Source: Promethearchaeota archaeon (GTDB taxonomy: Archaea; Asgardarchaeota; Lokiarchaeia; Sigyniarchaeales; SOKP01). Taken from it: a stretch of 64,000 nucleotides of DNA. Location: NCBI GenBank assembly GCA_011364925.1, contig RDOA01000002.1:124001-188000 (forward strand). The letters are read 5' to 3'. A program made the position numbers and the translations under genes. Numbering within the stretch: position 1 is the stretch's first letter; every line of letters starts with the position of its first letter. This document shows positions 1-64,000 of the stretch, in pieces. The notes under the pieces are model-generated. The model saw nothing but the letters and a program-made list of their open reading frames with translations, had not been told where the DNA came from and ran no database searches.

Positions 1-2103
<2,103 letters not shown>

Positions 2104-2174
2104 TTAACAAAATAAATTTGTTGCATTATCAATACAAGAATGTCGAGTATATATTTGATTACATAATGATTTAT

Positions 2175-2197
2175 TATACAAGAATCATTCTTATATA
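2175..2197. promoter_or_regulatory. Inverted repeat between katG and Fur-family gene, probable operator
   Basis: The centre AAGAATCATTCTT (2180-2192) is a perfect 13-bp palindrome, and the symmetry continues to 2175-2197 with one mismatch. The left half ATACAAGAAT recurs as a direct copy at 2132-2141, closer to katG. The position between a peroxide-defence gene and a Fur/PerR-type gene, and the AT-rich palindrome of Fur-box size, make it the likely site for the protein encoded at 2300. Binding itself is inferred. Confidence 0.6.
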
Positions 2198-2299
2198 GTA
2201 ACTACTATCAAATTGTAACCATTATTAATATAACTTTTGATTTAAGTTCATAAATTTTAAAATTGTATGCTTACGCAATATAACTACTTGGTGGTTTAA

Positions 2300-2713
2300 T
2301 TGGATACTCAATATTTGATAGAATTCCTTAGAGAAAAGGGGCTAAAGGTAACTTCTCAACGATTAGCTATATTTAACTTTATCCTATCTCGAAAAGATCA
2401 TCCTACTGCTGAGCAAATATATCAAAAAATTCGAGGTGAATATCCAACGATAAGTTTGGGAACGGTATACAAAAATCTCCATCTATTAAAAGAAATAGGA
2501 TTAATTCAAGAGCTTGGTTTCGACGAGGGAAGTGTTAGGTACGATCCCGATATGGATCTCCATGTAAACATGGTATGTACTAATTGCGGAAAAATAACTG
2601 ATTATAAGACTGATAAAGTTGAGAAATTATGGAATGCTTTAATATCTGACATTGGAATTAAACCCAAAGGACATCGTATAGATTTATACTACGAATGTGA
2701 TGATTGTAAATAA
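2300..2713 (+). CDS. Fur/PerR-family transcriptional regulator
   Basis: Metal-dependent DNA-binding repressor of the Fur superfamily, 137 residues, the normal family length. The N-terminal winged helix (about residues 10-80) contains TSQRLAIFNFIL and the recognition-helix segment TISLGTVYKNLHLLKE. The C-terminal dimerisation half has RYDPDMDLHVNMVCTNCGK and ends with CDDC, giving the two CxxC pairs of the structural zinc site. The start is a TTG at 2300, with a GGTGG ribosome-binding sequence 5-9 bases upstream; no ATG would preserve the winged helix. Its neighbour is katG, so a PerR-like peroxide-sensing role is more likely than iron uptake control. The assignment to PerR rather than Fur or Zur is inference from context. 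Confidence 0.93.
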   Translation: MDTQYLIEFLREKGLKVTSQRLAIFNFILSRKDHPTAEQIYQKIRGEYPTISLGTVYKNLHLLKEIGLIQELGFDEGSVRYDPDMDLHVNMVCTNCGKITDYKTDKVEKLWNALISDIGIKPKGHRIDLYYECDDCK

Positions 2714-2816
2714 TATAAATCTGAACAAAATCTTCGACCCTTTTTCAAAATTTTAATTAGAATCAAAGATTCTCCTTATTAAATTTTCATTTAATTACCA
2801 TCAAAAGAGATTTGAA

Positions 2817-4073
2817 ATGCAAGAAAAAATAATTAAAGACGAAATTCTGGAAAAGATCACATTGGAGAATGTTTTTAAGATTTTTAACGACAATGTTTTC
2901 CCAATGTTAAACGACGAAGAAATAGCATTTTGTGACGAACTCCAAAAATTTTGTTTGGATTTACACCCAAAAATCGACAAATCGAAAGATGTTTACGAAC
3001 TGTTTCCCGAGCTAGGGAAACACGGTTATTTACAAAGAATCAATAAATGGAAGGATTTTACTCCATATGGTATGAAAAAAGAAATCCTAATGGGGACACA
3101 CCTCTCTTTACTTGATCCCCAATTAGAACTAGCAAGGTTGGCAAGTGGAATTCTATGCGGAAATCCAACGTTCCATTACTACGAGCATGGAGGAACAAGC
3201 GATACAATCCTAAAGGTTCAAGATGAATTAATGTCGGGTCAGAAAATTGGATGTATTGGAATTACCGAACCTGAAAGAGGTTCTGATGCGGTTAATCTAA
3301 CAACTGTAGCAACAAAAGATGGAGATAATGTGATATATAATGGGGAAAAGGTTTACACTACGAACGGTCCAAAAGCAGACTATTTCTGTGCTTACGGGGT
3401 ATACGATACAAATAATCCACGCGATACGATGGTACAAGCAATGATTAAACGCGAATTCGGCGTAAGAACTGAAAGGTTAAAAATCAATTCAGTCCCGCGA
3501 GTACACATTGCCCACACCATTTTTGAAAACACAAAAATTCCTAAAAGTTATATTTTAGCCGACGACGGGCTAGGTTATAAGCGATTGTTTGAGGGATTAG
3601 TACCGGAGCGTCTAGGAATAATGGGATCTGGTATTGGTATCTGTTGGTCTGGATTGATATATGGGATTCTTTACACTAATCTCAGAAAACAATTTGGCAA
3701 ACCAGTAATTAGATATCAAGGAGTTGGTTATGGATTAGCAGATTTACTTACAAAATCTACCGCTGCAACAAGCTTAGCTCTTCAAGCTGCGACAATTTAC
3801 GATGATAAAATCCTTTTTGCCGAGACACCTTCGAAAGAGGCTGAAAAGTGGTGTGCCGGTATCTCATCACAAGGAAAATATTATACTGCTAAACTTACAC
3901 ACGAGATCTGTTATGAGGTTCAACAGCATATGGGTGGAGTTAGTGTAACAGATAATACTCCGGTAGATGAGCTAACTGATGTAAGCAAGATCGAAGAAGT
4001 TATTGGTGGGGCACGAAATATTCAACTCCTTCTTATTCAATCTCAAATTCAGAGATTTATGGGACTTATTTAA
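2817..4073 (+). CDS. Acyl-CoA dehydrogenase family protein
   Basis: FAD enzyme that oxidises an acyl-CoA to the trans-2-enoyl-CoA and passes electrons to an electron-transfer protein. It is 418 residues, somewhat longer than the usual 380, because of an N-terminal extension. Family signatures are GCIGITEPERGSDAVNL (residues 145-161), KVYTTNGPKADYF, the FAD-contacting RKQFGKPVIRYQGVGYG, and a C-terminal helix with IGGARNIQLLL. In most members the last segment carries the catalytic Glu as YEGT; here it is IGGA. Glu264 in LVPERLGI lies where isovaleryl- and long-chain dehydrogenases hold their catalytic Glu, so it probably serves as the base. The substrate cannot be told. With the dehydrogenase at 13544 and hydratase at 14923 it could form a beta-oxidation set, though these are not one operon. 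Confidence 0.92.
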   Translation: MQEKIIKDEILEKITLENVFKIFNDNVFPMLNDEEIAFCDELQKFCLDLHPKIDKSKDVYELFPELGKHGYLQRINKWKDFTPYGMKKEILMGTHLSLLDPQLELARLASGILCGNPTFHYYEHGGTSDTILKVQDELMSGQKIGCIGITEPERGSDAVNLTTVATKDGDNVIYNGEKVYTTNGPKADYFCAYGVYDTNNPRDTMVQAMIKREFGVRTERLKINSVPRVHIAHTIFENTKIPKSYILADDGLGYKRLFEGLVPERLGIMGSGIGICWSGLIYGILYTNLRKQFGKPVIRYQGVGYGLADLLTKSTAATSLALQAATIYDDKILFAETPSKEAEKWCAGISSQGKYYTAKLTHEICYEVQQHMGGVSVTDNTPVDELTDVSKIEEVIGGARNIQLLLIQSQIQRFMGLI

Positions 4074-4077
4074 CTAC

Positions 4078-4110
4078 TTTTTTTTTCCTTTCACTAAAAA
4101 AAAAAAAAAA
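4078..4110. terminator. T-tract / A15 tract between convergent genes
   Basis: Nine consecutive T (4078-4086) follow immediately after the stop of the acyl-CoA dehydrogenase gene, and fifteen consecutive A (4096-4110) lie just past the stop of the convergent gene, reading as T15 on its strand. Archaeal RNA polymerase terminates at oligo-T, so each tract suits one of the two converging transcripts. No stem-loop is needed or seen. Confidence 0.5.
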
Positions 4111-4117
4111 TAAAGAA

Positions 4118-4564
4118 TTATTTTTTTAAAATTTCCTTAGCTGGGAATATTAATCCAAGAACGAGTAAAGCAGCACCTATGACGAAAGTGATCATACTAC
4201 CTCCGTAATACATAATCAGTATTTTATAACCAATGAATGTCCCCCACACTAAGCATCCAGCAAGCAACAATGCGTACCACGCCCATTTTTCGCCTTTTCG
4301 ATAACCCATTCTAACGATAAAAAGTACGAGTGCTCCAATTCCACTTACCATAAAACCCATGACTTTTTTCTGTAAGATAAAAATTTCTGCAAACAATTGG
4401 TCGCTTGCTAAGTATTGTGCGTATGTTGTACCAGTATATTCGAAAAAGTCGCTAATAAACATGATTTCTGTTACAAATATCATGAGTACGCCCATTCCAA
4501 CCATATAGAAGCCCATAAAATTCATGAAGAATGTTCCAAGTTTTAGATTATTCATTTTCCTCAC
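4118..4564 (-). CDS. Small four-helix membrane protein, function unknown
   Basis: A 148-residue protein I do not recognise. Four hydrophobic segments are visible: about residues 11-32, a second at 68-84 (MGFMVSGIGALVLFIV), a third at 94-113 and a fourth at 121-142, with a short polar loop near 40-60. The end is basic (AKEILKK). The start ATG lies at 4564, 78 bases from the stop of the next upstream gene on the same strand (4642), so cotranscription is possible. It looks like one of the small multi-pass membrane proteins common in Asgard genomes, but no catalytic or binding motif is visible. Confidence 0.7.
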   Translation of the reverse strand: MRKMNNLKLGTFFMNFMGFYMVGMGVLMIFVTEIMFISDFFEYTGTTYAQYLASDQLFAEIFILQKKVMGFMVSGIGALVLFIVRMGYRKGEKWAWYALLLAGCLVWGTFIGYKILIMYYGGSMITFVIGAALLVLGLIFPAKEILKK

Positions 4565-4641
4565 TTTAATTTGTCAAAAATGTCAGTATAGTATAGTCAT
4601 TCAAGTTCGTTAAAAAAGTTAATTATCAACGATCATGAGCT

Positions 4642-5406
4642 TTAATACAGTATTAAGCTTAAAGTAGAGATTATTATTAACCTTAAACCAATTATTACGA
4701 GAAAGCAAAAAACTATTACTTGAAATGCTTTGATTGGTATTTTAGGAGTAAGACGATGACCAAACTTAATTCCAAGAAAGATAATTGGGAAACCTAATAG
4801 AAAAAGAATTATTAACTCGTAAGGGAAAATATTTGTGATGAAATAGAAAGGTGATCGCGCAATAGAAAGAAAGAAACCAATTGCAGCGAAATTTTCTATA
4901 AAGCTTTCTTTATAATGTCCTGTTTTTTCAAGCATTGCCACATTAATAGGTCCTACTGCGCTAATTAACGCTGTTAATAATCCATAACTAAATCCACCAG
5001 CTATTACTAAAGGGGAAGTAGTATTCATCTGATGTTCGAACTGGATTTCTTCTTTTTTTCTAAAATAGTAATATAATTTCAAACACGAATATCCAAAAAT
5101 GAAGATCCCTAAGATTAGTTCTATCCATTCTAATCCAATTTCAATGAGTAAGTAAGTACCAAAAACTGTTGCTGGAATACCTAACGACAAGAATCGTATA
5201 AAGTAGCCTTTATCTAAAAATTTCCGGTATTTTATGAAATTAAGTAAAGCGGTTAGAATTCCCCATAGATTTACTAAAATTACCGCGTTTTTAATTCCAA
5301 TAATTGGAGTAATTATAGGAATCAAGATAAGAGCGTCGCCAAATCCAATTATCCCATAAACCGTGCTTGAGAAAAAGATCGCAATAAGTGATAGGTATTC
5401 AATCAT
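4642..5406 (-). CDS. TauE/SafE-family membrane permease
   Basis: Probable anion or sulfur-compound exporter of the TauE/SafE (DUF81) family in the cytoplasmic membrane. The 254 residues contain about eight hydrophobic helices in two similar halves. The first half has FFSSTVYGIIGFGDALILIP, and the second has GGFSYGLLTALISAVGP at the equivalent place; this pair of glycine-rich repeats is the family hallmark. The loop FRKKEEIQFEHQMN separates the halves on the cytoplasmic side. Substrates reported in the family include sulfite, sulfoacetate and taurine-derived compounds, but nothing here identifies the substrate. Confidence 0.82.
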   Translation of the reverse strand: MIEYLSLIAIFFSSTVYGIIGFGDALILIPIITPIIGIKNAVILVNLWGILTALLNFIKYRKFLDKGYFIRFLSLGIPATVFGTYLLIEIGLEWIELILGIFIFGYSCLKLYYYFRKKEEIQFEHQMNTTSPLVIAGGFSYGLLTALISAVGPINVAMLEKTGHYKESFIENFAAIGFFLSIARSPFYFITNIFPYELIILFLLGFPIIFLGIKFGHRLTPKIPIKAFQVIVFCFLVIIGLRLIIISTLSLILY

Positions 5407-5478
5407 TGGAATAAATAATTCCTAATTTAGATACATTAGAGAAAGAAGTCTTCTTTTTACTTTTTTCTATACCAATTC

Positions 5479-6222
5479 TCAAATCTCATCTATCTTTTTC
5501 TGAATCGGTCCCTTTGGTTTGGTCTTACCAAACAACATTTCTTTGTTTTTTTCCACGAATTTCCAACTAATACCAGGGATTTCTTTTAAAGGACCATCGA
5601 TTCCTTTTGGATTACCCGTTTTTGTAAATGTAATTTCTGTGTGCTTAATAGCTTTGAACACTTGGTAAGGAGTTTCGTACTTTTCGATTAACGATTTAGC
5701 CTTTTTTGGACCAATATCTATAAATCCTTCTACTATGAAACTTCTTCTTTCTTCAACACTCATGCTTTTAGGTGCCTTTCTGGAAAGAACAGTTGCGCCA
5801 TCTTTTACCTGTTCACGATAGGCTATTCTTTCAATCACGATAGCAGTATCTTCTAAATTCCTCGTTGGTATTATCGCAAATCCGAGTTTATAAGCAATTT
5901 TAGCTAGTGCTCCATATATAGATGCGATTTTCATTCCTGTATTTTCGAACACATCGTCATTCAATCCTTCTAAAATCAAGATAGGGGTAGTGTAGGTTTC
6001 TTTCAGACGAAGGCATTGCTCAAATAAGCGATTATCGATTATAGAGGACACAAAATCAAAGCCTTCTTTTCTTTCAATCGCTATATCCTCAGTGATAACA
6101 ATATCAGCAATATCCAATTGCTTTACTTCAATTTCTATGTTCGGGAACTTTTTTTCTATTAAATTTATTAATTTACCTTCTCGATTATCAATAATAACTT
6201 TTAAGGACTTTGATTGACTCAT
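5479..6222 (-). CDS. ERCC4-domain structure-specific nuclease with helix-hairpin-helix end
   Basis: A 247-residue XPF/Mus81/Hef-type nuclease subunit without the helicase domain, as in crenarchaeal XPF. The ERCC4 nuclease core spans residues 1-135: the first acidic strand is VIIDNREGK, and the catalytic motif is IAIERKEGFDFVSSI, matching the family's ERKxxxD. The C-terminal part (about 170-235) has helix-hairpin-helix segments such as FIDIGPKKAKSLIEKY and LKEIPGISWKFVEKN, which bind branched DNA. The role is probably cleavage of forks or flaps in repair. There is no terminal PCNA-binding box that I can see. The gene stands alone, with an intergenic gap of over 100 bases on its 5' side. Confidence 0.88.
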   Translation of the reverse strand: MSQSKSLKVIIDNREGKLINLIEKKFPNIEIEVKQLDIADIVITEDIAIERKEGFDFVSSIIDNRLFEQCLRLKETYTTPILILEGLNDDVFENTGMKIASIYGALAKIAYKLGFAIIPTRNLEDTAIVIERIAYREQVKDGATVLSRKAPKSMSVEERRSFIVEGFIDIGPKKAKSLIEKYETPYQVFKAIKHTEITFTKTGNPKGIDGPLKEIPGISWKFVEKNKEMLFGKTKPKGPIQKKIDEI

Positions 6223-6333
6223 TTCCTTTTCAAACTGATAAAATAATATTATTAGTTGTCAGATGTTATGTTAGTAAAATATGTAAAATATAAAAACAAA
6301 AAATTATAGTATCTTTATTTAATATAAATAGAG

Positions 6334-6600
6334 TTACTCCTTCGATTTAATTTTTTTACGGATCAGAAGAATTAAATAGGTTATCCCCATTACAGCCAAT
6401 ACTCCGATAAGGGGTAAAGTTAAAATACCAAACCAAGCCGTAATCGGATCTGTACCCGATTCAATAGCATCTGTTGAAATAGCGTTTTCTAGGATAAACT
6501 GAATTAAATCTTGAAAAAATATGAACCAAATTGCGTAAACGGCAACCACCACAATTATTAAGTAAATTAGAAAGGGAGAGACTCTTCTTTTTTTTGACAT
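6334..6600 (-). CDS. Small two-helix membrane protein, unknown
   Basis: An 88-residue protein with two hydrophobic helices (about residues 10-38 and 55-80) separated by a polar loop containing STDAIESGTDPITAW. Both ends are basic (MSKKRRVSP and RKKIKSKE), so both termini are probably cytoplasmic. I do not recognise a family. The start ATG is followed by a clear basic leader, and the composition is typical of a genuine membrane protein rather than random sequence. Confidence 0.6.
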   Translation of the reverse strand: MSKKRRVSPFLIYLIIVVVAVYAIWFIFFQDLIQFILENAISTDAIESGTDPITAWFGILTLPLIGVLAVMGITYLILLIRKKIKSKE

Positions 6601-6640
6601 AATATACCCTTTTGTTAATTGTTTTGTGTGTAATTATGCT

Positions 6641-6742
6641 TTATCTTCATAGATAATTAATTCTTGTGATTGAATCCTCGAAAAGCTATATATTTTATCT
6701 TCATAGATAATTAACACCAGTTTCTGAATACTCGAAAAGCTA
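6641..6742. repeat. Two-copy direct repeat with conserved ends and variable middle
   Basis: Units at 6641-6688 and 6695-6742 have a 54-base period. Both begin TTATCTTCATAGATAATTAA and end CTCGAAAAGCTA, while the roughly 16 bases between differ. The first block contains the small hairpin TATC-TTCATA-GATA. It lies between two minus-strand genes. Conserved flanks around a variable centre suggest a duplicated regulatory or terminator-like element rather than a CRISPR, because only two copies exist. Confidence 0.6.
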
Positions 6743-6744
6743 GT

Positions 6745-6885
6745 TTAATATCCATACAAATCAAGAAAAATCTTAATTATGTCTGGTAAAAGAAATAGAA
6801 TTATTATAATAATTAAAAATTCTATTGTAATCTTAATAGCTCGCTTGATCAGATAAGGATACGATATTAAATTGTTTTCAGACAT
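6745..6885 (-). CDS. Possible 46-residue single-span membrane peptide
   Basis: An ATG at 6885, 16 bases after the stop of the aldolase gene on the same strand, opens a 46-codon frame. The product starts MSENNLISYPYLIKRAIK and continues into a strongly hydrophobic helix (EFLIIIIILFLLP region), ending in LDLYGY. A positively charged segment before the helix is what a membrane peptide would show. No good ribosome-binding sequence precedes it, and the AT-rich composition alone could produce Ile/Leu runs, so it is uncertain. Confidence 0.35.
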   Translation of the reverse strand: MSENNLISYPYLIKRAIKITIEFLIIIIILFLLPDIIKIFLDLYGY

Positions 6886-6901
6886 TTTCTTGAATTAACT
6901 C

Positions 6902-7696
6902 TCAGTATTCTCTTAATACTTCCTCAACGGTGTAATTGTCATGAACGATTTTAGCGAGTCCCTGAACGACTTTGGTTGGATCCTCTGCTTGGAAGACATT
7001 TCTACCAATGGCTGCTCCTGCGCCTCCAGCTTGAATAGAGTCATAAACCAACTGGAATAATTCTGGAATTGTATCCATTTTAGGTCCACCAGCTATTATT
7101 ACTGGAATATTCACTCCTTTTACAATATATTTAAAAGAATCAATATCGCCAGTATAATTAGTTTTGACGATATCTGCTCCTAATTCAGCACCAACTCTTA
7201 CAGCAATGTTAACTACATCAGGAGCGTTTTCATCTGTAATTTTCTCTCCACGTGGGTACATCATAGCCAATACAGGTACACCCCATTCTCTTGATGCTTC
7301 AATTACAGTATGAGCATCTTGAAGCATCTCTGGTTCTTCATTGGCTCCTATATTAATATGAATTGATACACCGTCCGCACCCATCTTTAAAGCTCGTTCT
7401 ACAGAACAGACTAAAACTTTTTTATCAGGATCTGGCGCTAGATTAGTTGCTCCTGAAAGATGAACGATTAATCCTACGTCTCTCCCATATTGTCTATGCC
7501 CCGCTCCGACCATGCCAGAATGCTCTAATACCGCATTAGCTCCGCCTTTCGCAACTTTATCAACCATTTCAACCAAATTTTCGAGACCTTTGATTGTGCC
7601 AAGCGTTAATCCATGATCCATAGGGATAATTATTGTTCTTTTACTTTTCCGATCGAACAGTCGTTCAAGTCTTATATTCTTTCCAAGATTCGTCAT
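6902..7696 (-). CDS. ADTH synthase-like class I aldolase (DhnA/AroA' family)
   Basis: A 264-residue DhnA-type aldolase. The sequence resembles archaeal 2-amino-3,7-dideoxy-D-threo-hept-6-ulosonate (ADTH) synthase, the first step of the alternative archaeal route to 3-dehydroquinate and aromatic amino acids. Visible features are RTIIIPMDHGLTLG near the N terminus, the Schiff-base lysine in DIVKTNYTGDIDSF, LAMMYPRGEKI, and the phosphate-binding AAIGRNVFQ. The paralogous archaeal fructose-1,6-bisphosphate aldolases share the fold, so FBP aldolase activity cannot be excluded. The NLGKNIRLERLFDR start and the YPRG and GGPK segments favour ADTH synthase. No aroB' partner is in the window. Confidence 0.85.
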   Translation of the reverse strand: MTNLGKNIRLERLFDRKSKRTIIIPMDHGLTLGTIKGLENLVEMVDKVAKGGANAVLEHSGMVGAGHRQYGRDVGLIVHLSGATNLAPDPDKKVLVCSVERALKMGADGVSIHINIGANEEPEMLQDAHTVIEASREWGVPVLAMMYPRGEKITDENAPDVVNIAVRVGAELGADIVKTNYTGDIDSFKYIVKGVNIPVIIAGGPKMDTIPELFQLVYDSIQAGGAGAAIGRNVFQAEDPTKVVQGLAKIVHDNYTVEEVLREY

Positions 7697-7780
7697 AATT
7701 TTTTGAAAAACTGGTTTGACTTAAATTATTCTAAATAAATGACAGTACAAATTTAAAATTATACCCTTAAAAAAAGTAAA

Positions 7781-9352
7781 TTACCAAGGTCTTCGCAATG
7801 TGGTTGGTCGACTCATAGTTGATTTCTCAGGATAGTCAATATTATAATGAATACCGCGACTTTCCTTTCGAGAAATAGCGCTAACTATAATAAGTTTTGC
7901 TACTGTCGCTAAATTTCTTAATTCAATTAAATTTTTTTCTATCTGGAAATCCCAGTAATATTGATCGATTTCATCTAACAATAAATTAATACGCTTCTTA
8001 GCTCTTTGAAGGCGTAAATCTGTTCTTACAATTCCGACATAATTCCACATAAATCTACGAATCTCATCCCAATTCTGCGTTATAATTACCGCTTCAGTAG
8101 AGGGTACTGCATTCCCGTGCTCCCATTCTTCAAACTGAATTACTTTCAATGTATTTAGTCTATCATTTATAACGTTAGCGCATTCATGTGCGCAAACAAG
8201 ACCTTCTAATAGTGAATTACTTGCTAATCGATTCGCTCCATGTAAACCTGTACAAGAGGATTCTCCAATAACATAAAGGCTTTTTACTTTAGTTGAGCCA
8301 TCAATTTTAGTAAGTACTCCTCCAGTGCAATAATGGGCTGCTGGGACTACAGGAATAGGTTCTTTGGTTATATCGATATTAAATTTTAAGCATGTATCAT
8401 ATACTCCAGGAAAGTGATGTTTAATAAAATCAGCCTTACGATATGAGGCGATATCGAGATATACATGATCATCACCTGTTCTTTTAAGTTCAGCATCAAT
8501 TGCTCGAGATGCGATATCACGAGGTGCTAAATCCTTTAAAGGGTGATACTTTTGCATGAACTCATTTCCCCGGATGTCTTTAAGAACGGCACCTTCACCA
8601 CGCATTGCTTCCGTGATTAAGAGTGATTTAGCATAAGGATGATAAAGACAAGTGGGATGGAATTGATAGAATTCCATATTAGCAATAATTGCTCCTGCGC
8701 GATATGCCATAGCGATGCCATCTCCAGATGCAACATCTGGATTAGTAGTATAGAGATATATTTTCCCTGCTCCGCCTGTAGCTAATATAGTTGATTTAGC
8801 TGCGACATTATGAATCTCTCCTGATTTCTGATCTAAAATATACGCACCATAACATTCAAAATTCTTGGAATATAGATTAATTGCACACCAATATTCTTTT
8901 ATCTCAATGTTATTTAGCTTTTTGACCATTGTAATTAATTTCTGCTGAACACTCTGCCCTGTTAAATCATTTACATGTAGAATCCTCCTGTGAGAATGCC
9001 CTCCTTCTTTTCCAAGATCGTATTCTCCACTACTATTTCTCGTAAATTCTACGCCCCAGTCTATTAACTCTTTTACGCGTTCTGGAGCTTTACTAATGAT
9101 TTTGCGTACAATAGATTCATCACATAAGCCATCGCCAGCTATCAATGTATCTTGTATATGTTTTTCTAGAGTGTCATCTTCATTCCAAACACAGGCGATC
9201 CCTCCTTGCGCATAATAGGTGTTACATTCTGTTAAATTTTCCTTGGTGACTAAGAGGATTTGTGTATTAGGAGCAAGTTTGGTTAGCTTAAGGGCTAATG
9301 ATAATCCGGAGACTCCTCCTCCAATGATTAAAATGTCGGTTTTGATTTTCAA
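7781..9352 (-). CDS. nadB: L-aspartate oxidase
   Basis: FAD enzyme converting L-aspartate to iminoaspartate for de novo NAD synthesis. At 523 residues it has the full family length. The N-terminal Rossmann motif is IIGGGVSGLSLALKL. The fumarate-reductase/aspartate-oxidase landmarks follow in order: NTYYAQGGIA, the EGGHSHRRILHVNDLTGQ active-site stretch, MEFYQFHPTCLY, EGAVLKDIRGNEFM, APRDIASRAID, PAAHYCTGGV and GLHGANRLASNSLLEG. The C-terminal helical domain (about 420-500) and a terminal RRPW are present. nadA and nadC are not in the window. The nearest gene on the same strand is 84 bases downstream (7696), so it may share a transcript with the aldolase gene. Confidence 0.96.
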   Translation of the reverse strand: MKIKTDILIIGGGVSGLSLALKLTKLAPNTQILLVTKENLTECNTYYAQGGIACVWNEDDTLEKHIQDTLIAGDGLCDESIVRKIISKAPERVKELIDWGVEFTRNSSGEYDLGKEGGHSHRRILHVNDLTGQSVQQKLITMVKKLNNIEIKEYWCAINLYSKNFECYGAYILDQKSGEIHNVAAKSTILATGGAGKIYLYTTNPDVASGDGIAMAYRAGAIIANMEFYQFHPTCLYHPYAKSLLITEAMRGEGAVLKDIRGNEFMQKYHPLKDLAPRDIASRAIDAELKRTGDDHVYLDIASYRKADFIKHHFPGVYDTCLKFNIDITKEPIPVVPAAHYCTGGVLTKIDGSTKVKSLYVIGESSCTGLHGANRLASNSLLEGLVCAHECANVINDRLNTLKVIQFEEWEHGNAVPSTEAVIITQNWDEIRRFMWNYVGIVRTDLRLQRAKKRINLLLDEIDQYYWDFQIEKNLIELRNLATVAKLIIVSAISRKESRGIHYNIDYPEKSTMSRPTTLRRPW

Positions 9353-9477
9353 TTATAAGATCATTAAAAACCAATGATTAAAGTACATTTCTAAATTTAT
9401 TTGGAATATTTTTTAAAAACAAATTTAATTTACTATTATATAGTTCTAAATCCTAATTTTTTTTAAGAATTAACATT

Positions 9478-9510
9478 TTTACACCCATATAAGCTTGTTT
9501 AGGATGTAAA
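9478..9510. promoter_or_regulatory. Imperfect inverted repeat upstream of phosphatase gene trio
   Basis: TTTACACCC (9478-9486) and GGATGTAAA (9502-9510) are 9-base arms with one mismatch, separated by 15 bases. The element ends 36 bases before the ATG of the first phosphatase gene and lies in the intergenic region shared with the divergent nadB gene. It could be an operator for either direction. There is no further evidence of function. Confidence 0.3.
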
Positions 9511-9546
9511 TTGTAAATAAAATAAAGACTGATTTCTCTCTATTTT

Positions 9547-10044
9547 ATGTCAAAAATAAAGAATGTACTCTACATCTGTAGTGGAAATACTTGTAGATCC
9601 CCTTTCGCCGAAGCTTTTTCGAAATGGCTTCAGAAAACAATATATGTTAATGAGATTCAGGAACTAAATTTTGATTCTGCTGGAATTTACCATTATTATG
9701 AACAACCTCAGGAAGGTACGTTAAAATATCTTAAAGCTAAAGGAATTGAGATGGATGACTTTGTAGCTAAAGATGTTGATGAAGAATTGCTAAACAATCA
9801 AGATTTAATTTTAGTATTCGAAGAGAAATACCATATTCGTAAACTAAAAAGAAAATTCAGAAATCTTAAGAATTTAAACGAAAAGCTGTTTTTGTTATTA
9901 GATTTTGCTGGAGAAACAGAGGATTTAGAAATAATGGATCCTTTCTATTTAGATGAAATTGAGTATAATAAAACGCTCAAAAGAATTGAATCGGGGATCG
10001 TTAAATCAATAGAAAAGATTATCGAAATAAATAAATCTGCATAA
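9547..10044 (+). CDS. Low-molecular-weight protein tyrosine phosphatase / ArsC-like protein, copy 1
   Basis: A 165-residue member of the low-molecular-weight phosphatase superfamily, which includes protein-tyrosine phosphatases and thioredoxin-type arsenate reductases. The P-loop is CSGNTCRSP with nucleophile Cys11 and phosphate-binding Arg17; the second cysteine inside the loop (Cys16) is typical of LMW-PTPs. The general acid is the Asp in IMDPFYLDE. FDSAGIYHYY follows at the expected distance. It is the first of three consecutive homologous genes on the same strand, 10 bases from the next, so they are very likely cotranscribed. The physiological substrate is unknown. Confidence 0.88.
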   Translation: MSKIKNVLYICSGNTCRSPFAEAFSKWLQKTIYVNEIQELNFDSAGIYHYYEQPQEGTLKYLKAKGIEMDDFVAKDVDEELLNNQDLILVFEEKYHIRKLKRKFRNLKNLNEKLFLLLDFAGETEDLEIMDPFYLDEIEYNKTLKRIESGIVKSIEKIIEINKSA

Positions 10045-10054
10045 GTGATAAACT

Positions 10055-10540
10055 TTGAATAAGATATCTAATGTTCTAATAATTTGTTTAGGAAATACAG
10101 CAAGATCTCCAGTAGCTGAATACTTAGCACGATTTTATGCTAAGGAAAATGGCCTTGATATGACCATAGAAAGCGCAGGGTTTATGAACGCTTTTACTTA
10201 TATGCAACCAGAATCTCAAGAATATTTGAATGAAAAGGGGATAGACCACTCTGACTTTCGACCTCAGTTAGTCAGCTATAGATTACTTGAAAAGCAAGAT
10301 TTAATCATTACTATGGAAGAGTCCCATGCATTAGAAATCAAAAAGAATTATTCTGAGATTGTCGATATCGATAAAAAAACATTCACTTTAAAGGAATATA
10401 ACGGAAATACAAGCGATTTAGATATAATCGATCCATATTACACAAGTTCTCATACTTATAGGAAGGTTCTCAACCTTATTGACGAAAATATAAAAAAAAT
10501 GATAAGTAAAATAACACAAATTAATACATTAAATACTTAA
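10055..10540 (+). CDS. Low-molecular-weight phosphatase-like protein, copy 2
   Basis: A 161-residue paralogue of its two neighbours. The P-loop is CLGNTARSPVAEY (Cys11, Arg17), with Ala in place of the second loop cysteine found in copies 1 and 3. The acid loop LDIIDPYY is intact, so catalysis should be possible. IESAGF corresponds to the DSAG segment of the family. The start is a TTG at 10055, 10 bases after the preceding stop; no in-frame ATG precedes the P-loop. Loss of the vicinal cysteine removes the internal disulfide that protects LMW-PTPs from oxidation, so the copies may differ in redox response; that is inference. Confidence 0.85.
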   Translation: MNKISNVLIICLGNTARSPVAEYLARFYAKENGLDMTIESAGFMNAFTYMQPESQEYLNEKGIDHSDFRPQLVSYRLLEKQDLIITMEESHALEIKKNYSEIVDIDKKTFTLKEYNGNTSDLDIIDPYYTSSHTYRKVLNLIDENIKKMISKITQINTLNT

Positions 10541-10564
10541 TTACATAAAAAGCGTATTTATTCT

Positions 10565-11050
10565 ATGATAAAAAGAGTTTTGTTCATTTGTTACGCTAAT
10601 ACCTGCCGAACTCCAGCAGCATTTGAACTTGCGAAACTTTATGCTGAAAAAATTGACTTAAAGGGTGTTATGTTCGATTCTGCTGGTTTTCACATTGCGT
10701 TCGATCACGCGCAACCTGAAACTATCGAATACCTTAAAGTAAAAGGAATTGAGATGAACGATTTTAAACCAAAACCTATAACTAAAGAGTTAATTAAAGA
10801 ACAAGATCTCATTATAGGAATGGAAAGATACCAATTGACAAAATTAAAAAATAAATTCAAAGATCTAAAGGAGGATCTGAAAGGTAGGTTATTTACGTTG
10901 AAACAATTCAACGGAGCAGACAAAAAGAACTTAAATATTCCTGATCCATATAAAAAAGAGAAAATGAAATACTTTGAAATACTAGAAATCGTTGAAAAGA
11001 ATGTTGAAATGCTAGTTAATAGAATCAAACAAATAAACAAACCAAGCTAA
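10565..11050 (+). CDS. Low-molecular-weight phosphatase-like protein, copy 3
   Basis: The third tandem copy, 161 residues. The P-loop is CYANTCRTPAAFE, with nucleophile Cys9 and Arg15. The usual glycine after the variable position is Ala and the Ser after Arg is Thr, both tolerated in the superfamily. The acid loop is LNIPDPYKKE. FDSAGFHIAF and the repeated QPETIEYLKVKGIEMNDF, which is nearly the same in copy 1, show that the three genes arose by local duplication. It begins 24 bases after the stop of copy 2 and probably ends the operon, since the next gene converges on it. Confidence 0.86.
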   Translation: MIKRVLFICYANTCRTPAAFELAKLYAEKIDLKGVMFDSAGFHIAFDHAQPETIEYLKVKGIEMNDFKPKPITKELIKEQDLIIGMERYQLTKLKNKFKDLKEDLKGRLFTLKQFNGADKKNLNIPDPYKKEKMKYFEILEIVEKNVEMLVNRIKQINKPS

Positions 11051-11082
11051 AAATAAGTGATCACTCCTATAATATTATTGAT

Positions 11083-12084
11083 TTAATTAAATCCTTTTTT
11101 TATTGTCGTTTTATGGAGTTTATCATAGCTTAATGTACTAAAAGGACATACTTTTACACAAATAGTACAACCATAGTTCTGAACAAAATATGGAAAGCAT
11201 ATCTCACCATCAATATGTGTGATTAAACCATTTTTCTGTTGAATTGCCTGCTCTTTTATAGCTAAAGGTGGGCATTTTTTAATGCAAATTCCGCACGTTG
11301 CGCAATAATCCTTAATCCAACTATGGGAGTTTTTAGAATGATAAGGTAGATTTGCTATATTAGTAAATACAGCAGCTAATCTTACTCTTGGTCCAAATTC
11401 AGGTGTAATCAATAATCCGTGCCTGCCAAACCAACCTAACCCAGCATCTTTCGCTAATGGAGGGTATAATACAATTCCCCCTAAAGGATGGGAGGCTTGA
11501 GCGGCGTATCCATTTTTTCGCAAATATGCAGCAATTTTATTTGCTGCTATTCCAAGTTTGTTGTAGGTTTGCATTATCATTTTCACTGTCTTTCTATGAG
11601 GTGCTAAAGCAATTCTATCTTTATCCATCTCCATAACCAATACGATAGCATTTTCAAAAAGGACTGCTTTATTCTTGAATATCAGATGTCGAGGTAATTT
11701 AGAAAATCCAATAGAAGCTAAACCTTGGTCCATACAAAATTCTTTCAGGTTCTCCAGAAAAACATCATCAATCTCAACTTTTTTTCTATTTTCGTTTTTT
11801 TTTAAACTATCAATTGATTTATTTATATTCCTAACATTGGAAAGCATAGGGAGTATAGTTGAACGATTCATTAGATTGTTTTTATTACCCCTCTCTGCAA
11901 AATCGATAATATGCAAGGGAATGTCAAATCGAACTGGAGATAAATTATTTGCTGTGATTACCCCAGCTTTTTCAGTTAATGCTTCCTCTTTTCGATAGAT
12001 TTTCTCTATAGAGGGCTTCATGAATCTTCTATAGAATATCTTTTTAATTCTTACTCCTAGCTTCATAGAACATAACCCTATCAA
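11083..12084 (-). CDS. Iron-sulfur protein of the QueG / reductive-dehalogenase-like family
   Basis: A 333-residue protein with a C-terminal double [4Fe-4S] module: CATCGICIKKCPP and CTICVKVCP, separated by about 40 residues. The preceding segment GLGWFGRHGLLITPEFGPRV is characteristic of the cobalamin-dependent epoxyqueuosine reductase and reductive dehalogenase superfamily. No clear cobalamin-binding motif stands out, so the substrate cannot be named, and many archaeal members have unknown roles. The start at 12084 (MIGLCS) could instead be the ATG at 12066 (MKLGVR). No Tat-type signal peptide is seen, so it is probably cytoplasmic. It stands alone and converges on the phosphatase trio. Confidence 0.78.
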   Translation of the reverse strand: MIGLCSMKLGVRIKKIFYRRFMKPSIEKIYRKEEALTEKAGVITANNLSPVRFDIPLHIIDFAERGNKNNLMNRSTILPMLSNVRNINKSIDSLKKNENRKKVEIDDVFLENLKEFCMDQGLASIGFSKLPRHLIFKNKAVLFENAIVLVMEMDKDRIALAPHRKTVKMIMQTYNKLGIAANKIAAYLRKNGYAAQASHPLGGIVLYPPLAKDAGLGWFGRHGLLITPEFGPRVRLAAVFTNIANLPYHSKNSHSWIKDYCATCGICIKKCPPLAIKEQAIQQKNGLITHIDGEICFPYFVQNYGCTICVKVCPFSTLSYDKLHKTTIKKGFN

Positions 12085-12385
12085 GATATTAATTGTAAAA
12101 GGTAAATTACTTTTATTTATCTTGTGATATCTTAAAATTTATTTAACAAATTATAAGATTAATTATACTCTCATATTTAGGGAAAAGGGAGAGAAAATAA
12201 AAAGTACTCCCTTCCTTCATAATCTTCTTAATATTGGCACAATTTTCGAAATCTGTAACTTTAAAAAACCATACTCTATTTTATATGTAAGATTTTTAGT
12301 TCTTACACATTCACTACGAATTTTGACACGATTGTCGAAATTAAATTACTAATATAACAAACTATTAGGATAAGGGGATTCCTTT
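12085..12385. promoter_or_regulatory. Intergenic region with two inverted repeats
   Basis: This 301-base divergent intergenic region holds no convincing gene. AAGGGAG (12185-12191) pairs with CTCCCTT (12207-12213) to give a 7-bp stem with a 15-base loop. Nearer the plus-strand gene, TTGACA-CGAT-TGTCGAA (12324-12340) is an almost perfect palindrome 46 bases before the TTG start at 12386 and could be an operator. The rest is AT-rich promoter-like sequence. Confidence 0.35.
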
Positions 12386-12946
12386 TTGGAGAATGATGAT
12401 ATAGATGAGAAATTTTTAAATGATTTAAATCGAAGTATTCAGAACGATCTTTCTAATGTTAACTCGTTAAGGGGATTTGAGATAATCTCTGAATCCTTAG
12501 TCTATAAAATCTTAGATCTTTTTGGAAGGAACACTCTGCTTTCTATGTTGTATCAAACCGGCTCTGCACCTGGAGAAAAGATTACAGAAATTATTCGTCG
12601 AAAATATGACAAAAACGATTTTACTATTTTTGAGGCAATAAGTTTTCTAATGAATGAATTAAAAGAATTTTATTCAATACAAATAAGGGAAGTCGAGGAA
12701 TATCAGGATCACCTTAGAATCATTATAGAAAACTTTTGCTTTTTAAGAAATCCCTATAGTCACCGAGAAAAATTACAGCCGGGTAAAGCTTTTTGTCGGA
12801 TCAATAAAGGGTATTTCGAAACAGCTTTCAGAAAATTATTAGGAGACAAGTTGAAAAAAGTAGAAATCAATTTTCTCTACGATGATCGAGAAAAAAATGT
12901 GTGCGTAGAGGAGATTGTTTTTTATCCTAATCATGAAACACTGTAA
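12386..12946 (+). CDS. V4R/Bet3-like domain protein (tentative)
   Basis: A 186-residue protein without a family I can name firmly. The middle and C-terminal parts follow the V4R/TRAPP Bet3-like pattern: an early helix FGRNTLLSMLYQTG, a region of long helices (IFEAISFLMNELKEFY), then beta strands RIIIENFCFLRN, a segment GKAFCRINKGYFETAFRKLL that matches the short GFLEGALEELL-type helix of V4R domains, and a final strand VEEIVFYP. V4R domains bind small hydrophobic ligands in prokaryotes, and their relatives build eukaryotic TRAPP vesicle-tethering complexes. It starts at TTG 12386; an ATG six bases in is out of frame. Regulation through the palindrome just upstream is possible. Confidence 0.5.
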   Translation: MENDDIDEKFLNDLNRSIQNDLSNVNSLRGFEIISESLVYKILDLFGRNTLLSMLYQTGSAPGEKITEIIRRKYDKNDFTIFEAISFLMNELKEFYSIQIREVEEYQDHLRIIIENFCFLRNPYSHREKLQPGKAFCRINKGYFETAFRKLLGDKLKKVEINFLYDDREKNVCVEEIVFYPNHETL

Positions 12947-12952
12947 ATTGCG

Positions 12953-13285
12953 TTAGAGAATATCTTTAAATTGAATGTGTAACAATTTCGCTAATTTTTG
13001 TTTCTTTTTCTCCATTAAGGGACCCGCAGCAGCTGTAGCGGGACCAATAGAGCCCATACCAAGGTTGTTATGGATTTCCCAGTAGTATTTTCTATAAATT
13101 CTTACCTTATTCGTTTGATCCTTTCTCACTTCTTCTAAAGCAGATTCAATAATTTTATCTGCAACAGCATCGAGCTCTTTCAATCTTTGATTAATATATT
13201 CCCCGGTTATGTCCTTCCCTGTAGAAGGATCTATAACATGTTGAGTTAAATTTTCATCTCGAGTTTGTCTATTTTTCTCATTCAT
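12953..13285 (-). CDS. Small helical protein, unknown
   Basis: A 110-residue, charged, mostly helical protein that I do not recognise. The N-terminal third (residues 1-25) looks disordered, then HVIDPSTGKDITGEYINQRL leads into a long helix (about 32-62) and an amphipathic C-terminal helix MEKKKQKLAKLLHI. A small non-polar stretch (GSIGPATAAAGPL) interrupts it. No cysteines or histidine clusters suggest metal binding. It converges on the V4R-like gene with only 6 bases between stops. Composition is coding-like, but function is open. Confidence 0.65.
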   Translation of the reverse strand: MNEKNRQTRDENLTQHVIDPSTGKDITGEYINQRLKELDAVADKIIESALEEVRKDQTNKVRIYRKYYWEIHNNLGMGSIGPATAAAGPLMEKKKQKLAKLLHIQFKDIL

Positions 13286-13449
13286 AAGATAGATAAAAAG
13301 TACTTGAATTAAACCTTAGCTACCTTTTTAAAAAGGTACTTCTCCAATAGAACCAAAAACGGAGTCAATATTGGTTTCTTTTACTACAACAAAATGAGAA
13401 ATTAATTATAATCAAATAGATCATTCATTTTTACTTTTTTAGAAACGAA

Positions 13450-13551
13450 ATGTCAAAGATTAAAAAAAAATTTGAATTAGATTACATACAACAATCTGAT
13501 TTTAAAAAACTTAAAAAGAAAATGTTAAAGTTGGTAGACAAAAATGGTTGA
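13450..13551 (+). CDS. Possible 33-residue basic leader peptide
   Basis: A short frame starts at ATG 13450 and ends at a TGA that overlaps the start of the 3-hydroxyacyl-CoA dehydrogenase gene by 8 bases. The product is highly basic (starts MSKIKKKFELDYIQQSDF and continues with lysine-rich helix, ending VDKNG). Overlap with the next start is the arrangement of translational coupling. AT-rich sequence can yield Lys-rich frames by chance, so support is weak. Confidence 0.3.
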   Translation: MSKIKKKFELDYIQQSDFKKLKKKMLKLVDKNG

Positions 13552-14719
13552 AATTAAAAACATCGTATTGATTGGTGCTGGGTTAATGGGACACAATGCA
13601 GCCCAGATCTGTTTAATGGCGGGTTATAACGTCACTTTAGTCGATATTAGTGATGAATTTGTTAATGCTGGCGCTGCGAAGATTGATGAGGGTCTAAAAA
13701 AGCTTGAAGCAAAAGGATCTTTAGGTGAAGGTATTTCAGCTGCCAGCCTAATGGGAAATCTGAAAAAAACAACTGATCTGGCAAGTGCGGTAAAAGACGC
13801 TGATTTCGTTATTGAAGCCGTGGTCGAAAAAATGGATGTTAAAAAACAAGTATTTAAAACGTGTGACGAGAACGCTCCGCCTCATTGCATCTTAGCCACA
13901 AATACTTCAACGATGAGTATAACAGAAATAGGTAGCGTAACAAATAGGCAAGATAAAGTAATAGGGATGCACTTTTTTAATCCACCTATTTTAATGCGAT
14001 TAATAGAAATTATCGCTGGTGAAAAGAGTTCGGAAGAATCTATGAATACTGGTGTTGAATTAGGAGAGAAGCTGCCTTGCTTAAAAGGAAAGAGATTTGT
14101 TCCAAAAGTCTTAAAAGATCGTCCAGGATTTATTGTGAACCGCATGAATGCTCCAGTTCAAATTTATCTTAATTGGGTGTTTGATCAAGCGGCTGAAAAA
14201 GGAATCCCTTGGAATCAAATTGACGCTGACGCAGCTGGTTTAATGCCAATGGGACCTTGCGAGCTTGCAGATTATGTTGGTATTGATACAATGTTTCATG
14301 TCGGGAACTATTACACACAAACATTATCCCCAGATTTTAAACCAGGGAAAGTGATTACGAAAATGGTTGAAGAGAACAAACTTGGACGAAAATCTCCCCA
14401 AGGCTTTTTTGATTGGTCCGCAGGTAGACCTAAAATAGATAAATCTGTAAAAGCTGGATTGTTTAACGTTGAAAGTTCCATGGCAATCATGCTGAACGAA
14501 GGTTGCCGTCTATTAGAAGAGGGAGTCGTCACAGGATTTAAAGTAATCGATGAAGCGAACATGGCTGGGATGAACACGCCCGGACCTTTTGGAGCGGGAA
14601 AGAAAAATTTCGAAAAATGGTCACAACTTTTAGAAGATTTAGCAGATAAAACTGGTAAAGATTATCTCAGACCTTGTGAGCTTATGAAAACTGGTGGATT
14701 TGTGGACATGAGAAAATAA
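13544..14719 (+). CDS. 3-hydroxyacyl-CoA dehydrogenase
   Basis: NAD-dependent oxidation of a 3-hydroxyacyl-CoA to the 3-ketoacyl-CoA in beta-oxidation, or the reverse in synthesis. The N-terminal Rossmann domain starts IVLIGAGLMGHNAAQICLMAG. The catalytic pair is His143 in GMHFFNPP and Glu155 in LIEIIAGE, and the C-terminal helical domain has KDRPGFIVNRMNAP and PMGPCELADYVGID. At 391 residues it is longer than the 280-residue minimal enzyme: a second, partial C-terminal domain copy follows (NEGCRLLEEGVV to GPFGAGKKNF). The start is ATG 13544. The next gene, 200 bases downstream on the same strand, is an enoyl-CoA hydratase, the preceding step of the same pathway. Confidence 0.95.
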   Translation: MVEIKNIVLIGAGLMGHNAAQICLMAGYNVTLVDISDEFVNAGAAKIDEGLKKLEAKGSLGEGISAASLMGNLKKTTDLASAVKDADFVIEAVVEKMDVKKQVFKTCDENAPPHCILATNTSTMSITEIGSVTNRQDKVIGMHFFNPPILMRLIEIIAGEKSSEESMNTGVELGEKLPCLKGKRFVPKVLKDRPGFIVNRMNAPVQIYLNWVFDQAAEKGIPWNQIDADAAGLMPMGPCELADYVGIDTMFHVGNYYTQTLSPDFKPGKVITKMVEENKLGRKSPQGFFDWSAGRPKIDKSVKAGLFNVESSMAIMLNEGCRLLEEGVVTGFKVIDEANMAGMNTPGPFGAGKKNFEKWSQLLEDLADKTGKDYLRPCELMKTGGFVDMRK

Positions 14720-14922
14720 GCAAAATTATTAACTTTATTTCACCTTATATTTCTCTTTTTTTTTCTATTCTGGTTTCACTACTTAACTAAACGAAATGGT
14801 TATAGTTTGCCCAAATCAAGTAATTGAAAAATTTGAAAGTTTTTAATTACTAAAGGATTACTACTTAATATTCACGAATCAAATTTTTTATAAATTAAAG
14901 AAACAAAAAGAGGTTAAAGAAA

Positions 14923-15867
14923 ATGACAGAATTTGAACATATTTTTATTGAATGGCCAACCAAAGTTGATGATCAAGGGAATATCATAAGAGAGGGAACA
15001 ATTGATGGCAATTACGCTGTAATTTCGATTAATCGACCCGATCGATTGAATGCGTTAACAGAGCAAACTGTTTCTGAAATTTCTAGAGCGTTAAGAATGA
15101 TGGAAATTGATAGTAGCGTTCGAGCAGTTGTTCTTCGAGGCACTAAGGAGTTTACAAAGAAACCAGCATTTTCCGCGGGAGCAGATTTAGCCGCTGCTTT
15201 TAGTCCTGGTCTAAGACCAAATATAACGTGGCACATGGCATTAGCGATGAGAATTAGGCATCGCGATTACGATGAGATCGAACAATTCTCGAAACCATTA
15301 ATTGCTGCTGTTGATGGATTTGCATACGGTGGTGGATGTGAACTAGTATTATGTTGTGATCTCGTAATTGTATCTGATAGAGCGAGTTTAGGACTCCCTG
15401 AGATCAATCGAGGTATTTTTCCTGCAAATGGAGGAGTGACTCGTATGGCAGAGAGAGTGGGAACTAATAGAGCTTTACAAATGGCGATGACGGGAGAACC
15501 AATCAGCGGTCAAATTGCACTTGAATGGGGTTTGGCTAATTGGATCGCTCCAGCGGGAGAAGAGTTTGAAAAACTCGTTCACGAGAAAGCTAAATGGTTT
15601 GGGAACGCTCCTACTACTGCGTTATTTGTGATAAAGAAGTGTGTGAAGTTTGGAACAAGGAACGTCCAGTTAGGATTAATAATGGAACAGATGGGTTTTG
15701 GAATCAATCAAGTCTCATTTGACGCGAAAGAGGGAATAATGGCTTTTAATAGGAAAATAAAGTGTCCTAAATGTGGTGGCAAAGGCAAATTTGAAGATGG
15801 TACTACTTGCGATGTCTGTAAAGGAAATAGAAAAGTAAAGGATACCCCTCATTTTAAAGGGGAATAA
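14923..15867 (+). CDS. Enoyl-CoA hydratase with C-terminal DnaJ-like zinc finger
   Basis: Crotonase-family enzyme adding water to a trans-2-enoyl-CoA. Residues 20-275 form the crotonase fold: FSAGADLAA supplies the oxyanion hole, and both catalytic glutamates of true hydratases are present, Glu140 in YGGGCELVLCCD and Glu160 in GLPEINRGIFPANGG. The unusual part is the tail (residues 281-314), CPKCGGKGKFEDGTTCDVC, a CxxCxGxG ... CxxCxG arrangement like one zinc-binding lobe of the DnaJ cysteine-rich domain (Cys281, 284, 296, 299). It is in frame, with no stop between, and ends with a short basic tail. A good purine-rich ribosome-binding region (AAAGAGGT) precedes the ATG. Confidence 0.93.
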   Translation: MTEFEHIFIEWPTKVDDQGNIIREGTIDGNYAVISINRPDRLNALTEQTVSEISRALRMMEIDSSVRAVVLRGTKEFTKKPAFSAGADLAAAFSPGLRPNITWHMALAMRIRHRDYDEIEQFSKPLIAAVDGFAYGGGCELVLCCDLVIVSDRASLGLPEINRGIFPANGGVTRMAERVGTNRALQMAMTGEPISGQIALEWGLANWIAPAGEEFEKLVHEKAKWFGNAPTTALFVIKKCVKFGTRNVQLGLIMEQMGFGINQVSFDAKEGIMAFNRKIKCPKCGGKGKFEDGTTCDVCKGNRKVKDTPHFKGE

Positions 15868-15938
15868 TCCATACCCATATTTTTTTTATACAATTTTTTC
15901 TTAAATTTTATTTCTTAGTATAAATTATTAATAAAATA

Positions 15939-16487
15939 ATGGAAAATATTGAATTAATCGAAGAAATCAGTGATGGAAACCTTTTCCTACGAAAAATTAC
16001 TCGAAACGACGCTTCTTTTTTTTATCTGAGTCTCAAAGAAAAGGAAATGACTAATTATCTCTCGTTAGGACCGTTAAATTCTTTCGAACATTCAAAAAGA
16101 TTGATAAAGAGCTATTTAAGATCTTGGGATAAGTATCTCCAATTTAATTATGTGATTGAATTAAGAGAATATGGTTCCATCAAACCAATTGGTTCAGTAA
16201 GTTTATGGGCAATAAACTGGTTCCATTCACGTTCCGAAATAGGGATTTGGATTGTTCCTAAATATTGGGAACAAGGCTTAGGCACAAAATCTATTATATT
16301 AATAAAAAACATCGCGTTTAACCACTTAAATTTGAATAGACTTGAGGCTCATATTGCCGTTCAAAATGAGAGATCTATTAGAATGTTTAAAAAATGTAGC
16401 TTTTTAGAAGAAGGCAAATTACATATGTATTTAAAGTTAAACGGAGAATTTCAGGATGCAATTATTTTATCCTGTCTAAACTCTTAA
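15939..16487 (+). CDS. GNAT-family N-acetyltransferase (RimJ/RimL-like)
   Basis: A 182-residue acetyl-CoA-dependent N-acetyltransferase of the RimJ/RimL/Acetyltransf_3 type. LFLRKITRNDASFFY begins the domain in the usual way for the subfamily. The core strand and acetyl-CoA-binding loop are EIGIWIVPKYWEQGLGTKSI, corresponding to the family's Q/RxxGxG/A signature, followed by NLNRLEAHIAVQNERSIRMF, the conserved asparagine-containing helix. The likely substrate is an N-terminal or side-chain amine of a protein or an antibiotic-like amine, which cannot be narrowed from sequence. Its stop overlaps the convergent next gene by 4 bases. Confidence 0.88.
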   Translation: MENIELIEEISDGNLFLRKITRNDASFFYLSLKEKEMTNYLSLGPLNSFEHSKRLIKSYLRSWDKYLQFNYVIELREYGSIKPIGSVSLWAINWFHSRSEIGIWIVPKYWEQGLGTKSIILIKNIAFNHLNLNRLEAHIAVQNERSIRMFKKCSFLEEGKLHMYLKLNGEFQDAIILSCLNS

Positions 16488-16930
16488 ATTAGATCCGGAC
16501 TTAGTTCGTAACTTTTTAAGACATTTTTAGCTTTCACAATATCATCTATTTCCGAAGAAAATGTCTTAAATTGAGAAAAATTCCCATTAAAATCGACCAA
16601 TTCTTTTTTATACTTAGTTAAAAACTTTTCAAAAACTTCCATAGCAATAGTGTCAATTATTTTTCTCTTCTGCTTCTTATTATCCACTTTACTATCGCAT
16701 TTAAAGATGAGGTGAAGATGAGAGTTCGGCTCAGTATAAAAATAAAAAACGCTTTTATTCATTTTTAAAGTATTTAAACTCTCGTTAAAACCGTATTTCG
16801 TAAAGCGACAAATTTGATCGAAATAGCTCGCAATCACCTGATAGTTCCGTTCAGTTATGGAATTACCTCGGAAATTGTGAAAGAATATTGGTACACCCTT
16901 GTTATTAAGAATAATAATCTCTTGGATCAA
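16484..16930 (-). CDS. Longin-like domain protein (tentative)
   Basis: A 148-residue protein whose layout fits a longin or roadblock-like fold: it opens with a beta hairpin IQEIIILNNKGVPIFFHNF, has a central pair of strands (NKSVFYFYTEPNSHLHLIFKC) and two long C-terminal helices (about 86-118 and 128-143). Eukaryotic longin proteins and adaptor small subunits begin with the same 'strand, turn with Gly, strand' pattern, and Asgard genomes encode many such proteins. There is no transmembrane segment, so it would be a cytoplasmic, SNARE-like or GTPase-associated scaffold. The assignment rests on pattern, not on a diagnostic motif. Confidence 0.45.
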   Translation of the reverse strand: MIQEIIILNNKGVPIFFHNFRGNSITERNYQVIASYFDQICRFTKYGFNESLNTLKMNKSVFYFYTEPNSHLHLIFKCDSKVDNKKQKRKIIDTIAMEVFEKFLTKYKKELVDFNGNFSQFKTFSSEIDDIVKAKNVLKSYELSPDLI

Positions 16931-17076
16931 TTTGTATCCAAAAATTATATTTACTTGTGGCTATATAAATCTTCGCTATAACAATATTGAAGAGTTTGAA
17001 TTAATTAACATACCTATTAATAGGGTAATAATTGACGAATTTACTAATGAATAAGTATAGTGTATGAATACATTCA

Positions 17077-18123
17077 CTAATTTTGATTTAAAGTTTTAAT
17101 TATACCCACAATTTTTTTAAATATTTTTAGAGATTCATCAAAGTTTTCTTTTTTTAAGGCTTCTATACCTTGAATGTTATAGTTCCGAATTAAGTTGCTC
17201 GTTTCGGCGATTTCAGAAATCTTATTTATTTTTTTCTCCAGAATTTCTATGTAACCCGAGTACTCGTCCAATTGATCTGCTTTTCCTATGAACCTTGAGA
17301 TTTTAATGATTTGATTAATGTTATTAATAGCTTCTCTAAATTGGTTTTGGGAAATATTTAAATTAATTCTTCCTTCTAATTCTTTTATATCCTCCACTAA
17401 CTTAAGATATTTACTCTCAGCATCAACAACATGCTTTAATTTAGCTTTCAATTTTTGGATGTAATCCGAAAAATCAGATTTTTGTAGCAGTTCTATTTTG
17501 GACTCTAAAATATTTCTTGCTTCATCAAATTCGTAATTATCAGTTAATTTTGAAACTCTTTTGATATTCAATTCTATATCTTCATTAAGATCGTATTTCT
17601 TCTTTAATTCTAAATATGTTGCTTCATATGTTTCCCATTTTTTAAGATTTTTTGAATCATTGAGCACATTTAACAAGTTTCTAGCTTTCTTCAATGCTTC
17701 TCCAGCTAAAAGAAGGTTATTTGTATTGATATAGCTATTGAATTGAATTTCTAGAGGATCAAGTTGCTTAATTAAATTTTTTTGGTTTTTTTGAAATGTA
17801 ATCCAGCGCTTTTCATCTTCAATAAATAAATCTCTTACTCGTTCAAAAGAATTAAGTTTCAAATCTCTTTCGTAGTATTGTTTAAAGTTTTGTATTAGGT
17901 CATGAGCTTCCACAACCTTTCCTTGAGTTACCAACTTTTCGTAATCTTCAATTAACTTTTCGAAGTCGCCTCTTACAGCAATGAAATCTTGATCACTCTT
18001 AGCTTGCGTGTAAAGCGTGGCGATAAGTTCATTTTCTTCTTCCACAACAGAATATAACTTAGCTTGTTTTGCAATATCCACAATTATTTTAGCAGTTTTT
18101 ATTGCCTCATCGTAATTTCCCAT
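17077..18123 (-). CDS. Coiled-coil protein, possibly the C-terminal half of the gelsolin-like protein
   Basis: At least 348 residues, almost entirely helical and rich in Lys, Glu, Ile and Leu, with repeated helical pairs of the form NYDEAIKTAKIIVDIA and NFDESLKIFKKIVGII, like TPR or spectrin-type helical repeats. The ATG at 18123 gives the start shown, but the same frame is open and coding-like for 35 further codons up to about 18228, with no ATG, GTG or TTG in it. That points to an upstream joining with the preceding gene (18228-19286), whose C terminus ends in the same kind of repeat. The two would join by a -1 shift at a run of six A on the coding strand near 18232. Function is unknown; a cytoplasmic scaffold is likely. 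Confidence 0.7.
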   Translation of the reverse strand: MGNYDEAIKTAKIIVDIAKQAKLYSVVEEENELIATLYTQAKSDQDFIAVRGDFEKLIEDYEKLVTQGKVVEAHDLIQNFKQYYERDLKLNSFERVRDLFIEDEKRWITFQKNQKNLIKQLDPLEIQFNSYINTNNLLLAGEALKKARNLLNVLNDSKNLKKWETYEATYLELKKKYDLNEDIELNIKRVSKLTDNYEFDEARNILESKIELLQKSDFSDYIQKLKAKLKHVVDAESKYLKLVEDIKELEGRINLNISQNQFREAINNINQIIKISRFIGKADQLDEYSGYIEILEKKINKISEIAETSNLIRNYNIQGIEALKKENFDESLKIFKKIVGIIKTLNQN

Positions 18124-18227
18124 TAAGTAGTGGTTATTTGCGATAACCTTTAATTCATCGATTTTCGAGAGGACTTCAATCTTATTCTTGCTATCAATAT
18201 GTTCTTTTATTTTTTCCTCCTCTCCAT

Positions 18228-19286
18228 TTATACTTTTTTCCTTGTTTCAGTAAACTCTAACTTTCGCACTATTGTTTCAAATATATCTATTGCTCGCGAT
18301 AGCTCCCCGCGTTCCATATTTTTAATTGCTACACCACTTAATTGTGAAACCTCACTAAGTAAATCACTTTTTATCTCATTATATCGGTTTTTTATTTGCT
18401 CTAATTTAATTGGTATTTTTCTGTCTACGAATCTTTGATGCATATTTTCTATACGAGCTAGGAACTCTTTTATTTCCCGCAAATTGTACTTGTTAGCACT
18501 TGGTTCAGATAATTTGGAAAAGATCTCAATTTCCTTTAAAAGTGAATCTTGCTCGATTTTTAATCGGTATACCAAATTTTCATCTTTTAATATGAGTTGC
18601 TGAGCTATTGGAAGTTTAAGTAGGTTGTATTTACTTTCGTATTTCTGCCTTAAATCTTCAACAAGTTTGTGAGCGTCGCGAAATTGTTCTTTATTTACCA
18701 ATTCTTCAAATTCTTTTATGGCTTGTTTGTATTGGAACTTAATCTCCTGAACCACTTCACTTGCGATTGCTCTTGATTTAGCTTCATCAATAAAGTTATT
18801 TTGATCTTGTTCAAGAGAATCGTCATTGATGCTTTTAGCTAATTTCATTATATCCTGAGCAACACTAATAGCACCAACATAGTCGTCTGAGATAAATAAC
18901 TTATCTGCTTTGCTTTTTAGTTTGCTTATCTCGGAGAGAATTGGTAAAAGTTTCGTTTCAAGAGCTTTAATACTAAAGCTCAATACATTCTCTTCAATAC
19001 CAACAACCTCTAGGAACTCTGGTGGTTCTAATCCCGATTCAACAGTAATATTCCTGATAATTTGCAATTCTGGATACTCTTGTGTAATATTCGTTCGGAT
19101 TTGGGGAATTTGGCTTTTTAAACTCTGGGATACTTTTTTTCCTATCCAGATATATAATCTTTTCAGATTCGGAACGTAAAAAGTTAAAATATTAAACAGT
19201 GTTAAGTTTCTTAGCAATTCCTCTGGAAGGATTTCATCAATGCCACCAGAGTAATTTAGCTTAAAAATTCTAATCTCAGAACTCAT
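18228..19286 (-). CDS. Gelsolin-like domain plus coiled-coil protein
   Basis: A 352-residue protein. Residues 5-110 look like one gelsolin domain: after IRIFKLNYSGG the core has LKRLYIWIGKKVSQSLKSQI, matching the family's 'YVWIGKxAS' strand-turn-helix, then a Pro-containing strand PELQIIRNITV and ESGLEPPEFLEVVG, matching the 'EGxEPxxF' end of gelsolin repeats. From about residue 125 to the end are helical repeats (KADKLFISDDYVGAISVAQD, ERGELSRAIDIFETIVRKL). Asgard archaea are known to encode gelsolin-domain proteins that act on their actins. It lies 123 bases downstream of a large surface-protein gene on the same strand, so it may belong to that transcript. The stop at 18228 may be bypassed or reflect a frameshift, joining it to the next gene. 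Confidence 0.62.
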   Translation of the reverse strand: MSSEIRIFKLNYSGGIDEILPEELLRNLTLFNILTFYVPNLKRLYIWIGKKVSQSLKSQIPQIRTNITQEYPELQIIRNITVESGLEPPEFLEVVGIEENVLSFSIKALETKLLPILSEISKLKSKADKLFISDDYVGAISVAQDIMKLAKSINDDSLEQDQNNFIDEAKSRAIASEVVQEIKFQYKQAIKEFEELVNKEQFRDAHKLVEDLRQKYESKYNLLKLPIAQQLILKDENLVYRLKIEQDSLLKEIEIFSKLSEPSANKYNLREIKEFLARIENMHQRFVDRKIPIKLEQIKNRYNEIKSDLLSEVSQLSGVAIKNMERGELSRAIDIFETIVRKLEFTETRKKV

Positions 19287-19409
19287 CTATGCAATTATTT
19301 AAGATTCAATACTATTTCAATTTTCTTCAGTAAGAATCTTAATTATAAACAAAATACAGAGAATAAAAAAAATAAAGATTAAAAAAAATATTTTGATATA
19401 TTTTGCCAG

Positions 19410-22400
19410 CTATTTCTTAATTTCTCCCATAAAATCTTTCGTTATTTGTGGCGGTTTAGAAATTTCCTCAGCAGGTTTCCCTTTCAATAATTTGGATGTT
19501 CTAGTAATTTCATTTTGGTATTCAACACTAAAAGCTTTTTTCCTCTCAGTTACATCAATTTTTGGACTCTTGGTTTTCTTCAGTGTTTTAGAGAATTTTC
19601 TAACCTTTCTAACAGATTTAGGATACTTGAATATTTTATGGTAAAGATACAAGTAAGTAACCAAGGCAACTGCTACTAATCCCCCGATTGCAGATAATAA
19701 TTGGAATAATAGTAATTCTCCTGACGGGATAATAACATTTACATGGATTTCATAAGGCGTAAAATCGTATTCATTACCTTTATATGCATTTATTGTGATA
19801 GTGACTGACTGTTGAATTCCCGTTATTGTCGCGGTATATACTCCATTATTGTCAGTTAAGAATCCAATGCCACCAGCCCATCTATATGTCACTTCAGCAC
19901 CTTTCACGAGACCACTAAAGTTTAAATTATGGATTTCAATTTCAAGATAAACTTCTTCGCCAGGTCTTATAGTTATAGTTGATTCTCCGGAAGTCGTTGT
20001 AATATTTGTCTGTATTCTTTCTACATTTACGTACAATTGTTGTATGAAAAACGACTCGAAATTTGCTTTCTCAGCAATTATTGTGAAGAGTTTTAATCCT
20101 ACTCCCAAAACAGATGTATTAATTGTTAATGAATACTGTTCTAAAGTTATATTTTCAATTAACAAATCTGCTAAATCTCCATTTAACTGAATAGTAGCAC
20201 CTGAGATATGATTTCCAGTTCTTACATCGCGATATTTGATTGTAAAAGTGAGAAGCGAACTTACAGTAAGTTCCATATAAGGATCTGTGGTCTTGGATAA
20301 TCCATTAATAAATAGCTCTCCAGTGGTCCCTCTTTCAATGATTTGGATGAAAAATTCGAATAGGGCAGTTTGGTAATTCTCAACTTGAGCGCGGATGACA
20401 ATTCTGTTCAAAGTGCTATTCAAATCGATTATTTCTAGCGTCAAATTGTAATATTCTAAAACTGCATTTTCTGTAAAGTATTCTTTATTAATTATATCAA
20501 CAGCAGCACCACCGAGAAACTCTTTCGTAATGTTATCCAGATATTTAACAGTTATATTTAATGTATCAGTAACTTCCAATTGGATGGTATCTCCATAATA
20601 ATATTGAGTTCCATTTAGAAAAAGGAGTACTTGAGTTTTCTTTTCATTTACAATAAGAGTTATAACTTCTGAGCTCAATGTGTAATTATCTGTTTTTGCG
20701 CTTATGGTTAAAAATTTAACTCCTACTCCTAAATCATCAGAAATTATTGTGATGTTATATTGATTAAATGTTAAATTCTCAGTGAAATTTTGTGGAATCC
20801 CAGATTCAATCAATCGTACATTCGCATTACTGATAAAAGAGTCTGTGCTTAAATCTTTATAAAACACAGTGATATTTAGACTCTCTCCAATTGAAATGTT
20901 ATAAAATTCAAAATTAGTTGACAGAAAACCATTTAAATAAACATCAACTTTACTGCCTCTCTCGGTAACTGAAACGGAAATGATTCTTGAAGAGAGAGTA
21001 TAATTCTCTTTATTGGCTGAAATCGTAAGGAAATTAATACCCAGAGCTAATATCGCTGTGTTAATATTCAGATTATAATCTAATGGCGAATTTTCTGTGA
21101 AATTCTCTGAAACACCTGTACCTGATAGTTGTACTGATGCTCCGCTTATAAAAGAATCAGTAAAACTGTCGTTAAAAGACACTGAAATGCTTAAAATTTC
21201 ACTCCAAGGAACTACGATAGATGTTGTCTCAATCCCGTTTAATATTATATTGTCTAAATATGAATTTCTCTCTTTTACTTCAATCTTGAAACGAATTGAT
21301 TGAGTAGTATAATTTTCTTTATACGCATTAACAGTAAGGAAACTGTTCCCTAAACCGAGATCTGTTGTGTCAATATTTATGAAATATTGATGATAAGAAG
21401 GAATTTCAGTGAAATTTTGTGGATTTCCTATTCCAACTAATTCAACAGTTGCTCCATCGATGTGTGTGTACGGAACTTGCTCAGTATCTCTGTACATTAT
21501 TGTAATATTACCACTATTTCCATATATCATTTCTACAGCCTTATCGAGAGTTTTATCAACACCATCAAGAAAAAGTAATAATTCTGTGTTTCTTTCAATT
21601 ACTTTTATATTTATTAACTCCGATATTGACTCATAGTATTTCTTACTTGCTTCAATCGAAAAGAAATTATTTCCAATAGATAATTCAGTTGAACTGAATA
21701 TTAAACTGTATTGATTAAAAATCAAACTTTCATTGAGAATCCTAGGTCCACCATCTCCTAATAGCCTTACTGTCGCATTAGGAATAAATGCATCTAAGCT
21801 ATCTTTATAGATTCCAGTGACATTTACATCATCGCCCATCGTAACTTCTATTGACTTTTCTAAAGTTTTATCCTGTGAATTTAAAAAAATCCCCAAACTG
21901 GTTGTGTCTTCTATGGTGTTCTTTGTATAATGAATCAAAAGCGATGCATTATCGATAGAGATAACATATTTCTGATCTAAAGAAAATTTATCTGCAAGAT
22001 AGACTTTAATTGAGAGCGTGATATTCACATCTTTTAAGATTAAGTTTGTGACATCAAAACCTCCAACTTTAGCCTCTTGAAATGTTGAAGTTGCCATACT
22101 TAATTTAATAGTTTCTGCATACTGGTTATTATTAATATATACTCTTAATTCTGAGTTTGGAGAATCTTCAGTCCAAGTTTTATCAATTTTATATTTAAAG
22201 TTTAGCGTAGCGTTGTTAATATCAATATTAGAACCACTAATCTTATTTCCAATTTGATTCCAGGAAAGCGAAGTAAATTGGTCAATATTTTTTTCATATG
22301 CAAAGGTTAAATTTACTGACTTTATGAGTAATAATCTCCAATTATCAGCATCTTGACCAAAATTGTCCTCGCACCAAATTCTCATTCCTATAGAGATTCT

Positions 22401-23270
22401 AAAATTCTTAAAGTTATAGTTTAAAACTGTTGTTAAATAAAATATAAAGATATTTTCGGGTATAGTGACCATTACAGAATCGTCTATGTGATCGATTAAA
22501 GGATTATCCTGACCAAGTTTTGATGTTTGATTATATGCGACCTCAAAAATACTATTATTTGCAGGATCAGATATCCACACATAAAATCGGACGTAATCTC
22601 CTGTAGACCCTTGGAAATAGCCACCTGTTGGGTTAGTATCTACTCCTGAATCACTCATTACATCAATAGCACCAGTAAACTCATTTGGTGCATTATCATC
22701 AATAGAAGGAGTTGCCTGAACTGTAGCATTAAAAATCGCTGTAAGATTTGCTGAAGTTATAACGTAATCAGACATATTCACTGGCATGCTAAGCATATGA
22801 TCCCAATTTACGGCAACAGACTGATCAGCACCTTCATCCCAATAATGGCTAACAGCAGCACCACTAGCATTAATTATCGCAGCATCTGGGTACGCCGGAA
22901 AGTTTGGGTTCTTAGTCTTATTCCAATTTGAATCTTGCGTTAAATCCGAATAAAATTCAAAAGTATTTTTTTCACCTAATATTTCATAATTCGCTTGGTT
23001 ATTATCGCTATTAGCATTAATATCAGAAAGATCACCTTCACTTACATTATACCATGGAGTGATCGGAGTTTCAAAGGTTGGATTATCAAGCCACTCGATA
23101 ACGTAATCATCTTGGACGATTCCTTGAGATTCGGGGGTTATATCTCGTGTTGGTGTAATAAATTGATTGTCGCCAAAGTTAAATAACAAAATCGTTGAAG
23201 GATTTCCAATAATTATTAGAATCAAAATTGCCATAGAAATTTTTACTTTTCGCTTTGTATTATTAGACAT
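19410..23270 (-). CDS. Large cell-surface protein with Ig-like repeats and basic cytoplasmic tail
   Basis: A 1286-residue membrane-anchored surface protein. Residues 8-30 are a signal sequence or anchor. Residues about 50-450 form an ectodomain module shared with the two upstream genes (NMSDYVITSANL, NFRISIGMRIWCEDNFG, IDQFTSLSW). From about 460 to 1070 come six beta-sandwich repeats of 85-95 residues, each starting with a form of LFLNGxxKT, holding GASVQLxGxG-like strands and ending in a conserved ITVxERxT linker; a divergent seventh (with GEEVYLEIEI and AGGIGFLTDNNGVYTATI) precedes the membrane. Many N-x-S/T sequons suggest glycosylation. A single helix at about 1184-1210 is followed by a 76-residue basic tail with KYPKSVRKVRKFSKTL and TSKLLKGKP, also found in its neighbours. 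Binding partners are unknown. Confidence 0.85.
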   Translation of the reverse strand: MSNNTKRKVKISMAILILIIIGNPSTILLFNFGDNQFITPTRDITPESQGIVQDDYVIEWLDNPTFETPITPWYNVSEGDLSDINANSDNNQANYEILGEKNTFEFYSDLTQDSNWNKTKNPNFPAYPDAAIINASGAAVSHYWDEGADQSVAVNWDHMLSMPVNMSDYVITSANLTAIFNATVQATPSIDDNAPNEFTGAIDVMSDSGVDTNPTGGYFQGSTGDYVRFYVWISDPANNSIFEVAYNQTSKLGQDNPLIDHIDDSVMVTIPENIFIFYLTTVLNYNFKNFRISIGMRIWCEDNFGQDADNWRLLLIKSVNLTFAYEKNIDQFTSLSWNQIGNKISGSNIDINNATLNFKYKIDKTWTEDSPNSELRVYINNNQYAETIKLSMATSTFQEAKVGGFDVTNLILKDVNITLSIKVYLADKFSLDQKYVISIDNASLLIHYTKNTIEDTTSLGIFLNSQDKTLEKSIEVTMGDDVNVTGIYKDSLDAFIPNATVRLLGDGGPRILNESLIFNQYSLIFSSTELSIGNNFFSIEASKKYYESISELINIKVIERNTELLLFLDGVDKTLDKAVEMIYGNSGNITIMYRDTEQVPYTHIDGATVELVGIGNPQNFTEIPSYHQYFINIDTTDLGLGNSFLTVNAYKENYTTQSIRFKIEVKERNSYLDNIILNGIETTSIVVPWSEILSISVSFNDSFTDSFISGASVQLSGTGVSENFTENSPLDYNLNINTAILALGINFLTISANKENYTLSSRIISVSVTERGSKVDVYLNGFLSTNFEFYNISIGESLNITVFYKDLSTDSFISNANVRLIESGIPQNFTENLTFNQYNITIISDDLGVGVKFLTISAKTDNYTLSSEVITLIVNEKKTQVLLFLNGTQYYYGDTIQLEVTDTLNITVKYLDNITKEFLGGAAVDIINKEYFTENAVLEYYNLTLEIIDLNSTLNRIVIRAQVENYQTALFEFFIQIIERGTTGELFINGLSKTTDPYMELTVSSLLTFTIKYRDVRTGNHISGATIQLNGDLADLLIENITLEQYSLTINTSVLGVGLKLFTIIAEKANFESFFIQQLYVNVERIQTNITTTSGESTITIRPGEEVYLEIEIHNLNFSGLVKGAEVTYRWAGGIGFLTDNNGVYTATITGIQQSVTITINAYKGNEYDFTPYEIHVNVIIPSGELLLFQLLSAIGGLVAVALVTYLYLYHKIFKYPKSVRKVRKFSKTLKKTKSPKIDVTERKKAFSVEYQNEITRTSKLLKGKPAEEISKPPQITKDFMGEIKK

Positions 23271-23486
23271 AATAGTCTCCTCATATATAATCTAAATAAT
23301 TTTTAGATATTTTTATTTTAGATATTATAATTTCTATATGATATTGCTTATTTATAATCTAGTTCAAAATTTCATCTAGAATCTAGATATTATAAGCAAT
23401 AAGAGTTTTGTTTTTCTATATAAGAAAAAGATTTGTTGCTCGATAAATTTCTTCTATTTTTTTATTTAAAAAAATTAAATAAAGTA

Positions 23487-25187
23487 TTATTTTGGTAGTT
23501 CTCCTTCCTTTTTATCCAGTATTTTGCCTTTCATTACTGGCTCTTTTGTCGGAGAACCTTTTAAAAACTTGTCCGTTTTCTTTAATTCTGTGTTGTAATT
23601 CTTGTCGAACGAAGCTCTCTGACCAACGATACCAACACTAGGAGTCTTAGCACTAGATAGCGTTTTTCTATACTTCCTCACCTTTCTTACAGGGACAGGA
23701 TATTTCAGATAGGCTTGATACGCGATGAGATAAGCGCCTAAAACTGTAGCCCCAATTACTGCAATGATGAATAAACCCACAAATAACCAGTTTTCTTCTA
23801 CAGGCACCGGGATAATTTCAGTCCAAGAAATGAATAGATTCACATTGGTTATCGAGATCGTTATATTGTTGCTTAATCCAAAATCTTCTGCTAAATATAC
23901 CTGAATTGAAAGTGTAAAGTTCTCATAAGGTATCATTATTTCTGTAATGTCAAACCCTCCAGATCTCGCTTCTGTAAAATCGGTATCATAGACATAGTTT
24001 ATGAGGTATAAAGCAGGATCAAAAACTCTATCGTTAATTTTTATTAAAAATCTAGAATTCTGGGACGCATCTGTCCAACTCTGATCCATTTTATACTCAA
24101 AAGTAAGGTTAGCTTTGGTGATTTGAACATTAGAACCTTTTACTTCCTCTAAATCCTGAGCCCATGAACCAGAAGTGAATTGATTTATCTTTTTCTCGTA
24201 AGTAAATGTTAGATTAAGAGATTTAAATCGTAAATCATTCCAGTAATCGCGGTCTGTACTAGATAAATTATCTTCACAATAAATATATATTCCTAAGATA
24301 ATCGTAAAATTGTTATGACCGGGATCTAGGGCTAACACATTGTTTATAGCGTCAATTATTGCTTGGTTTCCAAAGGTTCCAATGTTTCCTTCGATATCGT
24401 AAAGAGGTAGAGTATCGCTTCCTAAATATACCGTTTTATTTTTAGCAATTGGGTAGAGGCTTAATTCATTAACATCTAAATCAGAAATATAAACATAAAA
24501 TGTAACAGAATCAAATTCTTGATATTGATCTATACTTGCTTGACTGGGGCTCCATCTCGCATAAGTATCACCTTCCACATCGATGTTTCTGTCTACACTG
24601 GCGTTAATTACTGCGTTAAAAGAAACGGAAGTAATGTTATAATCGCTCATGTCTACCGGCATACTAACATTTGTTCTCCAATGCATCTCGGGTGTGTTTT
24701 TTGGTTGTCCACCAGATTCTCCTTCCCACCACCAGTGACTACACCACGCTCCATTATCATCGATTCCATAATATGGAACAGAAGCGCGTTGAGGCACAAC
24801 CTCCGACGGATCCAATATGTATTCGTTCCAATTTGATTGAGTTGCGCTATTAAGAAGAACTTCTTTTGTTCGTGTGTCTCCAATTATTTTTATATTTGCT
24901 TGATTCAAGCTTGTAGACGCTTCTACATCTGATTGATCTCCTGCTAAAATCGTATATGGATCTGATTTTGGGTGGTTCTCAATCCAAGGTTCATTTGTGT
25001 GTGTTTGAACTTTCGTTGCAGACGGCTTAATTGTTACTGCTTTTTCGCTAACGGCATTTTTTGGTGTTACTATGAATGGCAACATTAGCAAGGCGACAAG
25101 CGTTATTATCAAATAAATGGTATGCGTTTTCTTCATTTTAGATCGATTTACTAAATTATAATTATAGGTATAAATATGAAATATCAT
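23487..25187 (-). CDS. Surface protein, single-module paralogue with basic cytoplasmic tail
   Basis: A 566-residue paralogue of the flanking genes, with one ectodomain module and no Ig repeats. An N-terminal hydrophobic signal (THTIYLIITLVALLMLPFIV) follows a basic start; the proper start may be the internal MKKTHT at residue 18 rather than the first ATG. The module has DMSDYNITSVSFNAVINASV, NFTIILGIYIYCEDNLS and INQFTSGSW, plus several sequons. A membrane helix at about 465-494 leads to a 72-residue cytoplasmic tail starting KYPVPVRKVRKYRKTL and including KKTDKFLKGSP. It sits 216 bases downstream of the start of the 1286-residue gene's neighbour region and reads the same way, so the three genes probably form one transcription unit or have separate promoters in AT-rich gaps. 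Confidence 0.83.
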   Translation of the reverse strand: MIFHIYTYNYNLVNRSKMKKTHTIYLIITLVALLMLPFIVTPKNAVSEKAVTIKPSATKVQTHTNEPWIENHPKSDPYTILAGDQSDVEASTSLNQANIKIIGDTRTKEVLLNSATQSNWNEYILDPSEVVPQRASVPYYGIDDNGAWCSHWWWEGESGGQPKNTPEMHWRTNVSMPVDMSDYNITSVSFNAVINASVDRNIDVEGDTYARWSPSQASIDQYQEFDSVTFYVYISDLDVNELSLYPIAKNKTVYLGSDTLPLYDIEGNIGTFGNQAIIDAINNVLALDPGHNNFTIILGIYIYCEDNLSSTDRDYWNDLRFKSLNLTFTYEKKINQFTSGSWAQDLEEVKGSNVQITKANLTFEYKMDQSWTDASQNSRFLIKINDRVFDPALYLINYVYDTDFTEARSGGFDITEIMIPYENFTLSIQVYLAEDFGLSNNITISITNVNLFISWTEIIPVPVEENWLFVGLFIIAVIGATVLGAYLIAYQAYLKYPVPVRKVRKYRKTLSSAKTPSVGIVGQRASFDKNYNTELKKTDKFLKGSPTKEPVMKGKILDKKEGELPK

Positions 25188-25324
25188 ACTTATATTTCTT
25201 AATAGTTTAAAAATTTAATTTCATCATTTATCTATTTTTCTCTTCTAAAAAAATTGATTTTGAATACGATAGAAAATAAAAAAAAGCCTTTCTAATTATA
25301 TGGTATTTCTTTTAGTGATGGTAG

Positions 25325-28300
25325 TCACAATTTAGGTTTTATGATCTTGTCGCTTGAAGGAGCACCTTTTAATATTTTCGATGTTCTATTTTTCTCCTCT
25401 TGATATCTCTGATTAAAAGCTAATTTTCGGTCTGTAATTTTAACATCAGGATTCTTTGTATGTGATAATGTTTTTCTATATTTCCTAACTTTTCTTATGG
25501 GAACAGGGTATTTCAAGATTAATTGATATAAAATAACATAAGTGGCTAATGTAGCAGCTCCAATTGTAGCTATGATAAAAAATACCATGAATATAAAATT
25601 TGGCTCTACGGGGATTATTACATCGTAAGTTATCCAAAGATTTACATTGTCCATAGAAATCATTATATCATTACCTAAAATGAACTCATCAGCAATATAT
25701 ACTTGAATTGAAACATTGATCTCATCGTTATTTGGTATTAAATTAGTAACAGTGAATCCACTTTCTCTGGCTTCTTTAAATTTCGTTTCTAATTCGCTTA
25801 TTCTAATGGTTTCGTTGTATTCAATATTGTTAATAAAGAGTTTAAACCTAGAGTTAGGAGACGAAGAACTTAATCTTGTGTCGTTGATTTTATAGTCAAA
25901 AAATAATTTTGCGTTCTTAACTTCAACGGTGTAATTATTTTCTTCTATCTTTTTTCCATAATATTCCCAGGTTAAAGTTGAGAACTGGTCAATTTTTTTC
26001 TCATATGTAATAGATAAATTAAAATTCTTTATCAGTAACATCTGCCAATTATCGCTATCTCCGGGATGTCCGCTGTCTTCACACCAGATATATGTGCCTA
26101 ATGTAATAGCAAAATTTTGATGATCATAGTTTAAAGCTTGTTCGAGGTAGAATTTTAGAGTGTCTTCGTTTACAGGTTTTATTAAAGTATCATTTAATTG
26201 AGTAATTGGAATTGGATCGTCTCTTCCTAAATCATCTGTTTGATACTGCACTGCAGGGAATTCTCGATTTTTCCACACATCGGATATGATTAAAAAGAAT
26301 CGAGCAAAATCTCCTGTTGCGATCTGAACCGTTGTTCCACCACTGATGGTATCTCCAGGGCGATCAATACCACCTCCATTTACTGGAGTTGCTTGCACAG
26401 TACCGTTTATTAAACAATCTAAGGATGCTCCAGTTATAATATAATCAGACATGTTTATATCCATGGTAAAATTTTTCTGCCATTGGATTCTTAGAGCTTG
26501 TGGGGCGTTATCTGGCCAGAAGTGACTTACGTACCACCCTCTTTCGTCCATTCCGTAAGTATCCGGAGCAGGTAACCCCTCTTGATCTGCTATTTCACTC
26601 CAACCACTACTGGTTCCATTTTCAAAGAAAAATTGCGTTCCAGTGTCACCACTTATCAAATAATTCGCAGTACCGTTACTAATCTCTGTTTGAATATCTG
26701 ATAAGTCTCCCTCCAATAAAGAGGTCCAATTTTCAACTGTATTAAAATTAGTGTTATCTATCCATTGCTGAGTCTCAGATCTTCTTGTATAAGTAGTAGT
26801 TGAACTTTCTTGAGAAAGCTTTAATAAATTTTGATCGTAACCAGAACTTTTAGGAATATTAGCAACTTTAATTGGTATAAAATTTAATCCGAATAACAAG
26901 AATATTATAAAGAATAGCATTGTGGTAGATTTAAGTTGACCAACTTTCTTTTTTAAGTTGCTTTTTGTTTTTTTAGGGGTGCTTTTTGTAATTTTGCCAT
27001 ACTTATTGTTAAATAAATCTTTTTGTGTCTTGATGGAAACGTTTGGAGGGGTCTCCTTTTTCAATGTCTTACGGTATTTTCTTACTTTTCTGACTTGTTT
27101 TGGAAATCTCAAAACTCTTCTGTAGTAGAAAAAATAAACCAATAGTGAGGCAGAAGCGATTAACGCACATATTAAAAGAATGAGAAAAGTAATATTTCGC
27201 TGAGCAGGGAAAAATATATTGTAAGAAACTCTCAAATATACATTATCGATCGTGATCGTATAATTTTCAGCTAAATTAAAATTATCTCCAATGAATATTT
27301 GGATCGTAAGGTTTATATCGTAATTTCCAGGCGTAATACTCGTAAAATCGTACCCATCTTCTTTAGCAGGTTTAAAGCTTATATCTGCTTGACCTAGATT
27401 TATATTCTCACTATATTCTTGATTGTTAATTAAAATCCTAAACTCAGAGTTAGAAGACAAAGAAGTAGGCCACAATTTATCAATTTTATAATCAAAGAAT
27501 AGTTTTGACTTTGTTATATCTATAATTCCACCTTTATTATCAATGCGCTCAGTAGGATATTTCCACGCGACCGTAGTAAGTCTATTGATGTTTTTTACAT
27601 AAGAAATTGTTAAATTGCATGCCCTTATGTAAACTTTAGGATATTCATCTAAATCCGTGGCACAATTGTCTTCGCAATTGAATTCCATTCCTAGAATAAT
27701 AATAAAATTCTGATAATCGCTATTTTCCAGAACCTGATTAAGGAAAAATATTAAATCTTCCATATTATCCGCCACAAAAATAGTATCATTTAAATAGTCG
27801 TAACTGTCAATAACTTGAGCCCCATCCTGACCTAACGTGGTGCTTTGATATTGCGTAACTGTATAATTTACATCCTTTTTGATGTTCGCCAGTCTTACAA
27901 AAAACCTTACATAATCACCGGTATTAAAATTAACCATATCAGCATCTCCTTCTACTTCAACACCTTCCCAATGCCAAACATCTCCAGATCCACAGCCAAC
28001 ATATGCTTTTGCTGTAGCGTTTACCATTACACTTAACGAAGCAGAAGTTATAGTATAATCCGACATATTAAGTGGGGTAGTAACAACTTTTTCCCATTGG
28101 ATACTCGTCTTTTGATAAGCGTTTACTGTTGTGCCTAATTGTTCAGCCCATAGATGAGACGCGAACACTCCTGATTCATCGCTTCCATGTCCTTGAGTTG
28201 GATAAACGGGGATATCTGGATTAGTTGAATTATACCAACCTTGAGATGTGGAAGAATTAATGATGCCTGAGATTAGAGTAGTGGTATGCGATTCTCCAAT

Positions 28301-28603
28301 AATCTTAAAATCTCCTCCTCCATTAACGATTTGCGTACTTACATCACTTACATCACCACTGTATTCACTAATCCAACCGGCATCACTATTAAATTCACTA
28401 TTACCAATCAGTTGTGCTTCATGTGATTCCTTGAACCACTCGTCTGCGACGCCTTCTTGACTTACATTTATCTTAAGATCTTGATTTGATTTAGCTAATA
28501 CCTTATCGCTTTGATTAAAGAAAAAGAATGATGTTGCAGTCGAAATCGTCATTATAATAATAATGTAAAGAATTTTTTTCTTCCGAGATAATTTTTTTTT
28601 CAT
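25325..28603 (-). CDS. Double-module surface protein with two membrane-proximal tail motifs
   Basis: A 1092-residue protein that is two paralogous modules fused in frame. Segment order: N-terminal anchor (10-29), first ectodomain with NMSDYTITSASL and NFIIILGMEFNCEDN, membrane helix (470-494), basic segment FPKQVRKVRKYRKTLKK followed by a lysine-rich linker, a second anchor-like helix (561-580), a second ectodomain with NMSDYIITGASL and NFAITLGTYIWCEDS, a last helix (about 1000-1028) and the tail KYPVPIRKVRKYRKTL ... TSKILKGAP. The predicted topology is therefore four membrane passes with two exposed domains. It is the first gene of the row of three related surface proteins. No enzymatic motif was found in either ectodomain; paired cysteines in each (for example CEDNC) could form disulfides. 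Confidence 0.84.
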   Translation of the reverse strand: MKKKLSRKKKILYIIIIMTISTATSFFFFNQSDKVLAKSNQDLKINVSQEGVADEWFKESHEAQLIGNSEFNSDAGWISEYSGDVSDVSTQIVNGGGDFKIIGESHTTTLISGIINSSTSQGWYNSTNPDIPVYPTQGHGSDESGVFASHLWAEQLGTTVNAYQKTSIQWEKVVTTPLNMSDYTITSASLSVMVNATAKAYVGCGSGDVWHWEGVEVEGDADMVNFNTGDYVRFFVRLANIKKDVNYTVTQYQSTTLGQDGAQVIDSYDYLNDTIFVADNMEDLIFFLNQVLENSDYQNFIIILGMEFNCEDNCATDLDEYPKVYIRACNLTISYVKNINRLTTVAWKYPTERIDNKGGIIDITKSKLFFDYKIDKLWPTSLSSNSEFRILINNQEYSENINLGQADISFKPAKEDGYDFTSITPGNYDINLTIQIFIGDNFNLAENYTITIDNVYLRVSYNIFFPAQRNITFLILLICALIASASLLVYFFYYRRVLRFPKQVRKVRKYRKTLKKETPPNVSIKTQKDLFNNKYGKITKSTPKKTKSNLKKKVGQLKSTTMLFFIIFLLFGLNFIPIKVANIPKSSGYDQNLLKLSQESSTTTYTRRSETQQWIDNTNFNTVENWTSLLEGDLSDIQTEISNGTANYLISGDTGTQFFFENGTSSGWSEIADQEGLPAPDTYGMDERGWYVSHFWPDNAPQALRIQWQKNFTMDINMSDYIITGASLDCLINGTVQATPVNGGGIDRPGDTISGGTTVQIATGDFARFFLIISDVWKNREFPAVQYQTDDLGRDDPIPITQLNDTLIKPVNEDTLKFYLEQALNYDHQNFAITLGTYIWCEDSGHPGDSDNWQMLLIKNFNLSITYEKKIDQFSTLTWEYYGKKIEENNYTVEVKNAKLFFDYKINDTRLSSSSPNSRFKLFINNIEYNETIRISELETKFKEARESGFTVTNLIPNNDEINVSIQVYIADEFILGNDIMISMDNVNLWITYDVIIPVEPNFIFMVFFIIATIGAATLATYVILYQLILKYPVPIRKVRKYRKTLSHTKNPDVKITDRKLAFNQRYQEEKNRTSKILKGAPSSDKIIKPKL

Positions 28604-28798
28604 ATTCCTAAATCCAAGATTCCGTTAATTGATTTCTAGTAAAAAAATTAAACATAAAAAATTTACAGTTTTAAAATTAGAGCATCTCGATTTCATTTTT
28701 AAATGATTGATTAAATTTATTTAAATAAATTACTTAAGACTTAATTATATATATTTCAAATTTATTCAGAAGATATAAAAATTTAGAGAGAAACCAAT
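28604..28798. promoter_or_regulatory. Divergent promoter region
   Basis: This 195-base gap separates the surface-protein row (minus strand) from the winged-helix/coiled-coil pair (plus strand). It is very AT-rich. TTATATATA at about 28745-28753 sits some 50 bases before the ATG at 28799 and is a plausible TATA box for the plus-strand pair, with a purine-rich GAGAGAAACC before the ATG. Shared control of the two directions is possible but unproven. Confidence 0.4.
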
Positions 28799-30073
28799 AT
28801 GATTCAAGGAATATTAACATTTCAGTTTAAACTGAATCAGAACGAGACAACTGGAGAGATTAATCCTGAATTTAGCCCTATTCAATTAGTATTTTCAAGC
28901 AGTAAATTCGATGAAAACGAATTTTCTGGGTTGATAAAGGAAAATGATATATTCGGAAGCTTTTATCAACACACCGTTGGTGTTTTTGGAGTAAAATATG
29001 GTTTTAGTAATTTCTACGCAGGTCGTTTAAAAGAGACTCCATACCAAGTGTTTTCTTATTTCAAACAGTTGACTGATGGTACTCAGTATCTTACCCTCTG
29101 TTTATTTGAATTAGACGATGAAATCGAATTATTTGAGGACTTAATTAAAGAAATGGCAAGTCGTTTGGACACGATTTTTGAAAAGTTAACCAAAGCTTCA
29201 AACACACGACAATTAGATTTAATCTCCAACGTTAACGTTCGCTTAAAGAATGAACTCAAGTATACTATATTTCAAGTTGAAAGACTCAGTAAACTGGATA
29301 AGCTTCAAAAGGTGTCTTTAATTTACAATAGCAATGAAAGATTAAAGATCTTAGAGATTTTAAGAGAACGTCCCGCTTCTAAAAAGGATATCAAAGCAAT
29401 GGTTGAACAAATGAAACCCACTGCCAACATTGACATATTACTAAGACCGTTTTTAGAGTTAAATTTAATTAGGCGTGATTGGATCAAAGGCGAGAAGGAT
29501 AAAAAGACTGGCGTAGTAACCAACCAAGGAGAATATATATTTTTAGTAAAGGACATAATATTTGCTCGTGTTCCTAACCAGAACTTATTAAAGCATTTTA
29601 AGGACACAAATAACGATCTGTTACCACTGTTTAAGCAAAAATCAATAGATTATTTTAATGATTACGATCCTTACGAAGAGCCTATTGAGAATACGCAAAG
29701 GCTAGCTTCAATTCTCTTGAACCCCGATGTGTACGATTTTTTCGTGTTAATGCGATCAAATCATTACCCACTTGATAAGATTCCAAAGATCTTCTCTGAA
29801 TTCGCTGTAACGGAGATTTTACTTGATAATTTAAAAAAGTTAAATGTTATTACCGAAATTAAAGATGAGAATAAGAGAAGCTGGATATGTTTGTTAACCG
29901 ACATCAAGCCTTTAACAATCTTTCCGGAATATTTATTACCAAAAATAAGGGAAGCTTATAGAAAAGGAGAAGAGGTTGAAGAAGGAGAAGCAGAAGGTAA
30001 GATCACGTTTGAAATCGCTAAAAAAGCACTTAATTTATTGGAAGTATCCTATCCAGAGAAAATTACTTTTTAA
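28799..30073 (+). CDS. Winged-helix protein with longin-like N terminus (tentative)
   Basis: A 424-residue cytoplasmic protein. The N-terminal 130 residues show a beta-rich pattern ending in a helix pair (YLTLCLFELDDEIELFEDLI), similar in layout to longin or roadblock modules. A winged helix follows (about residues 175-260): RLKILEILRERPASKKDIKA then LLRPFLELNLIRRDW and a wing that includes VTNQGEYIFLV. A second possible winged helix is at about 300-370 (ILLNPDVYDFFVLMRSN to LDNLKKLNVI). The end is an acidic then amphipathic helix. It is 34 bases from the next gene and very probably cotranscribed with it. It could be a transcription factor or a regulatory adaptor; I do not recognise an orthologue. 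Confidence 0.6.
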   Translation: MIQGILTFQFKLNQNETTGEINPEFSPIQLVFSSSKFDENEFSGLIKENDIFGSFYQHTVGVFGVKYGFSNFYAGRLKETPYQVFSYFKQLTDGTQYLTLCLFELDDEIELFEDLIKEMASRLDTIFEKLTKASNTRQLDLISNVNVRLKNELKYTIFQVERLSKLDKLQKVSLIYNSNERLKILEILRERPASKKDIKAMVEQMKPTANIDILLRPFLELNLIRRDWIKGEKDKKTGVVTNQGEYIFLVKDIIFARVPNQNLLKHFKDTNNDLLPLFKQKSIDYFNDYDPYEEPIENTQRLASILLNPDVYDFFVLMRSNHYPLDKIPKIFSEFAVTEILLDNLKKLNVITEIKDENKRSWICLLTDIKPLTIFPEYLLPKIREAYRKGEEVEEGEAEGKITFEIAKKALNLLEVSYPEKITF

Positions 30074-30107
30074 ATCATTAAATATAAATTAGGAGATGAA
30101 GAGATAA

Positions 30108-32288
30108 ATGTATTTATTTAAAGATAAGGATGAGGTAGAAATTACTTACACCTGTAAGTTATGTCTACGAGAAGTTCCATTCAAGGTAACCAAAGAAGAA
30201 TATCAAGCAGTAAATAAGTTTCCTATTACTAAACAATTAACCCACGGAGATCCTCCCCACAAACTTATAGTCCATTTTAATCAATACTTAGAAGTTGAGA
30301 ATTTCGAAGTAGAAGAAATACTCAAAAAAGAAGAAATATCTTATTCTAAAGAGCTTACCAGGCAAGTGCTAAGTGAAATAGACCTTACTGATCAAGAAAT
30401 TGAATTATATTTTAGGGTAACTGGTCGCGAAGCTGTTAGTATTGGTGAAATGGCTATTTTAACCGGAAATTCTAAAGCTCAATGTCAAGAAATTGCAGAT
30501 AAATTCGTTGAAAAGGGGTTATTCAAAGAGATTGTTGGAGCTCGACCTCATTACACTGCCTTACCTCCGTATGCGGCGCTTGTTAGTCAATTACAAAAAT
30601 TTCATAAGTATATTTCCGATATTAAATCTCATATCCCAGTTCAATTAAGTAAAACGTTTGCGAAACTAGAATCCGAATCGGGAAAAGTCGAAGTCCAACC
30701 GCAACCTGTTCCTACAGAATTAATGAAAGAATTGAAAGACAATATGCTTACACAAATTCGTTCTCAAAAGAAAGAATTTGATGAAACACTTGCAGTGATG
30801 GATCAAATAAGGGGGATTACGGATGATATTTCTAATCTGGAAGGGTATACTGATTCAATTATGGGCACCCAAATGGGAGATCTCAAAAAACAATTCGAAG
30901 ATATTAACGATAAAACTTCTCAGATTATCAAAGGGCAAATTACCGATTTAAAAAGCGAATTTGACAATATTAAATCGACTGTGTCTCAGAACTTACAAAA
31001 ATTGCGCCTTGGAGTAATTCAGCAATCAGTAGATCAAGTAATCGATAAAGTAATAAATGCCAAGTTGAAGGAAATATCCGATAATATAAATGTCCAATTA
31101 AGCGTGAGCCAGGTTGCATTTTCTGACGAGTTGAAAAAAGTAACTCAAGGTGTTGACCAAGAACTCATTTCAAAACTAAAAGAATCTCTGAAGAGTACAA
31201 TTAAAAATATTGATGGTTTAAGTACGAAAGCACAAGAAGATAAAGAACAGATTTATTCAGAGATAACAGAAAACTTTAATAGAGCCGTACAAATGGCTGA
31301 AGAAAAAATTGAAGGTATCTCTGGCACAACTTTTGAATCCTTAGGCACTCTAAAAAATGTCTTTTCTAACCAAATAGTTGCGACATTAGACAACACGCTC
31401 GATGACATCTTAAAGAAACTCGAAACATCAGAACAAGTCACGAGTGAATTCTGGGAACAGGCTAAAACCGGTAGATCAATTACTATGAAAGATATTTGGT
31501 TCATCAGGTCCCCTGAAGCTGCTAAAGCTCATATTAACGACGAGATCTCAAAAGCGAAAATGAGAGTTTTACTGGTAGCACCTCAAATAAGTGATATTGA
31601 TATCGATGCATTAATGGATCGCCCCTCAAGAATTAATTTTAGAATAGCAGCTAGTATAGATTTTTCAAATCCCCGACACGCGGAAATTGTTGACCAATTA
31701 GATAAAATGGATAATGTAGATTATAGACATCGCTCCTTACAAAATTTATGGGGCGTTAATAGAGATTACGAGGAAGTGATTGTGTGTGTTTTGTCAAAAG
31801 CTGAAGTACGCGGTGAAAGTATTACTGAAATTGCGGGTATAGGTAGTATTATAGAAGAACACATCAAAATTTTCGTCCCAATTCTTGAAGAAGCGTGGAT
31901 GGGTTCGAGAAAAGAAGTTGTTCACACGGTTAAATCGTCAATTGCAAAAGAAACTCCAGAAGAACCTGTTAAGTTAAAACCCGTAGTGGAAATACCAAAA
32001 ACAGCTCCTCCCACCGAACAAGTAACCCCTGCTGAAGAAGAAACATTGCTTACTAAACAATTTAATCTAATCCTTGATAATGTAGACTCACTTATGGGAG
32101 TAGAACTCTCTTCTGCTCTAGAAAAATTCCAGAGTGAATACATAAAAGAACAAGGCTATAACAGTGTTTTAAAAAACATGCATAATACGAGCACAATGTT
32201 AAAAAGCAAAACCTACGTTCTCAGTCAGTCAGAGAAAGAAGACCTTAAAATGAAAATGAATTTCTGGAAACAAAAACTTAATCTTTAA
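30108..32288 (+). CDS. TrmB-like protein with long coiled coil
   Basis: A 726-residue soluble protein. The N-terminal segment holds a zinc-knuckle-like CKLC plus HGDPPH (residues 16-48). A winged helix resembling TrmB family regulators occupies about 95-165 (LTDQEIELYFRVTGREAVSI then EKGLFKEIVGARPHYTALPP). Residues 205-440 form a long coiled coil with repeated DLKxxFDxI-type heptads. Residues 455-600 resemble the TrmB C-terminal or phospholipase-D-like sensor domain (IWFIRSPEAAKAHINDEI, AKMRVLLVAPQISDI). A Pro/Glu-rich linker and a helical C terminus (645-726) finish it. TrmB proteins normally sense sugars, but the long coiled coil is not part of ordinary TrmB, so a structural or signalling role linked to the divergent surface proteins is a reasonable guess. 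Confidence 0.7.
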   Translation: MYLFKDKDEVEITYTCKLCLREVPFKVTKEEYQAVNKFPITKQLTHGDPPHKLIVHFNQYLEVENFEVEEILKKEEISYSKELTRQVLSEIDLTDQEIELYFRVTGREAVSIGEMAILTGNSKAQCQEIADKFVEKGLFKEIVGARPHYTALPPYAALVSQLQKFHKYISDIKSHIPVQLSKTFAKLESESGKVEVQPQPVPTELMKELKDNMLTQIRSQKKEFDETLAVMDQIRGITDDISNLEGYTDSIMGTQMGDLKKQFEDINDKTSQIIKGQITDLKSEFDNIKSTVSQNLQKLRLGVIQQSVDQVIDKVINAKLKEISDNINVQLSVSQVAFSDELKKVTQGVDQELISKLKESLKSTIKNIDGLSTKAQEDKEQIYSEITENFNRAVQMAEEKIEGISGTTFESLGTLKNVFSNQIVATLDNTLDDILKKLETSEQVTSEFWEQAKTGRSITMKDIWFIRSPEAAKAHINDEISKAKMRVLLVAPQISDIDIDALMDRPSRINFRIAASIDFSNPRHAEIVDQLDKMDNVDYRHRSLQNLWGVNRDYEEVIVCVLSKAEVRGESITEIAGIGSIIEEHIKIFVPILEEAWMGSRKEVVHTVKSSIAKETPEEPVKLKPVVEIPKTAPPTEQVTPAEEETLLTKQFNLILDNVDSLMGVELSSALEKFQSEYIKEQGYNSVLKNMHNTSTMLKSKTYVLSQSEKEDLKMKMNFWKQKLNL

Positions 32289-32393
32289 TTAATTTTTTTA
32301 AATTTCTTTAGGATTTTCTATTTCTTTCCCCATTATTTTACAACTTTTTCTCTAAGTAACATACTTATTATTCGATTTTTTATTCTCTTAATC

Positions 32394-33389
32394 ATGGTAG
32401 AAGACTTCATTACTATTGAAACTAAACAACTCAACGATTATTTATATCACATAGATGTTCGAGCCTATGGGGCACCTCGAATGCTCTCTATTTTCGTTGC
32501 TAAGTTTGATAAATCTTCGGTATTAATCGATTGTGGTACTTCATTAGATACTAAGAAGCTGTTGAGATTCTTGAAGAAATTAAACATCAAGTTAACCTCG
32601 TTCAAGTACCTTACTACCACACACCATCATTTTGACCATAACGGAGGACTTTGGCAGCTTTACGAGCTGATAAAGAAACATAATCCTCAAGTTAAAATTT
32701 TAACAAATGAAAAGACTAAAGAGTTGCTTAATAATTACGAGGAACATTTAGCTCGTGGGAAGCGTACGTATGGAAATTTAACTGGGATCATGAAACCTAT
32801 TGAAGAGAATGCTTTTAAAATTATCTCTCCAAGTACCAACTTCAGTAATACTCCCTCCCAACTAGATTATGTTGATACATTTTCAATCAACGGTTCAGAA
32901 ATCAAGCTTGGAATCTTAAAGACTCCGGGACACACTCCAGATCATCAATGTCCTATATTCTTCAAAGACGATAACCTCGACTTTATCCAACTTGGAGAAA
33001 GCGTCGGAACCATATATCATTCTTCAGAATTAGTAACTATGCCTACATCAATGCCCACTTATTATAATCACGAGCAATACATGGCCACGTTACAAAACCT
33101 TAAAAAACTTTTTCCTTCTAAATCTGGTTTTGGTCACTTTGGAGTTGTTAACGGTAAGCAAAATTTCCAAACTCTGCTTTTAGAACACGAATCTTTCATG
33201 AAAGAGTTTAGAGAAGCAGTTATCAAGTTTTATAGTGAAAAACCAGAAACTAGATATGTGTTCGAGCACATCATGCCAATGTTAATTCCCAGAACCGATT
33301 TATCATTTGGGAATGATTCAATTTTCAACGGAATTGCTTTAGCGATCGTATATGGTATGATGATGGACTTAGGTTATCGCAAAGATTGA
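32394..33389 (+). CDS. Metallo-beta-lactamase-fold hydrolase
   Basis: A 331-residue MBL-fold metal hydrolase. The metal-binding motif is LTTTHHHFDHNGG (HxHxDH), and the second landmark GILKTPGHTPDH supplies the next ligand His. A later ligand is probably the His in FGHFGVVNG. The early VLIDCGTSLDTKKL matches the conserved Asp strand that precedes the motif. The length is greater than a simple glyoxalase II, with an extra C-terminal helical region (260-331). Substrate is unknown; thioester, phosphodiester or lactone hydrolysis are all possible within the superfamily. The stop is 5 bases from that of the convergent luciferase-like gene. Confidence 0.9.
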   Translation: MVEDFITIETKQLNDYLYHIDVRAYGAPRMLSIFVAKFDKSSVLIDCGTSLDTKKLLRFLKKLNIKLTSFKYLTTTHHHFDHNGGLWQLYELIKKHNPQVKILTNEKTKELLNNYEEHLARGKRTYGNLTGIMKPIEENAFKIISPSTNFSNTPSQLDYVDTFSINGSEIKLGILKTPGHTPDHQCPIFFKDDNLDFIQLGESVGTIYHSSELVTMPTSMPTYYNHEQYMATLQNLKKLFPSKSGFGHFGVVNGKQNFQTLLLEHESFMKEFREAVIKFYSEKPETRYVFEHIMPMLIPRTDLSFGNDSIFNGIALAIVYGMMMDLGYRKD

Positions 33390-33394
33390 TCTTA

Positions 33395-34324
33395 CTAGTT
33401 CATTACTTTAATGGCGAAAGTCTCAATCGGATCCTTTATTAATTTAGCTCGCACTGGTTTATTTATATCCCAGAGTATCATCTTATCTATGCCCAATTCT
33501 TCAAGATTGTCCATCTCTTCCTTCACATCATCTGGAAACCCTATGTATTGACTTCCAAAGACATTATATTTTACCATTAATTTATCCATTTCTTGTGGGT
33601 TGTCTAATAGAGTTATAGTACTACAATAGGAAATTTCAAACTCAGATATGTCTCTATTGTATTTTTTTAAATTTGATTTAACTTTATTGATATATTCAGG
33701 GAGTTGATCAGGTTTTACATCGTTAAAATTAATCCCATCAGCTTCTCGACATGCTATATCCATCATTCTTTTTCCTGATGTTCCAAGCACTAATTGCGGA
33801 TAAGGCTTTTGAACAGACTTAGGAAAATTACGATTTTTTTCTAATTTCCAAAATTTACCGTCAAAATCCGATTTTCTTTCTGTAAAAAGTTTCTTGTATA
33901 TTGTTAAAGATTCTTCGAGTTCATCAACCCTCTGTTTGGCAGGAGGGAATGGATACCCAAATCCTTTATACTCCGCTTCATGCCATCCTGCTCCAAGCCA
34001 AAATAGGGCTCTTCCATTTGAAATATTATCTAAAGTACACATCATTTTAGCTAAATAAGCGGGATTTCTCAAGGAGTTACATAATACTAAATGCCCTAAT
34101 TTTATTTTCGAAGTTTCTGCTGCTAATGCTGAAGTTAACATCATTGATTCTAAGTAATTATCAAGAAGATGATCATTTACATGGGCAGACTCAAAACCTA
34201 ATCGTTCTACTTTTAATGTCAGATCTCTTATTTCTGGGTAACTTGAAACTGACCTAACATGATAACCATATTTCATATTCCTAATTAGATCATTTTCTTT
34301 ATTAATCCTTTCTGAAATATCCAA
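33395..34324 (-). CDS. Luciferase-like (F420- or FMN-dependent) oxidoreductase
   Basis: A luciferase-like monooxygenase/F420-dependent oxidoreductase family member, up to 309 residues. The (beta-alpha)8 fold markers are visible: GFESAHVNDHLLDN, KIKLGHLVLCNSLRNPAYLA, and NISNGRALFWLGAGWHEAEY, the last being the family's glycine-rich flavin- or F420-binding stretch, followed by GTSGKRMMDIACREADGIN. Start choice is open: the family normally begins MKYG or MKFG, which is Met17 here (ATG at 34276, preceded by GGA at a short distance). Using it leaves an 82-base divergent gap to the next gene instead of 34 bases. Substrate unknown. F420 use is inferred because archaea commonly use F420 in this family. 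Confidence 0.86.
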   Translation of the reverse strand: MDISERINKENDLIRNMKYGYHVRSVSSYPEIRDLTLKVERLGFESAHVNDHLLDNYLESMMLTSALAAETSKIKLGHLVLCNSLRNPAYLAKMMCTLDNISNGRALFWLGAGWHEAEYKGFGYPFPPAKQRVDELEESLTIYKKLFTERKSDFDGKFWKLEKNRNFPKSVQKPYPQLVLGTSGKRMMDIACREADGINFNDVKPDQLPEYINKVKSNLKKYNRDISEFEISYCSTITLLDNPQEMDKLMVKYNVFGSQYIGFPDDVKEEMDNLEELGIDKMILWDINKPVRAKLIKDPIETFAIKVMN

Positions 34325-34358
34325 ACTTCTAAATATTTATTCAATTTATTCTTTACTA

Positions 34359-35561
34359 ATGAGCCTTGGTTCTGAATATTTTGATGTGTGCATTGTTGGT
34401 GCTAGTATTGCGGGCAATTATTTAGCGTTTTTATTATCTAACTCAAATCTAAAAATTGCGGTTCTCGAAGACCATTCAGAAATTGGTTTACCCTTTCAAT
34501 GTGCTGGAATCATTTCCCAAAAATTAACCCAATTAATTGAAGTACCAAAAGATATTATACTTAATCAGGTCAAAACCGCGAAAATCGTTAGCTCAGCTGG
34601 TAAATCTATCAAACTTTCAGGGGACGAACACCCTTATATCATCGATAGAATTGCTCTCGATCGTCTATACTACCATAAGGTCAAAAATAATAGAAATATC
34701 ACTTATTATCTCGGTGAAAAGTACAAATCGTTTGAATATCGCAGCGATAACGATAAAAAATATGTTTTTGTTGAAACATCCAAGCGAAACATCCAAACTA
34801 AGATGCTCATTGGCTGTGACGGTCCCCTATCCTCAGTAGGTAAGCAATTGAATGTGAAAAACAAAGTAATCTACGCTTCCCAAATTAGAATTAAGGCAGA
34901 TTTTGACGAAAGTGAAGCAGCTATGTACTTTGATCAACGATGGAAGCAGTTGTTTGGATGGATCGTGCCAGAAGGTAATCACATCTTTCGAATTGGTATC
35001 GCTGCTGCTAAAAATGTGAATTATTGTTTCAAGCGCTACTTAGAAAAATTAGATATTGATTTCGGTAACAAAATAGACCAACAAGGTGGGATAATTCCTT
35101 ATGGAATTATGAATAAAATCTCGTTTGATAATATTATGTTATTAGGAGACTCAGCTGGGCAAGTAAAAGCTACAACAGGAGGAGGTATTGTTATGTTGTT
35201 AACTGCAGCGAAGTATGCTTCCAAATGTGTGAGACTCTGCTTTGCGAATAGGAATTTTTCAAAGAAATTTATTCGAAGACATTACGAAAAACCTTGTTCG
35301 CAAACAATTGGTCGAGAATTAAAGCTTCATTTCATCATAAGGCTCATATTAGAAAACTTTAGTGCCAAAGATTTTGATTCATTCTTTAAAATAATCAAAG
35401 AGAATAAAATAGAGCATTTAATCTATTTCTATGGAGATATGGATTTTCCAAGGGCATTGGTTGTTAAATTACTGCGTAACCAGACTGTTATAAGATTCAT
35501 TTTCAACTTTCTTGTTAAAAATCCAGTAATAATCTTTAAAATCTTAAAATTACTTTTCTAA
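34359..35561 (+). CDS. Geranylgeranyl-reductase-family FAD oxidoreductase
   Basis: A 400-residue flavoprotein related to digeranylgeranylglycerophospholipid reductase, which saturates archaeal lipid isoprenoid chains. The Rossmann motif is DVCIVGASIAGNYLAFLL. IGLPFQCAGIIS corresponds to the PxxCAG substrate-side segment. FGWIVPEGNHIFRIGIAA matches the family's YxWxFPxG motif, and LLGDSAGQVKATTGGGI is the second FAD-binding GDAAG sequence. The C-terminal 100 residues are helical. It may act in lipid maturation; other archaeal paralogues work on menaquinone or other isoprenoids, so the substrate is not certain. The gene lies 48 bases upstream of a UroD-like gene on the same strand. Confidence 0.87.
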   Translation: MSLGSEYFDVCIVGASIAGNYLAFLLSNSNLKIAVLEDHSEIGLPFQCAGIISQKLTQLIEVPKDIILNQVKTAKIVSSAGKSIKLSGDEHPYIIDRIALDRLYYHKVKNNRNITYYLGEKYKSFEYRSDNDKKYVFVETSKRNIQTKMLIGCDGPLSSVGKQLNVKNKVIYASQIRIKADFDESEAAMYFDQRWKQLFGWIVPEGNHIFRIGIAAAKNVNYCFKRYLEKLDIDFGNKIDQQGGIIPYGIMNKISFDNIMLLGDSAGQVKATTGGGIVMLLTAAKYASKCVRLCFANRNFSKKFIRRHYEKPCSQTIGRELKLHFIIRLILENFSAKDFDSFFKIIKENKIEHLIYFYGDMDFPRALVVKLLRNQTVIRFIFNFLVKNPVIIFKILKLLF

Positions 35562-35609
35562 ACCTAATAATTAAACTTCATATAATTTAGTAAAGAGTGT
35601 GAGATTGAA

Positions 35610-36788
35610 TTGGAGTGTAGAGAGCGAGTTTTAACTGCATTAAATTTAGAAACACCAGATAGAGTTCCTTGTCACACGATTTTTATCGATGCTAACAATG
35701 TCGATATAATATTAGGAAAACCTCAAATTTCTGATTTTGACACCGTCGAACAATTGCAAAAAGACAATCCAGAAGGGTGGAGAGACGATTTAAGTAACCT
35801 AATTGAGGCTGTTGAGACCTCAGTCTTTTCACGATGTGTCGAAGCTGCTATTGCTATTGGATTGGATACTATGCAAGTTGGATTTATCCCACTACAGGTT
35901 GTAGATATTCCTGGTGAAGAAAGACTATTAGCAAAAGATATCTTTGGTCGGGTCTGGGAGTTCAAGAATAACGAAGGGAATTTTAATCCTTATTATTTAT
36001 ATGGCACAATGAATAGCCCTGAGAAATGGGAAGAAACAAAAGAGCATATCCAAGGTCCTGCAACCGAGAAATATACAGCACTAGCCAAGAAATTTTTTCG
36101 AAGGATAAATAAAAAACATAAAGACAAAATTTTCGTCATTGTAACAAATGATTTAGCCGGTGTATTTGAAAGCGCCTCCCAAGGTATGGGAATGGCGTAT
36201 TTTTCCAAAATGCTTCATAAAAGTCCAAGATTTATTAAAGAAGTTCATGAAGTTATCGCAGAGTTTACTGTAGCATGTTACAATGCCTATATGGATGTGG
36301 GAGCTGAAGTTTTTGTCGAATCTGGAGATTTAGCATACCATACAGGTCCTATGATGAGCCCGAAAAAGTTTAGAGAAGTATTGTTACCCGCTTATCAGAT
36401 GATAACCGATGCAGTCCATGAGCGTGAAGGGAAAATTGTATTGCATACTGACGGTCAAGTAACCCCTTTACTTGATTTTGTAGTTGATTGCGGTTTCGAC
36501 GGACTACATAGTTTAGAACCTACTGCTGGTGTAGATCTCGCTTTCATTAAGAAAAAAGTTGGAAGTAAACTCTGTCTTCTTGGAAACATTGACGTAGCTC
36601 ACGATTTAGTTTATGGTACAAAGGAGGAAGTATATAATTCCGTGAAACATGCGATTAAAACTGCTGGTCCAGGTGGAGGTTATATAGTTAGCGCAGCTAA
36701 TATGCACCCAGGCGTAAAAGCAGATAATCTTCGTTGGATGGTCGAAGCGACAAAGAAGTTTGGAAAATATCCAATTGCCTTGCAATAA
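35610..36788 (+). CDS. Uroporphyrinogen-decarboxylase-fold protein (MtaA/CmuA-like methyltransferase family)
   Basis: A 392-residue protein of the UroD superfamily, in the branch containing methylcobamide:coenzyme M methyltransferases and corrinoid-dependent demethylases rather than heme synthesis. It opens MECRERVLTALNLETPDRVP, typical of MtaA-type proteins. Further markers are MGMAYFSKMLHKSPRF, HTDGQVTPLLDFVVDCGFDG, LLGNIDVAHDLVYGTKEEV and GGGYIVSAANMHPGVK. A zinc site of the MtaA type would use His and Cys residues; His in HTDG is visible, but the usual C-x-H pairing is not obvious. The start is a TTG at 35610. Methyl transfer is a plausible role. No corrinoid protein gene is adjacent, so this is tentative. 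Confidence 0.85.
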   Translation: MECRERVLTALNLETPDRVPCHTIFIDANNVDIILGKPQISDFDTVEQLQKDNPEGWRDDLSNLIEAVETSVFSRCVEAAIAIGLDTMQVGFIPLQVVDIPGEERLLAKDIFGRVWEFKNNEGNFNPYYLYGTMNSPEKWEETKEHIQGPATEKYTALAKKFFRRINKKHKDKIFVIVTNDLAGVFESASQGMGMAYFSKMLHKSPRFIKEVHEVIAEFTVACYNAYMDVGAEVFVESGDLAYHTGPMMSPKKFREVLLPAYQMITDAVHEREGKIVLHTDGQVTPLLDFVVDCGFDGLHSLEPTAGVDLAFIKKKVGSKLCLLGNIDVAHDLVYGTKEEVYNSVKHAIKTAGPGGGYIVSAANMHPGVKADNLRWMVEATKKFGKYPIALQ

Positions 36789-36797
36789 TTTTTATTT

Positions 36798-37181
36798 TTA
36801 TAAAGGGGGTGGCAGCATAGAGAAAAATGCGATCTCTTGAAAAAGAATAAACCAAACGATCATAAAGGCAACTACTAGAATTGTTGACACCATCCCATAG
36901 CGATAAATTCCTTTAGAGATACCCGAATCCTCGTTCTTCCTCTGAACTATTGCGCGAATTCCAGCTACAATATAAATTAGCGTGATAAGTAAAGCCACGA
37001 TCCAGCAAAACAATATAAATAATAATAAAGTGTAAACTGGTTCACCAGATATGTCTCTTAGCGTACCCAACCAAGCCCAATAATTAACTATTAAGTGGGT
37101 TGGGATTGAACCGTAAATAGCAGCTGTTAGAAAAAATACAAACGACCATGCGAATCCTTTAGTAGACGACATCTTCCTCAA
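36798..37181 (-). CDS. Small membrane protein, unknown
   Basis: A 127-residue protein with three hydrophobic helices: about 10-35 (SFVFFLTAAIYGSIP), 48-75 (LLLFILFCWIVALLITLIYIV) and 93-120 (MVSTILVVAFMIVWFILF). A basic loop (RAIVQRKNEDSG) lies between the second and third. The tail is short and ends in Pro-Pro-Leu. I recognise no family. It converges on the UroD-like gene, 9 bases apart, and could be transcribed alone. Confidence 0.65.
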   Translation of the reverse strand: MRKMSSTKGFAWSFVFFLTAAIYGSIPTHLIVNYWAWLGTLRDISGEPVYTLLLFILFCWIVALLITLIYIVAGIRAIVQRKNEDSGISKGIYRYGMVSTILVVAFMIVWFILFQEIAFFSMLPPPL

Positions 37182-37286
37182 TACGGAATTGCTTATTTAA
37201 TACAAATATATTTACAATAATTTATAAGATTTGTATGTGTCGAATGTCAAAAAAAAAATAAGAAGACCAAAAAAAAAAAGATTTTT

Positions 37287-38999
37287 TTAATGAAGGAAAG
37301 AGGATAATAGTCCCAGAAAGCCTTGGTATGGTGCAAATGTACATACTACCATTACAACTAGTATCGCAGAAATTAATGTACCCGCAATAATATTCCCCGT
37401 TTTCTTATATGTATAGACTGAAATTCCTGCAACAAGTAAATTAAGAGGTATCGCAATCGGCATCATTACTCCAAAATAGAAAAAGTTGCCCACAAATACC
37501 CCGATTAAAAAGAGATAAAATGCTATATAGGCTAAAAGAACCCCGAAGTGGATAAGAATTGCTTTTAATGTGCTGTTTTTTGTTCCTAGAATTTTAGAAT
37601 AAATAACAAATTGGAAGAGAATACCAAAAACTAAGAACATAAGAAAGGTTATTACAAAATAGATTGCAACAACCCACGCTTTCGAAATAGATGGGATCAT
37701 TCCTACATAATTTAATCCTAGTGAGGAATATAAAATCAGATATAGTAGTGTAATTATTATAAAACCATATATAATTGATTTTCCGATGTTCAATTTTGAA
37801 CTTTTGAAGGGGGTTTTTAGTATACTTAATAGAGATTTGTCATTCTTTTTGCCTAGCCTCCAAAGTTGAATTAATATTCCAAACACTTGACCGAAAAGCA
37901 GACTGAGAACAAATCCAGTTATAGCCAATGGAATAGGAAGAAATATCCAAATAATTATAAATACTCCTAATAATCCTAATGGAATTGAATATAATAATGA
38001 TTCAATGGCTATTTTATTAGCAGACATCTCTCTGATTTCAACTTGTAATTTTTCTTCGGTTTCTCTACTATTAAATTTCATAAGTTTTGAAATGGGGTTA
38101 AGTAACATAATAAACAATCCTATTCCTCCAAACACTTGGATTACTAAAATGAATAACCTAAGGTTTCCATAAAAATTCTCATCTGGAGTATTTGTGTCTG
38201 GAAATGTGTTTATTATCCAATCGCGTGCTTGTCTGGTAAAATCAACGTCCCATGCAACTGCTAAATGATTACTATTATCGTCTAAATATATTTTTGTCGC
38301 GTTTCCTGTCTCGAATGATCCATACATTTGATTAGAATCTATTAAAGAGGTACTTAATCCCGTTCTTTCTGCTACTGAAGCTTTTAAATGATCTAAATCT
38401 TGGACTTCATCAAAATTTGCTTTAATCATAAGTACATTCAAGGGATTGGTGGAAGTACCCCTACGAATATTACCTAAACTGGTCCCAACCCCAATAAACG
38501 CTTTAAAAGCAGTACTTTGGTTAACAATCATGTTCCCAGGACCTCCTCCCATACTATAGCCAATGTATGCAAGATTATTAGTATCGATGTCTGGGCGATC
38601 ATTTAAATAATCAAGTATCGCTTCTACATCCTCAATTAGGTTTCCTCTTTCTAAACTCCCAGTACTCTGCCCATGTCCTCTAAAATCAAAAGGAATAGCT
38701 ACAAAACCTGCAGCAGCTAATTCTACAGCATACCCCTTCATCATTTCCTTATTTGCCATAAATCCATGTCCGATTATAACAGCTTTTTTATTTGATTCTT
38801 CGCTGGTTACTGGTTCAAAAACATTGAACGCAATTCTAATCCCATCATCTGTTATAGTTGTAAGACCATATGTACTTTTCACCGAAAATGGTACAGTAAA
38901 TATCAAGACTGTCCCAGTTATATAAATTGCCAGAAAACTGATGATTAAAATTGATTGTTTTTTTGATAGATTTATTCTATTCATGAATATTATCTTCAT
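37287..38999 (-). CDS. Membrane-bound alpha/beta hydrolase
   Basis: A 570-residue two-part protein. After an N-terminal membrane helix (about 18-38), residues 45-270 form an extracytoplasmic alpha/beta-hydrolase domain with VIIGHGFMANKEMMKGYAVE, PFDFRGHGQS and the nucleophile elbow GYSMGGG (Ser149), the arrangement of dienelactone-hydrolase or prolyl-oligopeptidase-like serine hydrolases. A late DNSNHLAVAW provides the probable catalytic His. The C-terminal half (about 280-570) has around eight membrane helices with no motif I can identify. Substrates could be peptides, esters or lipids at the membrane surface. The start is ATG 38999, although the internal MNRINL (residue 6) would serve equally well. 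Confidence 0.85.
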   Translation of the reverse strand: MKIIFMNRINLSKKQSILIISFLAIYITGTVLIFTVPFSVKSTYGLTTITDDGIRIAFNVFEPVTSEESNKKAVIIGHGFMANKEMMKGYAVELAAAGFVAIPFDFRGHGQSTGSLERGNLIEDVEAILDYLNDRPDIDTNNLAYIGYSMGGGPGNMIVNQSTAFKAFIGVGTSLGNIRRGTSTNPLNVLMIKANFDEVQDLDHLKASVAERTGLSTSLIDSNQMYGSFETGNATKIYLDDNSNHLAVAWDVDFTRQARDWIINTFPDTNTPDENFYGNLRLFILVIQVFGGIGLFIMLLNPISKLMKFNSRETEEKLQVEIREMSANKIAIESLLYSIPLGLLGVFIIIWIFLPIPLAITGFVLSLLFGQVFGILIQLWRLGKKNDKSLLSILKTPFKSSKLNIGKSIIYGFIIITLLYLILYSSLGLNYVGMIPSISKAWVVAIYFVITFLMFLVFGILFQFVIYSKILGTKNSTLKAILIHFGVLLAYIAFYLFLIGVFVGNFFYFGVMMPIAIPLNLLVAGISVYTYKKTGNIIAGTLISAILVVMVVCTFAPYQGFLGLLSSFLH

Positions 39000-39149
39000 T
39001 GTTAAAATATATAAAACTAACTTCTATAGCTTTTTTACTAATCTCAACCTTTTTTTATATTCAATTATTACAAGCTTTTTAACTTCTAAAAAATTTTGAC
39101 ATGTAACTAAAATCATTACTAATGGGAGTGACTTAAAATAAGCAATCAA

Positions 39150-39701
39150 TTGGCGAATCCCGCACCTCTCGGTCTTATGGGATTTGGTGTGACGACCGTT
39201 TTACTTAATCTCCATAATGCAGGTTTTTACCTATTAGGTCCAATGATACTTAGTATGGGCATTTTTTATGGAGGTCTCGCACAAATTATCGCAGGGCTCA
39301 TGGAATATAAAAAAGGGAACAGTTTTGGAACACTTGCTTTTACATCGTATGGTTTATTTTGGTTATCGCTTGTGTTCATAAATCTCCTCCCTAATACTAG
39401 TCTTTGGGCTCTACCATCTGAATCTTCAGAAATAGGGACGTATCTTTTAATGTGGGGCATCTTCACCCTACTGATGTTTTTTGGAACTCTGAAACTCAAT
39501 AGAGCTTTACAAGTCGTCTTTCTTACGTTAACCATATTATTCTTTTTATTGGCAATCGGTGATTTTACAGGTATAACAATAATTGGAATAGTAGCAGGTT
39601 ATGAAGGAATTTTATGTGGTGCGAGTGCGATATATTTATCAATCGCTGAGATCTTAAACGAGATCTATGGGAGAACAATTCTCCCAATCGGTAGCAAATA
39701 A
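39150..39701 (+). CDS. Acetate/succinate transporter of the GPR1/FUN34/SatP family
   Basis: A 183-residue membrane protein with six hydrophobic helices. The signature [20 protein letters not shown] sits right at the N terminus, as in SatP/YaaH acetate channels, and the family's [19 protein letters not shown] follows. The start is a TTG at 39150; an in-frame stop lies shortly upstream and no ATG occurs before the signature. It probably moves acetate or other short monocarboxylates across the cytoplasmic membrane, which would fit a fermentative or syntrophic life style. No acetyl-CoA synthetase is nearby. Confidence 0.9.
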
Positions 39702-39820
39702 TAAGAAATCTAATTTTTAACTTTTTTTTTCTGTTTTTCCTTAAAAGGATAAATATAGTTATTAACCAGTCTAACTTCAATCTTCATTCTTATTGTTCCT
39801 AATTGAATATTATAACTTTG

Positions 39821-40888
39821 CTATACTTTAGCTGAATTAACAATAAATGCTTTCACTAACATTACAGTTTTTAAAATATCGTCAAGATTTAATAATGAAG
39901 TAGGAGAGTGTATATACCTACATGGTACTGAAACTACGGAGCTTGGCACGCCTTCGCGTGAGATATGAATCTTACCCGCATCTGTCCCGCCATATATAGG
40001 TTTTTTAAACTGGTATGGTATCTTATTAAGTTCAGCGTTTTTGACAAGTCGTTCATTAACTTTTGGACTAGTAATAATTGATTTATCCGCAATAGTAATC
40101 GCTGGACCTCTTCCAATATAAACTGGAATTTCTGCTTCGTTTATACCAGGAACATCGGCAGCTGTCGTATTTTCTATAGCAAGAGCTAAGGTTGGTTTCA
40201 AATTATATGCTCCTGTAATCGCACCCCTTCCGCCGATTTCTTCTTGGACAGCAAAATTAAACAAGACTGTATCATTAAACGAAGAAACTTCTTTTAACAA
40301 TCTTAGCGTGTGAATTAGGACATTTACCCCTGTTCTGTCGTCAAAAGCTTTTCCTCTTATCATGTTATTTGGAAAATCAACGAACGGAGAAAAGAGCGTA
40401 CCTACTACTCCTATACTAATATTATTATTTGAGACTTCTTCAACAGAACTCATTCCAACATCAATATACATTTCGGGGATTTCAATTAATTTTTGGCGTT
40501 CCTCTATTGTAGTAAGATGTGGTGGTTTTGAACCTATTATTCCATGATATATTTTTCCTGTTTTAGAACGAATCACTACAGCTTGACCTGGTAAAATTCT
40601 TGTGTCCCACCCTCCAACTGGAACAAATCGTAAGAATCCATTATTTTCAATATGAGAAATCATAAACCCAATTTCGTCAGTATGTGCATCTAACAGAATT
40701 CTGTCTTTTTCGTTAGACCCCTTTTTTATCGCAAGCACATTTCCTAGAGAATCAATCCAAGCTTTGTCAGCTAAGGCTTCTTTCTCTATAATTTCCATAA
40801 TTAAACTGCTAACGTCTCCCTCATAACCAGACACTCCTATCAAATTCGACAACTCTTCTTGTAGAGACCTAATACTTTTTAAATCCAT
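39821..40888 (-). CDS. M42-family metallo-aminopeptidase
   Basis: A 355-residue peptidase of family M42 (TET/FrvX type), which forms dodecameric shells that trim peptides released by the proteasome. Dinuclear metal-site motifs are LDAHTDEIGFMI near residue 67, FDDRTGVN with the bridging Asp, VQEEIGGRGA with the catalytic Glu, and GGTDAGKIHISREG with VPCRYIHSP near the end carrying the last ligands. Length and order match the family throughout. The archaeal members are cytosolic; here a role downstream of the PAN-proteasome (PAN gene at 45335) is a reasonable inference. Confidence 0.94.
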   Translation of the reverse strand: MDLKSIRSLQEELSNLIGVSGYEGDVSSLIMEIIEKEALADKAWIDSLGNVLAIKKGSNEKDRILLDAHTDEIGFMISHIENNGFLRFVPVGGWDTRILPGQAVVIRSKTGKIYHGIIGSKPPHLTTIEERQKLIEIPEMYIDVGMSSVEEVSNNNISIGVVGTLFSPFVDFPNNMIRGKAFDDRTGVNVLIHTLRLLKEVSSFNDTVLFNFAVQEEIGGRGAITGAYNLKPTLALAIENTTAADVPGINEAEIPVYIGRGPAITIADKSIITSPKVNERLVKNAELNKIPYQFKKPIYGGTDAGKIHISREGVPSSVVSVPCRYIHSPTSLLNLDDILKTVMLVKAFIVNSAKV

Positions 40889-41030
40889 GGTTATACCAAT
40901 ACTCCATTTCGTAAAATATTATTAAGTAATAGGGTGAGATATTGAAAATAAAATTATTGAATTTAAATTATCAATCTAACTACTAAAAAGGAATTGGAAA
41001 ATAATATTTATTTGTAGTATAAAATAATCC

Positions 41031-42728
41031 TTATCTCTGACGCTTTTTTAATTCGTTAATAGCTTTTTCTGCTAATAAAATGGCATCAGTGTACTTGGAT
41101 TTATAGTTTTGGACCTGAGCATCTAATTCTATCGATTTGTTTTGAAGTTCGAGTATTAATTCGCTATTACCTTCACCTAAAGATAACGCAGATTCGGGAT
41201 TTTCCATATTTTCTTTGAGATAATTATACTTTTCCTTCCATACTTTTAATTCCGTTTGTAGGTCCTCTATCGCATCGTCACCAGTTATTTGTTCTACTGA
41301 TAAGGGACCTTCTCCACCTTCTTCTACATCTACAATTCGTGCTTTAAGCATATCAATTTGCTCCTCCAATTCTTTAATTCTAACTTTTAAGGAAGCAATT
41401 TCGTCTAAATATTCCGCAGATGTTTTTGGAGCAGTAATTTCTTCAAATATGGTTTTACCCGTTTCTAATTCATTTGCAGTTTTTGCTCCCAAGATTTTTT
41501 GTTTACGCTTTTGTAATTCCTCTACAGTATTTTTTGATAAGTAATCGAGTGGATTAAACCCAACTCCACCATGAGCAGTTGTTCTTTTCCGAATTTTTAC
41601 GAATAAAGGTATACCTGCAATAGCTTCACCGCATAAGATCGATTGACCTTTATCTAATCCTTGGATATCGGTTTTATTACTACGAGTTAAGTCTTCTGCA
41701 CTGGAAATAGTTACATCAATATCTCGAACATCAGTTAAATTATGCACGATCCAGCTACCTGCTTGTGCTCGAATCGTGGTGTCTAATAATTGAGGGCGCT
41801 GCGTACCAATTATTAAATTCGCACCAAACTTTCTTCCTTCTTGTGAGAATAATCTTACAGTATCACACGTTTCTGTTTGCTTTTTTCCAGCAAATAAATG
41901 AGCTTCATCAAGTAATAAATAAAACGGAGGTATTCTTCTAGCAGTACTAGCTTGATATAATTTTTTTAAAAGCTTTCCAGCTATCATTTCCTGAACGGCT
42001 AAATCCATCCCTCTCATATTTACAATTGAGCATAAATTAGGTGCAACAATATCCGTAGCATCCAGTGAAAATAAGTATTCCACATCGATGTCGCCACCTT
42101 TATTAACACTTAAATCTGAGTACTCTATTATACTATTCACAAATTCGCTTTCTTCTTTAACCCCTTCAGCTGATTCACTTTCTCCTGCCTTTACTTTTAA
42201 ACTCCCATACTCTCCATGTCTGTCTAGGATTACGAGCGGAATCCCCTTCTTCATAAATTCTTCACAAAGCACACCCATCGTGTAGCTCTTCCCAGATCCA
42301 GACTTTCCAGTAATAAAAATTCTCCCAAAATTCTTAACTAGTAAATTTACATCGAAATTATAACCCATTAATTTTCCAATAGAAATTGATTCTTCAGGTG
42401 GATTGTATATCCCTAGCAATCTTGTTATCTGTTCTTCGCTTGCACGATAAACTTCTGCCCCTATTTCAAACGGTCGTTTTGGTCTATCTCCACAAACTTT
42501 TAAGTCTGCAAGCATTCCCTTCGCTTCGCTCCACATCGACTTTATATTTAACATATAATGAATTCTATTCCCTTCTTTGTCTTTTTCTCCATAAATAACA
42601 AAATAAGAGTTCCTTTCTATTGAAGGGTCAGAAAATTGAACTTGAACTGTATGTGTAGTTGTTTTACCGATTAAATTACCAACTTTGTCCTTTTTAATTT
42701 GCTTATCGAAATTATCTTCATCTGACAT
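41031..42728 (-). CDS. HerA-like DUF87 ATPase with C-terminal coiled coil
   Basis: A 565-residue hexameric-type ATPase of the HerA/FtsK branch. The N-terminal 100 residues look like the HAS beta-barrel (VQVQFSDPSIERNSYFVIYG). The ATPase core contains Walker A FITGKSGSGKSYTMGVLCEE and Walker B PPFYLLLDEAHLFA, then FGANLIIGTQRPQLLD with the sensor residue and the C-terminal arginine-containing segment LFVKIRKRTTAHGG. The last 140 residues (about 425-565) form an unusual heptad-rich coiled coil (EYLDEIASLKVRIKELEEQI). HerA normally works with NurA nuclease at DNA ends; no nurA gene is in the window. The coiled coil may recruit another partner. ATG 42728 is the only reasonable start. Confidence 0.9.
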   Translation of the reverse strand: MSDEDNFDKQIKKDKVGNLIGKTTTHTVQVQFSDPSIERNSYFVIYGEKDKEGNRIHYMLNIKSMWSEAKGMLADLKVCGDRPKRPFEIGAEVYRASEEQITRLLGIYNPPEESISIGKLMGYNFDVNLLVKNFGRIFITGKSGSGKSYTMGVLCEEFMKKGIPLVILDRHGEYGSLKVKAGESESAEGVKEESEFVNSIIEYSDLSVNKGGDIDVEYLFSLDATDIVAPNLCSIVNMRGMDLAVQEMIAGKLLKKLYQASTARRIPPFYLLLDEAHLFAGKKQTETCDTVRLFSQEGRKFGANLIIGTQRPQLLDTTIRAQAGSWIVHNLTDVRDIDVTISSAEDLTRSNKTDIQGLDKGQSILCGEAIAGIPLFVKIRKRTTAHGGVGFNPLDYLSKNTVEELQKRKQKILGAKTANELETGKTIFEEITAPKTSAEYLDEIASLKVRIKELEEQIDMLKARIVDVEEGGEGPLSVEQITGDDAIEDLQTELKVWKEKYNYLKENMENPESALSLGEGNSELILELQNKSIELDAQVQNYKSKYTDAILLAEKAINELKKRQR

Positions 42729-42854
42729 TTTTACTCACATCTATTTCGATTCTTTTTTAGTATTATATGTAAATCCTCATATATTAATACTATTAAACTA
42801 TGTATTTCAATTAAATTAGCATATATAAATATTCATAAATCCAATAATTGTTTG

Positions 42855-43781
42855 TTATACTTTTCGATATAAAATACTTTTTTTTACCATGCGAATTGGT
42901 TTATACGATTCTTTTGCCCTGCGTAATCCTTCCACGCCTAAGTCTTGTTCCCTATTAACAAATGTTACATCACTATACACATTTTTCAAAAATAGATTTC
43001 CTATCGCTTGGTATCCCCCTTCGTACTGCACATGTGCTTTTTCAACATGAATTACAAGAGTATCTGAATTTAACATCTCTCCAAAAGTATATCCTGCACA
43101 TTTATTGTCAACGCATATTAATGCTCCTTTAAAACCTAATTCAGAAAAATTGTCCAAAGCTTCATAGATAGCTTCTTGTTCCTGCTCTAATCCTTGATCT
43201 TCTTCACATTGACGCATTACACACCATTCTAGCTGCAATTTCTTGCATTTATTGATTAAATCTTCAGTAAGAATCTCAAATTCATAATTATAGGTCTGTA
43301 GAAATTTATTTAACCACCTTCGATTTTGACGATAGCGGTTTCCTGGTAATGTTTTTAAGGTCTCAGCTTCATATACATAATCCCAATTATCTCGATCATC
43401 AACAATTTCAAAGTTCATAACAACAAATCTTTCATCTTTAATGATAGAGTTTACTAAATCTTCTGGTACTCGATTAAATTCTGCTTTTTCATAAAGTTCT
43501 GCGATATTGAAAATTATTTCTCCGGGATTTGGACCAATTGGAGGAAAAAAATAAACTGCCTCATCTTGTCCGGATAAGGGAGCCCGACTCTTCTTAAAAT
43601 ATTCTTTTGAAAAAAGGATTAGATGGTTCTTCCACTCGATGTATGACCACTCGTAAAACTTCCTCCACATAAAAAGATTCGTGAATGTAAATTCGGAATT
43701 CTGAGGAGGATATTTTTGAAAGAATGAATCAAAAATTGGTTTATCTTTAAGGCTAATCTTCTTAGCTTTGGCTAATTCCAT
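42855..43781 (-). CDS. DUF2156 / LPG-synthase C-like acyl-transfer protein
   Basis: A 308-residue protein of the DUF2156 family, related to the C-terminal GNAT-type aminoacyl-transfer domain of phosphatidylglycerol lysyltransferases. Recognisable segments are FTFTNLFMWRKFYEWSYIEW near residues 31-50, a central ALICVDNKCAGYTFGEML strand pair, HVEKAHVQYEGGYQAIGNLF and the terminal VTFVNREQDLGVEGLRRAKE, which is the most conserved motif of the family. There is no membrane domain, so it would be cytoplasmic. The transferred group and acceptor are not known. It reads opposite to a decayed transporter fragment that begins about 60 bases beyond its start. Confidence 0.86.
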   Translation of the reverse strand: MELAKAKKISLKDKPIFDSFFQKYPPQNSEFTFTNLFMWRKFYEWSYIEWKNHLILFSKEYFKKSRAPLSGQDEAVYFFPPIGPNPGEIIFNIAELYEKAEFNRVPEDLVNSIIKDERFVVMNFEIVDDRDNWDYVYEAETLKTLPGNRYRQNRRWLNKFLQTYNYEFEILTEDLINKCKKLQLEWCVMRQCEEDQGLEQEQEAIYEALDNFSELGFKGALICVDNKCAGYTFGEMLNSDTLVIHVEKAHVQYEGGYQAIGNLFLKNVYSDVTFVNREQDLGVEGLRRAKESYKPIRMVKKSILYRKV

Positions 43782-43840
43782 GAATTAATAAAAATTTTAG
43801 AAGACATAAATTTATTACTTTTTTAAATTATAGAGCAAAC

Positions 43841-44053
43841 CATTTATATATTTCTGGTAACAGCTTTCCAGTAATCGTTCAAAATATAGCTAAATTCATC
43901 CCAATGTATTATGGTAACCATATATTTGAAGGAATCATGTTAAAAGGTTGGAGTATTATACAATTATGGCCAGATATACTTATAATTTCCATAATGACGT
44001 TGACATTCTTTATGTTAGCTATGCTTACGGTAAAAGATAAAATAAAAGCATAA
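43841..44053 (+). pseudogene. Remnant of an ABC-2 type transporter permease (C-terminal end)
   Basis: Only the last 70 codons of what looks like an ABC-2 permease remain. The reading begins HLYISGNSFPVIVQNIAKFI, continues PMYYGNHIFEGIMLKGWS, and ends in a hydrophobic helix and the basic VKDKIKA before TAA at 44051. This is the usual ABC-2 end: a loop with FP, a re-entrant 'P-x-x-Y' helix start, 'LKG', last helix, short basic tail. Upstream the frame is closed within 65 bases and belongs to the start region of the minus-strand gene, so the rest has been lost. An ATG at 43904 could still yield a 49-residue peptide. No ATP-binding partner is nearby. Confidence 0.5.
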
Positions 44054-44086
44054 TACTGATTAAAATCTTAAAATTATAATTCACTA

Positions 44087-44245
44087 CTAACTTTTTGGAG
44101 TATCATCATCTACATCATCAAATTCATCTAACTCTTCTTGGTCATGAAAATAACAGCACCCGTTTGAAAAAATATAATCATCCTTCTCAGCAATTTCCTG
44201 AGGTTCCTCTCCTTTCATAATTAAAATCTTTTTCCATCGTTTCAT
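44087..44245 (-). CDS. Small acidic protein with vicinal cysteines (52 residues)
   Basis: An ATG at 44245 is preceded by AGGTGATT about 6 bases upstream, a good ribosome-binding sequence. The 52-residue product starts MKRWKKILIMKGEEPQ, has an adjacent cysteine pair with a nearby His (NGCCYFHDQ), and a very acidic end (DEFDDVDDDTPKS). I do not recognise it. The His-Cys-Cys cluster could bind a metal ion, which is only a guess. Confidence 0.5.
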   Translation of the reverse strand: MKRWKKILIMKGEEPQEIAEKDDYIFSNGCCYFHDQEELDEFDDVDDDTPKS

Positions 44246-44395
44246 ACTTAATCACCTAATAAAATTTGCAAAGTTACCTTTTTAAAGGTTAGGCTTCAGT
44301 TTTATTAAGATTTTAACTGTTAAACCCTCTCTAATATATGATAAAAAAGTCCAAAAACCTCATATTTAACTAAAATTATTCACAGAAAAAAGAAA

Positions 44396-44851
44396 TTATA
44401 TGAATTTCTCCAAGTTAATTTTATTATTTTTCAACTTATTCAATGTATCTTCTAAAATTTTGATTACTCGCTCTTTGTAACCCTCCTGTTCTGGATACTG
44501 ATAACTAAAACTCCTCCAATTTGGTCGTTTATGACCAATTTTAAATTTTAATCCCTTCATATTAGTTATATATGAATTGGAATCGAGTTTCGAAGCAATT
44601 TGATCTGCTATGATATACCAATGATATTTTGTGTTTAGTTTTGCTCCAGTATTAATTGGTGCTGAATGAAATCGAGTTTTTATACTATGAAAATTGAAAG
44701 TCCATTGATCTGGAGCAATTTTTGTTTCAAACCATCTCCCCTCATTGTAGTGCCACTTATGTGATCCTCCAATTTTCATCCCTGTATAAAATTTTCCGTT
44801 ATGTTCTTTTAATTCATCATAAAAATTATGCTTTAATTCATCCATTTCCAA
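44396..44851 (-). CDS. Hypothetical protein
   Basis: A 151-residue soluble protein that I do not recognise. It is rich in aromatic residues (HKWHYNEGRWFET, TKYHWYIIADQ, RPNWRSFSYQYPEQE) and ends in a helix (KERVIKILEDTLNKLK). The many Trp, Tyr and His in the first half suggest a compact alpha-beta domain. No transmembrane segment, signal peptide or conserved catalytic pattern is seen. It may be a member of a DUF found in other archaea; I cannot name it. Confidence 0.6.
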   Translation of the reverse strand: MEMDELKHNFYDELKEHNGKFYTGMKIGGSHKWHYNEGRWFETKIAPDQWTFNFHSIKTRFHSAPINTGAKLNTKYHWYIIADQIASKLDSNSYITNMKGLKFKIGHKRPNWRSFSYQYPEQEGYKERVIKILEDTLNKLKNNKINLEKFI

Positions 44852-45334
44852 TTAAACTCAACCCTTAACCCTTCAGATGTTCAAATTTAAAAATTCGTAG
44901 CGATTTAAATAACTTTAAAGTCTTCTGATTTTCTATAAAAGAATAATTATAAAACATGACTCACTGAAAGTGTCTCATACTCTTTTTATATGGACGGAGC
45001 TGAGGATATAAAAACCTTATAAAAAATCCTAAGAGAATTAACAAAATTTTTTCAATGATTATGTGTTTTATTATAAAATAGTTTCTTAATTTCTTAGGAA
45101 TTATAAAAGTAAACATTTATAAATGAGATTACTTTTATGTTTTTTCAGAAAGATTAAAAAATAAAATCGTTATAAATATAACACTAATGAATACAAAGAA
45201 TTGTTTGGGATATTTGCTTAACGATATTAGCTTTAGTTTCAATTTCTTTACTTTTCCAACTTTTTGTCAAAATTTAATTACAAACCTTTTTAAAAATTTT
45301 ACTCCAGCAAAATGAAGATTCAATTCAAACTAAG
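44852..45334. other. 483-base intergenic region, no gene seen
   Basis: This gap separates the divergent hypothetical gene and the PAN gene. All frames are interrupted, and I see no tRNA fold, no repeat family and no long hairpin. It is AT-rich with several TATA-like stretches (for example TTTTTATATGG near 44994). It probably holds the promoter of PAN and its 5' leader. The length is unusual for this compact genome, so an unrecognised small RNA is possible. Confidence 0.4.
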
Positions 45335-46546
45335 ATGTACTCAGCAGATGTAGAACGAAGAAGGAAAGAAGAGGATAACGAATACGGAAAATCCGATCCA
45401 TATATTAGTCATCTAGAAAATCGCATTAAAGAGGTTCAGGATCAAATATTATCTTTGAAATCTCAGAACTCTGAGAGAATCGCTGAATTAAATTCACTTC
45501 AAAGAGAGTTAGAATCTTTCAGAGAAGATTCGGCAATTACAGGTGAAATCGAAGACTTCCTTGACGATTTTGACAGACGAGTTATAGTTCGATCCTCTTC
45601 TGGTGGGAGTTATGTGGTCAACTCTAGTAATAAGTTGATAAAGGAAAAGCTCTACCTTGGTCAACAAGTTGCACTTAATCAAAGGAATTTTAATGTTGTA
45701 GAAATATTGCCTCAAGCCATCGAACCATTCATAAAAAATATGGAATTAGAAAATAGAGATACAGGAATTTCATACAGCGATATTGGAGGTTTAGAAAGTC
45801 AAATTCAAGAAGTTAGGGAATCTGTTGAATTACCGTTACTCAAGCCAGAAGTTTTTGTGAGAATTGGCATAGAAGCTCCTAAAGGTGTTTTATTTCATGG
45901 ACCTCCCGGAACAGGGAAAACTCTATTAGCAAGAGCAGTCGCTAATGAAACAAAAGCGGTATTTATTAGGGTAGTTGCTACTGAGCTCGTTCAAAAATTT
46001 ATAGGAGAAGGAGCTCGAGCTGTAAGAGAGATTTTTGATTTAGCAAATGCTAAAAGTCCTAGTATTATATTCATAGATGAAATTGATGCTATAGGGGCTA
46101 CTCGAATGGATGATGCTACATCTGGGGATCGTGAGGTAAATCGAACATTAATGCAATTACTAAGTGAACTAGATGGTTTTGATCGACGTGGTAACGTAAA
46201 ATTCATAGCTGCTACAAATAGAGTTGACATACTTGATCCTGCTTTATTAAGAGCGGGAAGATTTGATAGATCTATTGAATTTCCGTTACCCAATAAAACT
46301 GCAAGAAAACAAATTTTTAAAATTCATATGAGAAATATTAACGCAGAAAATGTCGATGTTAACGCATTAGTAGAATTAACAGAAGGCAAAAATGGAGCTG
46401 AAATAAAGGCAATCTGTACCGAAGCGGGTATGTTCGCCATACGTAGAGATTCAGAAATAGTATCACATGAAGATTTTATGAAAGCCTTGTTCAAATTAAA
46501 TTATAAAGACCAAGATAGGATTAATACACCCGATATTTTTATGTGA
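45335..46546 (+). CDS. pan: Proteasome-activating nucleotidase (PAN)
   Basis: AAA+ ATPase that unfolds proteins and feeds them to the 20S proteasome, 403 residues. An N-terminal coiled coil spans about 20-65, an OB-fold follows (RRVIVRSSSGGSYVVN to QQVALNQRNF), and the AAA domain has Walker A GPPGTGKT (189-196), Walker B IIFIDEIDAIGATR, a pore-loop region IRVVATELVQKFIGEG, and arginine fingers in ALLRAGRFDRSIEF. It ends DIFM, so the C-terminal hydrophobic-Tyr-X gate-opening motif has Phe in place of Tyr. That change is modest and may be functional. The start is ATG 45335. No proteasome subunit gene is in the window. Confidence 0.96.
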   Translation: MYSADVERRRKEEDNEYGKSDPYISHLENRIKEVQDQILSLKSQNSERIAELNSLQRELESFREDSAITGEIEDFLDDFDRRVIVRSSSGGSYVVNSSNKLIKEKLYLGQQVALNQRNFNVVEILPQAIEPFIKNMELENRDTGISYSDIGGLESQIQEVRESVELPLLKPEVFVRIGIEAPKGVLFHGPPGTGKTLLARAVANETKAVFIRVVATELVQKFIGEGARAVREIFDLANAKSPSIIFIDEIDAIGATRMDDATSGDREVNRTLMQLLSELDGFDRRGNVKFIAATNRVDILDPALLRAGRFDRSIEFPLPNKTARKQIFKIHMRNINAENVDVNALVELTEGKNGAEIKAICTEAGMFAIRRDSEIVSHEDFMKALFKLNYKDQDRINTPDIFM

Positions 46547-46761
46547 TTGCTTTTAGGTTATTTTTTCTAATAAATTCACATGTTTTAGTAAGAATTTTAC
46601 AATTTATAACTTAATGAACTACTTTTCTGAATCCATTTGTACACTCTGCTGTATTAATTTAATAGAATATGTATAAAATTATGATTAATTTAAATATTAA
46701 TCGAATTTGAGCATACTGGGGTTGAGAATAAAAAAATAAAAAAAGGATATAAATTAAGTAT

Positions 46762-47778
46762 TTATAAACGTTTGATAATTAATTCAGCCATACGATTTGA
46801 GAAACCCCACTCGTTATCATACCAGCTTAAAACGAACACTTCGTCTTCAACTACTTTTGTCCAAAGTCCGTTGAATACTGAGCTATGAGAATTTCCTACT
46901 ATATCACTACTTACAATAGGATCTTCTGTATAATCTAAAATCCCTTTCAAACTATTATTAGAGGCTTCTTTCATTTTAGCATTTATATCTGCTGCTGTGC
47001 ATCTATTTTCTACAATAACTTTTAGATCAACTACGCTTCCATCAAGAGTAGGGACTCTAACTGCGATGCCGTCTAGTTTTCCCTTGAGTTCTGGGAAAAC
47101 AAGTCCTATTGCTTTGGCAGCACCAGTAGAAGTTGGGATCATATTCTGAGCCGCAGCTCTTCCACGAATCATCTTCTCGGGAGATCCAGTTCTTGCAATA
47201 TCTGCTGTTGTTTGGTCATTAGTATAAGAGTGAATCGTAGTCATTAACCCATATTTGATTTTAAAATTTTCGTGTAATACTTTGACTACAGGCGCAAGAC
47301 AATTAGTTGTGCACGAGGCATTTGAAATAATTTTGTGTTCATTAGTCAATTTATCATCATTACATCCTAATACAACTGTAAAATCTGGATCTGTTGCTGG
47401 AGCGCTTATTAAAACTCTTTTAGCACCTGCGGTTAAATGCTTGCTAGCACCTGCTCTATCAACAAATCTTCCCGTACTCTCTACTGCAACATCGATATTA
47501 TTAGCGGCATGGGGTAAATTCGCAGGATCTCTTTCTGCTGTAATTGGAATTACTTTTCCGTCAATTATTAGAGAATTTTCAGTTGATTCGACCTTTCCCT
47601 TAAATCTTCCGAAGACAGAATCGTATTTTAACGCATAGGCTAAATATTTTGGTTCAAAAAGATCGTTGATAGAAATGATATCAATGTCATTCCAATAATT
47701 ATCGTAGACTGCTCTGAAGAATAATCTACCAATTCTTCCAAATCCGTTAATTGCAACTCGTTTTGCCATTTTCATCAT
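46762..47778 (-). CDS. gap: Glyceraldehyde-3-phosphate dehydrogenase, bacterial-type class I
   Basis: NAD(P)-dependent oxidation and phosphorylation of glyceraldehyde 3-phosphate in glycolysis/gluconeogenesis. This 338-residue protein belongs to the class I family of bacteria and eukaryotes, not the class II enzyme usual in archaea. Markers are AINGFGRIGRLFFRAV, the nucleophile motif SNASCTTNCLAPVV (Cys156), the partner His in TTIHSYTNDQ, and SWYDNEWGFSNRMAEL. The start could be ATG 47778 or the ATG nine bases in (47769, MAKRVAINGF), which matches the usual family start better. Asgard archaea are known to carry bacterial-like glycolytic genes, which fits. Confidence 0.97.
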   Translation of the reverse strand: MMKMAKRVAINGFGRIGRLFFRAVYDNYWNDIDIISINDLFEPKYLAYALKYDSVFGRFKGKVESTENSLIIDGKVIPITAERDPANLPHAANNIDVAVESTGRFVDRAGASKHLTAGAKRVLISAPATDPDFTVVLGCNDDKLTNEHKIISNASCTTNCLAPVVKVLHENFKIKYGLMTTIHSYTNDQTTADIARTGSPEKMIRGRAAAQNMIPTSTGAAKAIGLVFPELKGKLDGIAVRVPTLDGSVVDLKVIVENRCTAADINAKMKEASNNSLKGILDYTEDPIVSSDIVGNSHSSVFNGLWTKVVEDEVFVLSWYDNEWGFSNRMAELIIKRL

Positions 47779-47898
47779 TTTAATTACTAATTTAAGTTCT
47801 TTTTAATTAAAAAGTTATGTAAATATGTGGTTGTTAGTTTTTTAACTTTTTAGTTTTATTTTCTAGATAGCAAACAATTATAATAATGCAGATTTTGA

Positions 47899-49128
47899 GT
47901 GATTATTATGGAAAGTAAAGAAAAAATTGTACTCCAAAAGATTGACGAGATGCAGAAAGAGATTACCAGTTTTTTACAACAAATCGTCGAAATTCCGTCA
48001 GAAATTCCTCCCGGAAAATATCGATTAATCTCGAAATTCGTAGCCGAAAAAATGAAGGAGTTTGGAATAGAAAATAAAATCAAAAGAAACAATGTCATCG
48101 GTGAACTGGGTAAAGATGGGGGTAAAACATTAATTTTTAATGCTCACATGGATACGGTAGAAGTTTTCGACGGATGGACAAAAGATCCTTATTCCAATGA
48201 AATTATAAAAGGCAAAATTTATGGTAGAGGAGCATGTGACGATAAATCCTCTGTTGTTGCTGAAGTATTTGCTGCCAAAGCCTTATTAGATGCTGGCGTA
48301 GAACTAAATGGAAAATTGATCGTAACAGCAGTTGTAAACGAAGAAATAGCTGGATTTGGGGGCGCTGAGTATATAGCTAATGATGGAATAGTAAAAGGTG
48401 ATGCTTGTATCGTTGGAGACGGTCCTCCTGATTATCCAATGGGGTACATAGGGGGTACACTTCAATTAAGCTTTACTACAAAGGGAATTCGACGGCACAC
48501 AATGGCTTATCCTGATTTAGACCCTCCAAACAGGAACGAATATTCTGGAATTAACGCCGTCCACAGAATGTTTCCAATCATCGACTTTCTTAGAGACTTA
48601 CAAGTGGAATTAGAACAACACGAGACACAATACCCTCTAGCTCCTGGTATGCCTTCTAAAGTTGGTTCCGTTACAATTACAAAGATTGATGGAGGTGTAT
48701 CACATACTACTGTCCCAGATAACTGCAATTTGCATTGTATCATTAGTGTTATACCTGAAATGGATTTGAAAGCCATTAAAACAAAAGTGTTGAAGTTTGC
48801 AAATGATTACAAAGAAAAAAACCCAGAGATAGAATTAAGCGTTCAAGCACCTGTTTTTGTAGAACCTTTAATTGCAGATCCTAATACGGAATTTGCTAAG
48901 AGCGTGAAAAAAGCGTATAAAACCCTCTATAACGAAGAAAGGGAATTTAAACTGTTTATCGCCTCAACCGATGCCCATCATTTTAAACGAAATGGAATAG
49001 ACACTATTGTGATCGGAACTCTGCGAGGAGATAATAATTACCACGCACAAGACGAGTTTGTATATATCGAAGACGTAATTAACGCAACTAAAATATATGC
49101 CCTTGCAGCTTTAGATTATCTGAAATAA
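47899..49128 (+). CDS. M20-family metallopeptidase / deacylase
   Basis: A 409-residue zinc hydrolase of family M20 (ArgE/DapE/carboxypeptidase G2). The first metal-binding segment is IFNAHMDTVEVFDGWTKDP, then GRGACDDKSSVVAEV with the bridging Asp, and VVNEEIAGFGGAEYI with the catalytic Glu and a metal ligand. The dimerisation domain occupies about 185-300, and the last metal ligand is in the final region (NNYHAQDEFVYIEDV). Substrate (N-acyl amino acid or dipeptide) cannot be assigned. The start is ATG 47899 although a second ATG at 47908 (MESKEK) is equally suitable. Its 3' end overlaps the convergent methyltransferase gene by 18 bases. Confidence 0.92.
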   Translation: MIIMESKEKIVLQKIDEMQKEITSFLQQIVEIPSEIPPGKYRLISKFVAEKMKEFGIENKIKRNNVIGELGKDGGKTLIFNAHMDTVEVFDGWTKDPYSNEIIKGKIYGRGACDDKSSVVAEVFAAKALLDAGVELNGKLIVTAVVNEEIAGFGGAEYIANDGIVKGDACIVGDGPPDYPMGYIGGTLQLSFTTKGIRRHTMAYPDLDPPNRNEYSGINAVHRMFPIIDFLRDLQVELEQHETQYPLAPGMPSKVGSVTITKIDGGVSHTTVPDNCNLHCIISVIPEMDLKAIKTKVLKFANDYKEKNPEIELSVQAPVFVEPLIADPNTEFAKSVKKAYKTLYNEEREFKLFIASTDAHHFKRNGIDTIVIGTLRGDNNYHAQDEFVYIEDVINATKIYALAALDYLK

Positions 49129-49818
49129 TTCATCTTCTATTTCTTTTTCTAACTTTTGCATGATACAAAAGACTGATTGGAAACTTTTTGGACTTGCCTT
49201 GACGATATCTACCTCATTTTGATGTATTTCTAATGCTTTAAGAGCAGCTTTATCGTTCGCGTATTTTTTTAACAGTTCTTGTAGTTTAATCTCCAGTGGT
49301 TTGTAGTATTCTTCCCACCAGGCGTTCTCTGGTAAAGAAAAGTGTTCAATAAAGTCATAACCCCATCGATTAACTTTGTCGCGATGCTTAAAGAAATGTT
49401 TAGTTTCGTCGTGTATCACCATAAAGCCTCTGGATTTAAGGAGTCTTTTCCATGTCCTCAAACTTTTCTCAACCCCCAATGTTGTCAAGGTACCCTCAGC
49501 CCATATAATGTCAAAACTGTTGTCTGGAAATTGAATATCTAAAAGATTACAATTAATAGCTTTCACTCTATTGGTTAAGCCAGCTTTTTCAATTTTTTTC
49601 TTTAATCTGTCTAAACTATCTTGATCAATGTCTATTCCTATTATTTCACCATCGCTTAATTTTGCCAATTCCATAGTGGGAACACCCGAACCACAACCAA
49701 TGTCTAAAATGCGTGGTTTATCCAAATTTGGCAACTTCTTAAATGCTTGTATCGTATATTTGCTGAAGGCACTTCTAAACTGGTCTATATCTAACTCATT
49801 CAATATTGCTTCAGACAT
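49111..49818 (-). CDS. Class I SAM-dependent methyltransferase
   Basis: A 235-residue methyltransferase. The SAM-binding site has RILDIGCGSGVPTMELAKL (motif I), IIGIDIDQDSLDRL (acidic ribose-binding strand), VKAINCNLLDIQFPDNSFD (motif around the adenine) and FDIIWAEGTLTTLG (motif IV-like). The C-terminal helical region (about 155-235) is a substrate cap without a diagnostic sequence. The substrate is unknown; small molecules are typical for this subtype. It converges on and overlaps the M20 gene by 18 bases. Confidence 0.9.
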   Translation of the reverse strand: MSEAILNELDIDQFRSAFSKYTIQAFKKLPNLDKPRILDIGCGSGVPTMELAKLSDGEIIGIDIDQDSLDRLKKKIEKAGLTNRVKAINCNLLDIQFPDNSFDIIWAEGTLTTLGVEKSLRTWKRLLKSRGFMVIHDETKHFFKHRDKVNRWGYDFIEHFSLPENAWWEEYYKPLEIKLQELLKKYANDKAALKALEIHQNEVDIVKASPKSFQSVFCIMQKLEKEIEDELFQII

Positions 49819-49921
49819 TAATCTTCAACCTATTGCTATTATAAGTAAGCTACTCATTTAAATGTCGAGGATAGAAGAGAAAAGAAAATTAAAACATCCT
49901 CACTAAGATTATTCAAGAAGG

Positions 49922-50383
49922 TTAAGAACTAAGTTTTTCTTTTAAACCGGTGAGAGCATTCAACCACGCCTTTTCAAAATAGTTGCGAGCTTCATGCCAA
50001 TCACGATCTTCTCTCCAACCAGTATGGAACAAATAAAGTAGTGTTTTTTTCGGATCCTTAGCGCTTGGAGTAAAAACGATAACTACATGCGTCAAGGGAT
50101 CACAGAAATTCATAAAAGACTGATACATCTCTGGTCCTTTCCATTCAAAGGATAGAAATTTATCTTTTTCAATGCTGGTAATCTTACAACCTAATGTACT
50201 ATTAATTTCTGGATTCTGAGGTGACCAAAATAGTTCGTATTTTCCCCCAACTTTAGGTTCAACGTCAGCTTTCTCAGGTAGCCATGATTCTAATTTCTCG
50301 TTCACAGTAAATAAATCATAAGCCTGACTAACTGTACAATTTAATTCGATCTCAATTTGTATTATGTTTTGCATTACAGACAC
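49922..50383 (-). CDS. SRPBCC (AHSA1-like) domain protein
   Basis: A 153-residue START/SRPBCC-superfamily protein of the AHSA1 type. It opens with a strand then SQAYDLFTVNEKLESWLPE, continues PKVGGKYELFWSP, has FLSFEWKGPEMYQ and THVVIVFTPSA, and ends with GWREDRDWHEARNYFEKAWLN, the typical long C-terminal helix that closes the hydrophobic cavity. Members bind small hydrophobic ligands or act as co-chaperones. No more specific role is visible. It reads the same way as the adjacent methyltransferase but with a gap of over 100 bases. Confidence 0.87.
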   Translation of the reverse strand: MSVMQNIIQIEIELNCTVSQAYDLFTVNEKLESWLPEKADVEPKVGGKYELFWSPQNPEINSTLGCKITSIEKDKFLSFEWKGPEMYQSFMNFCDPLTHVVIVFTPSAKDPKKTLLYLFHTGWREDRDWHEARNYFEKAWLNALTGLKEKLSS

Positions 50384-50443
50384 TTTAAAATATTGTTAAT
50401 AGATGTTTTAATATAAAATAAGATAAAAATAATTATAAAATTT

Positions 50444-51211
50444 TTAAATCTCCTCGCCAGACTCCTTACCGAGTAAGCGTATAACGGAATCTGCAAGTTT
50501 GTTTTGACTTCGGCTCATTATTCCCTTGATTTTCCCTTCTCTTCCAAGAACTCGGAGCATGATACCGTTCCAAACTGAAGATGGATTTCCCTTTTCTCTT
50601 TTAAATCGGTCTCTATGAATATCTACGCTAATATTCTTGTAATTCTTAGACGCATCTGAACACTTAAAACATAAGATACATTTATCAATGTCTACAGCTA
50701 TGTCATTGCCGTCTCGTGACATAGCATCTACGGCGCATTCTTTAGTAAACGCGTCAATTACTTTAGTGTCTTTCTCAGTACAATTGAACTTAATCGAACC
50801 ATCTACTACTTTCCGAACTTTCTGACCGTTTTCTAATGTGCGAACTTCTTCTTCGAATTCTGCGAGTGAACCATTCTCTACTAATAAAATCTTGGGCTCG
50901 CCATTAATTAATAATTCAAGCGTATATCCTGGACATATCCACGAACAACTTCCACACCAAATGCATTTATCGGTATCGACAACAATTTTTTTATCCGATT
51001 CAATCCCCATTTCTTCTGGTTTTCCAATAGCCGTCTTTTTTAATGGCTCATCGTAAATAGATACAGTTACAGGGCAAACTCTATGGCAAAAGCCGCATTC
51101 TACGCATTTACTTTCATCGTATTTCAGGATGCTCTCATGAGATAGCATTTTGTAAACATAATGAGTAATATTCTCATCAATTTCAATTGCTTTTTTAGCC
51201 GGTAATGACAT
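50444..51211 (-). CDS. Multi-cluster ferredoxin-like protein, last gene of the hdrA operon
   Basis: A 255-residue iron-sulfur protein. Residues 36-50 hold CVECGFCHRVCP, about 83-95 hold CIWCGSCSWICP, and a third segment CILCFKCSDAS (about 178-188) lacks the fourth cysteine and proline, so it may bind a cluster with another ligand. Two 8Fe-like modules are thus separated by a long insert (LLVENGSLAEFEEEVRTL). It follows the FrhB/FdhB-like gene by 88 bases on the same strand and lies in line with mvhD and hdrA, so it is likely to shuttle electrons between that complex and other partners. No membrane anchor is seen. Confidence 0.85.
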   Translation of the reverse strand: MSLPAKKAIEIDENITHYVYKMLSHESILKYDESKCVECGFCHRVCPVTVSIYDEPLKKTAIGKPEEMGIESDKKIVVDTDKCIWCGSCSWICPGYTLELLINGEPKILLVENGSLAEFEEEVRTLENGQKVRKVVDGSIKFNCTEKDTKVIDAFTKECAVDAMSRDGNDIAVDIDKCILCFKCSDASKNYKNISVDIHRDRFKREKGNPSSVWNGIMLRVLGREGKIKGIMSRSQNKLADSVIRLLGKESGEEI

Positions 51212-51299
51212 AATCCCTCACTTATATATTATTTCTTTAATTAAAATTATATTTTTGTATTTTTAAGAATTTATAAAAAATCTTTTTTCCGTAATCGAA

Positions 51300-52439
51300 T
51301 TATGTTTTTTCTAATTCCATTTGGCTAATCGCTTTACCAGACCTAAATGGTATATCATCAATACTTTCCCCAGAACTATATCCAAATTTTTCCTTGAAGG
51401 CGTCATTTAATGATTGAAAGTATAACGATAGAGGAAGATGTTGTGGGCAGTTGTTATCACAATTTCCGCATTCCACGCAACGATCGGCAACGTGAGCGAT
51501 TCTTGTTAATTGATAAGATTCTTTGTTGATGATCTTTTCCTTTCTCTTCTTCATTAGGATACAGTCAACACAATAACATACAGGACAGCCACGAATGCAC
51601 ATGTTGCACATCGTACATTTCTGAAATTTATCGAGCTTTTCTTCTTGCGAAAGTTTGTCCCACTCTTCTAAATCTTTTGCTCTTTTTGCCAAAGCTGTAT
51701 CTTTTATACCCTTAAGGACTTCTTGATATTTTACTTTCAGATCATCAGGTAATGGTTTTTTATTGATTTTAGACTTCTCTACAAGCTCGGCGCCTTTATT
51801 CGAATAAATCTTTAGAACTATTTCGTCAGAATCAATAGGTAGAACGAGATCACTTACAGCGATATCTGCTACAGCCGGAACCTTCCTATAGCATCGTGAA
51901 CAGTTTTCTGCTATGTTCAATCCAACTTCTTTAGTGCTACCATCTTCAAATTGAAGGATTAATCCATTATCACCGACTTTTTCCTTAACAATTTTAGTTA
52001 AATCGATGCCTTCTACTTTCTTTATCTCACGGGAAACATCTACTACCATCCCTCTATCCTCAAATCCTACGATGAAGAGATTATCCATGTTAATCTGCCT
52101 AATCTTTGCTAGCTCAATTATCCCTCGAGCATCACAAGGACGAGCGATTATACCTACTTTCTCGTTTTTTGCCCCATCGACGGATTTATGTAAAAATTTT
52201 GCAGCAGTATCCGTTCGAGCGTATCCATATGCTATCAAATTAGTTAAAGGAAATGTAGCAAAATCTTCTGGCTTCTCAACAAGTACAGGAGAAACTGTAA
52301 ACCGATCAACAGCCCCAGATTTCTTGTCTACCTTCAAGTTTGCTCCGATTACTTTATCAACGAATTTTTCTTGCAAAAGTGTAGCTAATAGTTTAGGAAA
52401 ATCTTCAATTTTGATTAAATATTCATCTAATGCATCCAT
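51300..52439 (-). CDS. FrhB/FdhB-like iron-sulfur flavoprotein subunit
   Basis: A 379-residue protein of the coenzyme F420 hydrogenase/formate dehydrogenase beta-subunit family. The N-terminal half has VGIIARPCDARGIIEL, the hallmark of this subgroup, and SRCYRKVPAVADIAVSDL, with cysteines that can bind a cluster. The C-terminal part has CTMCNMCIRGCPVCYCVDC and CVECGNCDNNCP, two [4Fe-4S] sites. Homologues carry FAD and exchange electrons with F420 or a similar hydride carrier. Its position downstream of hdrA and mvhD suggests that it feeds or drains the Hdr complex. F420 use itself is inferred. The 178-base gap to mvhD contains the SECIS-like hairpin. Confidence 0.85.
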   Translation of the reverse strand: MDALDEYLIKIEDFPKLLATLLQEKFVDKVIGANLKVDKKSGAVDRFTVSPVLVEKPEDFATFPLTNLIAYGYARTDTAAKFLHKSVDGAKNEKVGIIARPCDARGIIELAKIRQINMDNLFIVGFEDRGMVVDVSREIKKVEGIDLTKIVKEKVGDNGLILQFEDGSTKEVGLNIAENCSRCYRKVPAVADIAVSDLVLPIDSDEIVLKIYSNKGAELVEKSKINKKPLPDDLKVKYQEVLKGIKDTALAKRAKDLEEWDKLSQEEKLDKFQKCTMCNMCIRGCPVCYCVDCILMKKRKEKIINKESYQLTRIAHVADRCVECGNCDNNCPQHLPLSLYFQSLNDAFKEKFGYSSGESIDDIPFRSGKAISQMELEKT

Positions 52440-52537
52440 GTTATTCCAACTCTAATTTGTATTAATTTCTCTAAAATTTATTTTTAATTTTTTTACTTTC
52501 TTTCTCACATTACACTTATTTACTAAAATTTTATTTA

Positions 52538-52608
52538 TGTGTTCTATGGTGCTCCCATCTCTTCTGCTGAGTTCTCGTTTTTTTAACTCAGCGTCATCAG
52601 CAAACACA
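52538..52608 (-). promoter_or_regulatory. SECIS-like hairpin in the mvhD 3' region
   Basis: On the coding strand, 9 bases after the mvhD stop, the sequence folds into one long hairpin. TGTGTT pairs with AACACA (6 bp), TGCT with AGCA (4 bp, with a 6-base bulge on the 3' side), an internal loop GATGAC opposes AGAAGAGATGGG, then GCTGAGTT pairs perfectly with AACTCAGC (8 bp), and the terminal loop is AAAAAAACGAG. An ATGA on the 5' side opposite GA-rich sequence, and unpaired A in the loop, recall eukaryotic SECIS cores, while the GAA-bearing asymmetric loop recalls archaeal ones. The position in the 3' untranslated region is that of archaeal SECIS elements. Five in-frame UGA codons in the two upstream genes need such an element. 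Confidence 0.72.
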
Positions 52609-52617
52609 TTTATTAAT

Positions 52618-53064
52618 TCAAGCTTTCGCTTTTTCTTTTTGTGTGCCACTTTTAGATTTTAATGGACTTGGTCCTAGTTCTCGTATGACTTTATCGAATT
52701 TTATGGCTTCTTGTTGAAACTTTTGGCCTTCTGCTGCTGTACAATATCCAAACATTATCCGTTCTTCACTGAGTCCCATTGATTTTAGAACTTCTTTCAT
52801 ATACTCAACTTGTCTATACGCGGCGTAATTTCCCGTCTCGTAATCGCATTCTTTTGGATATCATCCAATAATCATCACACCGTCAGCTCCTCTCCCAAAC
52901 GATCGCATAACCGTATCCGGATCGACTCTACCCGTGCAAGGAACTAAAACTACTCTAATTGATAGTGGGTATTGGGCTCTTATTGTTCCCGCCATATCAG
53001 CAGAGCCATATCCTCATTTCCAGCACAGAAACGCTATAATTTTAATTTCTTGTTCTTCTGTCAT
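52618..53064 (-). CDS. mvhD: MvhD/VhuD electron-transfer subunit with two selenocysteines
   Basis: A [2Fe-2S] protein linking HdrA to an electron donor such as a hydrogenase or formate dehydrogenase. Reading from ATG 53064 gives 148 residues if two in-frame TGA codons (53014-53016 and 52861-52863) are decoded as selenocysteine (U). The products FLCWKUGYGSADMAG (U17) and VMIIGUYPKECDYETGNY (U68) fit the family sequences C-x-x-C-x-Y and GC-x-P-x-x-C-x-Y exactly, with U where Cys is expected. The downstream half has KEVLKSMGLSEERI and the usual SPEEE-like end is replaced by a lysine-rich tail. The natural stop is itself TGA. The start is 13 bases after the hdrA stop, so translation is coupled. 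The gene would be missed by standard translation, which returns only the last 60 codons. Confidence 0.93.
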
Positions 53065-53077
53065 GTTAATTACCTCT

Positions 53078-55054
53078 CTATTCCTCCATTGGAAGTAATG
53101 CATCGATTTGTGCTATATACTGATCGTCTCTAAAATATGTTAGTTCAATTGCTTTGGAGGGACACGTTGCTGTACAGGATCCACAACCGCGACATTTGAT
53201 TATATCAACTTCTAAGTGGCCTTCGTTGTTTACAGAAATGGCAGAATACGGACATATTTCAATGCATTTATAACACTTTGCACATCTCTCGTCTATTGGA
53301 GTAGCTCGTATTAGTTCCATCGTATGTTCACCTCTACCCATCGGTATACTAGCAGCTGACGCAGCTCCTCTTGCTTGACTTACGGCTTTATCGATCTCTT
53401 TTTGTCCTTGAGCTGAACCCGCAATGTAAATTCCCATTGTTTTTGTACTGATCGGATCTAACCTAGCATGATATTCCTTTAAAAACCCATCGGGACTTTT
53501 CTCCATGTTAATAACCCTTGCAATTTCTACTGTTCCTTTAGATGGAAGCGATGCCGGCGATAAAACTACCATCTCAAATTCCATTGTAACTACGGTATCG
53601 GTTCCAACAGGCTCAAATTGTACTGTTAAATTCTTTGTTAGTGGATCTTCTTGGATATCTCCAACTATTCCCTTAACAAAAATTATCCCCGCATTTCTTG
53701 AACGCCTATAGTATTCTTCGTAATCTTTTCCTGCGCATCTCATATCTATATAAGAACATAATATATCTGAATCAGGATACTCCGATTTTATTAATTTCGA
53801 GTTCTTTAGAGACAAATTGCAGCATATTACTGAACAGTGCGCGTTTTTCGTGACATCTCTACTCCCTACGCAATTGATAAATAATATTTTTTTTGGGCGT
53901 TTTCCATCAGATGGTCGTTTTAAGTGGCCATATGTAGGTCCGTTAGGAGCTAATATTCGTTCAAGCTGAATTTGATTGATTACATTATCGTAGGTTCCAA
54001 ATCCATAATCTGGTCCTTCATAGATGTCCCACCCCGTTGCAACTATTATTGTCCCAACTTCGAGATCTACATATTCATCTTGAATGCTAAAATCGATCGC
54101 GTCTTCTTCACACGAATCAACGCAAGCAAAACATTCTACACAGGTTTCTCGATTTATATCGTAAATAGCAGGAACTGCTTGGGCAAAGGCAATATCAATA
54201 CATTTTCTCGCAGATAATCCTTCATCGAAGTAATTTGGAATGTAAATTGGACATACTTCAGTACAGGCTCCGCATCCCGTACATTTAGTTTCACTAACGA
54301 ATCGGGATTTCCTTTTAACCTTAACCCTGAAATTACCAATATACCCATCAACTTGGATGACTTCGGAGTAAGATAATATTTCAATATTTTTATGGCGGTT
54401 TGCTTCTAACATCTTCGGTCCGAGAATTCATATCGAACAGTCATCTGTAGGAAAAGTTCTATCTAATTGACTCATTCTTCCACCGATCGTAGTGTTTTTC
54501 TCAACTAAATATACTTTAAATCCTTTGTCTCCTAAGTCAATTGCGGCTGATAATCCAGCAATTCCTCCACCAATTACGAGAGCTTCCTTTTTAACGGGAA
54601 CTGTTTTCGTGGGTACATCTTCTAATAATCGCGCTCGTGCTATTCCCGCGGTTATGAGCTCAATTGCTTTCTGAACGGCTTTTTCTCTGTCTTCTGGAGC
54701 TTGGTGGACAAAGCTACAATGTTCTCTGATGTTTACAAATTCTAAATATCTTGGAGGAATATTAGCTTCGCTAAGTATTGCGTGAAAGACGGGTTGATGC
54801 GTCTTTGGAGTGCACGCAGCTACAACGATTCTTTCGAGTTTAAATTCTTCGATCTGTTCCTTTATGTATTCTGAACCTCCCTCGGTTCACATAGAAAGAT
54901 ATTCGTATGCTTTAACTCTATCTAATTTGTTTAATTCTTCAACAATTCTAGGTACGTCTAGTATTCCAGCGATATTTATACCTCAGCGACACACAAATAC
55001 ACCAACAACTGATTTCTCAGTGTTTTCATCATCCTTGGTCTGATTTCCAGACAA
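53078..55054 (-). CDS. hdrA: HdrA, electron-bifurcating flavoprotein, with three selenocysteines
   Basis: FAD-containing core of heterodisulfide-reductase-type complexes; electrons are split or joined at its flavin. From TTG 55054 the frame has 658 codons with three in-frame TGA read as selenocysteine: U24 (54983-54985) in VFVCRUGINIAG, U56 (54887-54889) in YLSMUTEGGS and U209 (54428-54430) in DDCSIUILGPKM. Each replaces a Cys conserved in the family. The thioredoxin-reductase-like core has LVIGGGIAGLSAAIDLGDKG; inserted ferredoxin sites are at 258-268 (CTGCGACTEVC), 305-315 (CVECFACVDSC) and the end 591-631 (CAKCYKCIEIC, CRGCGSCTATC). An upstream in-frame stop and an AAAGGTG before the TTG fix the start. 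It is the first gene of hdrA-mvhD-FrhB-like-ferredoxin. Confidence 0.95.
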
Positions 55055-55337
55055 CCTTTACACCTTTGTATATATATCCTCCTAATAATTCAAGAGTCTA
55101 TACTTCACTAATAGCTTCTTTATTATTTCTAATACATAATAATTATGTTATGTAAAATAGTTCTTATTATTAAAATTCAATTATTATTAGTCTTAAATAG
55201 GAAAGTTTTGAGTTTGGAACTTTCTTCATTTAGGATTTATGTCGAAAATCCGATTTAGTATTAGATTAGATAAAAATTATAACTAATGATCGTATTTTTT
55301 ACTCTTAAGTATAATATTTATTAATTGAGGATTATCT
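55055..55337. promoter_or_regulatory. Divergent intergenic region with a 7-bp stem-loop
   Basis: This gap lies upstream of both hdrA (minus strand) and a membrane-protein gene (plus strand). GAAAGTT (55201-55207) and AACTTTC (55218-55224) form a perfect 7-bp stem with a 10-base loop, a candidate operator or transcript hairpin. An AGGAGG at about 55077-55082 on the minus strand lies too far from the hdrA TTG to serve it and would suit a start that I do not find. No other gene is visible. Confidence 0.4.
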
Positions 55338-56141
55338 ATGCTAGAATCTCAACCTCAAACTGAAAAAAAAAAGAAATATAGAATCGACGAACTCCAAAGA
55401 AAAACATTAATTGGGAAGATTTATCCAATACTTTTAATTGGATCGTTAATTTGGTTAGCAGGAGAACTCTTATTTAGCTATTTATTCTCAGATCTGGAAT
55501 TAACAGGAATAAATTTAATTTATTATATTATTGTGGTAATAGTAGAAGTGAATTTATTTGTCACATTTTTCTTTACTTCCCGATATAATAAAACACTATT
55601 GAGCTTCTTAATTTTTATAGTACTGTCCTTTCTTTTGGGAATTTTAAGTTTACCCATAGTAATTTTCACACAATTTATTCCCCAACTTCACATGTTCGTA
55701 AGTCTCTCTGTGGGTGCAAATCTTATAGTTAACTTCATGACGCTCTTTTTAAGAGATAAATACTTCTCTAAAGGGTATATTTGGACGCATCTGTTATTGT
55801 TCTTGGTTGGTTGTGCAATAGTAGAACTTGTATTTATTTTTGTTTTTAATATCCATAACTTCTTGTTAACTATACCAATCTCCTTAGCGTATATTTTGAT
55901 CGTTTCCATGATTTTGATCTTTTTTGGCGTTCGAATGGTTCAGCAAATTAAAGAAAATAATTGGATGTACGCCTTATTTAAAATTCTTGGGGTCATATTA
56001 TTATCCCTTGCAGTAGCTGTTGTAATTGTTGTAATCGTACTTATTGCGATCGCATGTATAATTGCCGGTGATAGTGCTGTAGATTTATCAGGTTTCGCTG
56101 GCGGTGGAGGACCCAGAAGAAAAAAGAAGAAACTACAGTAA
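55338..56141 (+). CDS. Multi-pass membrane protein, unknown
   Basis: A 267-residue protein with a basic N terminus (TEKKKKYRIDELQRKTLIGK) and about six or seven hydrophobic helices between residues 28 and 245, including LIYYIIVVIVEVNLFVTFFF and LLSLAVAVVIVVIVLIAIAC. It ends with a glycine-rich linker and a very basic tail (GGGGPRRKKKKLQ), an arrangement often seen in Asgard membrane proteins. I recognise no transporter signature. It is divergent from hdrA and 77 bases ahead of the winged-helix gene on the same strand. Confidence 0.68.
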   Translation: MLESQPQTEKKKKYRIDELQRKTLIGKIYPILLIGSLIWLAGELLFSYLFSDLELTGINLIYYIIVVIVEVNLFVTFFFTSRYNKTLLSFLIFIVLSFLLGILSLPIVIFTQFIPQLHMFVSLSVGANLIVNFMTLFLRDKYFSKGYIWTHLLLFLVGCAIVELVFIFVFNIHNFLLTIPISLAYILIVSMILIFFGVRMVQQIKENNWMYALFKILGVILLSLAVAVVIVVIVLIAIACIIAGDSAVDLSGFAGGGGPRRKKKKLQ

Positions 56142-56218
56142 AGTTAAAACTTTTTTTTCCTATTTATTAAACTATCAGTTTTAACAAAATTAAAGAGAAA
56201 TAATTAGGTATCATAACT

Positions 56219-57394
56219 ATGGATAAGTTTACTATAGATCAAATAAACAATCTTCTTCTAAGCAAGCATCATCTCTCAAACGATTCTAAATGTGATGAAA
56301 TAGTAAAAATTGCTGAAGATCTATGTGGTTTACACGGGACCGGCACGATCGAACCATATTTAAGTCTCTTTGTAAGAATGAACAATTTTAAAATAGAAGA
56401 TCTGGATACCGAATTATACGATAAAAAGTCATTAGGGAAGATTCGCGGCATGAGGAAAACTCTATTTATCGAACCAAAAGAGCTCATTCCCATTGTACAT
56501 AATGTTATTAAATCTCAGACAGCAAAAAGAGATAAAATGTATTTAGAAATCCGTGAAATTTCTAAAAACGAATACAAAACGCTATCAAACAAAATCATTA
56601 ACTTAGTAAACGAAAAAGAAATGTCAACAACAGAACTCAAGCAATCTTTAGAATCTCAAAAAGACATTGTTGCTGTTATTTCAGTGATGTGTGACGAGAT
56701 GCTCATAATAAGAGGAAAACCCCTGAAAAGTTGGAGAGATAGGAGACTGTATTATGCCCCCTTTGATAAATATTTTCCAGAAGTTAACGTTGATAAGTAC
56801 TCTGAATCTGAAGCAACAAAATTATTAATTGAGCGATATATCAAAAGCTACGGTCCCGTAACAGAAAACGATATAATCTGGTGGTTAGGAGTTACTAAAG
56901 GAAAGGTGCGATCAGCTTTAGATCAATTACATAGTACGCTTGAGTCTATAAAAATTGAAAATATTAGGCATGATTACTTGATTCATCCACAAGATATTAA
57001 AACACTCACTGCTATGAAGGATAGCAGCGAACCAGTAATTAATGTTCTCCCAAATTTAGACCCATATTTAATGGGATATAAGGATCGCGAACGATACGTT
57101 GATCAAAATCGTTATGAACATATTTTTGACCGTTCAGGGAATGGTACTACAACCATTTTATTGGATGGAAAAGTTGTTGGAATCTGGGATGTTTACGAAA
57201 AACCAGAACCTCAGGCTAAGGTTCACTTGTTTAAAAAAATTGATTCAAATTTAAACGAATTAAAAAGAGAAGTAGAGAAAATGGGTAAATTCATTACGGG
57301 TAAGGGTGTTTCCATACAATTTTGCGATAAGATGATGCCACTTACTAAAAGAACAATGGGTGGTTTTATGAGCCCGCTTAAGGAATGTAATTAA
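56219..57394 (+). CDS. AlkZ/YcaQ-like winged-helix DNA-binding protein
   Basis: A 391-residue protein of the HTH_42 (YcaQ/AlkZ-like) superfamily, whose known members are DNA glycosylases or cross-link repair proteins. It opens FTIDQINNLLLSKHHL, has the core loop LCGLHGTGTIEPYLSLFVRM, then winged-helix pieces (KSLGKIRGMRKTLFIEP; YGPVTENDIIWWLGVTKG) and NVLPNLDPYLMGYKDRERYV near residue 280, a typical sequence of this family. LLDGKVVGIWDVYEKPEPQ leads to the C-terminal beta region. AlkZ-type enzymes use a QxQ or related motif; here the equivalent is changed to HGTG, so catalytic activity is uncertain. Upstream gap is 77 bases. Confidence 0.85.
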   Translation: MDKFTIDQINNLLLSKHHLSNDSKCDEIVKIAEDLCGLHGTGTIEPYLSLFVRMNNFKIEDLDTELYDKKSLGKIRGMRKTLFIEPKELIPIVHNVIKSQTAKRDKMYLEIREISKNEYKTLSNKIINLVNEKEMSTTELKQSLESQKDIVAVISVMCDEMLIIRGKPLKSWRDRRLYYAPFDKYFPEVNVDKYSESEATKLLIERYIKSYGPVTENDIIWWLGVTKGKVRSALDQLHSTLESIKIENIRHDYLIHPQDIKTLTAMKDSSEPVINVLPNLDPYLMGYKDRERYVDQNRYEHIFDRSGNGTTTILLDGKVVGIWDVYEKPEPQAKVHLFKKIDSNLNELKREVEKMGKFITGKGVSIQFCDKMMPLTKRTMGGFMSPLKECN

Positions 57395-57456
57395 ACTGTT
57401 TCTAATTAACAATTGAAAAGAATTGAATAAAAATAAAAATAAGTATAGAAAAAAAT

Positions 57457-58014
57457 TTATTTACTTCCAAATTCAGAAACGTCTCCAAATAGACGTTTAA
57501 CAGCCTCAATTCGGGTTTCTTCTCCGATCTGTTCGACATTTTTCAAACTGATTGCTTCCTTTGGACAAACAGCGATACATTGAGGTTCTTTTCTACCAAC
57601 TTCGGGATCGATATAATCTTCTTTCATGTTATCGCATAGATCACATATGAGCGCTTTCTGGGACACAATATGTAAATTAATAACACCAAAATCACAAGCT
57701 CTAATGCAAAATGCACATCCATTGCACTTATCGTCGTCAACAATTATGGAACCTGTCTCTTCGTCCTTTTCCAAAGCTTTTTCTGGACAAGCACGAATAC
57801 ATGGTGCGTCCTCACACTTTTGACACGCCAAGGCAATGTTGAAAACGGGTTCAATTCGAACTCTGTGGATTCGAGTATTTATAGGATTGAATTCTCCATC
57901 GTGAACAAAAGAGCATACTGACTCGCATGTTTCGCAGCCTGTACATAGATCAGGATCGACTATTATGAACTGGTGCATCTTTCCTCCACGCTTCTTTGTA
58001 GCAGATCTGGACAT
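57457..58014 (-). CDS. Poly-cluster ferredoxin partner of aldehyde oxidoreductase
   Basis: A 185-residue protein with four [4Fe-4S] sites, the HycB/DMSO-reductase-B-like type: CTGCETCESVC, CQKCEDAPCIRAC, CNGCAFCIRAC and CDLCDNM ... CIAVCP. It follows the aldehyde:ferredoxin oxidoreductase gene by a single base, so the two are translationally coupled and must work together, as in AOR complexes with a ferredoxin-like subunit. The start shown gives a basic 12-residue leader (MSRSATKKRGGK); the internal MHQFIIVDPDLC (57978) would be a more typical family start. The role is probably to pass electrons from AOR to the wider ferredoxin pool. Confidence 0.9.
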   Translation of the reverse strand: MSRSATKKRGGKMHQFIIVDPDLCTGCETCESVCSFVHDGEFNPINTRIHRVRIEPVFNIALACQKCEDAPCIRACPEKALEKDEETGSIIVDDDKCNGCAFCIRACDFGVINLHIVSQKALICDLCDNMKEDYIDPEVGRKEPQCIAVCPKEAISLKNVEQIGEETRIEAVKRLFGDVSEFGSK

Positions 58015-58015
58015 T

Positions 58016-59950
58016 CTACTTCTTACCTCCCGCTGGTTTCAGTTTTCCAATAACAAAATCTAAACCTAAGCTTTTAAGAGTTTCATCCGTAGGAATCCCT
58101 GTCTTTGGATCCCAACCGCGAGCCTCGTAATATCCACTTAAAAGCTTCTGAAATCCCTCTTCTTGCAGGACAACACCCTTAGCAGGACCTTTGGTGTGTG
58201 CTTCTTTGAAGAACTTCTCAGGAGGATGATCATCAGCTCTGGTCCAACCTTCTCTAATATTGAAGCACTTTGAAAGGTTTAAGATAGCAGCTCCTCGTTC
58301 ATTAATCGATTCTTCGGTGTGTGGAATACCGGTAACTAATTCGTAAACTTTAGCCATCTCTGCGTCATTTTCGTAAATACCACGGGTGAATTTACAGATT
58401 ATATACGAATCAATTATTGCATAGATATCTTCAAGTCCAATTATTGCTTTACCACGCTCAAGTGGTTTATCGTATCCGAATCGATCAAAATTCCCTTTAG
58501 CATCAAGACCATATGAACCGTTTCTCAAATGACACGCTCCTCTTATAGATACGCTTTCTCCAACGGCAAAACTCGTCATTCCGTGAAGATCGAACGCGGG
58601 CATTTCTAAGCCCTTGATATGCATTCCATAATAACTTGCGTTTTTTCTTCCCTTTTCTTCTAGCCTGATACCCGCTTGTCTGCAGCCATCCCCAAAGATT
58701 TCTCCCGCAAAGCCTTTTCCAAGAATCATTTCTTCCGTGAACCGGGCTAGGTTAGTAGTAGAGCCAAAAGGTAATTCGTAGCCAAGATCTTTTTTGGTGA
58801 TTAATCCAACTTCAAAAAGCTCGCAAGCCATACTAGCTGTTACCCCGCCACTAATAGCGTCTATCCCCAAATCATCACATAAGGACACGCATTTGAATAC
58901 TGTTGGCCAATCGGAGCAACCAGTATTCGTACCGAAGGAGTAGCACATTTCAACATCAATTGAGGCTACTAAATTTGGATATTCAGGGTGAGTTTTAGGC
59001 ACTCTCGCAATATGATCGCAAGCAATTGAGCATTGGGAGCACGCAACCTTTTTGACAACCCAATCTTGGTTAAGAGTGTCTCCTGAAAATGCTCCATTAT
59101 CGATCTCTTCCCACGTGCCTTCACGATAATTCCTGGTAGGCATCATTCCGAGCTTATTGTAGCTAGTTAACCCAGCAGGAGTTCCTAAATCACGATACTT
59201 AGCCGTTGCGGGACCGTTAGCTACTTTAATTAGTTTTTTCGCTATTTTATAAAATTCAACGGGATGAGCAACTTTTATTCCTTTTGTACCTCGAAACGCT
59301 ATTGCTTTCAGATTTTTGCTCCCCATAACTGCCCCCATTCCTGTACGACCTGCTTGTCGATTTCTATCGTTTGTGATACACGCAAGTCTGCTCAATCGTT
59401 CTCCTGCCGGTCCAATTGACATCACAGCGAGTCTATGATCTTGAAATTCTTCTCTTAGAAGTTCTTCTGTTTCAAAAGCTCCTTTACCCCATACGGTTTT
59501 TTCACACGGTTCAAGGTAGTAATCATCGTCGTCTACAACCAGGTATACTGGTTCAGGGGCTTTTCCTTTAATTACAATTGTATTAATCCCAGCTCTTCGC
59601 GCTTGAGCTCCGACTGAACCAGAAGAAATAGCCATGCCAAACATGTTTGTTAACGGAGATTTGGCAAAGACACCGTATTTCGAACTTGTTGGCAAAATAG
59701 TTGTTGGAAAAGGACCATGAGCGTATACAAAAACATTTTCAGGACCTAATGGGTCCACACCTGGTTTAAGCTCGTCCCAAAGGATTTTAGCACCAAATCC
59801 ATACCCACCGATCCAGTCTCGACAAAACTCGCTAGATAACGTGGACTTTGAGATTTTTCCGTCCGTTAAGTCGACGTCGAGCCTTACTTGGGAGTATCCT
59901 TTGACTTCGCTAGGTAAAGATATATCTTTAGCCTTACTCATGATTTTCAC
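58016..59950 (-). CDS. aor: Tungsten-containing aldehyde:ferredoxin oxidoreductase
   Basis: Oxidises aldehydes to carboxylic acids with reduction of ferredoxin, using a bis-pterin tungsten cofactor and one [4Fe-4S] cluster. The 644-residue chain has the family sequence throughout: GRTGMGAVMGSKNLKAIAFR binds pterin, CSQCSIACDH carries three cluster cysteines, the fourth is in YIICKFTRG, and DLGIDAISGG and YELPFG segments are also typical. Domain lengths match AOR rather than the shorter FOR or GAPOR types, but substrate class cannot be proved. It is followed one base later by its ferredoxin. The start is ATG 59950 (MKIMSKAKD); ATG 59941 (MSKAKDIS) is equally possible. Confidence 0.95.
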   Translation of the reverse strand: MKIMSKAKDISLPSEVKGYSQVRLDVDLTDGKISKSTLSSEFCRDWIGGYGFGAKILWDELKPGVDPLGPENVFVYAHGPFPTTILPTSSKYGVFAKSPLTNMFGMAISSGSVGAQARRAGINTIVIKGKAPEPVYLVVDDDDYYLEPCEKTVWGKGAFETEELLREEFQDHRLAVMSIGPAGERLSRLACITNDRNRQAGRTGMGAVMGSKNLKAIAFRGTKGIKVAHPVEFYKIAKKLIKVANGPATAKYRDLGTPAGLTSYNKLGMMPTRNYREGTWEEIDNGAFSGDTLNQDWVVKKVACSQCSIACDHIARVPKTHPEYPNLVASIDVEMCYSFGTNTGCSDWPTVFKCVSLCDDLGIDAISGGVTASMACELFEVGLITKKDLGYELPFGSTTNLARFTEEMILGKGFAGEIFGDGCRQAGIRLEEKGRKNASYYGMHIKGLEMPAFDLHGMTSFAVGESVSIRGACHLRNGSYGLDAKGNFDRFGYDKPLERGKAIIGLEDIYAIIDSYIICKFTRGIYENDAEMAKVYELVTGIPHTEESINERGAAILNLSKCFNIREGWTRADDHPPEKFFKEAHTKGPAKGVVLQEEGFQKLLSGYYEARGWDPKTGIPTDETLKSLGLDFVIGKLKPAGGKK

Positions 59951-60166
59951 TAAATTTTATTTTTGATTTTTTTTAGTTTAGAGAGTTAATATTTATAATA
60001 GATTATTACTATTTATTAGGTTATTTGTTAAGTTTGACAACTTCTACCTTAATTAAAATTGGAATCATGAATTAATCGTAAATTAAAAAAAAAAAATTGA
60101 GCTTGAAAATACTTGCCTTCGATCTGATGTAGTGAAATCAGAGTGAGAAAATAGATTAATCACTAA
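59951..60166. other. Intergenic region upstream of aor
   Basis: A 216-base AT-rich gap between the kelch gene and aor, both on the minus strand. It should contain the aor promoter. A weak TCTGAT ... ATCAGA hairpin (about 60124-60143) lies near the kelch gene end and may aid termination. I see no gene in it. Confidence 0.35.
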
Positions 60167-61357
60167 TTAAGTATACGATCTTTTCATAAAAGTCCAGCTA
60201 TTGCTGCTATAAGAGTATATCCACGTATCTCCGAGCGTGATATCTACAAATCGGAAACCTCCAAACAAAACCGCTTTCCTTGTGCTGGGATCGTAAACCG
60301 TTGAAGGTTCCATCCTATTGGAAGGGTGGCTTGAAGGGAAAACTTCCGACCATATATTAGTAGAAGGATTAAAAATCCAAGTGTCATCTAACGCATCTCC
60401 TGGTGCTCCAGTGTGTCTTCCACCAAAAACTATTACGTTATGATAATGAGAATCGTACACCATTCCATGCCAATATCGCGTGTCTGGGTTACCCGTGGTG
60501 CTTAACTCCACCCAGGTATTATTTCCGTAGTAATAAACCCACGCATCGTTCTGAGGCGTTGTTGTTCGACCCCCAAAGAGGAGTATTCTTTGGTTAATTG
60601 GGTCATAAACCATTCTTGCACCATACCTACCTGAAGGGCTAGTAGTTGGATGGAGTTCTGTCCATGAATTACTCAGATAATCAAATGCCCATGTATCGTT
60701 AAAATGAGGACCTACACTGCGATAACCTCCAAATAAGATTACTTTATGAAATATAGGATCGTAACACATCGCTTGGCTTTGTCTTAAGGCAGGTGAAAGT
60801 GTAGGTGATACATTAGTCCATTGATTGGATTGAGAATCGTATACCCATGTATCGTTCATCAATCCCACAGCTTCGTTCCAACCTCCAAAAAGAATTGTTT
60901 TCTGATTAAAAGAGTCGTATACCATAAGAAGTCCCGATCTTGCCGTAGGTTTGGTAGTTGGAAAAATCTCAGTCCATAAATTACTCGCAGAATCATAAGT
61001 CCACATATCATTAAATACTTTGTATCCTGATTGATCCTGAGATCCTCCTCCAAAAATTACAGTTCTTTGTAATTGGGGGTCGTAAACTGCTCCGAAGCTT
61101 AACCTAGCGACAGGAGTCTGGCTATCTTGAATGTAAATATTAAGATAGATCGCTACTAACCCAATTGTTATTGCGATTACGCCCAATCCAACTGTGAAGT
61201 ATTCAAATTTCCTCATTTTAAGAAAATTTCCCATGGTTACATCAATTGGGTTCTTAATTAAACTATAATAATGATTCTTGGTAACCTTATATATATTTCT
61301 TTTAGTTCTGTTGGATAACAATAACACCCAAAACCTTTTTATTGATAATAAAAGCAT
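60167..61357 (-). CDS. Membrane-anchored kelch-repeat beta-propeller
   Basis: Six tandem kelch repeats of about 50 residues fill residues 80-396, each built as 'VYDPxxxxxVLFGG ... NDTWxYDxxSNxWTExxP' (for example LMVYDSFNQKTILFGG and NDTWVYDSQSNQWTNVSPT). Together they form one six-bladed propeller on the outer side of the membrane. A single helix lies just before (VGLGVIAITIGLVAIYLNIYI). The frame starts at ATG 61357, but the internal starts MGNFLKM (61234) or MRKFEYF (61216) give a normal signal-anchor length, and I favour one of these. Kelch propellers bind proteins or sugars; the partner is unknown. Confidence 0.85.
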   Translation of the reverse strand: MLLLSIKRFWVLLLSNRTKRNIYKVTKNHYYSLIKNPIDVTMGNFLKMRKFEYFTVGLGVIAITIGLVAIYLNIYIQDSQTPVARLSFGAVYDPQLQRTVIFGGGSQDQSGYKVFNDMWTYDSASNLWTEIFPTTKPTARSGLLMVYDSFNQKTILFGGWNEAVGLMNDTWVYDSQSNQWTNVSPTLSPALRQSQAMCYDPIFHKVILFGGYRSVGPHFNDTWAFDYLSNSWTELHPTTSPSGRYGARMVYDPINQRILLFGGRTTTPQNDAWVYYYGNNTWVELSTTGNPDTRYWHGMVYDSHYHNVIVFGGRHTGAPGDALDDTWIFNPSTNIWSEVFPSSHPSNRMEPSTVYDPSTRKAVLFGGFRFVDITLGDTWIYSYSSNSWTFMKRSYT

Positions 61358-61414
61358 ATTTAAACTTCTCTAAATTATAATTAACAATAAAACTAAGACT
61401 ATTATAGGATTCAT

Positions 61415-64000
61415 ATGACCGAAACGACAGATAAAAGCGTAAGCGAGAAGGGTGATAAAATACTCTCAAGCAATATCATAAAAAATGTTATCGCGAACGC
61501 AAATTATTGTTATAATTGTAATCGCTGCGTAAATGTATGTCCCGTTTCTTACCTAGATTTATTCTATCCGAGAAATTTGATCACGGACTTAACATTTTTA
61601 ACTCCAGAAGAAGCGTTAGATAATAATAATATCTGGGATTGTCTAACATGCGGATTATGCACAGAGTATTGTCCAATGACTAAAGATAAAACGGGCGTGA
61701 ATTTTACTGAGATTATTAAGGAACTTCGAACATTAACATCAGAATACGAACCATTGCAAGAAACTCTACGTAGTTGCAATCACGATCGAGTGTATTCGAG
61801 CATTCCAAAATTAATGGCAGACGATAAGATCAAATTTACCAATAAGCTTGGCTTCTTGCAAGGTACAAATCTTAAAACAAGAACTCAAGGGGAAATCGCT
61901 TATTTCGTGGGTTGCGTTCCAATTTTGACTGGAACTGCACCATGTGTCGTTGGGTGTCCAGCCGAAGTTGATGTTCAAGGGTACGTTTCATTAATATCCG
62001 AAGGTAAGTTCCAAGAAGCTTTAGATTTAATAAGAGAAATGAATCCATTACCTTACTTATGCGGTCGAATATGTACTGCACAATGTGCCTTAAATTGCAA
62101 TCGACAGCATCACGATGATCCAGTTGCAATTCGAGAGTTGAAACGTTTCGTTACTGATTACGAAGTTGCTCATCCAAACAAAAGTACAATAAAGCCAGTC
62201 AAACAAACCAAAGAAAAAGTAGCGATTATAGGAGCTGGACCTGGAGGATTATCTGCTGCTTATTACCTGGCAAGAATGGGATATAAACCAACAATCTTCG
62301 AAAAAGGTGATAAAGCAGGTGGCGTCGTAAGATATGGCGTGCCTCAATACAGACTATCAGATGAAGCACTAGATCACGATATCGATTTCATAAAAAGTAT
62401 GGGAGTCGAGATAGTATTAAATAAAGAGTTTGGAGCTGATTTTACTCTAAAAGATCTCAAAAAGCAAGGATTTGAAGCAGTATTTCTCGCAGTAGGTTTA
62501 TATATCCCAAAAACTTTAAGATTAGAAGGAGAAGACTTGCCTAATGTTCATGTCGCATTAGATTTTCTCTTAGATCGTAAATACAAATGTGCTGAAAATC
62601 CTGAAGAATTTAAAGGTAAAACCTTTGGAATAATTGGAGGCGGAGCAGTTGCCGTTGATGTTGGTGAAACTGCTGTGAGATTGGGAGCAAAAAAAGTTGA
62701 TTTGGTGGATATTTTAACTAAAGAGGCTCTTAAAAATGTGTTAAAAGACTTGCACGAAGCTGAAAAAGAGATCATGGAGTATCATTTTGCTACATCAACT
62801 AAAAATATAACTCAAGAACCTAATGGAAAATTAGCCTTGAACTGTTATACGATTGAGTGGGGCGATCCCGACCCCGAAACTGGAAGAAGACCTCTAACCA
62901 AAGTTGAAGGTTCTGACTTCAAAATAGTTGTTGACTATATAGTCACAGCTATAGGGCAAGGACTTGATCTAGAACCATTAAATGCTGCAACTGATAATCA
63001 ATTAAAATTAGAGAGAGGAAAAATAGTTGTCGACGATTTAACGCTTGAAACAAGTATACCAGGCGTTTTTGCTGGTGGGGATATAATCTTTGATTCATTA
63101 ATGTGCGCTGTTGATGCAATTGGAGATGGAAGAGAAGCAGCATATTCAATAGATCGCTATTTGCGAGGAGTAAATTTAAAAGAAGGAAGGATTAGTAAAA
63201 AGAATTTTAAGCGTTCTACGATACCTAAGAAGTATATTCAAGTTAATGCTTGTCAAGAAATGAATTTTATGCCAAGTGAAGAAAGACTAGTCTGTTTTGA
63301 CGAGATGGAGTTAGGTTATACAGAAGAACAAGCAAAGAAGGAAGCAAATAGATGCTTAAACTGCAATTGTTGTTGTAACACTGACCAAATCCCTGAAGAT
63401 TATGCTGCGGGGCTAGATTCGTCAGGAATTATGGTTTGCAACTACGGAAACCAGAGTAACATGAATTCATATAACGCACCAGATTATCTCGCAATTCCAA
63501 AAAGCATAATCGGAATTTTGAATCACAATGAAATTGTACCTGTCGTTTTACCAGAGGAAAAGTGCTGCGGACACGATCTCATATGGGAAGGGGACACAGA
63601 ATCGTTTGAAAAGTTAGCAAGATATAATGTCAAATTATTTAAGGATGCTGGAGTGAAAACAATCGTTTTTAGTTGTCCTGAAGGTTACTATACTTGGAAT
63701 AACGATTACAGACACCTATTTAAGAAGAGCGAAGAATTTGACTTTGAACTGTATCATATATCAGAGTATATTCTGAAAGAGAATCTCTTAGAAGAAATGT
63801 CCTTTCCGAATTTAGGAGAGATAAAAGTAACCTACCACGATCCATGTAGGCTTGGTCGCATGAGCGATATATATGATGCGCCTCGTGAAGTCTTGAAGCA
63901 AATTCCAGGCATAAAATTGCTTGAAATGGAAAATAATAAAGTTAATGCCGATTGTTGTGGCGTATCTGCTTACATTTCTTGCAATCAAAATTCTAAGCTT
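61415..64000 (+). CDS. HdrC-GltD-HdrB composite oxidoreductase (3' end beyond window)
   Basis: A frame of 862 codons from ATG 61415 that is still open at the edge. It has an HdrC-like start with two cluster motifs (CYNCNRCVNVCP at 32-43, CLTCGLCTEYCP at 76-87), then IAYFVGCVPI (161-170), which is how the HdrB CCG domain of HdrD begins. A GltD/NfnB-type FAD-NAD(P)H module follows, with its own N-terminal cluster motif and GAGPGGLSAAYYLA (about 273) and FAGGDI near the end. After a cysteine-rich linker (RCLNCNCCC) the HdrD-like part resumes: NAPDYLAIPKSIIGILN, EEKCCGHDLIW (about 715), SCPEGYYT, YHDPCRLGR, ADCCGVSAY. It probably couples NAD(P)H or ferredoxin to thiol/disulfide or quinone chemistry. 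Confidence 0.9.
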   Translation, partial: MTETTDKSVSEKGDKILSSNIIKNVIANANYCYNCNRCVNVCPVSYLDLFYPRNLITDLTFLTPEEALDNNNIWDCLTCGLCTEYCPMTKDKTGVNFTEIIKELRTLTSEYEPLQETLRSCNHDRVYSSIPKLMADDKIKFTNKLGFLQGTNLKTRTQGEIAYFVGCVPILTGTAPCVVGCPAEVDVQGYVSLISEGKFQEALDLIREMNPLPYLCGRICTAQCALNCNRQHHDDPVAIRELKRFVTDYEVAHPNKSTIKPVKQTKEKVAIIGAGPGGLSAAYYLARMGYKPTIFEKGDKAGGVVRYGVPQYRLSDEALDHDIDFIKSMGVEIVLNKEFGADFTLKDLKKQGFEAVFLAVGLYIPKTLRLEGEDLPNVHVALDFLLDRKYKCAENPEEFKGKTFGIIGGGAVAVDVGETAVRLGAKKVDLVDILTKEALKNVLKDLHEAEKEIMEYHFATSTKNITQEPNGKLALNCYTIEWGDPDPETGRRPLTKVEGSDFKIVVDYIVTAIGQGLDLEPLNAATDNQLKLERGKIVVDDLTLETSIPGVFAGGDIIFDSLMCAVDAIGDGREAAYSIDRYLRGVNLKEGRISKKNFKRSTIPKKYIQVNACQEMNFMPSEERLVCFDEMELGYTEEQAKKEANRCLNCNCCCNTDQIPEDYAAGLDSSGIMVCNYGNQSNMNSYNAPDYLAIPKSIIGILNHNEIVPVVLPEEKCCGHDLIWEGDTESFEKLARYNVKLFKDAGVKTIVFSCPEGYYTWNNDYRHLFKKSEEFDFELYHISEYILKENLLEEMSFPNLGEIKVTYHDPCRLGRMSDIYDAPREVLKQIPGIKLLEMENNKVNADCCGVSAYISCNQNSKL

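Follow-up and report, generated by a model that had tools for sequence, protein, structure and literature searches.

SECIS elements of Asgard archaea are taken as a link to the eukaryotic selenocysteine (Sec) system. The published Asgard model consists of two stems and one apical loop (Huang 2024, PMC11227280), and a review also gives the lokiarchaeal element a single apical loop (PMC9499178). Sharing of a SECIS by hdrA and frhD has already been published (Huang 2024, PMC11227280), the distance between archaeal SECIS and UGA is given as 70-1,500 nt in a review (PMC9499178), and UGA stop codons in Lokiarchaeia often overlap the AUGA of the SECIS core, as stated in the main text of Huang 2024 (PMC11227280), which cites Mariotti 2016. 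Asgard archaea are reported to lack SBP2 (PMC11227280, PMC9723677), and a lokiarchaeal SECIS was non-functional in Methanococcus maripaludis (PMC11881835).

Comparison with known SECIS types

The window (the whole 64-kb stretch of DNA analysed) carries on its minus strand hdrA (53078..55054; start codon uncertain) followed by mvhD/frhD (FlpD, PF02662; 52618..53064; Pfam E 5e-43). The element behind them, at 52537..52609 on the same strand, is very probably the single SECIS of this operon, a three-way junction of helices P1, P2 and P3 that would direct Sec insertion at three hdrA and two mvhD codons.

With Asgard eSECIS-like type I, as described in the main text of Huang 2024 (PMC11227280; Mariotti 2016), the element shares the AUGA_GA core, the stem length range and the A-rich loop, together with the place behind frhD/mvhD, the sharing by hdrA and frhD and UGA stops that overlap AUGA. 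The upper stem has 8 bp and no mismatch (published range 7-15 bp with at most two mismatches), the apical loop has 11 nt (published range 8-20 nt without ministem), the core (AUGA 52597-52594, GA 52564-52563) fits the type I motif 5'-GA_[G/A]A-3', and the position is 3' of selenoprotein genes with in-frame UGA (mvhD and hdrA, five UGAs). The published type I model is without P3, whereas the window element has this third helix inside its lower stem. The features of eukaryotic SECIS, an AUGA/GA quartet and unpaired loop adenines, are present at the level of sequence, and the difference from eukaryotic type I lies in the third helix and in the proposed service of two cistrons.

Likeness to the euryarchaeal (methanogen) SECIS consists of the 3' location, the archaeal host and the hdrA-vhuD context, and an AUGA_[G/A]A-like motif has been reported in euryarchaeal hdrA/frhD elements, as in the window element. 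The euryarchaeal GAA (5') opposite A (3') is absent, the 5' strand of the window's internal loop containing no GAA, and the three consecutive G-C pairs are absent from the stem GCUGAGUU/AACUCAGC. The first-pass annotation had seen mixed archaeal and eukaryotic features here; that view does not stand, as the euryarchaeal signature is missing and the GAA located on the 3' strand does not correspond to it. What lies behind mvhD is a eukaryote-like element with an added third helix. An Rfam scan of 50000-56000 gave no SECIS family at E <= 5 and only two sub-threshold chance matches. The home-made covariance model R1, which has the window among its rows, matches 52533-52612.

Architecture and conservation of the element

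With MvhD as query, 61 genomes of the family, mostly metagenome assemblies, were searched, and loci with two UGAs were retrieved. The window and its orthologues are referred to as type A (alignment A1, 39 rows) and the paralogous operons as type B (A2, 42 rows). All 80 homologues listed in named genomes belong to 'Candidatus Lokiarchaeota/Lokiarchaeia' assemblies.

The fold of 52531-52625 has a free energy of -20.3 kcal/mol (z = -3.3; 2/200 shuffles as good), and the same element is found in 39 further type-A loci. Its lower stem P1 pairs the 5' strand AUGUGUU (52603..52609) with AACACAU (52543-52537), with 94% of cells paired in A1. The AUGA and GA of the core, both invariant in A1, form the 5' and 3' halves of a putative quartet whose non-Watson-Crick pairs were read from the letters only; across 59 cores the UGA is invariant and the preceding base is A in 58 and G in one. 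The upper stem P2 pairs GCUGAGUU (52585..52592) with AACUCAGC (52573-52566) and encloses the apical loop AAAAAAACGAG (52574..52584), in which the A's at positions 3-5 are invariant in 59 cores.

The element lies directly behind mvhD in 83/83 loci with a two-UGA mvhD, the window and its own-genome paralogues included. Comparison among these relatives shows both the secondary structure and its conservation. Pairing covers 97.5% of cells in A1, where eight pairs have changed on both sides and 0/500 shuffles reach the covariation score; sliding the partner by 1-3 columns lowers pairing to 28-53%. These compensatory changes fall in six of the eight pairs of P2 and in two pairs of P1, and P2 covaries in type B as well. 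A2 has 93.0% of cells paired and 12 pairs changed on both sides (shuffles: 0/500 by score, 1/500 by number of pairs), and unaided RNAalifold recovered P2 in both alignments and P3 in A1. The hairpin described in the first-pass annotation, with its perfect 8-bp upper stem, its A-rich loop and AUGA and GA on the 5' and 3' sides, respectively, is thus confirmed on the minus strand at 52609-52537, although that description overlooked a third hairpin of 4 bp within its own coordinates. The compensatory changes that it had looked to in the two stems are present, and the hairpin is kept wherever relatives keep the UGAs, which upholds the identity as a SECIS.

Several loci depart from the common form. 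The type-A P2 of L021, L023, L029, L031 and L036 has one extra U in its 3' strand (AACUCA-U-GC), a bulge that several genomes have in common. In the type-B loci L045, L048, L051 and L053 the mvhD stop codon UAA begins the upper stem, and the core AUGA is therefore coding, in another frame. L076 (G016:C23) has a type-B mvhD with a type-A SECIS, close to that of L028, right after an apparent type-B remnant (CCGAATAGAATGA), as though SECIS elements had been exchanged naturally. L091, at first sight an mvhD with one UGA and no SECIS, was rejected as an exception: UGAs are absent from its hdrA, and its mvhD is probably a Cys paralogue that genuinely ends at the UGA.

A third helix inside the lower stem

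The third helix P3 (52546..52558) consists of AUGG (52558-52555), the loop GAGCA and CCAU (52549-52546). These 4 bp, AUGG/CCAU, are 100% paired and identical in every A1 sequence, and because of this invariance type-A P3 provides no covariation. Type-B P3 varies and covaries, with CCAU/AUGG, CCCU/AGGG, CCCAU/AUGGG, AACUCA/UGAGUU and other forms, and reaches a mean stem score of 12.1 vs 7.4 in shuffles (score of at least 10: 93% vs 14%). The P3 loop contains GC in all type-A and most type-B elements and GU in some of type B.

The core-only model R3 ends before P3, so the elements that it finds are not selected by this helix. In the window's genome R3 found nine elements (E <= 0.09), with nothing further below E 3.7, and in another order of the class it found five. 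Whichever gene they serve, all 14 can form a hairpin at most 26 nt behind the GA, with differing sequences. Tested against base shuffles, P3 in these 14 elements gives a Fisher p = 3e-9 (single p 0.0025 to 0.29), a value that overstates independence since the elements are related. R3 had no matches in another Asgard order (around G081), where a positive control was absent.

As P3 recurs, is enclosed by P1 and is located in the 3' strand of the internal loop, the element would be a three-way junction, possibly a k-junction. In the k-junction, known from the TPP riboswitch (Wang 2014, PMC4005666), a kink turn forms the basis of a three-way junction; the likeness consists of a three-way junction beside tandem G-A pairs, the window element being known from secondary structure alone. 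P3 is new relative to the models described in the main text of Huang 2024 (PMC11227280) and in the review (PMC9499178).

UGA codons probably read as Sec

The Sec-UGA codons of hdrA are at 54985-54983, 54889-54887 and 54430-54428, which places them 2388, 2292 and 1833 nt from the core, and those of mvhD are at 53016-53014 and 52863-52861, at 419 and 266 nt. Among the relatives, UGA alternates with Cys: hdrA column 24 holds 74 UGA and 4 Cys codons, column 56 has 17 and 60, and column 81 has 19 and 59. Column 209 has UGA in 78/79 and UAU in one, and both UGA columns of mvhD are kept in 83/84 loci. The 78 operons with both hdrA ends encode mostly four (42) or five (31) Sec codons, with six in two, three in two and none in one. 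The five UGAs of the window's hdrA and mvhD are most likely recoded as selenocysteine.

The window's genome encodes SepSecS (E 6e-113). A search of that genome with the Rfam model for tRNA-Sec gave none, its two weak matches being tRNA-Gly and tRNA-Leu, which could be explained by the intron in the T-arm reported for lokiarchaeal tRNA-Sec (PMC9499178).

The stop codon of the window's mvhD, which the earlier annotation overlooked, is also a UGA (52620-52618), located 23 nt before the core; L012 and L013, the nearest relatives, have UAA at this place in the alignment. UGA is the stop codon of 12/83 mvhD genes, and in nine of these it is the UGA of the core itself; the window differs in that its stop does not overlap the core. 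Such overlap was dropped as a novelty, being already stated in the main text of Huang 2024 (PMC11227280), citing Mariotti 2016.

Probably one element for two cistrons

Each of 77 sources had exactly one R3 match, and its place was invariably behind mvhD (E <= 0.012; next best E = 1.5); the whole window contains one element. The window's sequence is among the rows from which R1 and R3 were made, and E-values of such home-made models are rough. Neither R1, R2 nor R3 detected a second element in hdrA or in the stretch before it (~77-84 loci), a search that elements of other types would escape. The space between the end of hdrA and the aligned mvhD start is 14-46 nt throughout, with 99 nt in one own-genome paralogue. 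A solitary hdrA without mvhD (L121, genome G204) has a UGA at the same place (DECCIUILG) and its own element directly behind, the UGA of whose core is the stop codon of the gene. The hdrA gene thus uses elements of this kind, and the closest that the operon offers lies behind mvhD.

One element per operon and none inside hdrA argue for a single SECIS shared by both genes, which would most likely serve five Sec codons, the farthest at 2,388 nt. This reach is longer than the archaeal distances of 70-1,500 nt in the review (PMC9499178). The first-pass annotation had proposed one element for two cistrons, from a spacing of 13 bases between the hdrA stop and the mvhD start and from five codons, the farthest over 2.3 kb away. 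The spacing and the five in-frame UGAs were recovered as described, the proposal agrees with the one match per operon, although sharing as such had been published, and the further SECIS within hdrA that was named as counter-evidence was not detected by the three models.

Alternative explanations

A hairpin directly behind the last gene of an operon could be a terminator or a 3' stabiliser, with the UGAs as sequencing errors or signs of a pseudogene. This is hardly credible, given that the UGA columns are shared by 83 mvhD genes and likewise by the hdrA genes next to them, that Cys is the sole alternative at variable columns, and that a terminator would need far less conservation than loop, core and stem display. 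P3 might lie outside the element, as a chance hairpin or as a processing or termination signal beside the SECIS; single P3s are often non-significant against shuffles, and the helix is invariant in type A. Its location inside P1 in both types, the lack of a U-run behind it, its covariation in type B and its return at the same place with other sequences in nine own-genome and five other-order elements, with GC in most loops, make such an outsider unlikely.

The element could also serve mvhD only, with recoding of the hdrA UGAs left to another element, located within that gene or ahead of it. The 2,388 nt to hdrA codon 24 lie beyond the published range, and a SECIS in the 5' UTR has a precedent in fdhA of M. 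jannaschii (PMC9499178), but the three models found no separate element, other types aside, and the solitary hdrA carries the same type of element at its 3' end. In addition, operons with both hdrA ends and mvhD Sec-UGAs all have at least one hdrA Sec-UGA. A division of labour between two elements is therefore very unlikely.

Proposed mechanism and implications

Under the preferred reading, a single three-way-junction SECIS for both genes, a two-cistron mRNA would carry the element at its 3' end, where it would fold into P1, a kink-turn-like AUGA_GA core with P2 and the A-rich loop, and then P3. A putative archaeal factor, equivalent in function to the eukaryotic SBP2, would bind the element and recruit the Sec elongation factor, and UGA would be translated as selenocysteine at the three hdrA and two mvhD codons, as far as 2.4 kb upstream. 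At the mvhD stop codon, a UGA 23 nt before the core, translation would end, and we infer as the reason that a ribosome there probably already disturbs the element, so that only UGAs farther away are recoded.

More tentatively, and with somewhat less than even confidence, the SECIS elements of Lokiarchaeia may be k-junction-like three-way RNAs that require a P3 with a GC loop, perhaps as a factor site, and whose P3 was lost or replaced toward the eukaryotic SECIS; one such element would then reach two cistrons across a distance of more than 2.3 kb. The conserved P3 is a concrete and mutable candidate for the contact that lets archaea read a distant SECIS, and it may bear on the failure of the lokiarchaeal element in a methanogen.

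Candidate selenoproteins from the SECIS-first search

The covariance models detect SECIS elements without knowledge of the gene and already point to selenoproteins beyond the published Asgard list. L110 (G000:C24:22106) is a good SECIS with P1, P2 and P3, upstream of which there is no clear selenoprotein gene. At L109 (G000:C32:33566) a SECIS-like element lies behind an ORF with two adjacent UGAs (..HADUUADN..) and no Pfam match. L117 (G204:C3:786878) and L120 (G204:C5:241408) each encode a protein of ~120-140 aa, marked by GUGG or AIUGTGG, with a SECIS directly behind; one of the two proteins has a weak match to Fe-S biosynthesis (HesB/IscA) proteins (E 0.005, below the cut-off), and HesB-like proteins are absent from the published Asgard selenoprotein list (Huang 2024, PMC11227280).

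A candidate family of tiny membrane selenoproteins includes G000:C41:11754-11936 (L107/L146), L142-L145, L147, L148 and L151-L153, with L156 and L158-L160 as more distant members. These proteins of ~60-80 aa have one membrane helix (predicted by eye) and a Gly-rich stretch followed by UGA (..GGGU..), and their SECIS, which includes P3, lies 3-18 nt behind the stop. The family is a candidate new one, as it is not among the selenoprotein families listed in the main text of Huang 2024 (PMC11227280). Synonymous/non-synonymous counts in the tails behind the UGA (7/15 and 14/74), set against a neutral synonymous fraction of ~0.22, are no proof of a translated tail. The family profile matches in 25/61 family genomes, and the strong matches all have exactly one UGA.
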